Assembly (NCBI RefSeq): GCF_019649055.1
Contig: NW_026570279.1
Coordinates: 124,001-188,000, forward strand
DNA length: 64,000 bases
Direction of reading: 5' to 3'
Source of the DNA: Paramacrobiotus metropolitanus
Taxonomy: Eukaryota; Tardigrada; Eutardigrada; Parachela; Macrobiotidae
Shown here piece by piece: positions 1 to 64,000 of the stretch. The notes beneath the pieces are model-generated. The model ran no database searches. It saw nothing but the letters and a program-made list of their open reading frames with translations, and was not told where the DNA came from. Each line of letters opens with the position of its first letter. Position 1 is the stretch's first letter. The translations under genes and the position numbers were made by a program.

Positions 1-460
1 TGTCCGATAACTCCGATAATTCCAGTGTTTCCATCGGAAAAAGCGGCATCGGAAATATTTTACTTCGTATCGTAGCGGATCGGAAAAAGTGCTGATCGGG
101 CGTAGCGGTCAACATCTTTAGCACAGCGGAAATTTCGCCCGATAAATGCAAAAATTCGATATTTTTAAAGTTTTCAGAAGAATTTTTTAAAGGAAAACGT
201 GAGTCAGAAGCCGAATTGTTATGCTGGTGCCTCACTTAATGACTTAACGAAATTACTGAAACGCCCTTCAGCCAAAAGACAGCAGCCTGCTTCTTAAAAT
301 AGTAAAATCAGTCTTGTAGAATGCCCCGGTAGGCGAATTTTCACTTAAAAATTCTAGATTTTTTTATCGAACCGGAAATTTCGTATCGGAAATCGGAAAT
401 TTATCGTATCGGAAATTTTGAGCAAAATCGTAGCGTTATCGGAATCGTATCGGGTTAATA
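1..460. repeat. TATCGG-rich repeat block at the window edge
   Basis: The motif ATCGGAAA or CGTATCGG recurs about ten times between positions 30 and 460, separated by AT-rich DNA. No protein-coding signal is visible. The pattern resembles the short-motif-rich ends of MITE-like elements seen elsewhere in this window, but the left end lies outside the window, so no terminal repeats can be tested. Confidence 0.4.
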
Positions 461-714
461 GTTCGTTGTTAAATCGTATACATAAATATTATTTTTCAAT
501 GAAAGTGACTTCGATGGGGTCACTGCGACCTACAGCCACTCATTTTGCTGGTTTCATGGTAATCAAGTTACCCGATGTAATTTTATCCACTGTTCCGTAA
601 TATACCGTCATTAATTTTTGCATATGACGGAAACAGAACGCCTTTTCGGAGTTCCAATCGAAAACTTCGTAGTTGTGTCAAGCAACGGCAATGAATTTAA
701 TTTTCTTTGATTAC

Positions 715-2444
715 CTGACCGGTAACGTAAGGAGCAAAGCCTTGCCGTATCGACTCATAATGGAGAACCATACCGGACACATCCTCAGCGACAACCACAA
801 AAGATGGATGGGTCATTCGGGGATAACTATAGCGCATGCAGTGATGAAGATGGTTCATGTTGCGAATTAAATCCCGAAAATGGCGGCCAGACACGCGAAG
901 AATCTGCATCACGCTTGTTGAAACATTCCTGAGAATACATTCAAAACGTTCTGACGTACCTTGTCATGTCCATATGTATGGCAATGCTGCAATTAAATCA
1001 CGAAAACTTTTATTACTGTTATTAACATGTTTACATAAGTACGATACTTTCTGTTTCATGGTAAGTCCCATAACTGATTTCCCTAAATCGTATAAAATTA
1101 TTTGACCAAACAGAAAACATAATAAATTCAAAGGATGAGTTTCGGAAAGCGCTTCGACTAGAATATGGGGCAGCTAAAGGTGTCCACGAATCGACCAATT
1201 CTGATTTGTTGCAGAAGCGGTTCAACTTCAACACATAATCAATATTTCTCAAAAGGCAAATGACTTTAACTTTCGGGTAAAAATCGCTGAGGCTAGTGAC
1301 TTTTTGCCGAAACCAACCGACTACAACCGGAATTAAAAGGAAAAGGTTGTAAAGATTATCATGATATACGGAAAAATAAATGGTAATACTTAGTATCACA
1401 TCGCTGTTGAAAACCAAAATTTCAACAAAACTAAGAAATAAGTACTTCATAATTTCTCGTACTACAGAGTAATCTCCAAACAACTCAAAGGAAATCTAAG
1501 ACTTTGCTTTTAAATATTCTGAAACGATACTACGCTTTTTAAAAATTTAAAAAAATTCACGATTTTTTAAAAATAAATGCAGAATGACACGCGGTTATTT
1601 GCTGGCAGTGGCAGCTAAACTTGAATCTTAGCCAGTCCGATGGGTCACTTCGGATACAAGTTGTCAGCCAATATATTATGCTCTGTGAGCGTGGAGTGGG
1701 TGCATTCTCTATAGGCCTCGAATACTGTACGAAAATATGGCAACTTAATCCTCGACTATACGTAGAAGGCGGAACGCGAACCGCTAACCGTTTTTTTCCC
1801 AATCAAATTAACGTTTAGTTAATCTAAACGGTTCGGTTAGAAAAACGTTCTGTTACGGAAAGGCTGGCGCCAAACGGAACCGAACCGGTTTAACCGCGCT
1901 TACAAGTAGGTATATCGGTTTTTGACACATATTACGGCAACTGGGGAAGGCACTTTTATACGCGATGAACAAGTCACTACATAACGAATCCCATGACGAT
2001 CAAGATTAATTTTGTAGACAACACCTTACTTACACAGCAATAGCGTTTTCTTATCAATAAAACCATGCGATCAACAACTTGTATCACCGATCAATATGAC
2101 AAGACTACTACATGTTTCAATCGTTTACATGCCAGCGTTTACATCTCTGGAAGGGAATCATAGCATACACAATACTGTCGTAATCCTAATAATCCGATGC
2201 ATAGCATATTTACCAAGACGAACATCCTCCCGAAAATCTCCAAATAATATTCCGGTTCTTTATTCTCCTCCAACACCTCGGTGGCGGTTTGTACCAGAGC
2301 CCACACATATTTATCCGGGTACACTTCGTGTGTATTGAAGGAAGTCACCGGAATACCGGCACATTCGATGATCGTTTGATACAGCACATCGCCATAAGTT
2401 TGCTGTAGACATGCCGCCATGGACTGGATGACCATGCCGTACAT
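715..2444 (-). CDS. H-NOX (haem NO-binding) domain, soluble guanylate cyclase-type; two exons, partial
   Basis: Two minus-strand exons together encode most of an H-NOX domain, the haem-based NO/O2 sensor at the N-terminus of soluble guanylate cyclases. Exon 1 (2444-2214, 77 codons) begins MYG, the typical start of cyclase beta-type chains, keeps the FGRMF segment and ends at a GTAAAT donor. Exon 2 (903-715, 63 codons) follows a TGATGCAG acceptor and ends at a GTAATC donor. It carries HLHHCM, whose second His aligns with the proximal haem ligand, then YPRM, and an exact YxSxR motif (YESIR) that binds the haem propionates. Both exon borders are phase 0. Direct joining would lack about eight residues expected between FGRMF and ILRV, so a micro-exon or real deletion may exist. 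The rest of H-NOX, the H-NOXA/coiled-coil region and the catalytic domain are not visible and would lie beyond position 1. Family assignment is firm; gene completeness cannot be judged. Confidence 0.8.
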
Positions 2445-3640
2445 TGCGAGCGACAGCTAATGAAATTACCAGATAGTCAATGCGGCTGAATCTTTCCTTT
2501 CACGCTCAGTACGAACACAGCCATTTTCGGGCTGTCGTTATTATGAAATGCGCTTAAGTTCGTGATATGCGCTATTTCTTGTTTGATGTAAAGAAAGCTA
2601 ACCATAAGTTAGACAAGGTCGGATCTGGTAGCCTGTATGAACGGATCGGCGCCATCGGTGTATACGTACGTAACGGCTACTACGCTCTAGGGAAATGCCC
2701 TACTGTAGTAATGGTAGCTAATGACAGTCAAGCAGGTACATGTGAGTTCTTTATTGATCTTTTGTAAGCGCACAGCCACAGTTTTCACCTGACTGGGCGG
2801 CGTAGCCCTCATCAAGTTAGGCTAAATCTCGTCGACAAATGAAACGAAGGGTTTTATTGCTATCATTTCCTTAACGATCCAGTTGCACTGGCAGTGGTGC
2901 TCGTTAAGCCTAGATCGAACAAAATTATGGTTGTTTTAATTGAGTATAATGGAAGTGACAAGGGTTTTTATTGAAAAAGTCGCCTCCCCACTTACTGAGG
3001 ACACATAGCAAAGCCTCGTGGCGCTGGCGACACAGCCGGTTGTTTTCTGGATCGATAGATTTTGCTCTTTTCGGTTTAAAGCAGTCGGGCGAGGGTGTAC
3101 TGCTCTTTTCAAATAAGGAAGTGTAATGAACAACCAGCAACCTCGGCAACACTATTGCACGACTGGGACAATGTTACTAATCAAATGGGTCGCAAGGGAG
3201 CTATTCCTTGAAATCATCCAGTAGTTTCCTGTAATACAGGAAACTATTGCTGCATTACAACACGGCTCAGTGTAATCAACCCACACTGACATGTACGTTC
3301 TTCCGTGATGTTTCCGATAATTGATGGTGGACAATTTGCACGGTTGTCATTGCAGTCAGGTCTCTGCCAAAGGGTCAGCAGGGGCAATACGCTGAACGAT
3401 CCAAGCATTCACGGATGCGCAAAAGCATTCACAGGGAGCGGTTGGGAGCGTTCCTCGTCAATAACGGTCGGTTTAAATGCAATCGAGTGGTCGGCTTACC
3501 TAAGTACTATAGCTGATAAGAAGTGTCCAACCTGTATGTTCGTGCAAGCGCTTCAATACGCTTTATAAGCAAAACTCAGATTTTTATCAAAGTTAGTTAG
3601 ATACAAAGTTAATTCTGTTCTAATTTTCGCACGCCTGGAT
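2445..3640. other. Intergenic sequence 5' of the H-NOX gene
   Basis: Only short open frames occur here, on both strands, without recognisable motifs or splice-consistent extensions. No gene can be supported. Promoter elements of the minus-strand H-NOX gene should lie just above position 2444, but I see no clear TATA motif. Confidence 0.4.
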
Positions 3641-3647
3641 GAAAATA

Positions 3648-3995
3648 CCGTAATTATCGAATTATAGGCCCCCCTTCCTACAATTGAAGCCCCCCCCTCG
3701 CGTAATTGGAGCCCCCGCTCAAAGTGGTTCAAAAATTGTACCCCCCCCCCCCCCTGAAATAGAAGCCCTGGGCTTTAATCAAATTCACGGAAAAATGAAA
3801 TTTCTGAGCACCGGAAATCGGTATGTACCGGTACCGGTGCATTTATCATGTAATTTTTACGCCCTTGCCAATAAAACACATTTGAAATATAATAGACCCC
3901 CCCCCCCCGAAATACAAGCCCATGCCCGTAATTGAAGCCCCTCCGTAGGGCGATCCAACATTTGTAACCCAGGGCTTATAATTCGATAATTACGG
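3648..3995. mobile_element. MITE with about 25-bp terminal inverted repeats, TA target site and poly-C runs
   Basis: The two ends are near-perfect inverted repeats beginning CCGTAATTATCGAATTATA and are flanked on both sides by TA (3646-3647 and 3996-3997). That fits a Tc1/mariner-type non-autonomous element. The interior has several C runs, the longest about 15 bases, and no transposase. It also holds repeated AATTGAAGCCCC-like segments. Seen directly: the inverted repeats and TA flanks. Superfamily assignment is inference. Confidence 0.65.
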
Positions 3996-4044
3996 TATTC
4001 GGTAGTTCGAAACGCAAATGGTACTGGCCTTTACACGATGTGCG

Positions 4045-4235
4045 CGCCTGTAGCCGACAGAAAGGTTTAAGCGTTAATCCTTCACGATCAAAGAAGCCGC
4101 GTGAACCTTCCTGCTAAAATTCGGCTTTAAGGTATAGGAAGGCTACGTGAACCATTCTGCAGGACCGCATTAACCTTTCTGCAGAAACGGCAGAAAATGC
4201 GTAAACCTATCAGCCGGACTGGGTGAACCTTTCTG
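4045..4235. repeat. Degenerate tandem array of about 30-bp units (GTGAACCTTTCTGC core)
   Basis: Five or six diverged copies of a unit with the core GTGAACCTTTCTGC follow one another with spacing of roughly 25-35 bp, interleaved with CGG-containing spacers. One copy near the left end is in inverse orientation. No coding role is evident. Confidence 0.45.
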
Positions 4236-5057
4236 TTGTAGTATATGTACGTAGTACGTATTCCTAAAAAGGTTAGTGATGTCCAGTGTTGTTGATGAAT
4301 TTAGATTTTAGTTGTATGGTTGGCTTGCTAGCGAACAGTAATATTAAGAAAAGAATGCACCGCCGCGGCTTCTTTGATCGTACATCATTAACCCGTAAAT
4401 CTTTCTGCCGCCTACAAGCGCCGGCATTAAAGCCCCACTTACTGGCAATTTTTCTAATTGCAGTTGCATTAAAAGACCATTACAAGCCAGTTCCATAGTT
4501 CGGACAGAGCGTTCTTTCACATTTGTTTCACAAAACATTCAGTCCCTAAAAATATATAAAATGTTATCGAAGAGTGGAGTAAGCGATATACAAGCCCGTT
4601 TCAACTTTCACGAACAGATGGCGCTATAACCTTGAAATCTGATAAGCATTGGCTGGAGACATTCGAGGTGCTTCACCACGTTACGTTACTGTGCGTTAAG
4701 GCTACTACAGTTTGACCGTGTGAGGTTGGTAACCCGTAACAGTAAAATTTAATTAAGTTTGAAACAGACTGTGTGCTTTGCGCCAAATGCCGTCACTGCA
4801 TCCACCGTGAAAAGTTTTTGCAGAAACCTTGAAAAAAATATAGCCTTACTATACGCTATTCACTGCGTCGCGCCTAAATGCAGTGATCACCTCTTCGTGA
4901 AACGGGCTTTTTCATCCAATGGCGTGGGAGGAAGCATAATGCACAGAACACTCATTTTCGCATGTTGCAAAAGATGTGGAAAGGTGGCAAAGAAATGTTT
5001 GCGATTTTTCCGGAAGTGTGGCAGGTAATTTCGTTTCGAGCAAACTGTTTTCTTTAG

Positions 5058-5152
5058 TTTTCGTGGCAGTGGCACCTGCCACTGGCAGTTGACACTGGCA
5101 GTGGCAAGTGCCATTTCGCAAAACGGCACATGCCACTGCCACCTTTTACACC
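5058..5152. repeat. GTGGCAGTGGCA inverted-repeat cluster
   Basis: Repeated GGCAGTGGCA and TGCCACTGCC segments face one another over about 95 bp, able to form several alternative hairpins. Single copies of the same core also occur near 1601 and 2888. It is probably the remnant of a small foldback element; no target-site duplication was identified. Confidence 0.45.
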
Positions 5153-5159
5153 TTGCCTG

Positions 5160-8100
5160 ATTTGAGAAAAGCAGTTTCACATTGTATTTGCATCGGGTGG
5201 ATTAATATATTGCAGTAAAACTCGGTTTTGGCTAAAAATAGATTTCGAACCAGCTGTGCATAGTAGCATACTACCTATATGTACAGTATGTATGTATCAG
5301 GAAACATGCAACTGATGGTGCGTCGGTGATTTTATTAAAAGCACATTACGATGGTATAACGACAAAAGTATCCGGGCAGAAACAGCGTTCTGACCAGAGT
5401 GCCCGGCGGAAAACAGTTCAGCGACCAACGTGTCCTGCTGTATTTTATCACAGATACATGAGGAATTCGTACCCCCGGCCGTCCATATCTACAATCGGAC
5501 GTCTCCAGAATTCTTCGGATTTTATTGTTGCATTGTTTTAGGTACAGTATCAACCTGCCACATACAGGGCACTACGGATTATTGCGAACAACAACAGAAA
5601 GTTTTCTGTTTTTTCTAACGGATTTTTTCAGCTCTTAATTCTATTATCGTGACGCAAATTTCGTCCCCCGGTGTCGCAGCAAATGAAGCATTCAAAACGA
5701 CCAGTAGCTTTCTGAAAAAAGACGCCAAAGACATTCAAGTATAAAGTAATTTTAAATTACGGGCATAGACTACGTATGCTGCATAGTTAATGATAGTTTT
5801 CCTACGGCCTATAATTACTCACCGCAAAATTTGATTCCGTATAGCCTGACATTGTGGACTAAACATACAAAGATAAATCCAAATATCAACGTCACTAAAT
5901 AGTAAGGTTTCGAAGACAAAATAAGTAAAAGTAAGCAAATGTGATGCCGCAGTAGTAAAAAGTAAGTAAATATTACGGTTTCAACGTTGAATAAACAAAA
6001 ATAATTTAATAAATTATTTACTAATTCGTTTATCAACGTTACGTAGAACTGGCGTGTTAGTCGCCGCCACTCGCAGGTAAAGTGAGTGTGCGCACTTCGT
6101 AGGCTGCCAGCCTACCGCCCACAAAAGCAGCAGTATTTACTATTCAGTATGGACTATGCACAAATGCGTTTGCGCTTACCATTAGAGCTATTCCTATTGA
6201 ATATTATTATTAATATAAGAAGGAGAAAGATCTATGGTACTTACGGCCTTCCCACAGTTCCCAGATCTCACTAACCAATACGTTTAAAAAAATGTTACCA
6301 ACAAGAGATCGACCGTGGCCCAAAACGTGTTTACATGATATTTGTTTGTAAATTCATTAACAAGAATAATCCCGGCATGATGCCACAATCGACCAGCTCT
6401 GCTTAAACCTTGCAACTTATAAAATTTTCTTCATAAACGCTAATATTACCATGCTGCTCCTCTTTGTAATTATGCTCTGTGAATTTTCTTGGAACACGCG
6501 CGCATATACATCATTATTACTTTATCAAAAGTTTTAAATAAACAGTCAAAGTTTTAAGCTGCACCAGTGTCAATAAAGTCTATGTTGTGAATTTTTTAGC
6601 ATATCAATCAGCTTATTTTAATCTCATTAGAACTTAAAGAAAAAGGGAGTTGGGTCCAGAATATGAATCTCGACATATGTAGTTGAACGAGCGAGCGAAT
6701 TCTCTTTTTCAACTACAGAGTAGAGAGACAAAAACACTTGAGGAAAGTGGCATTACTTCAATATACTGCATAATTATTACCTCGGACGTATTATCGACGT
6801 GTATGTGGATTATACACAGCTGTCCCGGTAGTAGCAAAATTTTCGCCTCCAGGGCTAGTGGAAATTTCGCCTCGGTAAAAATTTCGGTTTATTACTTAAT
6901 CAGGCGGAAAATTTTCGCAGGAGAAAGTACGTACACGAATCAATACGACCGCAGATTTAACACTCACATTCGTCTATGATTTAATTACACAGAGTTTTCT
7001 TATGTGCCGCGCAGGCGCAGCCCATGAGTTCGTTCCAATCTGGTTTAGAACGTTCTGATATTCATGCAAAATGTTTTTTACACTTCGTTCTTCCATTTCA
7101 TTGAGCACGCAAGTAGAAAGAGTTGCTTTTGAACCGGTTAATAGAATCCGGAAAGAAGTGAGGACTTCGCAAAAAATTCGCAGCCAAATCACGCTGCGAC
7201 ACTGGGAGGCTGCCAATTGTTCCCCAACCGGAAGCTGTTGGAATTCATAGTGTTCAGTTCATTTATTTCTACCAAATGTTTCAATAAGCGAAAAGCAAAC
7301 AAATTTTTTAAGGAATTCGGGTTAGTTAGGAAGATGTCAACTGCCAGTGTAGCGTTTCATGAATTTCTGATTGATCAAATGTGCCTCTCAGGCACATGGA
7401 CGAGGGCCAGTATTAATGAATAATCAAAACACTAAATAACCAAATCATTATGTCAATTTCAAACATTAAATGATTGTGGATATGTGTATTGAATCCATCG
7501 TTTGTTTTTGTCTCAATGTCAAAACATGTAAAAGGTTTTTCGCGGTGGAGCGGATGTTTCGTTGTTCTTTCTTTTACGCTGGCAAGAGTGGAAGTACCGG
7601 GCAGTCTCATTTATATGAATAAATTTTGATCACGCACTCAGCAGGTGTATTCGTATTGCAGGATCCCATCTGTGTTAAACAGAATGAGGGAAACCGGTTT
7701 ACTCGAACGGTTTTCCGGTACTGCTGCGCCGCTGGTCGGCTCGGGCGCGGCACTGTGAAGCGCGATGCAAAAAAATTTACTTTAACGGCCAACATAAACC
7801 AAAAGAACTACAAATGCTAGCGCAATAAACTTATTCACAGTTACAATATCTTCAACTAAAAATCAATAAAATTTTCTATTTTCCCGTAGAAAAAGTGTAG
7901 AAAGTGACATAGTGCAGATGGTTCCAACTTTATAGTACAGTGATTTCACTCGGAAAGCATACACGGCCACGCAAACGGCCTATGCAGTTCCTCCCGTAGA
8001 TGTCGTTCATGTTACCACACCGGTGTAGTGTACCGTTGTATGCTAAGTGCCTCCGGCGTTTCACTTCTTACTTAAACGTGTCAGTCGTTTTTGGTGATGG

Positions 8101-8200
8101 GGTCGCGTTTCTTGATGGCCTCGCATTTGTGCGTAAACTGGGACAGTGCAAATGAAAAAAACCTTGCAGGAGTGCTGCATTCAACAAGCAGTACTAAAAG
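5160..8200. other. Gene-poor interval
   Basis: Only short frames (under 100 codons) are present, without family motifs, convincing splice partners or homology to other genes in the window. Composition is AT-rich and low-complexity in places, for example 5815-6035. I see no gene here that I can support. Confidence 0.4.
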
Positions 8201-8202
8201 TG

Positions 8203-10594
8203 CTAAAACAAACAAAAACCGCAGAATTTCTTCGTTAAGATCATCACCAACGCTGTCGTGAGCAATCTGGATGTCGGTAGCGCACCTAAATGATCCCTGT
8301 ACCAGTAGTGCCAGTACTCGGTCTCGCTGCCGTCACCCGGCTGGACTTTGACGTTGTGGTTTCGCATGGTGCTTATATACCGCGCCAGAATTAGCCATAA
8401 GTGCTGCCGCAACGTCATACTCCAGCCCGGTGACTGCAGCAAGTACAGGGATTATCTAGGTACGCTACTGACTTCCCCTCGTATACGAGCATCGCAGCAG
8501 ATTGGATACAGTAAACTTTCCAAGGGGGTGGCGTCTGTAGCCGCTGCTTACCTTACAGGCAGTCCTTAAAGCCAAGTGAACGCGCACGCACCGGAGCGAT
8601 ATTCATATCAACGTTCTGAAAGTAGTTCACCGAGACTGTGTCGATCAAGCGGGAATCGGCTGACAATCATCTTCACTTTGGCGTAGATTACTTCGCGATC
8701 GGCAACGTTCAAAAGCTTCCCAATGGAACAGTACAACGCGTCCATGTACAGCACGTACAGGTATCCCATCAAAGTCTTGTTTTGCGATTTTGTAATTTCT
8801 GCAAATCGAACCATGTAAGCCGAATGTGGTGAGAAAAAACAGTTCAAAACGACGCATCTGACGGTTGTTTAAATCATTTCATATCTTCTTGTGCCATGTT
8901 AAAACTAGAAGATAATATTATTGCTGCAGAATACCGAACAATTTACAACCATTAATCCGTAGGTCGCGTGTCTTACATTGTTGGAACTGACTGTGAAAAG
9001 AGCCGATGTTAAATGAAAGGTAGTGACAATAGCCAAAAGGGGATACTGAAGGGGGTGAAACCAGGAAAGCGCAGAGGAGCAACAACACTTCAAAACCACA
9101 CATACCACGCAGCTCATCAAGTGCTTTTCCACCAGCAAGATCCGTTGGTCGTCTTGGGATAAATCGCGAAAACCGGGCAGTAACGAGGCAAAGATAGAGA
9201 AACGTTCGGCTGTTCCATTCATAAATGTAGCGACCAACTTGAGCCAACGCGACGGTGTGGTCTGCGGTTGATGCTGAAACAAATGTTTGGACGTAGCAGA
9301 AAGTGCAATTCGCACGCGCTCTACTGAGTCGATTTACAGTGCTTTAAAGTTCCCTTTGACCAAGCAGGCGTATCAGTTGTGATGCGCAGGTTTGATTGTC
9401 TTACGATCTGACTACCGGCAGTACGGGAAGCACTGCTAGACTACTAGTACGAGCACTATCCAGACTTGCAACTAACCGGCACGAGACCGTCTCGCAACAC
9501 CGAAATCATAAATGTGGAAAAGGCTGCAATCTGGTCGCCATAGGCAGTTTCGTACGCCGCCGTTACCCCCGTAATAACCTTCTCCAGCGCACTATTCCGC
9601 GCTTCCTTGACCTCCCAGTAATTGTCGATTGTGGACGCACAGTGCAGGGAAGAGACGAACAGGCTCGGCATCGTCGACTCCAGAATCTCCGTAGAACTGC
9701 GACGGAAACTGTAGGGATCTACGACAATTTCAGTATCAAGCAAATGGTTTGAATGCTAAACGATACTCAAAGTAAAATGATGTTCAAGCTTCACAGTGTG
9801 CACATACGATTTGGAAAAAGCGAATCGAACGAGAAAAAAATATCCTGCAAGCGTGTACTTGCTCTGTGACTGAGAAACATGTACCAGACTACATCTAAGA
9901 AAATCAGCATACACTAACAAAAACAGTTATTCATGAGTTTTATTTTATTAGTATTCTTTAATCTTTTCTACCTGCACGGCCTGCTTCAGTGCTTCTTGCC
10001 TGCACATACTCTTTATCGTTCACGGCGTTGTTGATACTTCACACAATTTAATACCGGTACCGATAGACGTTTATTCTACACCGAGGTTTAATTTTATTGA
10101 CGCTCATCTGCAGCAATGATTAGTGTACAAGACAACAGAAAATACTGTCGCTGTCATAATTTTTTTCCCGATTTCTGTGGGGAAGAACATTCAAAAAGAG
10201 AAAACAACTCTTTCAGTCAGTTACCCGAAGGTGAGAGCGGGTTTGAACTCTCCGATTCGGCTTGGGATGACGCAAAGCGTATCACTGGAAAACACGCGCG
10301 TAAAGCGGACTACCAGTACCGGCAAGAATAACAAAATCAATCTGATGTAATATAATGTCAAGTCCGCGCGAACGCTTTTTATGTGAGGAATCGCATCGTT
10401 CAGAAGCAGTTAATGCAGAAGCGCAGACGCGATTGTTAAGACACATTAAAGTTCACGGTGAACTCACCGGACTGTACGCGGAACCCCGGAGGATCCGATC
10501 CCGACGAAATTGGATGCGAAGTCCGATAGTAACTTTCCTGTTGTGAGCTCCGTTTGCAGAAACTTTTGCACATGCAGCATTCCCACACTAGTAA
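8203..10594 (-). CDS. Diverged nuclear-receptor-like gene (partial DBD, ligand-binding domain), multi-exon
   Basis: Minus-strand exons resemble a nuclear receptor. An exon at 10594-10468 (acceptor TTTTTCAG, donor GTGAGT) encodes ECCMCKSFCKRS, very like the P-box of the first DBD zinc finger; the cysteines expected for the second finger are absent from this exon. Ligand-binding-domain exons follow: about 9756-9477 (helices 1-3, ending at GTTAGT), 9273-9106 containing FASLLPGFRDLSQDDQRILL, the classic LBD signature, and 9045-8977 after a 60-bp intron. Probable helix 7-12 exons lie at about 8852-8614 and 8433-8203. Phases agree from 9477 to 8977 (all phase 0). The hinge exon joining DBD to LBD and the joins after 8977 were not resolved. 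The product would be a ligand-responsive transcription factor if the DBD works; loss of finger two suggests altered or absent DNA binding. LBD identity is secure, the full model is not. Confidence 0.6.
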
Positions 10595-10599
10595 CTGAA

Positions 10600-13500
10600 A
10601 AATCAGTGCAAAGCGATTTACCCTTCTGTGCAAGACTCACTCGTGAACACAAGATATCAGCGAAAAAGAGACACATCAGCACAAAAACGAAATTTAGAGC
10701 TGCGGAAGCTCAAAAAAAGAAAAATAGGAAGAAGAAAAATTGCCAGTAACGCCAAGAAGACAAACAGTTTAATAACTGCAGTATTTGTTGCTGCGTCGCA
10801 TTCGCAGAAAATCGATGATGCTCGTGCATCGTTCGGTACCTGGTAGTGAGTGCTTACTGATTACACGGTCAGCGGTATTTGTAAGAACAGTATCCGCAAT
10901 ATATGCATAAATCAGCGGCGCACGTGCGAGTGCACCTGTAAACCGGTTTTGCTGCTGAAAGAGAGCAGAAGCAGAGCAAACGCTTCACCGCTCACTCTTG
11001 AGCGCCCACTGTTTTAGAACGGTGATGAGAATACGCGGTACTTTTGCTCATTCTTTCGTTAACTGCTACAGTCCAAAATTAGCCGCTCGGTGAAAAGTAT
11101 GTATTAGGGTGTGCGGTGTGAAGATGATACTACTATAATACTAATTGCTTTTATATTTTTAAATTGTTATCAATTAAAAGTAATGCTGATGCTGGTGCTG
11201 TTACTATCCATTACGTGACTGCAGATATTGATGATCTGTGTAGTGACCAGACATCCCAAACGTGCACTGCCCAGTACGTCGCCGGAAGCGCAACACGCGA
11301 TAACTAGAAGTTGCAGAAGTACAGTGGAATTGCAGACCAATACGCGGTGATGGTACAACCGCCCGCGTTTAAAACAAATGAAAACTGTTCTTAATTGGTG
11401 GCATTGAAAACTATGACAGCATCAATCAGATAAATCGCATATTTTATGAGGTGCTACGGGTACATATTTACTTGACACCTACGGAGAGATTAGTGCTGCA
11501 TTGCAGCATTTTCTAACAAAGGTAACCTGATATACCATAACACAGAAATCAATTTCAGAAAATTTTTTGGCTCCGTTAGGTACTCACCTTTCCAAAATAC
11601 GGTCATTGATCGACTAGAAAATCAATCGATCATTAGGATTTATCAGCTAGCCAACGTTGGAATGACATCTTTGCCATTTTCATAGATTTTGTTAGCATTA
11701 CCAGTGCAGTATTTATTATTGCTGCATTTGTGCAGGCTGAATTGTCTATTTATAACTGTATGAAAGAATGTAGAGCAACGGTGGTACTGCTGCACTGCAA
11801 TATAATCATGGATGAATTTTAGCATGACTGACCTTGATTAGGTAAAATCATAACTTTGATCTTCTGCACAATTTACCGCAATATACAGCTTTCTGTACAA
11901 TATACCGCTATATACAGCCTTCTGTAACAATATACCGCAATTCAGTCAAAATTAATCCTATTACTGTATATGCAAATGACCGAGTCGCATACAGACACTA
12001 GCGGTGGTTGTTAACCACATTACGAACACGAGCGATAGTCCGCTGGAACGATGGCACCCGTGACTTAAGTTACCGAATATCATATTCCCGCCTGACCCAT
12101 ACTACCGTAGCAAAGCGGATATTCGAGCTAATAATTAGCAATTTTTTAATAAAAATGCAGAATCACAGGGAATAAGCGTTCTGGATATGTGTCTTCTTCA
12201 AACAAATTTAAATGTAAGATGAGTATTACAAAAGGCGTGATATTTTACATAATGTAATAAAGTGCGCAAATGAGGTGTTATAATGGCAATCATCATTAAC
12301 TGATGCGAAATTTTTCAATTTAAATTGTGCCATTACGTTTTAAACTTCCTCTACCTTCTCAGTGAGAAAAGCCCTGGATTGTCAATTTGAACATTTGGGC
12401 GGTGATTGTAGATTTTACCTAGTACGTTACGGCGAACGATACATGTATATGCATTTCGATGGATAGCAGCTGATATTCTAACCGCTAGCATTCTTTATTA
12501 TCCTCTTTTTATGCAAATTTATTTGTATTTTAGCCCTACTAAAATAAAATTGAACGATCGAGAACAGATGCATGTGCAAAGGGAGGTGCACGTGACAATT
12601 CGCTTTTAGGATACCGAAAAATATGTTTATGAAACCTATTTTGAATTAGGTAAATATTGTATGTAAACGAGTGCACTTTTTTCGCTATTTTCGTTTCTGA
12701 TTGATATCTTAGTATACTGACCGTGAGTGCATTTCCAAAGTTGTTTCATGATTAACTGGCGACGACATCGTATTATCACACATTTTAAGTGTTTTAGCCA
12801 TACTGTTCGCACTAAAATTCGCGTGTCCTAAAGACAATGATTGTGCAGTTGACAATACTAAGCACGTTGGCCCTGAGTGTTAAAAGCGTGCCGCCGTTAC
12901 AGTCAATTAAATATCTTCCGTGTTATGATTTCATTGTTTTTTGTCGACCCTAAGAAGAACTTTAAGCGCACAGTTTGTAACCAGTGATTGAAAAGTTAAT
13001 AAAAGCAAAGCACTGAGCGCTCTGGTGGAATCAGAGAGATTCCTTTGTCTGTTTCCACGGTGCGTCAAACTTTTTCCGAAAAGAAGCTGAATAATTATGG
13101 ATAATTTGACATGTTCACTTGGTCTTTTGCGCGTTATATGTTATGATGCACTGTCTCCCCGTTCAAACGTTAATCAAAATTCACAACAGTAAACACATAA
13201 AGGGTAAAAAAAGGGTTTTATTAAGCAGGGACAACAGGGAATTGCACTTTAAAATTTTTCTAGGATATCGGGATTGCATAAGTCTTAAATTGGATCACAC
13301 CAGGTCTACGGTTTTCAAAATTTTTAAATAAATCCCAAAATTTGTAAATTTAATCCGAAAAAATAGTGCAACTCTGGTTTCGTGCATAGTCGATCTGCCT
13401 ACTATGGATGTTGGTGCAAACGTTAAAGGTGATCAGTCCTAATGAGAATCTTGGCATACGTGGTTGTTTTTAAACCCTTTAGAATTCTCTTCCAGCAATA

Positions 13501-14640
13501 TTCTCTAACCGGATGCTGCGCGCACAAACAGTTAACACGGTTGTGTATAAAAAATTATAAATTATAATTATGTCATATAAAAAATCGACAAATCATAAAT
13601 CATATGTTACCCAATATCATAAATCAATGAGGAAAGTGTTTTTATGGGAGGGCGTATATACTGTATAACAGTATATGCAATTTGTATATTAGAGGATGTA
13701 TATAATGTCGTATACATATACAGTATGTCTACTTGTACAGTATTAATTGTACTAGGCGCCAGTTTTCGCACCTGCTTATTAAAGGCACTCTTTCTAATCA
13801 GTGGTTGTAAATTTATAATAAAATGTAATACACATGCAGAATTTGCGCTCTGACAGCCCGCTACAATCCCATAATAAAAATTTTGAACTTCATTTTAAAA
13901 TTTAAATTTCCGAGAAATGCTAGAAAGGATGAACGTGCTTTAAAACTGCCAGCATTTTTACTTAACTTCTTGGCCTATTACAGAAGCCTTTCACAATACT
14001 CAATTAATAAGTACACCTAATTATTAATTAATAAATGCACTTGGTTACGGGAATGCGCTTAAACTTTTTGTCAGTTGTATGGGACATATTTTCACAGAAA
14101 CGATTTTAAAGCCGCTCATACAGACAGTTTACTTGTACGGTAATAACGGTATAATAATAATTATACAACAACAATTGCGCGTACTTTTATAAAGTTTTTG
14201 AAGTCTGCGAAATTGAAAGTTTATGTGGAATTTACAAATTCAGTATCGGGCATGAACCAGAGACCAGCCATGCCCAATGCATGATACGTATTTTAAAATG
14301 TGGCATGGTGCGCCGTAGCATGAAGATTGGCGTAAACCGAGAATTTATAATTTCGCTGCATTTACGTATGTACAATATGCTCATTGCGTTCTCGTCCGGC
14401 TTGTAGATCCCAAGCGTCATGGAACCAAAGACACTGCAGGACAGCCGAGTGTACGCCGCTAATCACGAGAGTAAACGACTGCATGCTCTTCCCTATGCCG
14501 CTATTCTATCGATTTTTCTGGAATAGGGTAATCCATGCGCAGTCCACCGCAGCTACTTGTGAGTAGCAGTACATTGCCATGTCAGTTGTTTTATCTGTAC
14601 ATGCACACGTACGTACTACGTAATGTTATCGATGCAGTGT
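10600..14640. other. Long gene-poor interval
   Basis: About 4 kb of AT-rich sequence without a supported gene. A minus-strand frame at 11358-11170 starts with a hydrophobic, signal-peptide-like stretch but has no good donor or partner exon. A short tandem repeat lies at 11866-11941, and AT-rich palindromic DNA at 13640-13740. The DNA just above 10594 should contain the missing 5' exon(s) of the nuclear-receptor-like gene, but I could not identify them. Confidence 0.4.
11866..11941. repeat. Short tandem repeat, about 30-bp unit, three copies
   Basis: Three imperfect copies of a unit built on ACAATATACCGC followed by TATACAGCYTTCTGT stand head to tail. The unit is AT-rich and non-coding. Confidence 0.6.
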
Positions 14641-14773
14641 TTCTTTGAAATATTATCATTTTCTTTTCTTTTGCATTATTGAGCAGTTAAGGTGTTGTTG
14701 GTCCAACTTTGTTTGCGCCACCAAACTCGGATATCACATTAACAATTTTGTTGACCGTGGCAGTGAACTTAAA

Positions 14774-17700
14774 ATGCAGAAGCCACTTTGCTTCCTTCAG
14801 TATCTTTTGAACAGAAACGCATTATGGTGGTATTCCGATATTGTGGCGGAAGCACTGTTAGCCACATGGTTAGCCAGCCAGGTCTGCATTTATATATCAG
14901 CACGTTTCTTCCCGCAATGGCATTCCACTCGTGCCGAGCCGGATGCGCAAGTTTTGGATATGGCGCAGTCTTTGCTTGGATATGTATGCATTTTCTATTG
15001 GATAGTTAGGCGCATCATAAAATGCTGACAGAAATTTTTTCGGCGCTTTGTATTCGCAGGAGACGGAGGGGTGTTTTTGGGATCGGATTTGTGCGTATTG
15101 GACCGAGTTAGATAATCCAGTGTGCCGCAATGAATCGTTCGTACCACTTCCACCCTCCGATGCTGACAGCAGTATTGGCTTCACTGGTGTTTGCACCGCA
15201 CTGTCGGCCACGGGCATTCTAATTCTATCCTTGGAGTGCTTCGCATTTGTCAACCGGTACTGGCGGCCTCCACGGGCAAATAACAAGCATGTGGTGTGGT
15301 TTCATAAGTTTATACCAATTTGGCCGCCCCTAAACAAGTCTTCTGCAGTCCCCGGTAAACCTATATATCTGTCTAAAATTAAGTAGATCAAGTAAATCTT
15401 CTTAAGGAATTTAGGTAAATCTTCCCAAGTAATTAAGTAAATCTTCATAAGGAAATTAAATCATTAATTCAATTTTAATAATTTAGTTGCTTTACCGATT
15501 TTTGCATTTGTTTTTGTCCGGATTTTGAGTAAATTTATTACAGGAGTTTAGCTTACTACATTGTAAATGTGCATTATTCGTCGAGGGTTATCCATCCACT
15601 TTACTGCTTTACACAATACAAGTACTACGTTTTTTTTAACATTGAGCGTTTTCAACACCGAAAACAGAAATTTGCGCATATGTCAAGCAATGCATTGCGC
15701 TAAAAGCGTCGTTCAAAATTCATTTAACTCAAGCTGAAACTGTATACTACTGGGACTGTTTTTGATTTGAATCATTAAAGAAAAAATTAAACTGCCACCT
15801 TGATTCTCCCTGCCTTGGATAGTATACTCCATACACTGTGCTGTCATTACTTGCTTGCTATTAGTTTAAATGCAGGCAAAAATCTTAACGGTTATAAACC
15901 TATAAACTGCCATTTTTTTATTAGGCTCCGTACCCAACAAGCCATCGCCGGGAACAGCTGTTGTGGCGTGCTCGTTCATTACAACGATGTTGGTAGGTTG
16001 CGCTGGATTCTACTTTGGGAAACTGGTCGCACTTGCACCGGTGATGCTTGTTGCCACCATTGCCCGCTTATTAGTTAATCAATATGGTGAAAGTGTGGCG
16101 CTTCCATGCTACATCGTATTCAATACCATCACATCTCTGTACTGCACCGGGAGAATCTGGGGCATGTGGATGCAGATGTCGTATATTGGGTGGATTATGG
16201 ATATATTACAGTAATCAAAAAAATTATAATTTTGGACACTTGCTCCATGAACCGCTATTTTGCTCGAACTCCAGACGTTTATACCATGTAATTTCTATTT
16301 ATGTATCCTGACAGAAAGCTCGGCATTCAGATCATTGTGGACGACCCAGTTAACGATGAGTCAGCGCAAGCAAAAAGCGACCCCAGTGCCAACGCCCCTC
16401 AGCAGGAAAAGCGGATGCCGTCGTCCCGAATACATTTCTTTATGAGCGCGGCGCTCCTCTATCTTGGATCGTGTGGCATGGTCATGAACATGATTGCCAT
16501 CGTAGGCACGGCGTTCCCCCTGGTACTTCCAGGGTCGGTTTCTAGCACACACTCTGTGAATCAATCTGCAAACAAAACGGTAAATTTAATTAAGGGTCCA
16601 CTCGCGACTCGGTGACCTTTATTAACCTTTTTCTCGAAATTAACTTTCACACACCCTTTAACTCTGTACAACATTTTTTGCGGTGACGTTTTTTAATCCG
16701 CCAACTGCGTTTACGGGCAATGGGGAAACGGAGTGTTTTTGGCTTTCTGGTTAATCTTGGCTTTTTTTAATTTATTGCAAAGTAATTACGATCCAAGCGC
16801 TCTTACTATTTCTTTGTAAAGTGCTGCTGCTGCTTTCCACACAATAGCGCACAAAATGGCATTTTTGTTGTCTCCGCAATCACTTCGTATGCAGCGCATC
16901 CAGGAAGTACTCTGTAGGTGTACATACATTTGTTTTATGTAATCTCTTTGGACTTTGTACAATTATGATGCGGGGGACAAATCGCAAAGTTTTTTCAAAC
17001 TCCTGCTTATGGGAGAGCGTGGGAAGCGAAACAAGAGAAAGGTTGAGAACGGAGTGATCAGCAATTGAATAATGTTGTACAGAGTACGATGGTAGCAGTC
17101 GAACAGGGTTTTATTGGCATGATGTAAGTCAAAAATATTGTCCAAGGTGAACTGATCAAGACTGTATGTGAATTTTTAGGTGTTGAACTACCAAGCGGCG
17201 AAATTATCGTACTGGATGAATATACGCACCTTCCTAAACGGCACCGACCCAGCGGATTACGGTATCGCGGATGTACCAGCAGCTACCGGCATACTGTTTT
17301 CAGTATGGACCGGAACACTCACCGTCGTCAGTCTTATCCCGTACACAGCGGCGGCAATATACGTAATTTGCCTGTACATCAACTGCTTCTGTGAACCATG
17401 TTCTAAGAAAAACTCTGCAGCTAGAAGCGCCGCTTCCGCCTCGTAAGTCAGCTGTCCCATCACACGAAGTTTTGCAGTAGAAAACATCCTATATATTAAT
17501 AAAATAAGCCTTAGGGAATTCCATTTCTGTCTCCCTTTTTTTGAGCGAGCCACTGAACCAAACTTTGATGTCTATATGTCATTTAATAGCCGTTAGTTTG
17601 CAGATTTGCAGAAACCAGTCAGTTTTTTGAAAGTATGCGAAGTTTCAGAGGAAATCTTAAAAGATCTTTACATACAAAGTCTATGGGAAAAGTGGAGAAC

Positions 17701-19748
17701 CCACCACTGCAAACCCACCCACACCACCACCGTCATGAACAGCATAGGAAAAGCATTCATCTACACAGACCACACTTGATGGAACTTTGGTGTCCATTAT
17801 TTATCCGATTGCCTTTAGTTCATAAAATTTTTATTAAGAGTCAGTTTTTAAAAAATGTAGGCTTTGAAAGTGATGTTTCTTAAAAACTGAATATGCGAAA
17901 TCTTCTGGAAAGACAGGAAAGTGGGAACGACTCAAATTCCAAAGATAAAGTAGTTGCCTTTCGCAACGGGTTGATTAGATTTAATTGAAACTGCTTCCAC
18001 AGGGCGGTTGGCTTTGGTAATATCGTGCTGACGTGCCAATAAACATTCTTTTGGAAATCGCCAGTACACATATTATTTTGTGAGAGACTGAAAGTCGATT
18101 TCGGGAATTTTGGTGTTCGACTGGAAATGATGTGGACTGCTTGAGCAAAACAACGAGTCCCAGTCCCGCCGGGCGTACGGACTAGGGTTCGAGTCTAACC
18201 ACCGCCGGGGGAGGGGAGGGAGGGAAGGCGGCACAAGTCTTTTCCGGCGACTGAAGTAAGGAGCGCGTGTTTTAAATGTCCGCAGGTGCAGGGAAGGGAG
18301 GTTAAAATATTTTCCGAAAGACTAAGGAACGTAGAAAAACGGTTTTATTAAAACAAAAAACGCATTTTTAGCATTAAAAAATTTAAAACAAACAGAAGAT
18401 TCAAAAATCGAAGTTATCCGCTTTCTCATCTACCTATCTTTCCGCCAGCTATAAAGCAATCCGTCAGATCATCTCCCATCAAGGGTCAGAACTAAAAAAC
18501 ACGGGAAAATTTTATAAGCACGTAACGGAAAGCGGAGGCACAGGCGACGCCTATCTGCAAGCGGTGGTCGCAACCAAGACACTGCGCTAATTGTAAAGTT
18601 GTCGACGTTAATTATTGATAAAAAATTCACCGAAGAATACAACGAAATTTTGAACTTCATCAAATTTAAATTGTTTTGGTGTGTAAGCAGTAGGACTGGA
18701 GGAAACTGGACACCGAAAAGTATTTTTATTCTAAGTGGTCTAAAGGTTAACATCGGTGGTCGTACCGTCGTATCACTGGATTGTTTTGTCGATCACAACG
18801 CACTGGCTAAAATTCAACAAAGCTCACAATGGTATCTGAACCAGTAGAAGTACTGTAATAAGGATATAAAAATTCCAGTAAGGCAGTAATATGGAGTTTT
18901 TCTTATTTGTAGTTCTTGACAACTGACCAGCATATGCTGCTGATTGATTTGGGAGAAGCTTAAAAACTTTGTTTTATAATTGCAAAAAAAGGCATATAAC
19001 ATGTATTCCTGGAAACTGCCAAATTTTTCGGGTCTAATTTAAGGTTAAATCTGAAGTCAGCGGAACGCGACAATGTTTTCTCAATGCGTAAACATTTAAT
19101 TTCTTAAACATTTAATTAGTAAACTGTGATACATTTTAACTCCTATTAATATGTCAGTGAACTATGGCCAAAATAAAGAATAATTTACGACATAAGTTAT
19201 GATAAGTAGTCAACCAAATAGGTACGGTATCTGTACATGGCAAATACTGTCTGTCTCTGCCAGTGAAACTATATTATTATTATTATTATACGCTCCGCTC
19301 AATAAAACTAAATTTGTGTTTTGTATTCATGGGTTTGTCCTTTGTAGTTTTCGTAAATAACAATTTATCGCCAATTTATTCCGCACAGTTTGCGCGGGGT
19401 CTACTAGTTTAATTCAACTTTTTTTGGTTCAGAGTGAGCACGCAGGATGATGACGAATGCTGTTGCGAGCCGTTAATCAGCGGCATGTATTACGCAGGAA
19501 GCATGCTGGCGATGTTCGCGCTTCTCACGATTCTACCTCAGACCATCATGGAATTCTTCCTGCCTGAGAGATATCAGTTCCCGGGTATCTTGTTACTGCT
19601 GAGCATCCTGACCTTATGGTTGTACTATCAGTTCGTCCGGTCCGTTCGGAAATGCTGTACCACCCAGAACAAAGCCAAAAGAAGCGAAGTACAAGCCGAT
19701 GACGTCGAGGCATGTCTTACCGGCGCACATTGTACGACTAATTCGTAA
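14774..19748 (+). CDS. Multi-pass membrane protein of unknown family, six exons (about 534 aa)
   Basis: Six exons join in consistent phase: 14774-14983, 15060-15354, 15925-16180, 16315-16579, 17180-17442 and 19433-19748. Introns range from 76 bp to 2 kb with GT-AG borders, for example GTATGC...TTCGCAG and GTAAGT...GGTTCAG. The predicted protein has hydrophobic segments near residues 27-46, 110-134, 181-217 (probably two helices), 293-326, 376-411 (probably two), 450-470 and 478-497. Cys-rich patches stand in the loop before the second segment and at the start of the last exon (ECCCEP). NxS/T sites occur in loops. I do not recognise the family; eight or so helices fit a transporter, channel or receptor equally well. 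The exon 3 donor (GTATAT at 16181) is the least certain, a GTGGAT donor nearby being an alternative. Exon 5 could instead stop at TAA directly over its donor. The open frame continues upstream of the chosen ATG, so a further 5' exon is possible. The phase match across five introns is the main evidence. Confidence 0.65.
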
Positions 19749-21230
19749 ACGTGACAGCAGTTGTCACAGGGTGTTTTTTTCTGTGTCCTAATGCTACGTC
19801 ACACATAAGTAATTTTGTGAGCTAATTTTGGTACTGTCGATATTTACCGTACTGTGTAGTAGTGTGTACTTTTATTGGCTGTAGCTTTTAGTGGAGCTAT
19901 TTTTGTTTACGGCGAAGTTGAACTGCTTTGCTTCCTTCCCTGACATACATCGCCTGCTCATCAGAAGCAGCGGGATGTGCAGCAAGTTGACGCAGAAGAT
20001 CGAAAGAGACGCTAGTATTCGGAGCCCACTGATCGTACGCTTACCAACCAGGGCCTTGCGGAACTAAAGGAAGTTCCGGCGCTAGTACCCGTCTGTTAAG
20101 TCAATCTGTGGCCAACATACGAGTACCACAGATCAAACAAGAGAAGCGCGAGCTAACGAATTTTTGGTCGCAACGTATTAGTGTGAAAATTCAACGCGAA
20201 AATGCGGCTTCTGTTTTAGGAACTGTTACTTATTCTACAAAGCTGGAAAAATTATTTTACTTGTTTCGAATTATTGCAGATATTACTTTAACTGTAAAGG
20301 GCATTGCTTGTGTCTGTACAAGTTCGAAAATAAAAATGCACCTGGCAGACACTTTCGTACATTCAGTGCCGCTCTGCAATACAAGCCTGTCCACAAAACG
20401 ACCAACTCGTGCAAGCGTCGGCACAATGAGATGCGTACAGTCATCCACGAGAATCATTTACTGCACATTACAACTTAGCAGACTTTTCAAACTTTTGACA
20501 GCACCATTACCTGTAGGATTTTTTCCTCGAATGATGCCAAACGCGACCGAATTTGATCATTATAATGTCTACCGTTTTTGATGTAATGACATGCCATCGA
20601 AATGCGCGATTTCTCTCTTGCGGCACGAGTCGTGCCCATACGACTGGCCAAATTGTGATTGTGGACATCGTTGTCTTCGTGCCGCTAAAATGTTGTTGGT
20701 GGCCCACATCGGCCGCCCACTTCCGTTGGGCTTGCTTGACACCTGTTTTTTTCTCAGCGTCGAGTATGATTTTCCAAACCAAACCAAACCTTATATGGTT
20801 CTGACCGCCAAACTTTCTCTATCTACCAGAATCCACCAAATGTTTAAACGACCAGCTTAAAATCAAAAGGTGCGGCTTTGAATAAATTTTTCCGTAGAAA
20901 CCAGAGCTATTTTCCGGATCAGCTTAGACAGTTTCATGGCTTGTAGCGGGCCTAGCATCCACTAGTACGTGTGCATGCCTAATATCCCGTTGTAAGCATT
21001 CTGATTAAAGGGTATCTTTCAGGCTGCTGGTGGGGTAGCGAATGCCAGGTGCTCCACGACTGCTGTCAAGTAGCCCGTGAAAGCCCCTTTTCCTGTGCCG
21101 GAAGATGCTTTAACACGTTCGCGGCTTCTCTGTGCAATATTTCTACAAATGTTACCTTTCCACCGTAGCTTCTATTATAAATGCTCTTCAACAAGGGCTC
21201 TCGAAGTATTGACCTATGACTATATTTTTT
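19749..21230. other. 3' flank of the membrane-protein gene and unassigned sequence
   Basis: The first 200 bases are probably 3' UTR, because their pattern recurs in the decayed copy further right. A 157-codon plus-strand frame (20108-20581) and overlapping minus-strand frames have no family motif and are likely chance. No gene is supported. Confidence 0.35.
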
Positions 21231-21540
21231 TCGGTGACATATACTATACGTGCGCTGTCGAGGATGTTGAGGCATGTCTTTGTGACAGTCTTAATTACCA
21301 CCAAACACTATACGAATAACTCTTAAACCATGGCATCGTATTGTAACTGCGTGTTTTTCTGTGTACTGGTGCCACGACAAACATGGTAAATAATTTTTTG
21401 TCCTGTTGAAAATGTTGTCGATATTCGTTATTCACTGAACTGACTGTTACGAATTGTAGTTTCTAGTCTCGATTTTTTCATTTACGGCGACGTTGAACTG
21501 CTACTCTTCGTATCTCTGCTTCCATTCCCTTCGTCGATTT
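21228..21540 (+). pseudogene. Decayed duplicate of the last exon and 3' flank of the membrane-protein gene
   Basis: This stretch parallels 19700-19960 in order and spacing. Matching landmarks are GTTGAGGCATGTCTT (against GTCGAGGCATGTCTT), a T-run followed by CTGTGT, TTGTCGATATT, and TTTACGGCGACGTTGAACTGCT (against the same with GGCGAAGTTG). The coding frame is not maintained and the membrane segments are gone. It is a relic of a local tandem duplication. Confidence 0.6.
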
Positions 21541-21670
21541 TGTTAATTTTTCAAAAACAATTCAGTCATTTCGGTAACTAGCCCGTCTTATTCTCTGTTG
21601 ATCTTAACATTTACTCGGAGCATCGAAATTAAGGTTAACCCTATCACACAAGAATTAAAGCGCCATAAAA

Positions 21671-21772
21671 CGCCCAGGTGACATTGGACAAACACGACTG
21701 TAACCGACCAAAACGTCCGGACGTCTTGGTCGTCCGGACGTTTTGGTCGGTTACACACCACCACCTGGGCAG
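21671..21772. repeat. Foldback hairpin with 24-bp perfect arms
   Basis: Perfect 24-bp inverted arms (starting GTAACCGACCAAAACG) surround a 7-base loop at about 21700-21754. Outside them, GCCCAGGTG and CACCTGGGC extend the hairpin to about 100 bp. The arm motif GACCAAAACGTCC resembles motifs in other repeat elements of the window. Confidence 0.7.
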
Positions 21773-22248
21773 CAGTCAGCAATACCATGCCTCCGAAGCG
21801 ACCACTGCTCTGTAAGTTTATTAGTAGCTTCTTTTTAGTAAATTGGATTTTTTTATAATCTCGATTACTGAAAACATACAGTAGATACAATGATAAGTCC
21901 TGATAAGTGCACGCGGTGAAATGTCTCCGTGTGGCAACAAGTATCTCTGCTTCCACTTGTTACCTCAACCAAACCTTCTACAACGAAATCTCCGTACAAC
22001 GAAGCGTTCTAGTACCGACCGAATGTCCTCGAAAGGACTCGTCCCCGACGCAATACCCGCGACGACCTGTCACGTAATCCAGACGCGATTCAAGCAAGTA
22101 AAGCCACTAAAGATAAAGCTTGGTCACATAACTGCTGAAATCGAAGCAATCGCTGCTTCTTGCCATACAGTAGTTCACAACTTCACTCCATGCACGTGCT
22201 TACTCATGAAATTATTCATACGTATCTCCTGGCGATTTTGAGTCCGTT

Positions 22249-22451
22249 GCTTTTTACCAGAAAAGCGGATATCAGCTTCGAATCTTAGGTGACAACTATG
22301 GCATCGTTAGCACTATCGGTTGTTTATAACATACAAAATTAATTGTTCCAAACGCTGTTAAGCAGGCAGTCATCAGGGTGAAAGAAATCGCACGCTACCG
22401 GCTCCTGGAAACACTTAAGAAGCGGAAACGGATATAGCCGCTAGAAGGCAT
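22249..22451 (+). promoter_or_regulatory. Conserved upstream block of LRR gene 1
   Basis: Two motifs recur before several members of the LRR array: GCTTTTTACCAGA and, 70-120 bp later, a roughly 85-bp block with the core CAGGGTGARTGAAAT followed by AGCTCCTGGAAA and GGAAACGG, ending in GAAGGCAT. In this copy the block starts about 250 bp before the ATG. Position and conservation across paralogues suggest promoter or 5' UTR function; duplication history alone could also explain it. Confidence 0.5.
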
Positions 22452-22619
22452 ACTTTGCAATCGGAGATCGCGCGACTAGCTGCAGAACCACATGCGACAT
22501 TTATAGCTGCCTGCATTACACTTCATGTATCAAACCATTGTGCAAGCAATTCGCTTGCTTTACATTCGTCGGAACGTTAATTCGAACTTCGAACTGGTTA
22601 CTGCGGCAATTTTATAACA

Positions 22620-25600
22620 ATGACAACCCTACGGATTTTGCTGTTTAGCGTGCTTTGCGCTTTTTCAAGGAGAATGGCTGTCGCGAGCACCGCAAGTGAG
22701 TAAAATGCCCAGTTTTTACACTTTTATTATGCACCAAAATGTGCGTAATAATTGTTACTATGTAGTAGCTGAAACACCATTTCTATTAGCAGTAAATGCC
22801 GCGCATATGACCGCTTTTGAGTTCTGACGTAATCAATAAATTTTTATTCACTGTATTAGCGAGTTTGAAGTTGAAAATCCTAAATATTTCGAACGGCTCT
22901 TTGAGGGCATGGAAATATCCGCATGTATATACCAGGGAAGGTAATATATTTGTAAATACCTTTCCTGGCATGTTATAACGAACTTCCTATACGTAATTAT
23001 TTAATTAAATGAATAGATATCTCGTGTTTCGAACCGCGACTCGATAAATTGTTTGCACAGAAAGAATGTGCATGCACGCATCTGCCTAAAATACACACCG
23101 TTGTTTATGCTAGTGACGGTACTTCTATGGAAGAATGCTATATGAAATCGAAAATTTAAGCCTGCCGACTTTTTGCGTGCACTCATTGGCGTCAGTTTTG
23201 GGAGGAATTGTAACGGGGTCGGAAGTGAAGAGCTTGCACTGCGATGGAACATTAAATTCCATAGTTACGGTGTCGCATAACTTATGAAAATATTCTAAAA
23301 TTCCAGAGAAGATGGCTCCGCGGTACTCAGCCAGCGCAGTTCCATTTCCTCGTTTCGCCCCGGAACCAATTATGCGCCGTCAGTGTGCTTTGCAATTCAC
23401 AGAAAATTGTCGTCCATCTTACGTGGAAATCGTTAAAAGCTATTTGAGGGACGGTTTTCAAAACTGTTAAGTGGAATCATTTTTACCTCGGTTACGTGGT
23501 TTGTTCTAGACTAAATCACTCATAGATATGTCATATCTTACACAGATATCCTTCCGGAAGGCGTCGGCACGATGGATCTTTACACCAAAGATAACTGCAC
23601 CTTCACCCACGGTGTGCAGCTGCACTGTAGTGACCAAGTCACCCACCGCGAGATTCAAAAACTTGCCGTGTCCCTCTCCCAGCCGCCGGTGAGGGCGGTC
23701 TTGGTTAATCTAACTGACGGTCCATTGGTTACCTTTGAAAACCTGTCGCCGATTCGTGAACAAACCGTCATTTTGAACCTGTACGACTGCGTTTCGGCGC
23801 GCACCACGGGCAAGTTGGTCAAGCTGGACATGCCGAATCTGCTGAATTTCGAACTGCACAACTGCTACGATATGGTCGTTAAGAGAGCTGATTTCTGGTC
23901 GTCAATTAAACTGCGGATGATCCTTTTTGCTAACACTACACTGCGCTTACTTGAGACGGACACCTTTACCGATTTACCGGCACTGCGCCTTCTCTCCCTG
24001 GAAAAGGGATTCAGCGAAATGGAAGTGTTCAACAAGAACGTTAGAGAATACCTACACCATTTACACTGCGGAGGAGAACACAAATGGTTTAGGCAGTGGT
24101 GGAGCAGTAATGGGCTGCTGCACAGTGCCAACAGAAAAGAAATATTCAATATTCCAAATAATGCATGGTACAATGAAGAGCTCGCAGCAAGCGCCGTATA
24201 TTTGCCTATCGACTGTGCAGCAGTAATTTTTCCAAACGGTTCTGGCTCCATTGACTTCACGCAGTACGCCTTCTCCATCAACGACAACACCGGTAAGCTG
24301 AATAGTTTTATATATATCGAAAAAGAGAGCTTATTATCCATGCTCAAGAATTTGAGTGGTTGCGCAGTCTCGAATCCGTTTTGCCTTCGTTTTCCAACTT
24401 TCTGGCCTAATAAAGTGTGCTGTTCGGCTAAAAAAGCCTTTGAGAGTCCGGTATGGGTAAAGGTCAGGCAACATATTATCCAGCTGTAGAATTTGACCGT
24501 AAAACCACACTCAGCCGATTTATCCTTTTCCAGCCAAATTTCCGGAAACGTTGTCCTTTTTTGCACTAAATCGTATTTGAACGTCTTGTTCAATAATAGA
24601 CCTAATTTCCGCAGCCTTACCTTAGGCGCGCTGGCGAGTATTACGTTTACGAGTTTAGTCTACTGACAGGGTTCCATAAATGTCCAGTTAGGCATTTTTA
24701 ATTGTTATTAATGGGGCGTAAGAGCACTGCTTTCCGCACTCTATCACCAGAGTTCATCGCTGATTGCGTAGCCTTCATTTCGGTGTTGTCAACTGGCACG
24801 CACTAGCAGGTGAAGGAAACCGGCAAGCGCGGCTGCCCCAGGTGCACAGTCGACAGTCTTCCAATCCCCAGCTAAAACTTTTACATGTCACTTCCTGTCC
24901 GCAAAGATACGAGTAGCACAGACATTAACTATTATCATAAACCTTTTCAAAATGCGCGGAAATTTTTTATAGTTATGCTCGCCTATGCAAGCAGCAGACT
25001 GTGAATAAATTAATGACTAAATCAGATCTTTTTCGATAAATTAACATACTATTCTATATACTAGATATTTGTTCATTTTTCTGTACTCTGTAGATCTAGA
25101 AGAACCTTTAAGCGGCCACCGAGACGTTTTGGACGACGACACGTTCCCGGTTGTTTCCATGGAACCGCCGAATGATGCCGAGCGCGAACTCTGTTTATTG
25201 GATGTGCAATGTCAATCGCTTATAGCGGTTACACCACGCAGGTGTCCAAATCCCGATACAAACAGCACTACGTTTAACGTATCGTCCTGCCTGCGCGATT
25301 TCCACCGCCTAACCGCTCTACTGGTGCGCCTACCTCCGCGTCCTCTGTTCATGTACTGGACAGATAACATCCCGATCGAACGTGCCGATCTGGAACGCGT
25401 GCGACCATACATATTTGGCTTGCAAATAACCTGGGGGTGCTCGCAGCGTCGCACGACGAGTTTGCCGCACCGACACCGGCTAGTTAATTTATTAGAGTAT
25501 GGGCTGAGCGACTGCACTGATTTGGAAATTAAAAAGGCTGATTTTCACTATTCACGAAAACTACGTGATATCCAGTTGTACAACTGCACGATTCGCAGCC

Positions 25601-25974
25601 TTGAAATCAATACTTTCTCGGATCTCCCATCTCTCGAACTGCTGTCATTAGAGGGTCATTTTCACACCGGACCGGAAATCGTGGATCACTCTTGGTTCAC
25701 TCCAGCCTACGACCAACGCATCCGCAGTTATCTGTTCCGACTGCATTGCAGCTGCGAGTTTGCCTGGTACCGACGCTGGCGCGCAAGCAATACAGCACTG
25801 ATGAGCGAAGCGGATGAGGGTGACGTGTGGTGGATCATGCCGTACGCGTATAACGGTTTGTATTTTCCGATTGATGCATTTGTGCCTATCGATTGCGCCC
25901 AGCCGATTCCATATGAACCCGATGGTGTTGATGCTAACCAGACGGCATATTCGCTGCATGAACCGATTTGCTAA
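22620..25974 (+). CDS. Secreted two-module leucine-rich-repeat protein, array gene 1 (intact, about 620 aa)
   Basis: Four exons join with every intron in phase 1: 22620-22695, 23307-23465, 23546-24292 and 25094-25974. Exon 1 is a signal peptide (hydrophobic core LRILLFSVLCAF) ending at GTGAGT. Exon 2 is a short segment with QCALQFTENCRP, conserved in all copies. Exon 3 (residues about 79-327) and exon 4 (about 328-620) each encode a leucine-rich module. Each has two or three LRR-like segments (LRxxxLxNxTLRxLExxTFxDLPxLxLLSLE) and a C-terminal cap of LRRCT type (LHCxCExxWxRxW ... PIDC). No transmembrane or GPI-anchor segment follows; the chain ends EPIC. The protein is predicted to be secreted and disulfide-rich; its partner and role are unknown. 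This is the only array member without a visible lesion. The open frame at 23572-24489 runs past the real exon 3 donor (GTAAGC), which is conserved in all paralogues. Confidence 0.8.
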
Positions 25975-26273
25975 ATACTGCCACGGCGTGGAATCATTCA
26001 GTTAATATTAATGCGTTAATCCAGTTTTCTGCAAAATATTTTTCCAGTTTGAATGTTCAGAGCGTACTAACTGCTGTTAGAGCCGGAATACCGTGTTTCA
26101 GACGGTTAAAAAAACTCTCGGAAGCACCGGCATCGTAAGAAACTTAGTTAGGCAACAGTTATTCGACCTGCAAATATATATATTTTGCAAATTTTTGGCT
26201 TGCTGATTACCATGGCGGCTTACCAAAACTCACTGCTTCAGAATAAATGGCAATGGGCAGGTCAAAAACAACC

Positions 26274-26342
26274 GTTGTGTGGTTTAGTGGTAAGCATGTC
26301 GTCCAGAAATCTCTCTAACCGAGTTCGACTCTTTGTGTTGTA
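26274..26342 (+). pseudogene. tRNA-Gln pseudogene
   Basis: The stretch aligns over its whole length with the two tRNA-Gln genes of the window. It keeps the A-box region (GGTTTAGTGGTAAGCA) and the full B box and T loop (CCGAGTTCGACTC), but the anticodon arm is scrambled and the acceptor stem no longer pairs cleanly. It lies 300 bp past LRR gene 1. Confidence 0.75.
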
Positions 26343-27071
26343 CAACAGAGATAAGAACCATCGAAATAACTAGGAAGTGAGTTACTCTGTTTTATTTAAT
26401 ACTGATGCATTAATTTTTAATACTGTTTTCTGTTCGAAAGTGTTCACTGGTTTGGATTATCTGTACTCAGTGTCACGCGCATAATGAAACTTTATGCCTG
26501 TTTAGCCAACAGTATGGCAGTCCCGCACTTTTCGTATCGTACAGAACCCTAATTGAGCTTAACGAGGTTTGGTTACTTGTCTGCCGTAGCGTAGTCGGTG
26601 TCTGTACTCGGACAAAGATAATGTTAGGGCCTGGCTATATAATCCAGCAATTAAATGGTTAAAAAGCGGGAATAACAAGCTATGGTAACAATAACTTTTG
26701 AAATTTCTACTGACACAGCATCGGTTCGGAAAGGGATGAGCTGCGCGCAAGGTCCTATTTACGATTATGTCAGCCAAGGTCAGGTGACGGGTATGATACA
26801 GGCAACCAAAGTTATACCTGTAACATCCTAATTTTACGTTTCTTACGACCAGCTCGCATCTATAACAAGTGTCCCCGTCGAAATGTTATGCGACGTCTTG
26901 TCACCTAGCTCGTGCAGGCAAGTGAGACAACGAAAGGTAACCGCCTGGTCACCTAATAAATAAAACAGAAATTGCCACGCCTCATGCCATACATCTTACC
27001 CGGCACCATGTACGTGGTTGTTCATGAACTTATTGATATACTCTGTATGCCTTCTGGCGACTGCTTTACGT

Positions 27072-27278
27072 TCGTTGCTTTTTACCAGAGAAACCGATAC
27101 CAGCTGGGCTATCTTAAATGGCAATTTTCGAATTAATACTGCGATCGGTTTATACATACTAAATACTGCTGCCAAACGCTCGTAAATAGTTGATCGCCAG
27201 GGTGAGTGAAACAGCAATTTAGCAGTTCCTTGAAACGATTTAGATGCCGGAACAGAAGCGACTCCCAGAGGGCATGAT
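27072..27278 (+). promoter_or_regulatory. Conserved upstream block of LRR gene 2
   Basis: This is the copy of the shared upstream block that best preserves the core GCCAGGGTGAGTGAAA. GCTTTTTACCAGA stands about 115 bp before it, and the block ends in GAGGGCATGATT. The core lies about 265 bp before the gene 2 start codon, matching genes 1 and 3. Confidence 0.5.
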
Positions 27279-27996
27279 TATTAATTTTAACAATTCTCAG
27301 CCTGCGACTCGATGAATAATTTCCACTTATACCACTAGGAGCGCTTGCATGCATTATACTTCTCTTGTTTAACCGTTGAGTAAGCATCTTGGAAGCGCTG
27401 TATTCATTGGTTTGTTAGTTTCCAGGGGATCATTACGGTTGGACTCCACAGCAATGATATGTTACGTTCATGGGCACTTATATTTAGCGTTCTTTTTGTT
27501 GCTTCATGGAAATTCCAATAATAGCACTTCTTAACCACCAAATGGTTCTTACCGACATTACCGTTATTTACGTCTTGTTTGATTTTATTCGCTAGTGAAA
27601 GCAAAGAATCCGAAATATTTTGCAAGCGCGGTTCCGCTTCCCCGATTTGCCACGGAACCCATAACGCGCCGTCAATGCGCTTTGCAGTTCACGGAAAATT
27701 GTCGTCCGTCTAATGTGGAAGTCGTGAGAGGCTACTTGAGAGACGGTTTTCAAAACAGTCAGAGAAGTGTTTCTTCCTTTCAGTAGGTCAATAGTATGCA
27801 CGCTCCAGTTTTATGTGTATGTTTCGTCCCACACAGACACAGATATCTATCCAGAGGGCGCTGGTGTACTGGATCTTTACACAAAAGACAATTGCACCTT
27901 CACTCACGGTATGCAACTGCACTGCAGCGCCCAAGCTACATCCCATGAAATCCAACAACTAGCCGGGTCCTTATCGCAGCGACCGCTGAGGGCGGT

Positions 27997-28293
27997 CTCG
28001 GAGAAGCGTCTACGCTGTACAGAGAAATGACAACGGGAACAACATCTCCTCGAAATAATCGCTTTTATTTCAAAGAAATAAATGCTAATCAGCATCAAAA
28101 CAAATCTCTAAAGGTGAGAAAAAGGGCATGAAAACCAAGGAAAGCTAGGAAACGATGTTAACGGTTCCGATGCTGGCACCCGAATGGCAAAACATGCTTC
28201 AGCATGTGCGCAGAATGGCAAAATGGTGAGCCGATCCAATGATGGTGAGGCGTATGTGCCACTATCCTGTGCTATATGCACAGCACTCTGACA
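27997..28293 (-). repeat. 3' LTR of the retroelement
   Basis: Left-hand copy of the long terminal repeat, 297 bp, nearly identical to the right-hand copy. It is the 3' LTR because the element reads on the minus strand. Near-identity indicates a recent insertion. Confidence 0.9.
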
Positions 28294-28648
28294 TGCCACG
28301 GGACGGGATGCCGAAGCCCCTTGAGGCTCAAAACAGGAATGAGAAATGAAAAAACGCATCTTATATGCAACATAATGAGAAAAAAAATGTGCCAATTATT
28401 TCATCATAATGAGAAAAAAATGTGCCAATTATTTCATCACAGTTAGTGAGAACAAGACGCGGCAAAATGCGGCGTAAATTTAATCAAAACGAGTTTATAC
28501 TCGTAACAGAATCCGTTAAATTCCCATTCCGGTTATTTCCAAAATCGCACACGTTAATCCGTGTTAGTTTTGCAGGTTCCATTCCGGAGTTTTCCTCCAA
28601 TTATACGCTTTGTAGCGTCGATCCACGACATATGTGCAACATAGTGCA

Positions 28649-29022
28649 TCTACGGCGATTTGATTTATCCGTTTTCCTGCAATTAATGCACTACGGCAGT
28701 TCTTTAACCAAGTATTATGCACTGATTTGTGCATCTACGGCGATTCATTTTGTAAGGATTGAAATGAATTCAATCTGGTGCACTCGTTGGGCGTTACGGC
28801 CTTTTCGTTTTGTACTCGTTGTACTGTACGGCGATTTAACAATGTTAATTTTGCGACTCATTGCGCACTACGGCGATTAATATGAAGTTGTGTACTCATA
28901 GTACAATACGGCGATTTCAATAAAATTAAGTCTGCAATTCGTTGTGCATTACGGCGATTTAATTTTAGCAGTACTTAGTACAATACGGCAATTGGTGCAT
29001 TTAATGCTTTTACGGCGGTTTA
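28649..29022. repeat. Degenerate tandem array with TACGGCGATTT core inside the retroelement
   Basis: The core TACGGCGATTT or a close variant occurs ten times, at about 28651, 28692, 28736, 28795, 28827, 28869, 28907, 28950, 28984 and 29011, a mean spacing near 40 bp. Many copies are preceded by GTGCA or GTACAA. The array fills the space between the second frame and the 3' LTR. Confidence 0.75.
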
Positions 29023-29948
29023 ACCTGCAATTCTCCATTTAATGCGTTAAGAGCGTCGCTCAATACGGCAGACGTAGCCTTAACTTCGGTGCTATCCTCC
29101 AGCAAGTCCACTTCATCGTTTCCACCCGGGTAGTAAAGTGGGTCAGTTTCGTTATCCGGTATATGGACCGCAAAGATTAAATGGTCCACGTCGGTGAAGG
29201 TTTCGTTCTGTCCCATCGCCTCCAGCTCCAATTGCCGGTCTCGAAGGGCTTGTCTCGTCGGAAAAAGGAAATTATTCCTTATTGACGGTTCTGGTCCCGT
29301 CATTTCATCGTCCGCCTCTGCGGCGGGTTGCTGCTCCAATGCCGGCAGGGTTTCCGCGATCGTCAGTGCTTCCACTGACGCCACAACTTCTGTTTGCGGA
29401 ATTCCGCTAGACGGCGCAGTGATCACTGCAGATTGAGTATTCGCAGTTGGCGCTGCGGTTGCAGTGTTAGCTGCGATTACGGTTGCAGCATTAGCTGTAT
29501 CCGGCGTTTCCTCAGGTTCTGTTGTGTCCATTGACACTACTGTTTTCTTCGGATCTGGTTGTAATGTCTGACTCGCTATTGGAGTATCGGGTGAATTCGG
29601 AGCGACTTTGCGCTTCCCCTGACGCTCCGCAAATCTTTTAACGAGATCATAGATCCCATCATAATGTCCATTATGGATAGCTTCGGTTTTAAGTCCATCG
29701 ACTTGCATTACGTGCAAAAGATCGTTAAGGACCTTCGCCTGTTGTTCCTCACTAAGAGGCTCTCCCATACGATTAACGTAACTTTTTAATCGGCGGTTCT
29801 GCTCGGCCTGACGATATGTCCGGGCGTAATGGTGAGCGTGGCAGTTGCCCATTAACGCGGATAGGATAACCAGAATATACTTTTTTAATCCCCATCCGAT
29901 AGAGATGGTGTCCCATGTGATTTTCATGGGAGCTATCTTACGCTGCAT
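29010..29948 (-). CDS. Retroelement ORF 2, Gag-like candidate (312 aa)
   Basis: The frame has an ATG at 29948 but stays open upstream for about 35 codons to near 30060, overlapping the end of ORF 1 in the +1 frame. The N-terminal 130 residues look globular and basic, with one hydrophobic stretch. The middle (about residues 130-220) is low-complexity Ala/Thr/Pro, and the C-terminal part is acidic with Asn and Asp. No zinc knuckle, protease DTG or polymerase motif is seen. Position after a first frame in an LTR element suggests a structural (capsid-like) role by analogy with Gag, but no domain proves it. Confidence 0.5.
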   Translation of the reverse strand: MQRKIAPMKITWDTISIGWGLKKYILVILSALMGNCHAHHYARTYRQAEQNRRLKSYVNRMGEPLSEEQQAKVLNDLLHVMQVDGLKTEAIHNGHYDGIYDLVKRFAERQGKRKVAPNSPDTPIASQTLQPDPKKTVVSMDTTEPEETPDTANAATVIAANTATAAPTANTQSAVITAPSSGIPQTEVVASVEALTIAETLPALEQQPAAEADDEMTGPEPSIRNNFLFPTRQALRDRQLELEAMGQNETFTDVDHLIFAVHIPDNETDPLYYPGGNDEVDLLEDSTEVKATSAVLSDALNALNGELQVKPP

Positions 29949-30048
29949 AGCGCACGCGGCACGGCAGAAAAACCAGAACTTTGCTGGATCCGTGTCCGGT
30001 AGAATAAACTGTAGGAGGAATTCCTCCGGATTTTCGGTAAATAGGATT

Positions 30049-30630
30049 TTAAACTGAGAAATTATTCAGCTCGCTTTCGCTCACTTGAGAAAACGACCCT
30101 GTTGTGGCCGTTGATTCGGTAGTGCTATCGGATCGCTCTGGCACAGGTGCCTGTACTTCTTCCCGATTATCGGGATTAACCTGTCGGCTTTTCTCGGGAG
30201 TTAGCGGCCGGAAAAACAACTGTTCCGGTGGCTGCATTAATGGTGTATCAAGGAGATTATCTCCCTGATCCATTACGGTTGCTTTCCTCGGTTTACGAGG
30301 TTTATCTTCGAGGACTTTGTGGGTAACTTCCACGCCTGTCCCTTTCAACTGATTCGTTTTACTACGGGTGACTTTGTCTTGTTGTGTAGCTTCACTCGTG
30401 CCAGCCTTTGCTGGATCATCGGTTATTCCTTTTAATGCCTTACTGGCTGATTTTAGGACGTCTTCGACGCCCTGCTTCAGTCTATCGATAGCTGGTTGTT
30501 TCCTTACTGGTGAACGATTTACGGGCATTATGCCGTCAAAACTCAGACGATAGAATTCAGAATTAAATTCTAGACTTATTTCGAAATAGGTCTTTTCACT
30601 GTATACACTATGCACTGCATTGTAGGTCAA
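30049..30630 (-). CDS. Retroelement ORF 1, unknown or Gag-like (193 aa)
   Basis: First frame after the 5' LTR and a 750-bp leader. It is rich in Lys, Pro, Ser and Thr, with a predicted helical segment near residues 45-70 (DRLKQGVEDVLKSASKALKG) and a disordered C-terminus. No known domain is recognised. Its stop overlaps the open part of ORF 2, offset by one base, so programmed frameshifting, reinitiation or splicing could couple them. Confidence 0.5.
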   Translation of the reverse strand: MTYNAVHSVYSEKTYFEISLEFNSEFYRLSFDGIMPVNRSPVRKQPAIDRLKQGVEDVLKSASKALKGITDDPAKAGTSEATQQDKVTRSKTNQLKGTGVEVTHKVLEDKPRKPRKATVMDQGDNLLDTPLMQPPEQLFFRPLTPEKSRQVNPDNREEVQAPVPERSDSTTESTATTGSFSQVSESELNNFSV

Positions 30631-31385
30631 TGCGTTTCAATGTATCGCTGCTTTGCAGTCTGCAACTAGTCTTGGCCTGGGCGGCTATAAATAGCCTGCT
30701 CGGCTATCTCCTATTGTTTCGCTTTGCGATTTGCTGCCACTGATAAAATCAGCTAGTTCGTCAGCACTAGCACCACAAGGAAACTCTTGCCAGAACGATC
30801 GTCCTGTTAAATGTCGTCTGCATTTCTTCAAATTAATAACTTATCAATTCGGAACAATCGTTCCACTACAAAAGAATATCGTCTAGATAGACGGTTTGAA
30901 TTTCTGTCACGATTATTTTGACGGTTTTACCGTCGACCACAATAACCAAAACGTTCTTCATTTCAGTACCAGATCACAAACAACTTCCTCCTCAGACAAC
31001 TCTAATATGTTAGAGACAATCGTCTCGATATCTTCCTTAAACCCGTAAAAGGAAAATTAAAATAAGTCAGGGAAATAATCCCACTTCGGTATTATCTGCT
31101 AGGAATTAATCCCGTAGAGTATGCGCAACAACCACTGGTTTATTGCCTACCACTGTTTGTACGCAATCCGCGGTTCTTCTCCGTGCTGGCGGCCGCGTGC
31201 CTTCCGAACCAGCGACGCTCCTTGCTTCTGTACGGGTTCTTCTGCTGCTGGTTGTTGTGGGCTATCGCTGGTGACCCGGGGTCTCCACTGAAGAAGAGGA
31301 AACTTCCGTGTTACAGCGTTTGTGAGTGAACGCTGTTGAGTGCAAACTAGAGGGAATGACGAGGATCTTAAGGCATCTCCACCAT

Positions 31386-31683
31386 CTCGGAGAAGCGTCT
31401 ACGCTGTACAGAGAAATGACAACGGGAACAACATCTCCTCGAAATAATCGCTTTTATTTCAAAGAAATAAATGCTAATCAGCATCAAAAACAAATCTCTA
31501 AAGGTGAGAAAAAGGGCATGAAAACCAAGGAAAGCTAGGAAACGATGTTAACGGTTCCGATGCTGGCACCCGAATGGCAAAACATGCTTCAGCATGTGCG
31601 CAGAATGGCAAAATGGTGAGCCGATCCAATGATGGTGAGGCGTATGTGCCACTATCCTGTGCTATATGCACAGCACTCTGACA
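31386..31683 (-). repeat. 5' LTR of the retroelement
   Basis: Right-hand copy of the long terminal repeat, 298 bp. On the minus strand it starts TGTCAGAG and is followed directly by the putative primer-binding site. It is adjoined on the plus-strand right by the GCGGT target duplication and the resumed LRR exon. Confidence 0.9.
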
Positions 31684-34600
31684 GCGGTTTTGGTCAATTT
31701 AACCGACGGCCCGTTGGTGACCTTCGAAAACCTGTCTGCCGTTCGCGAACAAACCATCATACTGACTTGTACTACTGCACATCATCTCGCACCACCGGCA
31801 AGCTGGTTAGGCTGAACATGCCAAACCTCCTGAACTTCGAACTACAAACATACCAAACCTCCTGAACTTCGAACTGCTACGATATGGTTGTTAAGAAAGC
31901 TGATTTCTGGTCGTCAATTAAACTACGGATGATAATGTTTGGCATTTTTTGCTAACACCACGCTGCGCTCGCTGGAAAAGAATTTACCGGCACTGCGTCT
32001 GATCTCTCTGGAGAGGGGCTTCAGCGAAATGGAAGTGTTCAGCAAGGACATTATAGACTATCTCCGCAATCTGCATTGTGGAGACGAATACGAGTGGTAC
32101 AGGCACTGGTGGAGCAGTAACGGATTGCTGCAGAGTGCTGGCAGGAAGCAAATTTTCAGTATTCCCATTATGTCATGGCACAATGATGACTTGGCAAAAA
32201 GAGACGTGTTCCTGCCGATTGACTGTGCCGTAGTGCCGTTTGCAAACGGTTCCGGCTCCATTGATTTTGCGCAGTACACCTTCTCCATCAACGAAGACAC
32301 ATGTAAGCTAATTTATTGGCTTTTTGTATGCCTGAAACCCCTTCCCCCTTTAAATTTATCCCATCAACCCTTCATTTTTTAAACTAATTAATTGTAAGAG
32401 ATAATGCTGGAAAATGAAAGAAAGTTCGCACACGTCCATGGGGAATCAGCGCATCCGGTTTTCCCAAATCATCATCCTTGTTTTTGTAGGGCACGCTTCT
32501 GTATATTTCAACTGATTTGCATACTCTCGCAAGCAAACGGGCCGAGCACGCCTTAGGCATACGCGCGGGAGGTTATCCGAGCAAGGAATGTTTGTTGTAA
32601 CAGCCAATAAAGGTTAAGCGTATGATTCTTATCTAGGCAGGGCTACTACAGTAGATCAAAGTTTCAAAAAAGTAGATGATCATTTTAGCTCAAATCAAAC
32701 TCTTTTTGATGTCTATTTCACGCAGATATACATGTAGAAGAATTCGAGCAAAATCAGACATGTATCATGTTTTTGAAATAATTAAAAGATTGTACATGTT
32801 ATAAATACATTAAATGAGCCTAAGCATTTAAATAAATCAAGAGGAAATCAAATCAGTATTATCTCCCCCGTTGCAGCAAATATTCGCAGAATCAAGAGCT
32901 TTGGCATTCAAAGGCTTTTCATTTTTTCCCTTTGTTCTGCCACATTTTACAAGCCGAATATTGCTCACAAACAATTTTCGTGTCAGCGTGTAGAAATGCA
33001 AAAACTAGTAACTACACGTCAATATGCCAGAAAAATTGCTACTGTATATAAAATGCATTTTGCATATTTATACATATGCTCGTATGTGTTGGTAAAGTAC
33101 AGACCGTTGCTGTGTGTACATATTGTGACGGTCGGAACTAATCTATGTATGTTCTACTGTTTTGAAAAAACAACCTGGCTAATAAAATTCAGTTGGCGAT
33201 TTTTGTGATAGATTTGAGGGAAGTTCCGAAAACCCATCCGGACAGCATGGTTCAAGACACGTTCCCGGCATTATCCACGGATGGACCGACGCAGACGGAG
33301 TGCGATCTCTCGTTCCTGAACTTGCGATGCCCATCACTTCAATCGATTAACAGTGTGAACTGTGAACACCCGGATTTTAGTGATCAAGCGCTGTATGCAC
33401 CATCCTGCTTGGGCGATTTGCGGCGTTTATCCGGGATGCTGGCGCAACTACCTCCTCGTGCTCTGATCATGACCTGGATGGATAACATCACGATTGGCAT
33501 CTCCGACATGGGCTACGTGAGACCCTACGTCGTTGCCTTCTTTATAAAATGGGTTTGCTCGAAGCCTCGCACGGCAAACCTACTGTACCAACTCCGGCTG
33601 GTCAATTTATTGGATTATGGGCTCTTCGACAACACCAATTTAGATATAAAAAAATCGATTTTCACCATTCGCCAAAACTGAGAGAATTCAGGCTGGTTAA
33701 CTCCACGATTCGCACCCTCGAAATTAACGCCTTCTCGGGTCTTTCATCTCTCGGACTGCTGTCACTGGAGGAATATTTTCGTGTTCGACCGACAGATGAT
33801 TCCTGGTTTATTCCAGTTTATGACCAACGCCTCCGTAACTACCTGTTCCGACTGCACTGCAGCTGTGAGTTTGACTGGTTTCGACGCTGGCGCGAAAATA
33901 ACACGGCACTGGTGGTGGAAGCGGATCAGGGTGAAGTGTGGTCTGTTGGGCCGTACTCGTTCAACGACCTGTACTACCCGATCGATGCATTTGTGCCCAT
34001 CGACTGCGCCCAGTCCATTCCGAACAGTCCAGATAATGTTGAGGTAACCAGACGGCGTTTTCGCTGAACGAGCCAATCTGTTAAATAGTTTATTGCGTGA
34101 AATGACCAACTAACATTGCTACGCCGTTTTTGCGTTTTCTAAACATTCGTCTAGCTTAGCTTGTTTAGTGCCCAACGACCACTTGCGGTTGACTAAAGAA
34201 CTGTACCGCACTCGGTTTCATGACTTTGCTGGCATTAGCGGCTTTGGAATCAAAATCAATCAAAACCAAACAGTTGTGGAAACTGAATTTATTAAGTAGT
34301 TTACTGTATCATGCACACTAATATTCGGTGTTTTTCGGGGTTGAAAAATACGAAAGAGTAACAGCTTACGGACTTCGTAACTGAACCACGCTTCAGCACT
34401 CTGTCAACCAAAAATAGAAGGCAGAGCATTTTTTCGAAAGCGAGAAGAAAGAACTGAAAAACAGGCTAAAGCACATTTAATCTCAAAACTTTTATGCGAC
34501 TCTGCTTCAGGTTGGACTGTGGCAACGGGATGGGCTCGGTGCTGGGATGCACAGTGTGTATAAATACGTCAGTTGAAGGAAGTACTTTGTAGTAAGCAAT

Positions 34601-34736
34601 TATACACGATATCGCTGCCCGCAGTAACAGTAGAATGGAAATGGCCGTGTCATGTACCTCAACATCCTGATATTTGTTCATGAAATGACTCAAACACCTT
34701 CAGGTTTCAGAGACTGTTACCGCATTCGCGTCCAAC

Positions 34737-34920
34737 GCTTTTTACCAGAAAAAAAATCAGCCAAACTACCACGAACGGCATAAGCAGCACGATCGGCTAA
34801 TAATATACTAATTAATTCTGCGTTAGCACATAATCGCCAGGGTGGGTGAAATTGCAGTTTATCAGCTCCGGGAAAAGCATAAGTCGCGGAGACGGAAGTA
34901 ACCGCCAAAAGGCATCATTA
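34737..34920 (+). promoter_or_regulatory. Conserved upstream block of LRR gene 3
   Basis: GCTTTTTACCAGA is followed about 98 bp later by GCCAGGGTGGGTGAAAT, then AGCTCCGGGAAA and AAAAGGCATCATT. The core lies about 240 bp before the gene 3 ATG, the same distance as in genes 1 and 2. Confidence 0.5.
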
Positions 34921-35074
34921 ACACTTTGCAAACATGCGACTAGTTGCAGAATTTCGATGTATACTATCGATAACGTTTACAAGCGTCAAATTCTTTTGGC
35001 TGGCCACTGCGCGAGCAGCCTGGTAGTATTGAATCCTTAATTTCAACTGTTTATTGTGGCTAAAAAATACAGCA

Positions 35075-37911
35075 ATGGAGAACGCATGGATCCCGCTGTT
35101 TAGTGTGCTCTGTTTTGTCTCATGGAAAGCAACCATCGCCAACGTAACAAGTAAGTAAGACGACCGGCTCGTGTACTCGTTACAACAACCGTAACGAAAG
35201 TTTTCATAACACTATACGAACGATTTTTTTTTGGATAACCGCTGTATATTGTACAGGAGCATGGTTGTATTTTTATTAATAAAGTTTCCTTATTCTCCTC
35301 CAGCGCCGATTCCTGTTCCCCATTTTTCCGCGGAGCCGATAACGCGCGATCAGTGTGCAGTGCAGTACACAAAAAATTGTCGTCCGATTTACGTGAAAGG
35401 ATTCGTCAATATCGTGGCTTATCCGATCTGTTAAGTACAAAATGGTCAACATGCCTTGTCACTTAATCAAATTGTGTACTCATTTTTGTTTGATTTTATC
35501 CGCACAGATAACTACGAGGACAATCCCGAGCAAGAGATCTTCAGACAAGTGAATTGTACCTTTACCAACGGTGTGCAACTGCACTGCAACGACGGAGTCA
35601 CTTCCCACGAAATCCGACAACTGGCCGAGTCTCTATCACAGCCGCCGATGCGGGCGGTCTTGGTTAACTTAACCGACGGTCCATTGGTGACCTTCGACAA
35701 CTTGTCGCCGGTTCGCGCACAAACCATCATACTGAACCTGTACAACTGCACTTCGGCTCGCACCACCGGTAAATTGCCCACCTTGGGCTTCTCGAATCTG
35801 CTGAGCTTTGAACTACACAACTGCTACGATACGGTTGTTCAAAAAGCAGATTTCGGATTGTCAATGAATGAATGGACTTTATTTCTCAATATGTACAAAG
35901 CGAGCTTCAATTGTCAATCAAACTGCGGATGATCATTTTTGCTAACACCACACTACGTACACTGGAAAAAGACACTTTTAGAGATTTACCGGCATTGCGT
36001 CTGATCTCCCTGGAAAACGGATTCAGCGAAACGGAAGTGTTCAGTAAAGACATTATTGATTATCTGCGAAAATTACACTGCGGAAGTGAATACGAGTGGT
36101 ACAGGCAGTGGTGGAGCGGAAGTAATTTACTGCGCAGTGCCAATAAGAAAGAAATCTTCAACATTCCTGGTAATTCATGGCACAATGAGCAGTTGACAGC
36201 TGACAAGGTATTTCTGCCGATTGATTGTGCAGTCTCTCCCTTTCCAAACGGTTCCGGCTCCATTGATTTCGAACAAAATGCCTTCCCCATCAACAAAACT
36301 TCGTGTAAGCTGAACTTGTTACCCATATGCGAAAACATAATTTCTTAAGGCCTTTGGAATACTAGTAATTGAAACCTGTGTATGTACTTGTAGAAATGCA
36401 TAAATTTGTGTGTTTGTGCACTTCCCGCCTCGTCCTCAATTATTAGCTGGCCGGACTTTCTGCTTTTGGGCAGAATCAAAGGCGGGGCTGACTTACGTTA
36501 TCCCGCTTTCGATGAAAGCACATTTCATGAGAAATATACCTTGATAACAAATTGCCACTGCGACAGCCACGTAATGTACAGAGTATGTGGGCAGGCAGGT
36601 ATCCAGGCAAACCAGAACCAAAATAAAGGTCTTGCTGTAGTATTTTCTAATTCTTACAAGGTTGTTTTACATTGTGAATTTGCTATGAACTGTGGAAAAA
36701 TTGTAATTAAATTGGTTTGAAGAAAGGTTTTCATAGCTATTTGCTTACAGCAAAGTTTCTATAGGGTAGAACATCGAAACACATCTAACGTTACGCGCAG
36801 TTAAACGTGGCCCATTTTATGTTGCCAAATCTTAACAACAGCAATTTGCGCGTGCAAATAAAATTTTGAGTTGATGTAAAGAAAACTTCTAATTACTAAA
36901 AAGCGCAAAAAGCAACGAAAAAATTATTTGCAAGCGCGAGGAAGTTGCATTTGGTGTACAGGAAATTAAGATATGGATCGGTCACTAATTAAATCTTGCA
37001 GTTACATGGCGGATCTTTTGTTTACTGATAGATGAGCGGGTTTCTTCGAACTGTCGCCGAGATGAAGTGGCCGAGGACACGTCCCCGGTGTTCTGCACGG
37101 AACCACTGACGCAGGCAGAGTGCGACTTCGTGCAGCTGGATTTGCAATGTCCATCCCTCAGAATAATGCCCGATTATGTCTACTGTCCTCACCCGGAAAG
37201 AACCGGCAATTTCTTGGACCCACCGTACTGTTTGCGCGATCTACACCGATTATCTGGAATACTGGCGCAACTGCCTCCCCGCGCTCTGGCCATGACCTGG
37301 ATGGATAACCTGACCATCGAAAGCGCCGATCTGGGACAAGTGCGACCATACATTCTTACTTTTGACATATCGTGGTGCCACCTGACTCGCGCCACAAATC
37401 TACTAAATCGGCTCAGGCTGGTCAATGTCCTAGGGTTTGGGCTTATCGACTGCACTAATTTAGATATCAAAAAGATTGATTTCCACAATTCGCGCAAGCT
37501 ACGGGAATTCAGGTTATCCAACTGCACCATCCGCACTTTGGAAGTCGATGCTTTTGCGGATCTTCCCTCACTCGCAATGCTGTCAGTGGAGGACTATTTT
37601 CGTACTGGACCCGAAGTGCACGGTCACACCTGGACATGGCAGTGTACGATCAACGCATCCGTGACTACCTGTTCCGGCTTCATTGTAGCTGTGAGTTTGC
37701 CTGGTTTCGGCGCTGGCGAGAGAATAACACGGCATTGGTAAGCGATGTGGATCAGGGTGAAGTGTGGTTTGTCGGGCACTTTGTTTACAACGAAATATTC
37801 TTCCCGACGGATGCGTTTGTGCCCATTGACTGCGCGCAGCCTATTCCGTATGGAGCGGGTGGTGTTGATGCTAACCAGAAAGTGTATTCGCTAAATGAAC
37901 CGATCTGCTAA
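35075..37911 (+). pseudogene. Secreted two-module LRR protein, array gene 3 (two frameshifting lesions)
   Basis: Exons are 35075-35150 (signal peptide, core IPLFSVLCFVSW), 35304-35429, 35508 to about 36302, and about 37040-37911, with the same phase-1 borders and GTAAGT, GTTAAG and GTAAGC donors as gene 1. Exon 3 carries a 53-bp insertion (35866-35918) bounded by direct repeats ATTGTCAAT; it shifts the frame and adds stops, and no GT-AG removal restores the frame. Exon 4 lacks one base near 37640, in the segment between GHTW and the LFRLHC cap, so the second half of the module is out of frame. Outside these sites the modules and LRRCT-like caps are well conserved. It is most likely a young pseudogene; sequencing error at the exon 4 site cannot be excluded. 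Confidence 0.75.
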
Positions 37912-38163
37912 TATTAATGCATGAGTTAAAAAGGTCGCATTTCAGCGTCATTTCCGTTATTTTCGAGTTTTGTTTAATGCATGCATGCCTTTTGCCACTT
38001 AATAAAAAGCCTAATGGTAGAAGTCTTCTGAAGTTATTGGCATTAGCGGCTACCTCATCCTGCACAAGCATATTTGATTTTCGTCCAAATTTCTTCATTC
38101 ACATGCTAGCAAATGAAATGATTAACACACCTCCCGGGATTGTTTTCGCCTCCGCCCCCATTG

Positions 38164-38320
38164 AATTCTACCAGAAAGAACCTATTAATCGGCATCAACG
38201 TATATTAAGCAATTTTACCAAGCGTTCGTCAGAAAATAATTGCCAGGGTGAGTGAAATCGCACTTTAACAGCTCTTGGAATCCATTCAGACGCGCAAACG
38301 GAAATGGCTGCCGGCATCGT
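38164..38320 (+). promoter_or_regulatory. Fifth copy of the LRR upstream block, attached to an exon fragment
   Basis: The block has CTACCAGAAAG, then GCCAGGGTGAGTGAAAT about 70 bp later, AGCTCTTGGAA and CGGCATCG. It matches the blocks before genes 1-3 but is followed by a piece of exon 4 rather than a signal-peptide exon. Confidence 0.5.
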
Positions 38321-38364
38321 TGAAAGTCTGTAAACATTAAACTTCAGATAACTGCACAATTTCC

Positions 38365-38640
38365 ATGAACGCTATCGATAACGTGTATGATCAGCGCGTC
38401 CGTAATTGTCTGTTCCTGCACTGTGGCTGTGAGTTTGACAGCGTTCGGCGTTGGCGCGAAAACAACACGGCATTAATGAGCCACCCGAAGGAGATAGAAG
38501 TTTGGTTCATCATACCCTATAATATGTTAGCGATTTGTGCCACCCGGTCGATGTGTTTGTTCCTATCGATGCGTCTAGCCGACTCCGCATGGATCCGATG
38601 GTGTTAATGCTAACCAGACGGCGTATTAGCGGTTCGCTAA
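38365..38640 (+). pseudogene. LRR array fragment: 3' part of exon 4 fused to an upstream block
   Basis: The fragment begins at VYDQRVRN and keeps the LRRCT-like cap (FLHCGCEFDSVRRWRENNTAL), then loses frame; the final Pro-Ile-Asp-Cys and Asn-Gln-Thr segments are still traceable. Immediately upstream is CTATCGATAACGTGTA, which matches the sequence before gene 3 exon 1 (CTATCGATAACGTTTA). The joint therefore lies at a few shared bases between upstream DNA and exon 4. Confidence 0.8.
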
Positions 38641-38934
38641 TTAATTTTTTATCAAAGATTCATCCAGCTAAAATTCCTGCGTAAACTGCGTTGGTTTCGC
38701 TTCCTGCTAAATATTTTTCTAATCCTGGCCGCTTATCTAAGTTACTTTATTGGTATAACTGCTGTTAAAAGGGGAAAAAGCGTCTTACAAGCAGCTTACT
38801 GGATTATTGAACGGCTTTGCTAGCGACAACTCTGCAGTCACACAGCATACTGTACAGTCCAGTCCGTACAGTCCATTGCGAAGTGACTATTTTATTTTAC
38901 CCCTGTCTTTGTGGCAAAATGATGTAGCAGAAGC

Positions 38935-39618
38935 TAGAGGTGTCAAACCGTACCCGGTACCACCGTATACGGTATACGGTACGGTCCAACCGTAAGGATC
39001 CGTATAAAGAATGATTACGGTAAAAAAGTTGCCGTACGTAACCGTAAGCAATGAAGGTACGGCAAAACCGTAACCGGAATGATATTTGTTACGGACAATT
39101 ACGGTAATCGCAATAAAAAATAAATTTTCACGAAATTGTCTTATTCGCGGTTACTGTGTTAACATGCACTGCGGAATTCTGTTTCAATAATGGCCGCCTG
39201 AAGTAAGCAGTTACAAAACTAAGCAGTGTTCGCAGTGTCGGTCACACCCTGCAGTGACTACAGTTTACAGCGTATCCTGGTTTCTATTTGCTGCATTACG
39301 TTTCCAGTTGCCGCTCTACTTTAACAGTTCCAACAAGTAGCACTGCAGCAGAGAGGCTTTTTAGCCAAAGTGGTCACGTTGTGAATAGTCGACGTACAAA
39401 TCTTGATTCTGATACCGTGGATGATCTGCTATTTGTGAAATGGAATTAAAAATGAATGTGCCGTAGTTTACCGTACTTTGCCGTAATGGGTTAGAAATTA
39501 GCACTACCGTAACCGTAGAGCCATAGAAAATGACTGCCGTAATGGTACCGTAGTCGTAAACCGTTATGACGGGACCGTACGTAACCGTACGAAAATTTTA
39601 TACGGTTTGCCACCTCTA
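38935..39618. mobile_element. hAT-type non-autonomous element with transposase C-terminal relic
   Basis: The ends are inverted repeats starting TAGAGGTGTCAAACCG (right end: TAGAGGTGGCAAACCG), flanked by the perfect 8-bp duplication GCAGAAGC (38927-38934 and 39619-39626). An 8-bp duplication and this type of terminus are hallmarks of hAT transposons. Both subterminal regions are packed with CCGTA and TACGG motifs. The middle holds a relic of the hAT dimerisation domain, which confirms the superfamily. Confidence 0.85.
39318..39449 (+). pseudogene. hAT transposase C-terminal (hATC dimerisation) remnant
   Basis: A 43-codon open frame ending at TAA reads PTSSTAAERLFSQSG followed by RR...L...TVDDLLFVKWN, the canonical hATC pattern P.SS..SER.FS..G....RR..L.....D.LLF...N. 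The rest of the transposase is missing, so the element cannot move by itself. Confidence 0.8.
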
Positions 39619-40058
39619 GCAGAAGCATAAGCGTAATAATATTTTGCCACACTGCAAAATACTGTGGTAAAATAGCCATACAATTTTTTGGTTCAGAGGT
39701 GAAAACAAGGGGTGTGGTTTACAGTACCTTTATAGTGACTTTATACTCAGTCTTACAGACAACGGAAAATGAGAACGCTTTGGCTTGTGCATTCAGTCAC
39801 ACAATATAACTGTCAGATTAAAAATCAGTGTGCACTGTGCAGCGGTAGCACAGCAAGCACAGTGCGCATGTAACCACGTTCACTTGTATAGTAAGTTTGC
39901 ACCAAAATTTAGTGAAATGGACTGTATGTCAGTCAGCCACTTCAAAGTTACGTAACCTGACGTATTGTGTAGCTTATCTGCAAGCGGCAGGCTGATTTTA
40001 TTATCAGCTTACAAAACTTGTATGCTTCTACGATAAACAGAAATATCCTGTTAACAAC

Positions 40059-40130
40059 GGTTGTATGGTGTAGTGGTTAGCACGTCGGACTCTGAATCCG
40101 TCGACCCGAGTTCGACTCTCGGTACGACCT
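40059..40130 (+). tRNA. tRNA-Gln (anticodon CTG)
   Basis: A 72-nt cloverleaf. The acceptor stem GGTTGTA pairs with TACGACC (one G-T), the D arm is GTGTAGTGGTTAGCAC, the anticodon loop CTCTGAA gives CTG, and the T loop is GTTCGAC on a CCGAG/CTCGG stem. One weak pair closes the anticodon stem (T-T). A T-run terminator follows within 10 bases. Confidence 0.9.
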
Positions 40131-42780
40131 ATTTTTTTGCTTTTCTGAATGTCGCACTGAATGGACTGAATATCGCTGCGAGTTAATAAGCAATAGCTGA
40201 TTTTAAAAAAGCAGCGGGTGGAATTTTTGATTTCATTTTATAGCAATATTCCTATCAATATTCATTTCGTTCTGCTAAACATGAAACAAATGTGACCACC
40301 GCAGTAGAAAAAATACCACGTCAAAATTATGGGGGGTGTTTTTTTTAATTTTAGCAGTTTGCAACAATCTTGTCCACGGGGGTACAAAAACTTCGAATAT
40401 TAATGTCTTGCTTTTGGGTTTATTTTCCGTCGACTGCTAGCCAGTTACGCTTCGAATTCTGAAGCGATTTGCTGTCATATCTATAGCATCTATAGCAGTT
40501 CAATACTGTAGGTACACAAACATTCCCAGTGCATCATTCATTTTCAGGCACTGAAGGTTATTTGTGACATTAAAAGTATTTATTAAAATAATCGCGATTG
40601 GAAAATAAGGTTTAGTGCATAATGTATTGTTGTCCCGTTCCATGCGCAATACGTATGACGTACTACGTACGGTCGTTTGAGTGATGTACTCGTACAAGCA
40701 CTCCTGCTATGGGTAACTGGGTAAGTGAATGAGTAAGTAATGTTCGGATTATGTAGTATGCCACTTGAAAAAATAATTGCATGTTTACAAAACGATAGTA
40801 CAGTAACTGGGCAGGAGGCGTACTTATATTGAATTAGTAATGAACATGCAGTCAGATATAACTCGGCGTATTATGTATTTAGCAGTATAACAGAAATAAC
40901 TGTAATATCAAGTGCTTCAACAAAACTCACAAACCGCGACAGCATTTGCATCGCCGCAAGACAGCGCAGTACTGTTCCGATCCGGATATAATACAGAGAA
41001 TGCCAAAACAATAAATCAGCACAGTTAAACGGCACCCCGCCGAACAGGCCTCCGCTCTTCGGATTTAGTTAACATTAGTCAGACTAACTCTTTCTTATTT
41101 CGTCAGTCAAACATCAGTGATTTATTGAAAAGGCAATCAAACCGGTATCCCTTCTTCGGATAAAAGGTATGCGGACACAGAAGGTATGCTGAACAATCGA
41201 CGCATTTATCAACAGAATGATCAATTCTGCACATTATTCGATTAATCGAGCTGCATTAATTTCTTAATCGGGTTGCAAGTTTGCAACATCGGGGCTCAAA
41301 AGTTTTCTGATTCCTTAACACTGCAAATTGCTGTTACTAGGTAATAGAAACCAAATTTTTCAAATGGGCACTTCTTGGCTGTGGATTTGCGTCTCCTGTA
41401 TGTTTCTCTGGAAACCGATTGTGATGACCAAGCAGAGTAAGTCAAATTTCTTTTAACTTATTTATATAATAGTTGCGGGATTTCGGTAAATGTGTTTGTT
41501 GAATCACAGATGGTAGAATGATTTTTTTGATGGTGGAATGTAGGGCAAAAATGCCACAACGTTCGAATTCGCTGTACTGTATGGTTGCATCTCCGTAACC
41601 TGTGCATAATACTGTTTCTGTCTTTCTGAGCGTAATAGGTAATATTATAAATGTGGCGGCACCTATTACTCCACAGTAAAATAAGCAGATCAAATTGGAA
41701 AATATTGCTATGATAACATTTGCTAGCAGGTTCATTGAACGATCAGCGCTATACCGCCACCGCAACTCCGTTTCCACGTTTCTCCGCGGAGCCAATGACG
41801 CGCGATCAGTGTACTCTGCAGTTCACTGAAAATTGCCGTCCTTTTTCGTTGAATAGCTATTCGTTCCTATACTCCATTAACGGTTAGCCAAAAACCGACA
41901 CTCCTCTGAAATTTGATTTACGGCCTTTTCGCAGTCTTATTTGTTTCTTTATTCCGCGTAGATGAATTCTGGGCGAACCATTTCTCTATAAACTCCACCG
42001 TAATATCCGATCAAGTAACCCCGGTTAACTGCAGTTTCAACCATGGTCTGCACCTGAACTGCAATAACCAAGTCAATGCCCAAGAAATGCGCCAATTGGC
42101 TGCGTCGTTATCGCAGCCACCGCTACGGGCGGTTTTCGTGAACTTGACCGATGGCCCACTAGTGACCTTGGACAACCTGTCGCCCGTCCGTCAGCAAACG
42201 ATCATCTTGAACCTGTACTTTTGCGCATCGACTCGCACGACGGGCAAGCTGGTCACGCTAGGCTTCCCGAACCTGCTGAATTTCGAACTGCACAACTGCC
42301 GCGCTATGGTTGTAAAGAAAACAGATTTTTGGTCGTCCATCAAACTCCGCATGATCCTCTTCGCGAATACGACCCTGCGCTCATTGGAAGAGAACACTTT
42401 CACTGACTTACCAGCCTTACGACTCATCTCCTTAGAAAAGGGCTTCAGTGAAATGGAAGTGTTTAGCAAAGATATAAGAAATTATCTACAAAAGCTGCAT
42501 TGTGGATGCGAATACGAGTGGTTCCGGCAGTGGTGGAGCAAAAATCAGCTTTTGCGCAGTGTTGACCGAAGTCAAATATTCCATATTCCGACTAACTCAT
42601 GGCACAACGATAACGTCACAAAAAGAGATATGTATCTGCCAATTGATTGTGCGGCTAATCCGTTTCCAGAGGGTTCGGAATTCATTGATTTCGCACAAGA
42701 CGCTTTTTCCATCAACGAGAAATCTGGTAAGCAATTTTTCTGCTCTTGGGAACTACGTTGTTAGCGACCACGGCATTAAT

Positions 42781-43501
42781 CCGCACCCGGACATTTGGGA
42801 GTGTGACATTTCGCCGCAATTAAATTCGACGCACGACTTTTCGCCGCAAAGAAATTTCGCCGCGGGACATTTTGACGCTGGGACATTTCGGTTAGGGACA
42901 ACTAGCACTGAGACATTTCGACCTTGCGACATTTTGACGCAAGACGTCTGGTCGCGGACACTTCGCCGCAAAACCATTCGACACGCTTAATTTGCGCAAG
43001 TTGTTTTGGTTTTTCGGGAGATTTTTTTGGTCTTTTGGGCTTATTATTCGTTCCTAGGCTGTTCTTAGGTTATTCGTAGGTTATTCTTAGGTCTCTTAGG
43101 TTATTCTTAGGCTTCTTATGTCATTCTTAGGTTATTCTTAGGTTTCTTATGTCATTCTTAGGTTATTCTTAGATTTCTTAGGTTTTTCTTAGGTTTCTTA
43201 GGTTGTTCTTAAGGTTTTTAGGTCATTCTTAGGTTTCTTAGGTTATTCTTAGGGCTTTCTTATGGTTCTTAGCCTTCGTATTTTAAATTTTTTCCTGCTG
43301 AATTGGACTTTTCGTCAAAACAACCCTGCGGCGAAATGTCTCGGCGTCGAAACGGCCGGACGACGAAATGTCTCGCGGCGTAATGTCCTGCCGGTTAAAT
43401 GTCCGGCGACGAAGCGTCGCAAGGCGAAATGACCTTGCGGCAAAATGTCTGCGACCAAAAGTCCTTCGACGAGTTGTCGGCGGCGAAATGTCGCGGTGCC
43501 C
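42781..43501. mobile_element. Foldback element with GGCGAAATGTC arrays and a TTCTTAGG minisatellite, in intron 3 of LRR gene 4
   Basis: Both ends carry about 200 bp filled with GACATTTCGCCGC-like motifs on the left and the inverse GCGGCGAAATGTC on the right. Termini are CCGCACCCGGACATTT and, inverted, GGGCACCGCGACATTT. ATTAAT flanks both sides (42775-42780 and 43502-43507), probably the target duplication. The centre (about 43035-43275) is a TTCTTAGGTTA minisatellite. No coding frame is present. Confidence 0.7.
43035..43275 (+). repeat. TTCTTAGGTTA minisatellite
   Basis: About twenty imperfect copies of an 11-base unit TTCTTAGGTTA, with nested higher-order repeats (CTTATGTCATTCTTAGG appears twice). 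It forms the core of the foldback element. Confidence 0.85.
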
Positions 43502-44471
43502 ATTAATCAATTTGAAAATTTTCGATAATGTTAACGTTTTTGTGTTAATGTTAACCTGTTCAAATTTAGCTTCTCACCAAATATTCCGCTGGGCAGATTT
43601 GGTCTTGTAGACGCAGAAAACGGATGCCCGAACGAAATGGAGAATACGCCATTTCCGGTGTTCTCCATGGAACCAGCGACCGCGGCTGAATGTGATTATC
43701 AGCAGCAGGACTGGCGGTGCTCGCCCTTGATCACGCCTACACAACGCGAGTGTCCCGAAGCTAACCTCACCGGCAAGCGTTTGAACCCATCGTACTGTCT
43801 ATCTGAGTTGCGCAGTCAATCGGCGGCTCTTGCGCGACTCCCTCCGCGTCCTCTTAGCCTGTTCTGGCTGGACAACATCACTGCTATTTCGACCGATTTG
43901 GGTTACGCACGCTCGTACATCGTCTATTACGAGTCACTGGTGTGTAGTCAACATCGCACAACGGCTTTTATGAACCAACTTAAACTGACCGGCTTGCTGG
44001 CGTACCAGCTGTCATATTGCTCCGAACTGGAAATCAGAAAAGCCGATTTTTACTATTCAATTCGACTACGGGAATTTCGCCTGTACAATTCGACGATACG
44101 CAGTCTAGAAAACAATGCTTTCTCTGGTCTTCCATCATTGCGTCTGTTGTTATTAGAGAGCAACATGCGGAGCGGACCGGAAATAGAGGGTCACACGTGG
44201 ACTTTTCCAAAGACTGCGAAATTATCTCTTCCAGTTGCACTGTAGTTGTGGTTTTGCCTGGTTCAGAGATTGGCGCCGACAAAACTCGGCACTGCTGACG
44301 TCAGCCGATCAGGGAGAAGTTTGGTTTGCCGCGCAACATTCGTTCAACGAACTGTACGTTCCCGCTGACATGTTTGTCCCGATAGATTGCGCCCAGCCCA
44401 TTCCTTATGGACCCGATGGTGTAGACACTAACCAGACAGCCTATTCCATCAATGAACCGAACTGCTGGTGA

Positions 44472-46430
44472 ACGGTGAATAATTAGTTAGAGTAGCTATG
44501 TCGACGCAGATATCCGTTGGTTATTCTTTACAAACATGGATAGGCAAAAATATATATTTTTTTATCTTCTGTTAGCCCTGCACCCGCTTTAGACAGCCTG
44601 ACGCAGGTACAAGGACACTGGTAACAAGTAATGCCATGTTTGCTCTGAGTTCCCGCCGGGCATGACTTGCTCCGCATAACGAACAGATATTCAAATTTAA
44701 TCAGCATTAAAGACCAAACTTCGTCAAAGCAGAAATACTAATAATACTGCTTGTACGGTACCTCGGAGTGTGTTCTTCGGTAATCGATATTAACCTCACA
44801 CGAAACCGCATTCTCTCACAAATATATCGCAGTAAAATTTGCAACTAAGAAGTCAATGAACCATTCATATTTCACTTAATACTCATGATGGGCTTTAAGC
44901 CTAGTTTAACTGTCATACAGCCTGTGCGATCAACAGCCATTACTTCCCGTGAACAGCATGTTTTCCCAAAATTCTACACTGATTGCAACTTATGTACAGA
45001 CTACAGACCATGCTGCAGTGAGCTGCATAATTTTTAGCGCCGTAGCGTTTTTTGATAGTGATTAGTTGTACGTGTGCCGGAGCTCAGTTCCAGTATCGTG
45101 TGTGGTGTACGGGTGTTGGTCCTGTTTTCTTTGCGGTACCAGCCACTGCACTACTGCTGCCCTAGATGGTAGCAGAGCAATACGATTCTCCATTCGCATT
45201 CCTCGAGTATTCAACCAAGTGAAGGGATCGGCGTGGAAGAGGGCAACTGATTTGCCGAAACCAAATCAACCCGTGCAGTTCTCCGGCAACAATGTCTGTC
45301 GCCAGCTTTCAGTGTGGCCATATGTTGTGTGTGGACGTACACCGTGATGGAAACAGCATCCCCAAACAACTGGTGGAACCCCGATTAGGCAGCCGGAGAA
45401 AGCAGACAACCGTGAAAGACCCAGAAAAACAACGGCGAACCAGACGCGGCGGTATGCGAAGCAGGTCTGTTCAAAATGGTGACCTACAACCTCGTAAGCA
45501 GGTAAGGGAGCCCGCTGGAGGTGAACCATAGCCCAGTGCGGACGCCAGATCGCTTAACCCAAGAAGGCCGGAACCGCCATCGCCCAAATTGTATCGCTGG
45601 CTAATAAAAGTCATACGCGAAAATGCTGATTTTCAGATATTTCTATTATCTTTTTGAAACTGCAACCACCGTTGCTAATTCCCTACCAAGAGAGGAAAAT
45701 AAAAAAGATTAGAAGCGTACCTTATTGTCTTGTTTAACCGCAAAGACGCTTTGCTGTGAGAGGCCAAAGACGCTTTGCTGTAATGGACAAAATGTGATCC
45801 AGAATTTTAATTTCTGTGTTAAAGCCTGAATGGTGCAACGTGCGTTTGGCATAGTCGGCTTTATTCTCACAACGTATTACCATCAAGAAAGTTGCGGCCG
45901 GGTTTCACTTAAATGTGTCTGGTTTGGGGAAACATTAAATTCGACAAAACTGTTCGGACGCAAATACTCCGAAAAGTTGAAAGGCAGTTCATCTGCTTAA
46001 CCATCCTGCATTTGCAAGCGTCTACCTGGTACATACTGTAATCCTTCTCACCCATTATACAAATTTACTGCTGCTCGGCGCTTTTTCGGGTGTATTTGGA
46101 TGTATCTTCAACGTATGCTCAATGGATTATTGGAAACGAGTTCTTTCTTAGTTAACGAACCATAATATCGTACAACTGAGTTTCGCCTCACGAAGTGATC
46201 GGTACTTCCTGATACGTATGTTAGAAATTACTGTTCTGTACATTGTGTGAGAGTGTAAGTCACGGGAACAGAAACCGGAAGCATCGCTCACACTCGTGTA
46301 AGTTTTGTTATGTTTTGTTCTATAGGCAGGTTGCTTATTTATCACATTGTACATTCATGCTTATTACTAAGTTAATGCACATAAACATCTGGTAAACAAG
46401 GAGAACTAAAACCTAATAAACTAAGGAAGC
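44472..46430. other. Intergenic sequence after LRR gene 4
   Basis: No supported gene apart from one weak short frame at 45292-45531. DNA just after gene 4 (44485-44525) is the original from which the flank at 50787-50803 plus 51356-51400 was copied. Confidence 0.4.
45292..45531 (+). CDS. Short basic ORF, weak candidate
   Basis: A 79-codon frame of higher GC content than its surroundings encodes an Arg/Lys-rich chain. A polyadenylation-like AATAAA follows at about 45602. A GTAAGG donor near codon 71 would allow it to be a first exon. There is no recognisable domain and no paralogue here, so it may be a chance frame. Confidence 0.2.
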   Translation: MSVASFQCGHMLCVDVHRDGNSIPKQLVEPRLGSRRKQTTVKDPEKQRRTRRGGMRSRSVQNGDLQPRKQVREPAGGEP

Positions 46431-46436
46431 CTGCAA

Positions 46437-46530
46437 TGGCCGAAATGTCCAGTTGCCGAGATGAGCGTTGGCCGAATCGAATGTTGGCCGATGCGATTCT
46501 GTGGGGCCGAATAGTAACGCGGCCGAACTG
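46437..46530. repeat. GGCCGAAATGTCC-type motif cluster
   Basis: Five or six diverged copies of GGCCGAAATG / GCCGAGATGAG / GGCCGAATCGAATG stand 15-25 bp apart. The pattern resembles one arm of the foldback element in intron 3 of LRR gene 4; no opposing arm was found. Confidence 0.5.
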
Positions 46531-46539
46531 AATGTACAT

Positions 46540-48940
46540 TGTGTTTATTCCCTACGTGCAGTGCATTTTTATTATGTATTCTGATTCATTTGCGAAGTTT
46601 CTGGAATTATCCCCAGAACTGAAAGCTTACTACAAAAGTACAGAACTGATCTATTTATTAAAAAACCGTGTTATTACAATGTCAATTATTAGGCAACGGT
46701 TTATGATTTTGTTGTATTATTTTGTTAAATGAAGAGCAGATAATGGTATATGCAGTAAAACGGGAATCCATTATCTCACAGGCACAATCGCCGCTATGAT
46801 CGCTGAAGCCTGGTTGAAAGTGATTACGACGCAAGAGAAAGTGAAAAATAATTATATAGTGATTGATTGCTTATAGAATGCTTCTCTAATTACGACCATC
46901 TTTTTGTCCTGTAGCTGCTCCTTCAGTTTAACCCGCTGATAGTGAGACTACATGTTCCTCTCTTTTCTGGCCGAGTCGGTTCCCACGACATGGTAAAAGG
47001 GCGTGGACCCTTGTAGCAGCGGCAGTAGACGGAACCACTATTGCAGTCATTGTCGGAATCGCATGTTTTCTTGTTATTGCAAACTACTTTTGGTGCGGCG
47101 CCTGGAACTAACAGTTTTCAGAAGCCAGGTGCAGACAAAGGATTCTGAATTTCAGTTGTTGGCAAAAACAGATGTATAGAGTACAAGAACACAAGCAAAG
47201 CCGACAAAATAAACCACTAATTTGTACTGTATGTAGTTGAATAAAAAATAGCAAAATACACAGAATTATAAAAACACAACAGAGCGCAAAATACACGTGA
47301 CATAGAAAGCGTGTTAAAATATTGCCTTAAATAAAAGGTCACATTACCTCAAAGATTGTATGGAGCCATCAAAAGTGCCATGAGAAAAACGGCAGCGACC
47401 ACCAAAAAGTTCATTTTCAGATGATGTAAAAGAGAATATGACACTGAAGTGTCTTCGAAAGTTTTACAAACGTGATTACCATAATTTTGTTTGCCATCGT
47501 TATATACCAAAATTTTTGCATATCACTGCATTTTCATAAAAACGCTCGTCGAAAACTTGAAAATAATTCCCGTAAAAGTTTTGCCTCCAATTCACGTAAT
47601 GCAGTTTTTCTCGAAATACGAGTGGTTGATGTGCGGTACGATCTGCCGACAGGCAAAATTAACACTCGAAATATGCAGGCTATTAGGAAGCGGCGTTATC
47701 CTGTTTGTTTAAAGTTTAAACGAGTTACATTAGTTCCAGTAATGAAAGTGTATTGCGCTCCATAGATTAAGTTGAAGCCGGAAAAGTTTCGCTGACATTC
47801 GTTCAATCCCAAGAGCGCACGTCATTCGAGCCACTTAAAAAATGCGGAAAAATGGCCCTGGTTCCAGCTACAACAGAACTACAGGAGTGCAATCTCGTTT
47901 TGAGTATTTATTCTGCTGGTCGGCACATCGTACCGCACGTCCACCACTCGAGATGACTAAGATTGCGAGAAATATCGCATTGCTTAAACAGGTGGCAGTC
48001 TTTTGCAAAATTTTTATGGGAATAGTTCTTCAAGTGTTCGGCAACGGTTTCCAGAAACATACATTTACAGTACGTACAAAAAATCGTTATACCGTAAAAG
48101 TATCTCGAAATTTTCTGGTAGTGGTATCATTAAACGAATGTTTACACCAGTTACATGTACACAGGACCTAAAGAAATTTTTTTCGATTCAGTCTAGCAAT
48201 AAACGGCCTGATAAAGGCTTCGCTGGTTATGGTGGCATTTCTGTTACAAAATGTTTAGGAGGTAGGTATGACCATCGGTTGTACTGGTAGCACTGGTAGC
48301 ACTGTATTAAAATGTACCTTCAGATACTGTCTTCTACCTTTTTTTGTGTGCTCTCACTGCTCTGCTGCGTTTGGCCTTCTAATATGCTTCGAAATGGTGA
48401 TAAAATTGGCTGATTTTCCCTATGTGGTCGTTAAATTGTACTGCGCATATCTGTTTGGTATAACAAGCAAAGTGACAACTGAATTTCAATCGTCACCTGT
48501 TTGAGGCATCCGGTAGTTCTTTATTTACGTACAGGGGCCCTACACAGGACGGTCTTGAACGAGTGCACGTTCGACAAGGACTGAAATACTACTCAGTATG
48601 GTCCCTCTGTGTCGTTCCAATTTTGACCCAGGCCATTTACCTGTGTGGTTGGAGACTCCCGCACGCTGGCGCTTTTGCAAGAATTGGGTTTGCTCTTTGG
48701 GTTAAAATTTAAACTGACCAGTGAGCTACATAAAAATCAGATTTCGCAAGTATGGGCAAACATTGAATTTTTGCCGTTACCGGCGCCGTCCCTTTCTTGA
48801 AAACTTCAGCAACTTTGAAACTGATTTACGTTCCTTTATTATTTTTTGTTATTACAGTACTAGTGATGAGACGGTAATGTGTATCGTTGTTTTCACAGTC
48901 GCTGATAAACTGTAGCAGCAATGCTGCTCCGTTAGGGCCT
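46540..48940. other. Gene-poor interval
   Basis: AT-rich DNA with short frames only (the longest about 110 codons at 47842-48171), lacking motifs or splice-consistent partners. No gene is supported. Confidence 0.4.
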
Positions 48941-48945
48941 CAGTT

Positions 48946-50008
48946 GGGTGTTTCTAAAAGGTGGTCACCACGGTCGTGGTCGTGGTCGCTGTGGGCGTTG
49001 TCGTGGTGGGTTGTGATCGTGGTCGTCAGTGGTCGAGTGTGGGATAATGTGGTTGTGGTCGACGATGGTCGAACGTTACCAATTCACTGTTCAGTATTTA
49101 ATTACTGCACTAGCAATGCATAGACAACCGTCACAAAATTAGAATGAAATTTATAGTTTTCTTATTGTTTTTAGAATTTTCAATTTCTTTTTATTCTTGG
49201 TACTTTTGAGATAAAACAGTAACGCCCTTTGTACTTCAAATTTCAAAAAGGGAGAAGGAGACAAAAATATTCTTAAATTTATTTTACGCAGATGTCCCAA
49301 TTCTAGCGCGACTAACATTTGTAAACTAACATTAGTATCCTGCTTTGAAACTTTTATTACAAAAATAAAATTTTTTTTTTCAAAAAAACATTTTTGTATT
49401 AGGACTGCTGTTGTCATGATGTTATTACCTAACAATAACCCAGTTTTGACTATTTTCTCCTTATATAAACTATCAAACCGTGACTCTAAAAATGTGTCTA
49501 CACAAATACAGACTGCTCGATGCGTATTAATTTATAAAGAAGATTTATCTCTACGTATTGGCATTTTTACAATGGGTAAGCATTATTATTTTTATTTATA
49601 GTAATCATGTAAATTTAGTGCAGAAAAAGTTTCCTTGACATAACTGACATGTACTCGTACTATAAAAAAATAAAAACAATAAAAATAAAATGAAAAATAA
49701 CAATAAAAAACCCTGCGCACAATAAAAATACCGTCCATCAGCGCATTTGAGTAACCGATCTTTTGGAACGCTCACGGATACGTTGCAGCCTGTCAACATT
49801 ATAAACTGAAAAGCAGAACTATCAATTTTTATGAATTGGTCTGTTAGTAGCCCATGAATCGCCCGTGCGATAATTAAATACTGAACAGTGAATCGGTGAC
49901 GTTCGACCACTGTCGACCACAACCACATTACTAAACACTCGACCACTGACGACCACGACCACAACCCACCACGACCACGACCGTGGTGACCACCTTTTAG
50001 AAACACCC
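48946..50008. mobile_element. Foldback transposon with long inverted repeats (about 145-165 bp)
   Basis: The left arm (48946-49110) and right arm (49865-50008) are inverted copies, starting GGGTGTTTCTAAAAGGTGG and rich in GGTCGTGG. They differ by small indels in the GTCGTGG tract. About 750 bp of AT-rich, non-coding DNA separates them. No clear target-site duplication was found, so the superfamily is unknown. Confidence 0.75.
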
Positions 50009-50559
50009 GACTCGGGTGGGTATAAAAAGTTTCCTTCAGAGCAAAAGATCTCAAAAAATAAAACAGATAAGCGAAGAAATGTGGCATAGTGACAGATGTT
50101 TTGAAAAAATTAAGAAAGTTGTGTGAAGACGCCATACCGCAATATTTTTCTTGCTACAGTTTTCGTTCCTTATTTGGTCATTAAGTATAATTTGACCAAT
50201 AAAAATGGGGTAGAAGTTATCATTGAGAATCAACTTGGCGGATACATGCAAAATCACAGAATGGAGAAATTTCTTTATGCGTATCGAAAAAGCACCAGTA
50301 ATATTGTGACGTTTTGTCACAACGGTTGCTTCATATGGCCATAAACTGAGCAATTTGTTATAATTATATTAGATGCATGTAGCGGAAGCTATCGTTACAA
50401 TTATCTTACAATTGTCGTCTGCACCTGTTAGTGTCTGACACATAAACCGAACAAATAATACTCGTCTGACGTTATTGTAACATCCGTTATTCGGCAAATA
50501 AGTTTGCACAACCTGCGTTCACTCCCAGTTATCTGCTCCACTGCATTGCATTTGTGCGT

Positions 50560-50787
50560 ATGTCTGACTCTGGTTCAGAGGCTGGCATCCGAACAATGCG
50601 GCAGGCGGCTCAAGGCGGCTGACCGGGATGAAGTATGGGACTCTGCCGCGCAAGATTCGCTTTATAAACTGTAAGTTCGCGGTGATATGTTCACATCGAT
50701 CGACTGCGACCAGCCCACTCCCTGTGGACCTGAGGGCACCAATGCTGACCGGGAGGCGTTAACCAGTCGAACTGCTGGTGACTAACC
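50560..50787 (+). pseudogene. Decayed 3' end of an LRR array exon 4 (gene 4-like)
   Basis: The sequence follows the last 220 bases of gene 4 exon 4 nearly base for base, from the cap Trp-Phe-Arg region to a GCTGGTGA stop, but with several indels that destroy the frame. Homology continues past the stop into the 3' flank, where a MITE interrupts it. It marks a further duplicated copy of the array unit. Confidence 0.8.
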
Positions 50788-50803
50788 AGTAGTAGCATAG
50801 TTA

Positions 50804-51355
50804 CAGTGGACTGCGAAAACCTGTTACTTTCGGTCCGCGACCGAATGACCAATCCAAATAAATGGCCAAGACCAAATGACCAACAAACAGGAAACGTGCA
50901 AGAATTCGAACACTTGCACCTTACGCATTCCCAACGAAAACCATCAACCGATATCTCAAACGAAAGAAAACAATTTCAAAATTTCGATACCAAATACGTC
51001 ACCCTTCAGGAGATTTACCAGAAAATTCGAGCCATTTTAGTTTGCCGTAGACAAAGCATACGATTTCCGTGTGAAAACTGAATCCAAACCGTGGATTCAA
51101 TCCTATGCTATGTCTACGAGAAACTTTACATAAATGCGTCGATTTTCTCTTAGATCTCATAAAAAATCACTTGTTTGGTATAAAATTCTTGAAATTTTCT
51201 CTTTCGTTTGAGATATCGGTCGATGGTTTTCGGTGAAAAATGCGCAAGGTGCAAGTGTTAATACCAGCAGGCCGACGGCCAATCACGAATTTGCCTGTCT
51301 GAGTACAGAAAAATGCTTGGTTACGCGCGTTGTAACACCTTTTCGCAGTCCACTG
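50804..51355. mobile_element. Tc1/mariner-type MITE with TA duplication, inserted in duplicated LRR flank
   Basis: Terminal inverted repeats of about 25 bp begin CAGTGGACTGCGAAAA and are flanked by TA (50802-50803 and 51356-51357). A second, longer inverted pair (about 50900-50990 against 51170-51265, core CCGATATCTCAAACGAAAG) lies inside. GACCGAATGACC and GACCAAATGACC repeats stand near the left end. No transposase is present. Confidence 0.85.
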
Positions 51356-51658
51356 TAAGTATGTCTACGCAAATGTCCGCTAGTATTCCTCACAGGCTGT
51401 ACAATATTAAATTGGCAGAATGATTGGGAAATGAACCGATATGTGAGTAGCGTAAGTGGTTTTCTCAAGTAGCCGGCCTGATCCGCGTTATGAGTTACTC
51501 AGAAACTTTCATAGTATTATTTATTATGTAATTCTCCGGTGTGAAAATGCGAGTGAAGTGTCATGCGTGTGGGTCTTGCATTTTGCTGACTTACATAAAA
51601 TGTCTGTTTAAGTATGCCTGTTTCGGGAAATAATGCAAATCTACTGGACACAACAAGC

Positions 51659-51730
51659 GGCTGTATGGTGTAGTGGTTAGCACGTCGGACTTTGAATCCG
51701 TCGACCCGAGTTCGACTCTCGGTACGGCCT
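51659..51730 (+). tRNA. tRNA-Gln (anticodon TTG)
   Basis: A 72-nt cloverleaf differing from the CTG copy at only a few positions. Acceptor GGCTGTA pairs with TACGGCC (one T-G), the anticodon loop CTTTGAA gives TTG, and the T loop is GTTCGAC. A T-run follows shortly after. The acceptor changes are compensatory, which argues for a functional gene. Confidence 0.9.
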
Positions 51731-52167
51731 GTGCGCTTTTTTATAATAATGACATTAGTACTACACCGATTCAATTACAAATCATTTTTGTCATTCATTC
51801 ATTACAAATCATCATAGTATTAAATAGACGAAGATTTGTGGAGCCAATATAGGGTTGACACTGAATTATTTTTCCATGTGAAAATTTCTTGTTGATGGGA
51901 TTTTTGGTTTTAAATGTCCTCAGTAATTTAATTTACTGCAGTTGCTTTCGAGTGCTGTACATGTTTCCCAGAGATGAAATTTATTTTCTGCTAGTGCTGT
52001 TCCGGTATGTGCCGCTACCATCTTTGCACCAGTGCTTCTATCGGAAACAAGGAATGCGTTGTTGGTTTTGTATTCCCGGCGGGCTCCAGAGGACCATCAT
52101 GCTAATTTAGCCGACTTAGGATACCGAATGCAGCCAGCGCTAAAACGATACTAGAGATCGGTACTAT

Positions 52168-54214
52168 ATGTTTGTTTTGATAACCGGTATAAATAGCTTA
52201 TGCAACTCTACACTCTCTTATGAAGATCACGATAAATCTTCTCTTAAAAAAACGCTTTACAATCATTCCCGTTCCATGGATTCAGCGATGGATGCCATGG
52301 ATGCAATGGACGCTTTAGCCAGTGAAGTAAAAGCTTCTTCAGAACACCATATTATCCCAAAATTATACACCAAATGGATGCAATATTCTGGTCTGTTTTT
52401 ACCTTCGTTAGCATCAATAAATTCTGGGAAACTGGATCGTAAAAACTCTCATCGCGCACACTTCACTTGGTCGTGTGTGATTTTGCTGCTTTTGTTGCTC
52501 CTGTTCGCCATCGATCAGTATGATTTCTTTGTGAAATTCGGGCAACTGCTGCAAGATATGGAATATTTCACTTGTGTGGCATACGATTTTCGTTCCTTGA
52601 TTAAAGGTCAAGGCCCCTTTACCATTGGCGTAATGTTTCTTATGCGGAAAAAAGTCTCGAAATTGTTGCAGCGCTGCCAGCAATTTCTCCCCACTGTTCT
52701 GCACGAATATGACTGGCAGTATCTGCGCCGAGCGTTTATCGTACTTTGTATATGCACAACGGTATCTATTATTTTGTGCCTCTCCGGAATTATTTTCACA
52801 ACAATCGCTTTACAAGAAACCGGTTATTTGGAACGCAACCAGAACGTTCCATATTTTTTCGACCAACTGAAACTTCCGGCGCTGCTAATTGCGATATTCA
52901 ATGGCCTTGGAATATATTTCGGCGTATCCTGCGAGTACCTGACGTTAACACTGTTAGTAATAATAGCACTTCATATTTTTGTGGCATTCAAGAGGGTATC
53001 GCTGAATTTTGATGCTGTGGTGCAAAATGCCGGGAATATTTCACAGATTCTGGGAGAATTTCGAAATTATTTGATTCTGGTGAATCTGGTGGATTACCTA
53101 AACAAGACATTTTCGCCGATTTTGTTAATAAGTTGTGTGAAGGATCTCATCAGCTATGCCGCACAAGTGGGAACCTACCTGCAAATGTACACGACTAGTG
53201 TGGAGTTATCTGCTGAGCATACCGAGCGTTCCGTGGCATATATGCGCGGCATGGACGCTTTTACATTCTTCTTCGCCCAAGTCAGCTTCGTCAACATGAT
53301 CATCCGAATCGCGGTGTTCTGCAAAATGCATACTGCGGTAAGTGTACGCTTGAGAATTTTATATCTTTTTTTAACGGAACGAAATAACAAAATTTTTAAG
53401 AAAAGGCCTCTCCTTTGTTATGAGAAAAAGCGGTTTATTAAGTCTTCGCTAAGAAACCAAGTTCTTTACGCTACAATACGTGCAAGCTTAACTTAAACAT
53501 ATTATTGCTTTATTCAGCTATAAGCGGTAGCATAATATAGGCAGATGCCTCGCGTTAATCACGCTGCGTAAGCAAGCGCTTCCCTGTTCGAAATCAAGTC
53601 TGGTAATTTATGTGCGTTGGGAATTTCCCGTTTTACACCCTTTATTGATTTCCTTAATGATTTTTTAATGCGCGCCGGCCGGTTAATGTTACCTTTTTTA
53701 GTTTTACATCGTACGAATATGTACTCGCTTCTATGTGTGGGACGTGGATACATTCTGTAAAATTTGATTCTCCTGGAGAAATATGTTAGAAAACTATAAA
53801 CTTCTGACTTCTAACTAAAATTGTTGTATTTTTTGCATTTAGGCGCAGTCATTCCGACACCGGTTACGGATGATCCATCTTTCGGAGGTGAATGATGATC
53901 TCAAGCGTGAAATTACCGTTTTTGGACAGAACACAACAATATCGGATGGAGCGGTTACGGTTTACGGCATGCTGGAACTGTCGAAAGAATACGTCGTAAC
54001 GGTTAGTGCTGAATTTTGTTGCATGCCGGAATGAACTCAAGTATAAATAAACAATTTTGCCAAATTATAGACATTTGGGTTGGCGATGACATATTACATT
54101 TTCGTCTACCAAGCCCGCGATTCGCAGAGATCTGTTGAGGACTTGAAATCCTCTCAGAAGTCATGCCAAGCTGCTGTACACCGAATACTCAACGGAAGTC
54201 TCGCAACAGTTTAA
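52168..54214 (+). CDS. Gustatory-receptor-like seven-helix protein A, three exons (about 490 aa)
   Basis: Three exons with phase-0 borders: 52168-53337 (donor GTAAGT), 53843-54001 (donor GTTAGT) and 54071-54214. The chain has seven hydrophobic segments, with short loops typical of arthropod-type gustatory/odorant receptors, which are ligand-gated cation channels with an intracellular N-terminus. The last segment contains TYYIFVYQ, matching the gustatory-receptor TM7 signature TYxxxxxQ. Before it lies SDGAVTVYGMLELSKEY, like the helix 6-7 linker in that family. Conserved blocks shared with the neighbouring gene include DQYDFFVKFGQLL, DMEYFTCVAY, RSLIKGQGPFTI and SVAYMRGMD. The start is uncertain: a later ATG before a small Met-Asp-Ala repeat (near 52276) is possible. 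Ligand unknown. Confidence 0.75.
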
Positions 54215-54464
54215 GTACGCTTTAGGGGATTTTATTATACGGTTTACATCGTCTGCAAAACTCAAGGTTTCTGTTTTGGCCGTCAGAATTTTATTTAGCC
54301 ATGAAGCATACGAGTACCCTAACCTCGTTGCTAGGTACTATTTTTTTATCTCGGATTTTGAATTTTTCTCTGCATAAAACGAGTAGGCCCTTTGTACATG
54401 TTTAGCAGAGGATGACTCACATAACAGGTCTCACTTAAACATAGGAAGTAAGACTTTTCTCTGC

Positions 54465-54512
54465 TATCCGGTACGGCTATAAACGGTACGGTACGGTACG
54501 GCTATCCGGTAC
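54465..54512. repeat. GGTACGGC short repeat
   Basis: About five imperfect copies of GGTACGGCTAT / GGTACGGT over 48 bp, between the two gustatory-receptor-like genes. The TACGG motif is also the subterminal motif of the hAT element at 38935-39618, but no inverted ends are visible here. Confidence 0.5.
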
Positions 54513-54756
54513 GGTTCCTGTGAATAATAAATATTTTTATAAAAACGCTCTGTTAGTCCCAAGACAACCTTATAATTTGCATACTTCCTAGCTCCTACTG
54601 ATGTTTGTCCGTTGCGGCTCCGCGTGTTCTCATAGTTTACAGAGGAACCGCATACTGTATACAGCAAATAAAGGTTGGCGTTGTTTGTTTTCAAATAACC
54701 AAGCAAATGGATTTCCGTCCTATGACGATGGATAAGTGTAATATGTACTTGTATAA

Positions 54757-56627
54757 GTGCCTATGCTAAAGTTGTCACCAATCATTCCACCATGGGAATG
54801 CAGAAGACACAACGCTCGATCATACACAACCCTCGCTTCTATAGACTTTACTATGGCCGCGGAAAAAATGTTGGTTAGAAAGTCTGTGCGTTTATTCCAC
54901 ACACCGATGGCGAAATTAACTAGTTCCAGACTCAACTTCGGCGAATACGATATGGTTCCCAGATTTTATATAAGATGGATGCACTCTTGTGGTTTGCATC
55001 TGCCTTCACTGGCGGCATCCGACTCAGATACAAATGTCAGCATGCATTTCAAATGTATTCAATTATCCTGGGCATTATCTGTGTTATTTTTTCTCTTGAT
55101 GCTGTTTTTCATGGATCAATACGATTTCTTCGTCAAATTCGGGCAGCTCCTCACAGACATGGAATATTTCACTTGTGTCGCGTATTATTTTCGTTCACTG
55201 ATTAAAGGTCAAGGCCCATTTACTATTGCGGCTATGTTTTTAGTACAGAAAAAAATATTTAAGTTTGTAAAAGATTGTCAGAAATTTCTGCCTTCAGTTC
55301 TCCTCGAACAGGACTGGAAAATTATACGCAGAGTAATTCTTGGATTATGTGCTTGCACGATCACATCCGTTATTTTCTGCTTGCTTGGGATCGTGCTCAC
55401 AACGCTCGCTCTGCAGGAATCCGGCTATTTGAACCAGGAAAAGAACGTACCGTATTTCTTCGACTTATGCAAGATACCGGGAATTTTGATTAGCGTGATC
55501 AATAGTCTTGGTATTTACTTGGGAACATCGTGCGAATATTTATCGCTAACGCTTCTCGTCATCTTGACGTTGCATTTACTTATGGCCTTCCGACGTGTTG
55601 CTGCTGATTTGCATGTAGCACTGCTGAATCAAGAGGGTGTTCCGGTCGTTCGGCTACACTTTCGTAAATATTTGACGCTGGTTAATCTGGTGGATCAATT
55701 AGTGAGACTTTTGCGCCGCTACTGCTGATGAGCTGTATAAAAAGATATGTTCAGTTTTGCCGCTGTCTTTGGAGCATATCTGGAGATGTATACACCCAGT
55801 GTGGAGATGGCCAGTGAATACAATGCCCGTTCTATGGCATACATGCGCGGCATGGACTATTTCACTTATTTCTTCGGTAACATTGGATTCGTCAACACGA
55901 TTATCCGCATCGGCGGATTCTGCAAATTACATAATGCAGTAAGCCAATCAATTGCTTAAAAAATAACAATAAATTTGTGAATATGATTTTGAACTCAGAT
56001 TCAGCAGGAAGCGATTTGCAACATTGAAACGTTTTGAAAAATGTGAACGTTTTAACAGGTTGCAGATACATAAATGCATAAAACATAATACAAGCGTAAA
56101 CAAAGGTAACAACAAAAAATGTTATTAGGCATGGGCAACAGGACACGGCAATGGCCGTAAAACGCTTATAAGAATGATACTAGGAAGTACAGTTAAATAT
56201 CACGCTCATACAAAACTTGACAGGCTCAGTCTTTCCGAAAGCAACTACGGATGGTCCACCTGACTGATGCGGATGATGCAGTGCTCAGCGAGAGTAATTT
56301 ACTGAAGCGAGACACATCCAAACGAGACGGCGCTGTAACGGTTTACGGTCTAATGGCACTGTCAACCGACTACGTCATAGCGGTACGTCTAATAATCTAA
56401 TTTCATGTTCTCGCCGTGCCTTTTAATTGTCATACATTTTCTTGTTATAAGTCACCAGTTCTCTTTGTCTGACTGTCCTGATAAATTTTTAGTTCTTTGG
56501 GCTGGCAATCACCTACATCATTTTTGTCTACCAAGCCAAAGATTCGAGAAAAACGGTGGAGGATCTTAAAGCGTTACAGATGGCGCATCATGCTCTAACT
56601 CTGCGCATGCTAAACCAGACCGTTTAA
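54757..56627 (+). CDS. Gustatory-receptor-like seven-helix protein B, three exons; two compensating indels
   Basis: This is a tandem paralogue of gene A with the same exon plan: 54757-55938, 56224-56382 (159 bases, exactly the length of gene A exon 2) and 56493-56627. All borders are phase 0. TM7 reads TYIIFVYQ. Within exon 1 the frame is lost over about 36 bases: relative to gene A one base is missing near 55705 and one A is extra in the A-run near 55741, so the original frame is regained at MFSFAAVFG. The segment between, read in the shifted frame, still encodes the conserved FAPLLLMSCIK helix, but the true frame has TGA and TAA stops. Either this copy is a very young pseudogene or the sequence has two errors. 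No GT-AG intron removes the stops in frame. Confidence 0.7.
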
Positions 56628-56639
56628 GTTAATTGCTGT

Positions 56640-57300
56640 TTTGTATAATTATCAGACAAATCAGTTTTATGAATGTTATGTAAATTGTGCGCAATTTTAT
56701 CGAATACCAGACGGCTAAATTAACTGGGATAAATAAAATTATGGAAGCACACGGAGTCTGAGTGTATTTGTAGCGAACTGATGATCCAAAATTTATTCCA
56801 AAAATTATTGTAATTTGATGGATATACTGCATATCGTTTAGATACCAAATATCACGTGAGCATTTTGAAAAGCCTTTCACCTTTCAAACCACGAATAAAA
56901 TTGTTAGAAACCTTGGTATAAAACACAGCATAAGTCTGAGATAAGTCGCTTAAAGGTGTTTATGAAAGCTAAAGGTCAGCGCCAATTGTTGACGATTTGC
57001 TGGCCTCGATAATCGCTTGCATTTGATCAATCAATAAACGTGTCGGCATTTCATTTATATCAATGCCGGGAAACAAGGTAATTCTTTTGTTTAGCACCAT
57101 AAAGTCTATATTCGCAAATTTCGAAGAATTGCATGGATTCTCGAGATGCCATAATTTTATTGCATAACCCAGTACGAGCATGGTATAAAGGCGTTTGCCT
57201 TCCAGTCGAACAGAAAGTAGAGCAGAAATGATGTTCAAAAATTATTCCGCAGCTTGCCTTACTACAGACTGCTGTCACAAACCGAAAGTTCCTCGTATAA
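56640..57300. other. Intergenic sequence upstream of GPCR 1
   Basis: AT-rich, with only short chance frames on the minus strand. No promoter element is clear enough to name. Confidence 0.4.
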
Positions 57301-57306
57301 GAAAAA

Positions 57307-58431
57307 ATGGCGAATAATTCCAGTGCTACAAATGCCTCGTTTTCTTCGCCTTCATGGTCCCTAGCACCGGCCAGCACTGTAATTATCACACCGTTAGCCA
57401 TTATTCTAAACGGATATGCCTTATATACATTTCTTGCGAACCGCCATCTTCACAGTCCTTTCAACGTTTACCTGGGAAGCCTATTATTCAGCAACCTAAC
57501 TTACTCCATCATCTGCAATCCGCTGGATGTTATCAGCGGCCTCTATCCAACTTGGCCACTCAGTTCCGCCGCCTGCGACGCGTACATCTACGCCCTGCTG
57601 ATCCTCGGAGCGGTGACCATCAACTCGCACGCCCTCATCACCGTCAATAGACTGTGGGCCATGACCTTTCCTGTCTCGTACCGGAATCATCACAATCTGC
57701 ACGCGGCTTTTGCCAGCGTTGCCGTTCTTTGGATATACGTCCACGTTATCTGTTTACCGGGAGCGATTCGGGACTCCCTGTACTTTCGGACACCGCTGCA
57801 CGACAATCCCTGTCTGTTGAATGTAGCAGCGCAGTTTGAATGGAATCTGGTGATGCAGTTTGTGGTGTACGATTTACCCATAGTTTTCGTTATCGTCGCA
57901 TATCCGTATTTATTATTCAAGCACAAAATGCGAAATCGTGTGAGGTTCGGGAATTCCATTCCGATGTCACGGTATGCAGCAAGATCGCGAAATGAGAATG
58001 GCTCGAGGTCCGGGGACACCGGTACGGGAGACCCGTCTTCCGTACTGAAGAAGGAGGTCAGTTCCGCCGCCTGCGACGCGTACATCTACGCCCTGCTGAT
58101 CCTCGGAGCGGTGACCATCAACTCGCACGCCCTCATCACCGTCAATAGACTGTGGGCCTGGATGAAACGCCTGGATGATCGCTACCGGGCGTTTGTTGTA
58201 ACCACGCTGTTGACTATTTCGATTTTAATCTGCTGGGTGCCCAATGTGACATTCTTTTCGGTGACCAGTTTTGTAACCGTCGACGAACCGATTTTATATG
58301 GTATCTCTTCGTTCTTGTTTAACTTGCAGTCGCTGTTCGATCCGATATTGTTCGCATTTGTTTTCAAAAATCTTAGAGACGCTCTGCTTGCACCGTTTGC
58401 TGATAATTTGGCACGTTTAGGTTTTCGGTGA
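57307..58431 (+). CDS. Rhodopsin-like GPCR 1, intronless, with duplicated TM3 segment (374 aa)
   Basis: The chain begins with Asn-rich glycosylation sites (NNSS). TM1-TM7 follow: TM1 about residues 21-45, TM2 about 56-82, TM3 about 88-112, TM4 about 135-155, TM5 about 180-205, TM6 with CWVP, TM7 with DPILFAF in place of NPxxY. The DRY motif position reads NRLWAM. After loop 3, a 101-bp stretch identical to 57560-57660 is repeated at 58058-58158, in frame (offset 498 bp). It inserts a second copy of the TM3 segment just before TM6, replacing the basic loop end present in the paralogue. If translated and inserted in the membrane, it would add a helix and could reverse the topology of TM6-TM7. 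Family is certain (class A-like); ligand unknown. Confidence 0.85.
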   Translation: MANNSSATNASFSSPSWSLAPASTVIITPLAIILNGYALYTFLANRHLHSPFNVYLGSLLFSNLTYSIICNPLDVISGLYPTWPLSSAACDAYIYALLILGAVTINSHALITVNRLWAMTFPVSYRNHHNLHAAFASVAVLWIYVHVICLPGAIRDSLYFRTPLHDNPCLLNVAAQFEWNLVMQFVVYDLPIVFVIVAYPYLLFKHKMRNRVRFGNSIPMSRYAARSRNENGSRSGDTGTGDPSSVLKKEVSSAACDAYIYALLILGAVTINSHALITVNRLWAWMKRLDDRYRAFVVTTLLTISILICWVPNVTFFSVTSFVTVDEPILYGISSFLFNLQSLFDPILFAFVFKNLRDALLAPFADNLARLGFR

Positions 58432-59640
58432 TCTTTAAAATTATTTAATGCAGCTGATACATGAAGTGTTCTTCGTGGCAAAAGAATTCTTGCGCAATGC
58501 AATGAAACTACTGGAATACTAATTTTGGAAAAATCTGGATAGACCATCTGCACCATTTGTGCTCGTAGCATCTTATTGCTGAGATGCAGCAAATTAGGAT
58601 AAACAAAAAGTGTAGATTGCCTGCCGCGGAAGATTGACAAGTTCTTCATCTATATGAAACTTCCATCATAAAAGCCATATACTATAAATATGCATCCATT
58701 GCATATGCTTGCAATCTTTTTCCTTTCTAGTTTTAAATGTATATTAATAACTCATCTTCGATTTTAAAATCGATTTTGGTTTGAGATCGTCTGCGTAATT
58801 ACACAGCTTTGTATGTGCCTCTAAAATTATGTTTCGAGGGGTAGGATTGTCACAGTAGCCTGCGCAAAACTTTTGGCAAGAAACCGTTTACTACAATAAC
58901 TAACTCCCGTGGAGGGAATACTGGTTTTATGGGAATTGACCCTCCTCTTCGGTGATATTATCACAAGCAGCGACCTTGTCGTGGGCAACCTCCACAGTTA
59001 CTTGCTTTGACTGAAGTCAAAGCCCGTCCAAATATTTACCACTGTCAGGGTAACTTCAGAATAACTGCTTCAGTATTCTTCTGTCTTTTTCTGTCCAGCA
59101 CTAACAAACACTAGAATACGTCAATACACCGGCGGCATAGCTGTTACCGAATATAAGTTTTATATTTTCGTAATACAGAACTTCGGCACGCGTTTTATGT
59201 TTACTTGGATAATTCTTATTGGCCAATTGATCACAATTCCCAAAATTTATGGGAAGTCATCAGTGGCGCACATTTTGTTGGAATTAATCATGATAATCCA
59301 TCCGCATGCCAGTTTAAGTGTTTAACACACCCTAATTAAGGTTGCGGGGTTACAACACGGTGTGCTCCCTGACACCCGTTCCATGCTGTTCTGCGCTGTC
59401 CTTTAAAAATTAATACTCCGCACCCGGCTTCCGGTATAATTACTCTGTTACTGCGACTTACCAGGTGTTCGTGTACATACGCATTTGCAGTGTGCAAATT
59501 TCTCTGCCAGCTTGTGGTTTGACATTTCGCTCTTTCTCTGTACCATCATGATTGTATTACATTTTCTTACAAGAAACATCAAGATCTGCACCGTCATGTA
59601 GCTGTTCATTGTGAAAATTAATTCCTTGCTACCCTCTTTA
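58432..59640. other. Intergenic sequence between the GPCR genes
   Basis: About 1.2 kb with no supported gene or clear repeat. Short frames on the minus strand within 58182-58649 are shadows of the GPCR coding sequence. Confidence 0.4.
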
Positions 59641-59644
59641 GACA

Positions 59645-60649
59645 ATGCACAATACGGACTTATCCAATAATAATTCAAATATTTCTTTGGCTCCCGCGTG
59701 GACGTTGGGCCCAACGAGCACTGCCATTATCACACCGCTGGCTATTCTCCTCAACGGCTACGTGTTGTTCATCTTCTTCACAAACAAATCGCTGCACACT
59801 CCGTTTAACGTGTACCTCGGGAGTTTATTATTCGCCAATCTGATTTATTCCATCCTCTGCAATCCGTTGGACGTTATCAGTGGCCTTTATCAAACCTGGC
59901 CGTTGAGTCCCACCGCCTGCGATGTGTACATCTACGCGCTGATCGTCCTCGGCGCGATGACCGTTAACTCACACGCGCTAATCACTTTCAACCGTTTGTG
60001 GGCCATGACTTTTCCAGTCTCGTACCGGAATCAACATAATTTACGAATTTCCTTCCATACTGTCAGTGTTCTTTGGATTTACGTCCATTTCCTCGGTTTA
60101 CCTGGAGTAATACGGGATTCTCTGTATTTCCGAGCGCCTCTTAAAGATAACGCGTGTAGTTTAAACGTTGAACTGCAACTTGAGTGGAACATTATCATGC
60201 AGTTTATCGGGTATGATTTGCCGATATCGTCCGTGATCGCTGTTTACCCGTATTTACTGATTAAACATCGGTTCCGACGGCGGATTAAATACGATCGCTC
60301 GCTTGCCCTTTCGAAAAAAACGGCGTACCGCAACAGAAATGAGAATGTATCAGTAAACGACAAGACAACCGACAATACTGACGAAGAACGAAAGAGGGGC
60401 CGAAAAGAGCGTTACCGGGCGTTTATTGTCACCAGCTTATTGACCCTGTCCATATTGATCTGCTGGGTGCCTAATGCCACGTTTTTCTCTATTAACTGTT
60501 TCACCACCGTGGATGAGCCGATAATGTACGGGATATCATCGTTTTTGTTTAATTTACAGTCGCTTGTGGATCCGGTTTTGTTTGCGTTTGTTTTCAAAAC
60601 TTTGAGAGATGCTTTACTGGTACCATTTCAAAGGATTCGATGCTTTTAA
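59645..60649 (+). CDS. Rhodopsin-like GPCR 2, intronless (334 aa)
   Basis: Tandem paralogue of GPCR 1 with seven helices and the same diagnostic positions: glycosylatable Asn-rich N-terminus (NNNSNIS), NPLDVISG after TM2, a Cys in the following loop, FNRLWAM at the DRY site, CWVPN in TM6 and DPVLFAF in TM7. Loop 3 is basic and acidic (DEERKRGRKERYRAF) and has no inserted helix, so this copy shows the ancestral layout. The chosen ATG gives an N-terminus that aligns with GPCR 1. Plasma-membrane receptor, ligand unknown. Confidence 0.85.
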   Translation: MHNTDLSNNNSNISLAPAWTLGPTSTAIITPLAILLNGYVLFIFFTNKSLHTPFNVYLGSLLFANLIYSILCNPLDVISGLYQTWPLSPTACDVYIYALIVLGAMTVNSHALITFNRLWAMTFPVSYRNQHNLRISFHTVSVLWIYVHFLGLPGVIRDSLYFRAPLKDNACSLNVELQLEWNIIMQFIGYDLPISSVIAVYPYLLIKHRFRRRIKYDRSLALSKKTAYRNRNENVSVNDKTTDNTDEERKRGRKERYRAFIVTSLLTLSILICWVPNATFFSINCFTTVDEPIMYGISSFLFNLQSLVDPVLFAFVFKTLRDALLVPFQRIRCF

Positions 60650-61970
60650 GTAACACAACATAACCGATCTACAGTTAACTGCATACACAAAGCACATACC
60701 TGAACACAATTATCAGGACAGTATTTAAAAAGCTCATCGACGCTGTAAGCGCTCTCTTTTACTTTGTGTTAAAGTAAGTAAGACGGTACAGATGATGAAA
60801 AATTATTGTGACAAGCAATTCCTTTTGTCTCTAAATCTAGCAGTAACACAAAAATTTACGCAAAATTTATTACTCGTATTTGTCCATACACTGAAGAAAA
60901 GAAGCTAACAATGCAAATCAACAATTTATTATTTTTTTCCTTCATCCTCGAGCATCTGTTCAGTGTCTCTCCACGGTGTTTTTTAATATCCTTCGGTTGG
61001 CAGTACGTTTTGCTGAAATATCTCTGGTGGCATTTGCCGGCAGCGGTTCAAGACGGACAAAGTTGTACATGACAGTTTGCTGACCTCCAAGCTGGCAATA
61101 TGTATTCTCCCATATCCACCATTGTTCTCGGTAATTTGTCTTAGGCCGCGGATTAGGGCTCTGGTAGTAGTTCAGGATCTGGACAAGGACGTAAGCTTTT
61201 GTTTCGGCTCATCAAAACACCTTCCTACACCTAACTATTTGTACGAAAAAATGTTGTTGGCACTAGTTACGAACGCATACTGCTAGCAACCGATTCTGTG
61301 GCGAGAACCCAAGATCGCATTTAAAGCGCAAACATCCACATAAGAGCAATATAAAACCGTATTAGTTTCACCTCCTGATCAATCAAGCAGCCAATCAAGA
61401 TTTCTATGGCAAACCAGATAAAAGTTGTTTCATCTCAATCTTCCCCCAGGAAACCACTGTTATAACAATTATGTCGCTCTGACCTTCACGTACGTATTTA
61501 CGTACGATTTGTGTAAGGAGGCTGATGTAATAAAATTTTGTCATACTAGTATGACAAAATTTTATTACATCAGCCTCCTTACACAAATCGTATAGTGATC
61601 GGACGACTCGATGGAAACCGATTACTGCTTCCAATTACAAACCGCATTTAAGGAACTAAAAGAGGATTTATAACTGGGCACGAATAGGGAATATTTATTG
61701 TTTCTCATCAATGAACGTCTGCACAATGCACACTGTACCTGACAAATCTCGCTCACACGTCTGTTGTTCTTCCCAACCAATTCCGCGATCTACCGTGAAA
61801 TTTCGTCCACATCCGATTTTCTAATGGGAATAAGGTGCATCTCCAATAAATCACATAGATACCCTGCATTAACTGCTTGCGGATCAATAACGGTGTGGGG
61901 AATATCCGCTTCCACCCCAGGAACTCTCACTCCCTGTCTTGTTCGGAAGGTATCTCTTATCTTGCAGTTT
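60650..61970. other. Intergenic sequence with a large palindrome
   Basis: No supported gene. A minus-strand reading of 61960-61770 looks protein-like (no stops over about 55 codons) but has no recognised motif or clear splice borders. The palindrome at 61503-61592 is listed separately. Confidence 0.35.
61503..61592. repeat. Perfect 90-bp palindrome
   Basis: Two 45-base arms are exact reverse complements with no spacer, the centre being ACTAGT between 61547 and 61548. The arm starts TACGATTTGTGTAAGG. There is no coding or RNA-gene signal. Confidence 0.95.
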
Positions 61971-61972
61971 AC

Positions 61973-62235
61973 TGTGACGGAGTCACGACATGCGTGATAC
62001 CGTCAAGGTCAATCAGCGGTCGATTCCATCATATAACATTACCCTTACGTCACTTCCTGTCATACCGCCGTCATCGAGCACAGTCACCACAGAAGCCCCA
62101 CCCCCTCCTAGCCGGCCATCCTCGTATATAAGGAGGCCTTCCGACTGCCAGCCAGTCAGTCCGTACTTCAGCAGCAGCCTAGATGCTTATCTATAGAGTA
62201 GTTGTAGTGGGCAAGCGTTTTACCGAATAAAGGTC
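61973..62235 (+). promoter_or_regulatory. LTR-like promoter region (TATA box, initiator, polyadenylation signal)
   Basis: The region starts TGTGACGGAGTCACGACA, a form like the start of many LTRs. It contains TATATAAG at 62127, a TCAGTC initiator about 28 bp downstream, and AATAAAG at 62226. Order and spacing fit the U3-R-U5 plan of a solo LTR. No matching second LTR or confirmed target duplication was found, so a cellular promoter is also possible. Confidence 0.4.
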
Positions 62236-62337
62236 ATGGTCACACAGGTGTTGCCTAGCCGTTCACCATAGGTACACATAGGTAGAGGTCATCGTTGACC
62301 TTTCACATAGGGCTCATAGGGTGCACTACGGGAGGAC

Positions 62338-62918
62338 TCAGTCTTGCGACATTATCCATAGTATCATGAAACTAGGTGCCCCATTACTGCCGTAAGGGTC
62401 AGCCGCTTGACGAAAAAGCTGACCCAGTTGACGAAAGAGGTTCTTAATAAATGGCTTTCGTAGCAGGTAGCCCAGTAAAAATCTCCCAGCCAAAAGACTT
62501 TTGGGCGATACACTTTGAAAGCCCACAAGGTAAACTGCCAGCGTAGCGGATGTGACAAGTTTGACTAGACAACCAAGCATGACATATTCCTCCACACTAA
62601 AGCCCAGAGATCCCGGTGGAAAACTACAGTTTTACACGACACGTGTATGTATTTCTGCATATCGTGGGATGTAAGAAGGGTTTCCCATAAGCTGCAAACG
62701 CGCCTACAGCGCTGTTGTTCAACGGCATGTAGACGCTGAAGCACTTCCTTGAGCACCAACAGCGACAACAGCAGCCTCTGCACACGATTAGGTCCATTTT
62801 GCAGTGGTCGATTAATAGACTTCCCTCTGAAGCTCATGCGGTACATAGTATTTAAGAAATCGGAACGTGGATACTCACGTGCAGTGCGCGAAGCGTCATT
62901 AAAATGTTGATCCTGCAA
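62338..62918 (-). CDS. F-box protein fragment, partial, frame change near 62580
   Basis: The first minus-strand frame (62918-62565) contains VLKEVLQRLHAVEQQRCRRVCSLWETLL (described here in two parts: VLKEVLQRLHAVEQQ and RCRRVCSLWETLL), matching the F-box pattern that binds Skp1 in SCF ubiquitin ligases. The reading appears to continue in another frame at 62595-62338 with a Leu-rich segment (KLVTSATLAVYLVGF, SLLAGRFLLGYLL). Joining needs a frameshift or a very short intron. The substrate-binding part typical of F-box proteins is missing or diverged. It may be one exon pair of a longer gene or a pseudogene. Confidence 0.5.
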
Positions 62919-63658
62919 AAGACGTTAATTGCTTATGAGCACCAACATACCAAGTAAGAAATGCGCTTCGCGCTCGCTTAGAACTAGCAATAAAAAACAT
63001 CTCGAGGCTTACGAAATTTTAGCAGATTCCTCATATGAGCCGGCCAACCACTAACGGACGGCAGTTTGTGAAATTATCCAGTCCTCGGAAGTCGCTTCTT
63101 TATTTAGGAGCACGTGGTTTAAGTACCGTTTTTTCAATATTGCCTGATATCTGTTCAGCTGGAAATGCTAAGGAACCAAGGAACAAAATTGGAAGTACTA
63201 AAACGTTCTACAAGGAAGTTTACGCGGCATCAGTACTCGGGGCTTGGACGAACCGGATAAACCGGCCGAGATTTTTGTTATATAATTACTGGTAATTATG
63301 CAGTGTTTTTGATTAAATATGAGTGTGTTGAAAACTAATAAAATTATAAACTTGGCAAAGGAAGTAGTGCATATAGTGAGACTTACTTACAGTGGGAATT
63401 ATGGCCGCCGGCATTTAGGACTTCAAAATTCAATATTTACTTAAGTAATAGCGCGCATCCTGTTGGCGGTACCATCACACCACTAACATTACACAACTAA
63501 TGAGCGTTTTTAGGGCTTTACCGGCCTTACCAGCCCTCTACCGAATAATACGGCGACACGAGCCACGCAAGTAGTGATATCCGGTGAGCATGTGCCGGCT
63601 TCTCGGTGCATTTCTACGAGATCTTCCAGGTCCAGATTTGAAGTGATTCATTAGGGCT

Positions 63659-63849
63659 CTAAGGGTTTTTGATTAGAATGTTTCCCGGTTTTACATCGCC
63701 GTGGATAATGCTGTTTTCATGGAGAAACTGTAGTCCATGGGGTATTTGCTGTGAAAAGCGTATTGCCCGTCGCTGTTTGAAAATTCCGTATTGATCTCTA
63801 GTTCTCTTAAGGAACGAAGGTAAATCACCACCGGAAATTAATGAAAGTA
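63659..63849 (-). CDS. Protein-kinase catalytic-loop exon, partial
   Basis: After a TTTTACAG acceptor the minus strand encodes SGGDLPSFLKR, then LQFLHENSIIHGDVKPGN, the eukaryotic protein-kinase alphaE helix and catalytic loop. The usual HRD is HGD here, with the catalytic Asp, Lys and Asn kept. The frame ends at TAG right after ILIKNP, where the DFG segment should follow, and no good donor is visible before it. Either an unusual splice exists or the copy is a relic. The 5' lobe would lie at higher coordinates, partly outside the window. Confidence 0.55.
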
Positions 63850-64000
63850 CTGTAAAAGAACATAACAAACATGTTTTTTAATTAATTTTTTTTTAATTTT
63901 ATAAAACATTATTGGTTGGCAGTGATTGATTGCGAGATTGGGAAGCCCTACCGCTGTAATAGTCCATCATCAACTCCACGATGCCTGTAGTGCTGGCCGG

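Follow-up and report, generated by a model that had tools for sequence, protein, structure and literature searches.

The receptor gene and its family

The window analysed, a stretch of 64,000 nucleotides of the Paramacrobiotus metropolitanus genome (C59:124001-188000), contains at 57307-58431 on the plus strand an intact single-exon gene for a class A GPCR (GPCR 1), which appears in the ORF list as one open frame of 374 codons. Its translation matches the Pfam profile 7tm_1 over residues 35-348 (E=1.3e-24; 87.5 bits against a cut-off of 30.5). Like the rhodopsin-class GPCRs (PF00001) in general, GPCR 1 fits the profile from TM1 to TM7 and has the TM3 cysteine, CWxP in TM6 (CWVP) and (N/D)PxxY/F in TM7, here DPILF (DPxxF). 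It differs from them in TM3, where NRLWA is found instead of the expected (D/E)RY, with the arginine retained. This variant is family-wide in this genome, since NR(L/I/F)(W/L)A was found in 20 of the 20 family members read; (D/E)RY is not obligatory for class A GPCRs. A second difference, an eighth hydrophobic segment in loop 3 that is a copy of TM3, belongs to GPCR 1 alone. The solved structures nearest to GPCR 1 are those of 5-HT1 receptors.

The neighbouring gene GPCR 2 (59645-60649, plus strand; 334 aa) is a tandem paralogue without the insertion and is 66% identical to GPCR 1. The receptor family is large, and altogether 110 candidates were scored in the genome. Class A genes with NR(L/I)WA replacing DRY are very numerous (for example C79, C16, C72 and C257); adjoining genes form clusters, and some of them are pseudogenes. 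In its size, clustering and pseudogenes the family is similar to the nematode Srx-type serpentine chemoreceptors (PF10328), and GPCR 1 lies above the cut-off of that profile over TM1-TM4. However, only the first half of GPCR 1 matches, and the class A profile fits far better. Judged from its sequence, GPCR 1 appears to be an otherwise ordinary, sensory or chemoreceptor-like member of a large rhodopsin-class family. A further open frame of 323 aa at 54757-55728 of the window has several hydrophobic stretches and the look of a membrane protein, possibly gustatory-receptor-like; a Pfam search of this frame gave no match at E<1.

A TM3 repeat within loop 3

The first-pass annotation had described 101 identical bases at an offset of 498 bp, interpreted as an in-frame duplication of TM3 into loop 3 that the paralogue lacks, and all of this was borne out. 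The presence of the TM3 repeat in the assembly was confirmed: copy 1 (57560-57660, plus strand) is the TM3 with the conserved cysteine and NRLWA and aligns to the TM3 of the paralogues, and copy 2 (58058-58158, plus strand) is a second TM3 segment located in the loop that joins TM5 to TM6 (loop 3). The direct repeat is exact over its 101 bp, and identity ends at the first base on each side. Both copies are read in the same phase of the one 374-aa frame, in which SSAACDAYIYALLILGAVTINSHALITVNRLWA occurs twice. An exact repeat of 101 bp has a chance expectation of ~10^-51, and a search of the whole 169.8-Mb genome found the 101-mer at only two places, both in GPCR 1. Internal exact-repeat searches across the other fetched GPCR loci revealed one further locus with a repeat (L006; C24:279.0-279.4 kb), near another GPCR paralogue, with an exact direct repeat at about 147 and 466 (57 repeated 40-mers, the first pair at an offset of 319).

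An empty site defines the inserted unit

Contig C24 carries a second version of the GPCR 1 neighbourhood on its minus strand, at about 286.9-290.6 kb; it takes in the gene together with both flanks and is mostly 82-90% identical. This sister copy is a pseudogene with in-frame stops, frameshifts and a 696-bp insert. At the insertion site its flanks abut (CTGCAGAAAAAG-AAACGCCTGGATCATCGC), and GPCR 1 has 108 bp between CTGAAGAAGGAG and AAACGCCTGGATGATCGC. Since C24 keeps the empty site, we infer that the inserted unit is 108 bp or 36 codons long (58057-58164, plus strand); it is absent from the C24 sister copy, from GPCR 2 and from a third paralogue at C59:279k. The extent of the event as first annotated therefore needs revision: the exact identity does span 101 bp, but this is not a multiple of three, and the frame of TM6-TM7 is kept because the inserted total is 108 bp. 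From left to right the unit consists of a single G, the 101 bp copied from TM3, and TGGATG. Its junctions (marked by a slash) read GAAGGAGG/TCAGTT on the left and GGGCC/TGGATGAAACG on the right, and the flanks of GPCR 1 without the insert would read AAGGAG/AAACGCC.

Slightly upstream of the insertion site another 4 bp are missing from C24, which we take to be a deletion in the pseudogene, since the TM6 frame would otherwise shift. Without the insert, loop 3 of GPCR 1 has 51 residues, with 49-52 in near paralogues; with the insert it has 87 and is the longest among the 20 members compared (the others have 18-72). The 696-bp insert that splits the C24 pseudogene (L046 3326-4021) has inverted ends, TACGAGGGTTGTTAG and CTAACAACCCTCGTA, and is DNA-transposon-like.

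Origin of the insertion

Both longer pieces of the unit can be found nearby. The 101 bp are present 498 bp upstream, and GCCTGGATGA at the right junction (58156-58165, plus strand), made up of the last piece and the preceding GCC, has a second copy 13 bp downstream (58169-58178) and is read as templated filler. The chance of a random match to the 50-bp flank is 0.005 for a 7-mer and 7e-5 for a 10-mer. The right switch point shows GCC microhomology; the left junction has one unexplained G and no clear microhomology. C75 carries a gene for a Pol theta-like polymerase; among solved structures its nearest relatives are Pol theta. Templated insertions have been reported as a hallmark of polymerase theta-mediated end joining in C. 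elegans (PMC7368036). The GPCR 1 insert resembles them in its origin from the immediate neighbourhood, its short microhomology at the right switch and its more than one template piece, and differs in that its main piece, at 101 bp, is long for filler. In addition, the parent chromosome was not observed for GPCR 1 and the pathway is a reconstruction; the 108-bp in-frame insertion itself is shown by the comparison with the empty site.

The insertion is most likely a DNA-repair accident with template switching, by Pol theta-type end joining or a similar process, which accounts for the junctions more readily than a fault in assembly. After a double-strand break within the loop-3 codons, or the stalling of a fork there, repair would have proceeded by copying: one end would have primed on the TM3 of GPCR 1 itself, 498 bp upstream, and 101 bp would have been copied before a switch to the adjacent downstream flank by way of the GCC common to both. 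TGGATGA would then have been copied there and the ends rejoined, resulting in the 108-bp, 36-codon in-frame insertion. Template switching at a replication fork would leave much the same trace.

An assembly or PCR artefact had been proposed in the first-pass annotation. An artefact of assembly, polishing or library preparation, caused by chimerism of a read or wrong joining of a repeat, is in our judgement unlikely. The exact identity of the copies could point to it, as could the length of 101, which many Illumina reads share, and the presence 3.3 kb away of a unique perfect 90-bp palindrome that could be a long-read fold-back. However, the junctions would have been joined on 1-10 bp, much less than the overlaps that assemblers use, and a composite, in-frame, locally templated unit of 108 bp with filler from the adjacent flank is hard to obtain in this way. 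For the published assembly of Paramacrobiotus sp. TYO (PMC8277472), Canu was run on Nanopore reads (45x) obtained from the DNA of some 3000 animals, and Illumina reads (62x) served for polishing; if the genome analysed here is that one, reads should span the repeat region of ~600 bp. The likely long-read assembly, together with the 108-bp length of the unit and its templated filler, makes an artefact of 101-bp reads less plausible. The assembly contains no alternative allele.

Two other repeats were seen in the window. The palindrome at 61503-61592 has arms of 45 bp and no spacer, occurs nowhere else in the genome, and may be the product of a snap-back template switch or a long-read fold-back artefact. 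A direct repeat of ~298 bp at 27996-28293 and 31385-31683, identical except for a one-base shift, is spaced by 3.4 kb. It occurs at least 40 times across the genome, often in pairs several kb apart, and its copies are therefore probably the two termini of an LTR element.

Age of the insertion and selection on GPCR 1

Compared with C24 and the C59:279k paralogue, copy 1 carries four synonymous changes that are specific for GPCR 1 (57561, 57594, 57609 and 57648). Copy 2 has all four of them and no differences of its own. Since the four sites are common to both copies and none is private, the simplest reading is that copy 2 is young and was derived from GPCR 1's own TM3 after these changes had occurred. 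Of the origins suggested in the first-pass annotation, very recent duplication is the best supported. Conversion from a paralogue is disfavoured, since copy 2 contains the GPCR 1-specific sites, and the artefact is disfavoured by the in-frame 108-bp unit and its filler. By a rough figure of our own, about 10 differences would be expected over the whole GPCR 1 branch; as there are none, the event is placed in the last 30% of this branch. Copies 1 and 2 may have undergone conversion with each other afterwards, in which case the event would look younger than it is.

After GPCR 1 and C24 diverged, GPCR 1 accumulated 4/3/22 changes at codon positions 1/2/3, and C24 accumulated 21/24/27. The former pattern shows that GPCR 1 was under purifying selection for most of its branch, which says nothing of the period since the insertion. 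In simulations, ~15% of sense duplications into loop 3 kept the whole frame open. The open frame is therefore mild evidence of selective filtering, weakened by the fact that openness drew attention to the gene, and chance (about 15%) is a possible explanation. We prefer to see the insertion as a recent allele, perhaps still segregating, of a single chemoreceptor-like gene.

Consequences for the receptor

Removal of the copied segment from the mRNA, using splice sites some of which were made by the insertion (GAG/GTCAGT at the left junction, or GTATGC...AATAG), is in our view very unlikely. The insertion did create GGAG/GTCAGT at the left junction, and some GT-AG pairs, such as 57972-58148, would take out most of the copy in frame. 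However, the in-frame options depend on weak splice sites or would remove part of loop 3 or of TM6, and the close paralogues have no intron at this place. An intron from the junction donor to the nearest plausible acceptor (AATAG, 92 nt) was rejected, since it shifts the frame.

If the segment is translated, it could by our estimate be hydrophobic enough for membrane insertion. An apparent-free-energy scan with approximate parameters gave ~0.3 kcal/mol for it, which is the same value as for TM3, close to that of TM1 and more favourable than those of TM2 and TM7, and GPCR 1 has eight candidate membrane segments by this measure. A crude positive-inside count of K+R near the helices gave 12 in and 1 out for a seven-helix orientation, and 9 in and 6 out for an eight-helix orientation. 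Copy 2 has basic flanks on both sides, LKKE before it and NRLWAWMKRLDDRYR after it. An AlphaFold model calculated from the two sequences GPCR 1 and GPCR 2 (pLDDT 37, pTM 0.24) was discarded as too poor for topology.

The first-pass annotation had considered an eight-helix receptor or an inversion of TM6-TM7, and this proposal is not supported: the charges flanking the copy and around TM6-TM7 favour the seven-helix orientation. In a genuine eight-helix receptor the copied TM3 would span the membrane, TM6-TM7 and the tail would be turned over or only partly inserted, and the protein would work in a new way, which is highly unlikely. An insertion competence like that of TM3 and TM1, a frame open through TM6-TM7 and the constraint on GPCR 1 along its branch are consistent with it. 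Against these stand the basic flanks and the poorer charge balance, the ordinary motifs of TM6, TM7 and the C-terminal tail for an ordinary orientation, and an insertion too young to show measurable constraint. The more general claim that a class A receptor gained an internal eighth helix by one mutation and is still functional, whether through inverted TM6-TM7, dual topology or competition of copy 2 with TM3, is likewise one to which we give very little credence. Enzymerhodopsins and similar proteins have an extra N-terminal helix, which brings a seven-helix fold to eight predicted membrane helices; there the additional helix leaves the orientation of the core unchanged, whereas the one in GPCR 1 is internal. 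In the literature searched, nothing on point was found for natural internal helix insertions in GPCRs.

Most likely, as far as the sequence allows, the product of GPCR 1 is a seven-helix receptor, impaired or barely tolerated, whose loop 3 carries an excess hydrophobic segment. Most molecules would adopt the seven-helix orientation, and the TM3-like segment beside TM6 might lie at the membrane surface, be re-entrant or be misfolded. Folding or G-protein coupling would probably be reduced, or the segment might just be tolerated, as no other site of the fold is as permissive as loop 3. A split muscarinic M2 receptor indicates that loop 3 tolerates change, since TM1-5 and TM6-7 can assemble as separate modules, trunk and tail, when this loop is cut (PMC11093360). 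The M2 fragments differ from GPCR 1 in that they were engineered or separately translated and contain no added hydrophobic helix.

A sharper form of this explanation, a plain loss-of-function allele whose product misfolds and whose gene is on the way to a pseudogene like that on C24, is quite possible, if somewhat doubtful. Packing and topology can be disturbed by competition from a second TM3 next to TM6, and the sister copy has already decayed, with stops and an insert of ~700 bp; on the other hand, GPCR 1 has no further damage and has kept its frame, which happens by chance in about 15% of cases. Taken as a whole, a young templated repair insertion, giving a seven-helix receptor with a surplus loop-3 segment that is impaired or barely tolerated, is in our view the probable explanation of the locus.

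The donor and an empty-site sister copy are both present in one genome, and therefore a short templated insertion into coding sequence can be read here base by base. If the animals carry the insertion and produce the protein, the locus would be a natural single-step test of a seven-helix receptor with an extra internal helix, for which GPCR 2 next door would be the matched paralogue control. Should the eight-helix reading be true, membrane-topology evolution would have been caught in progress.
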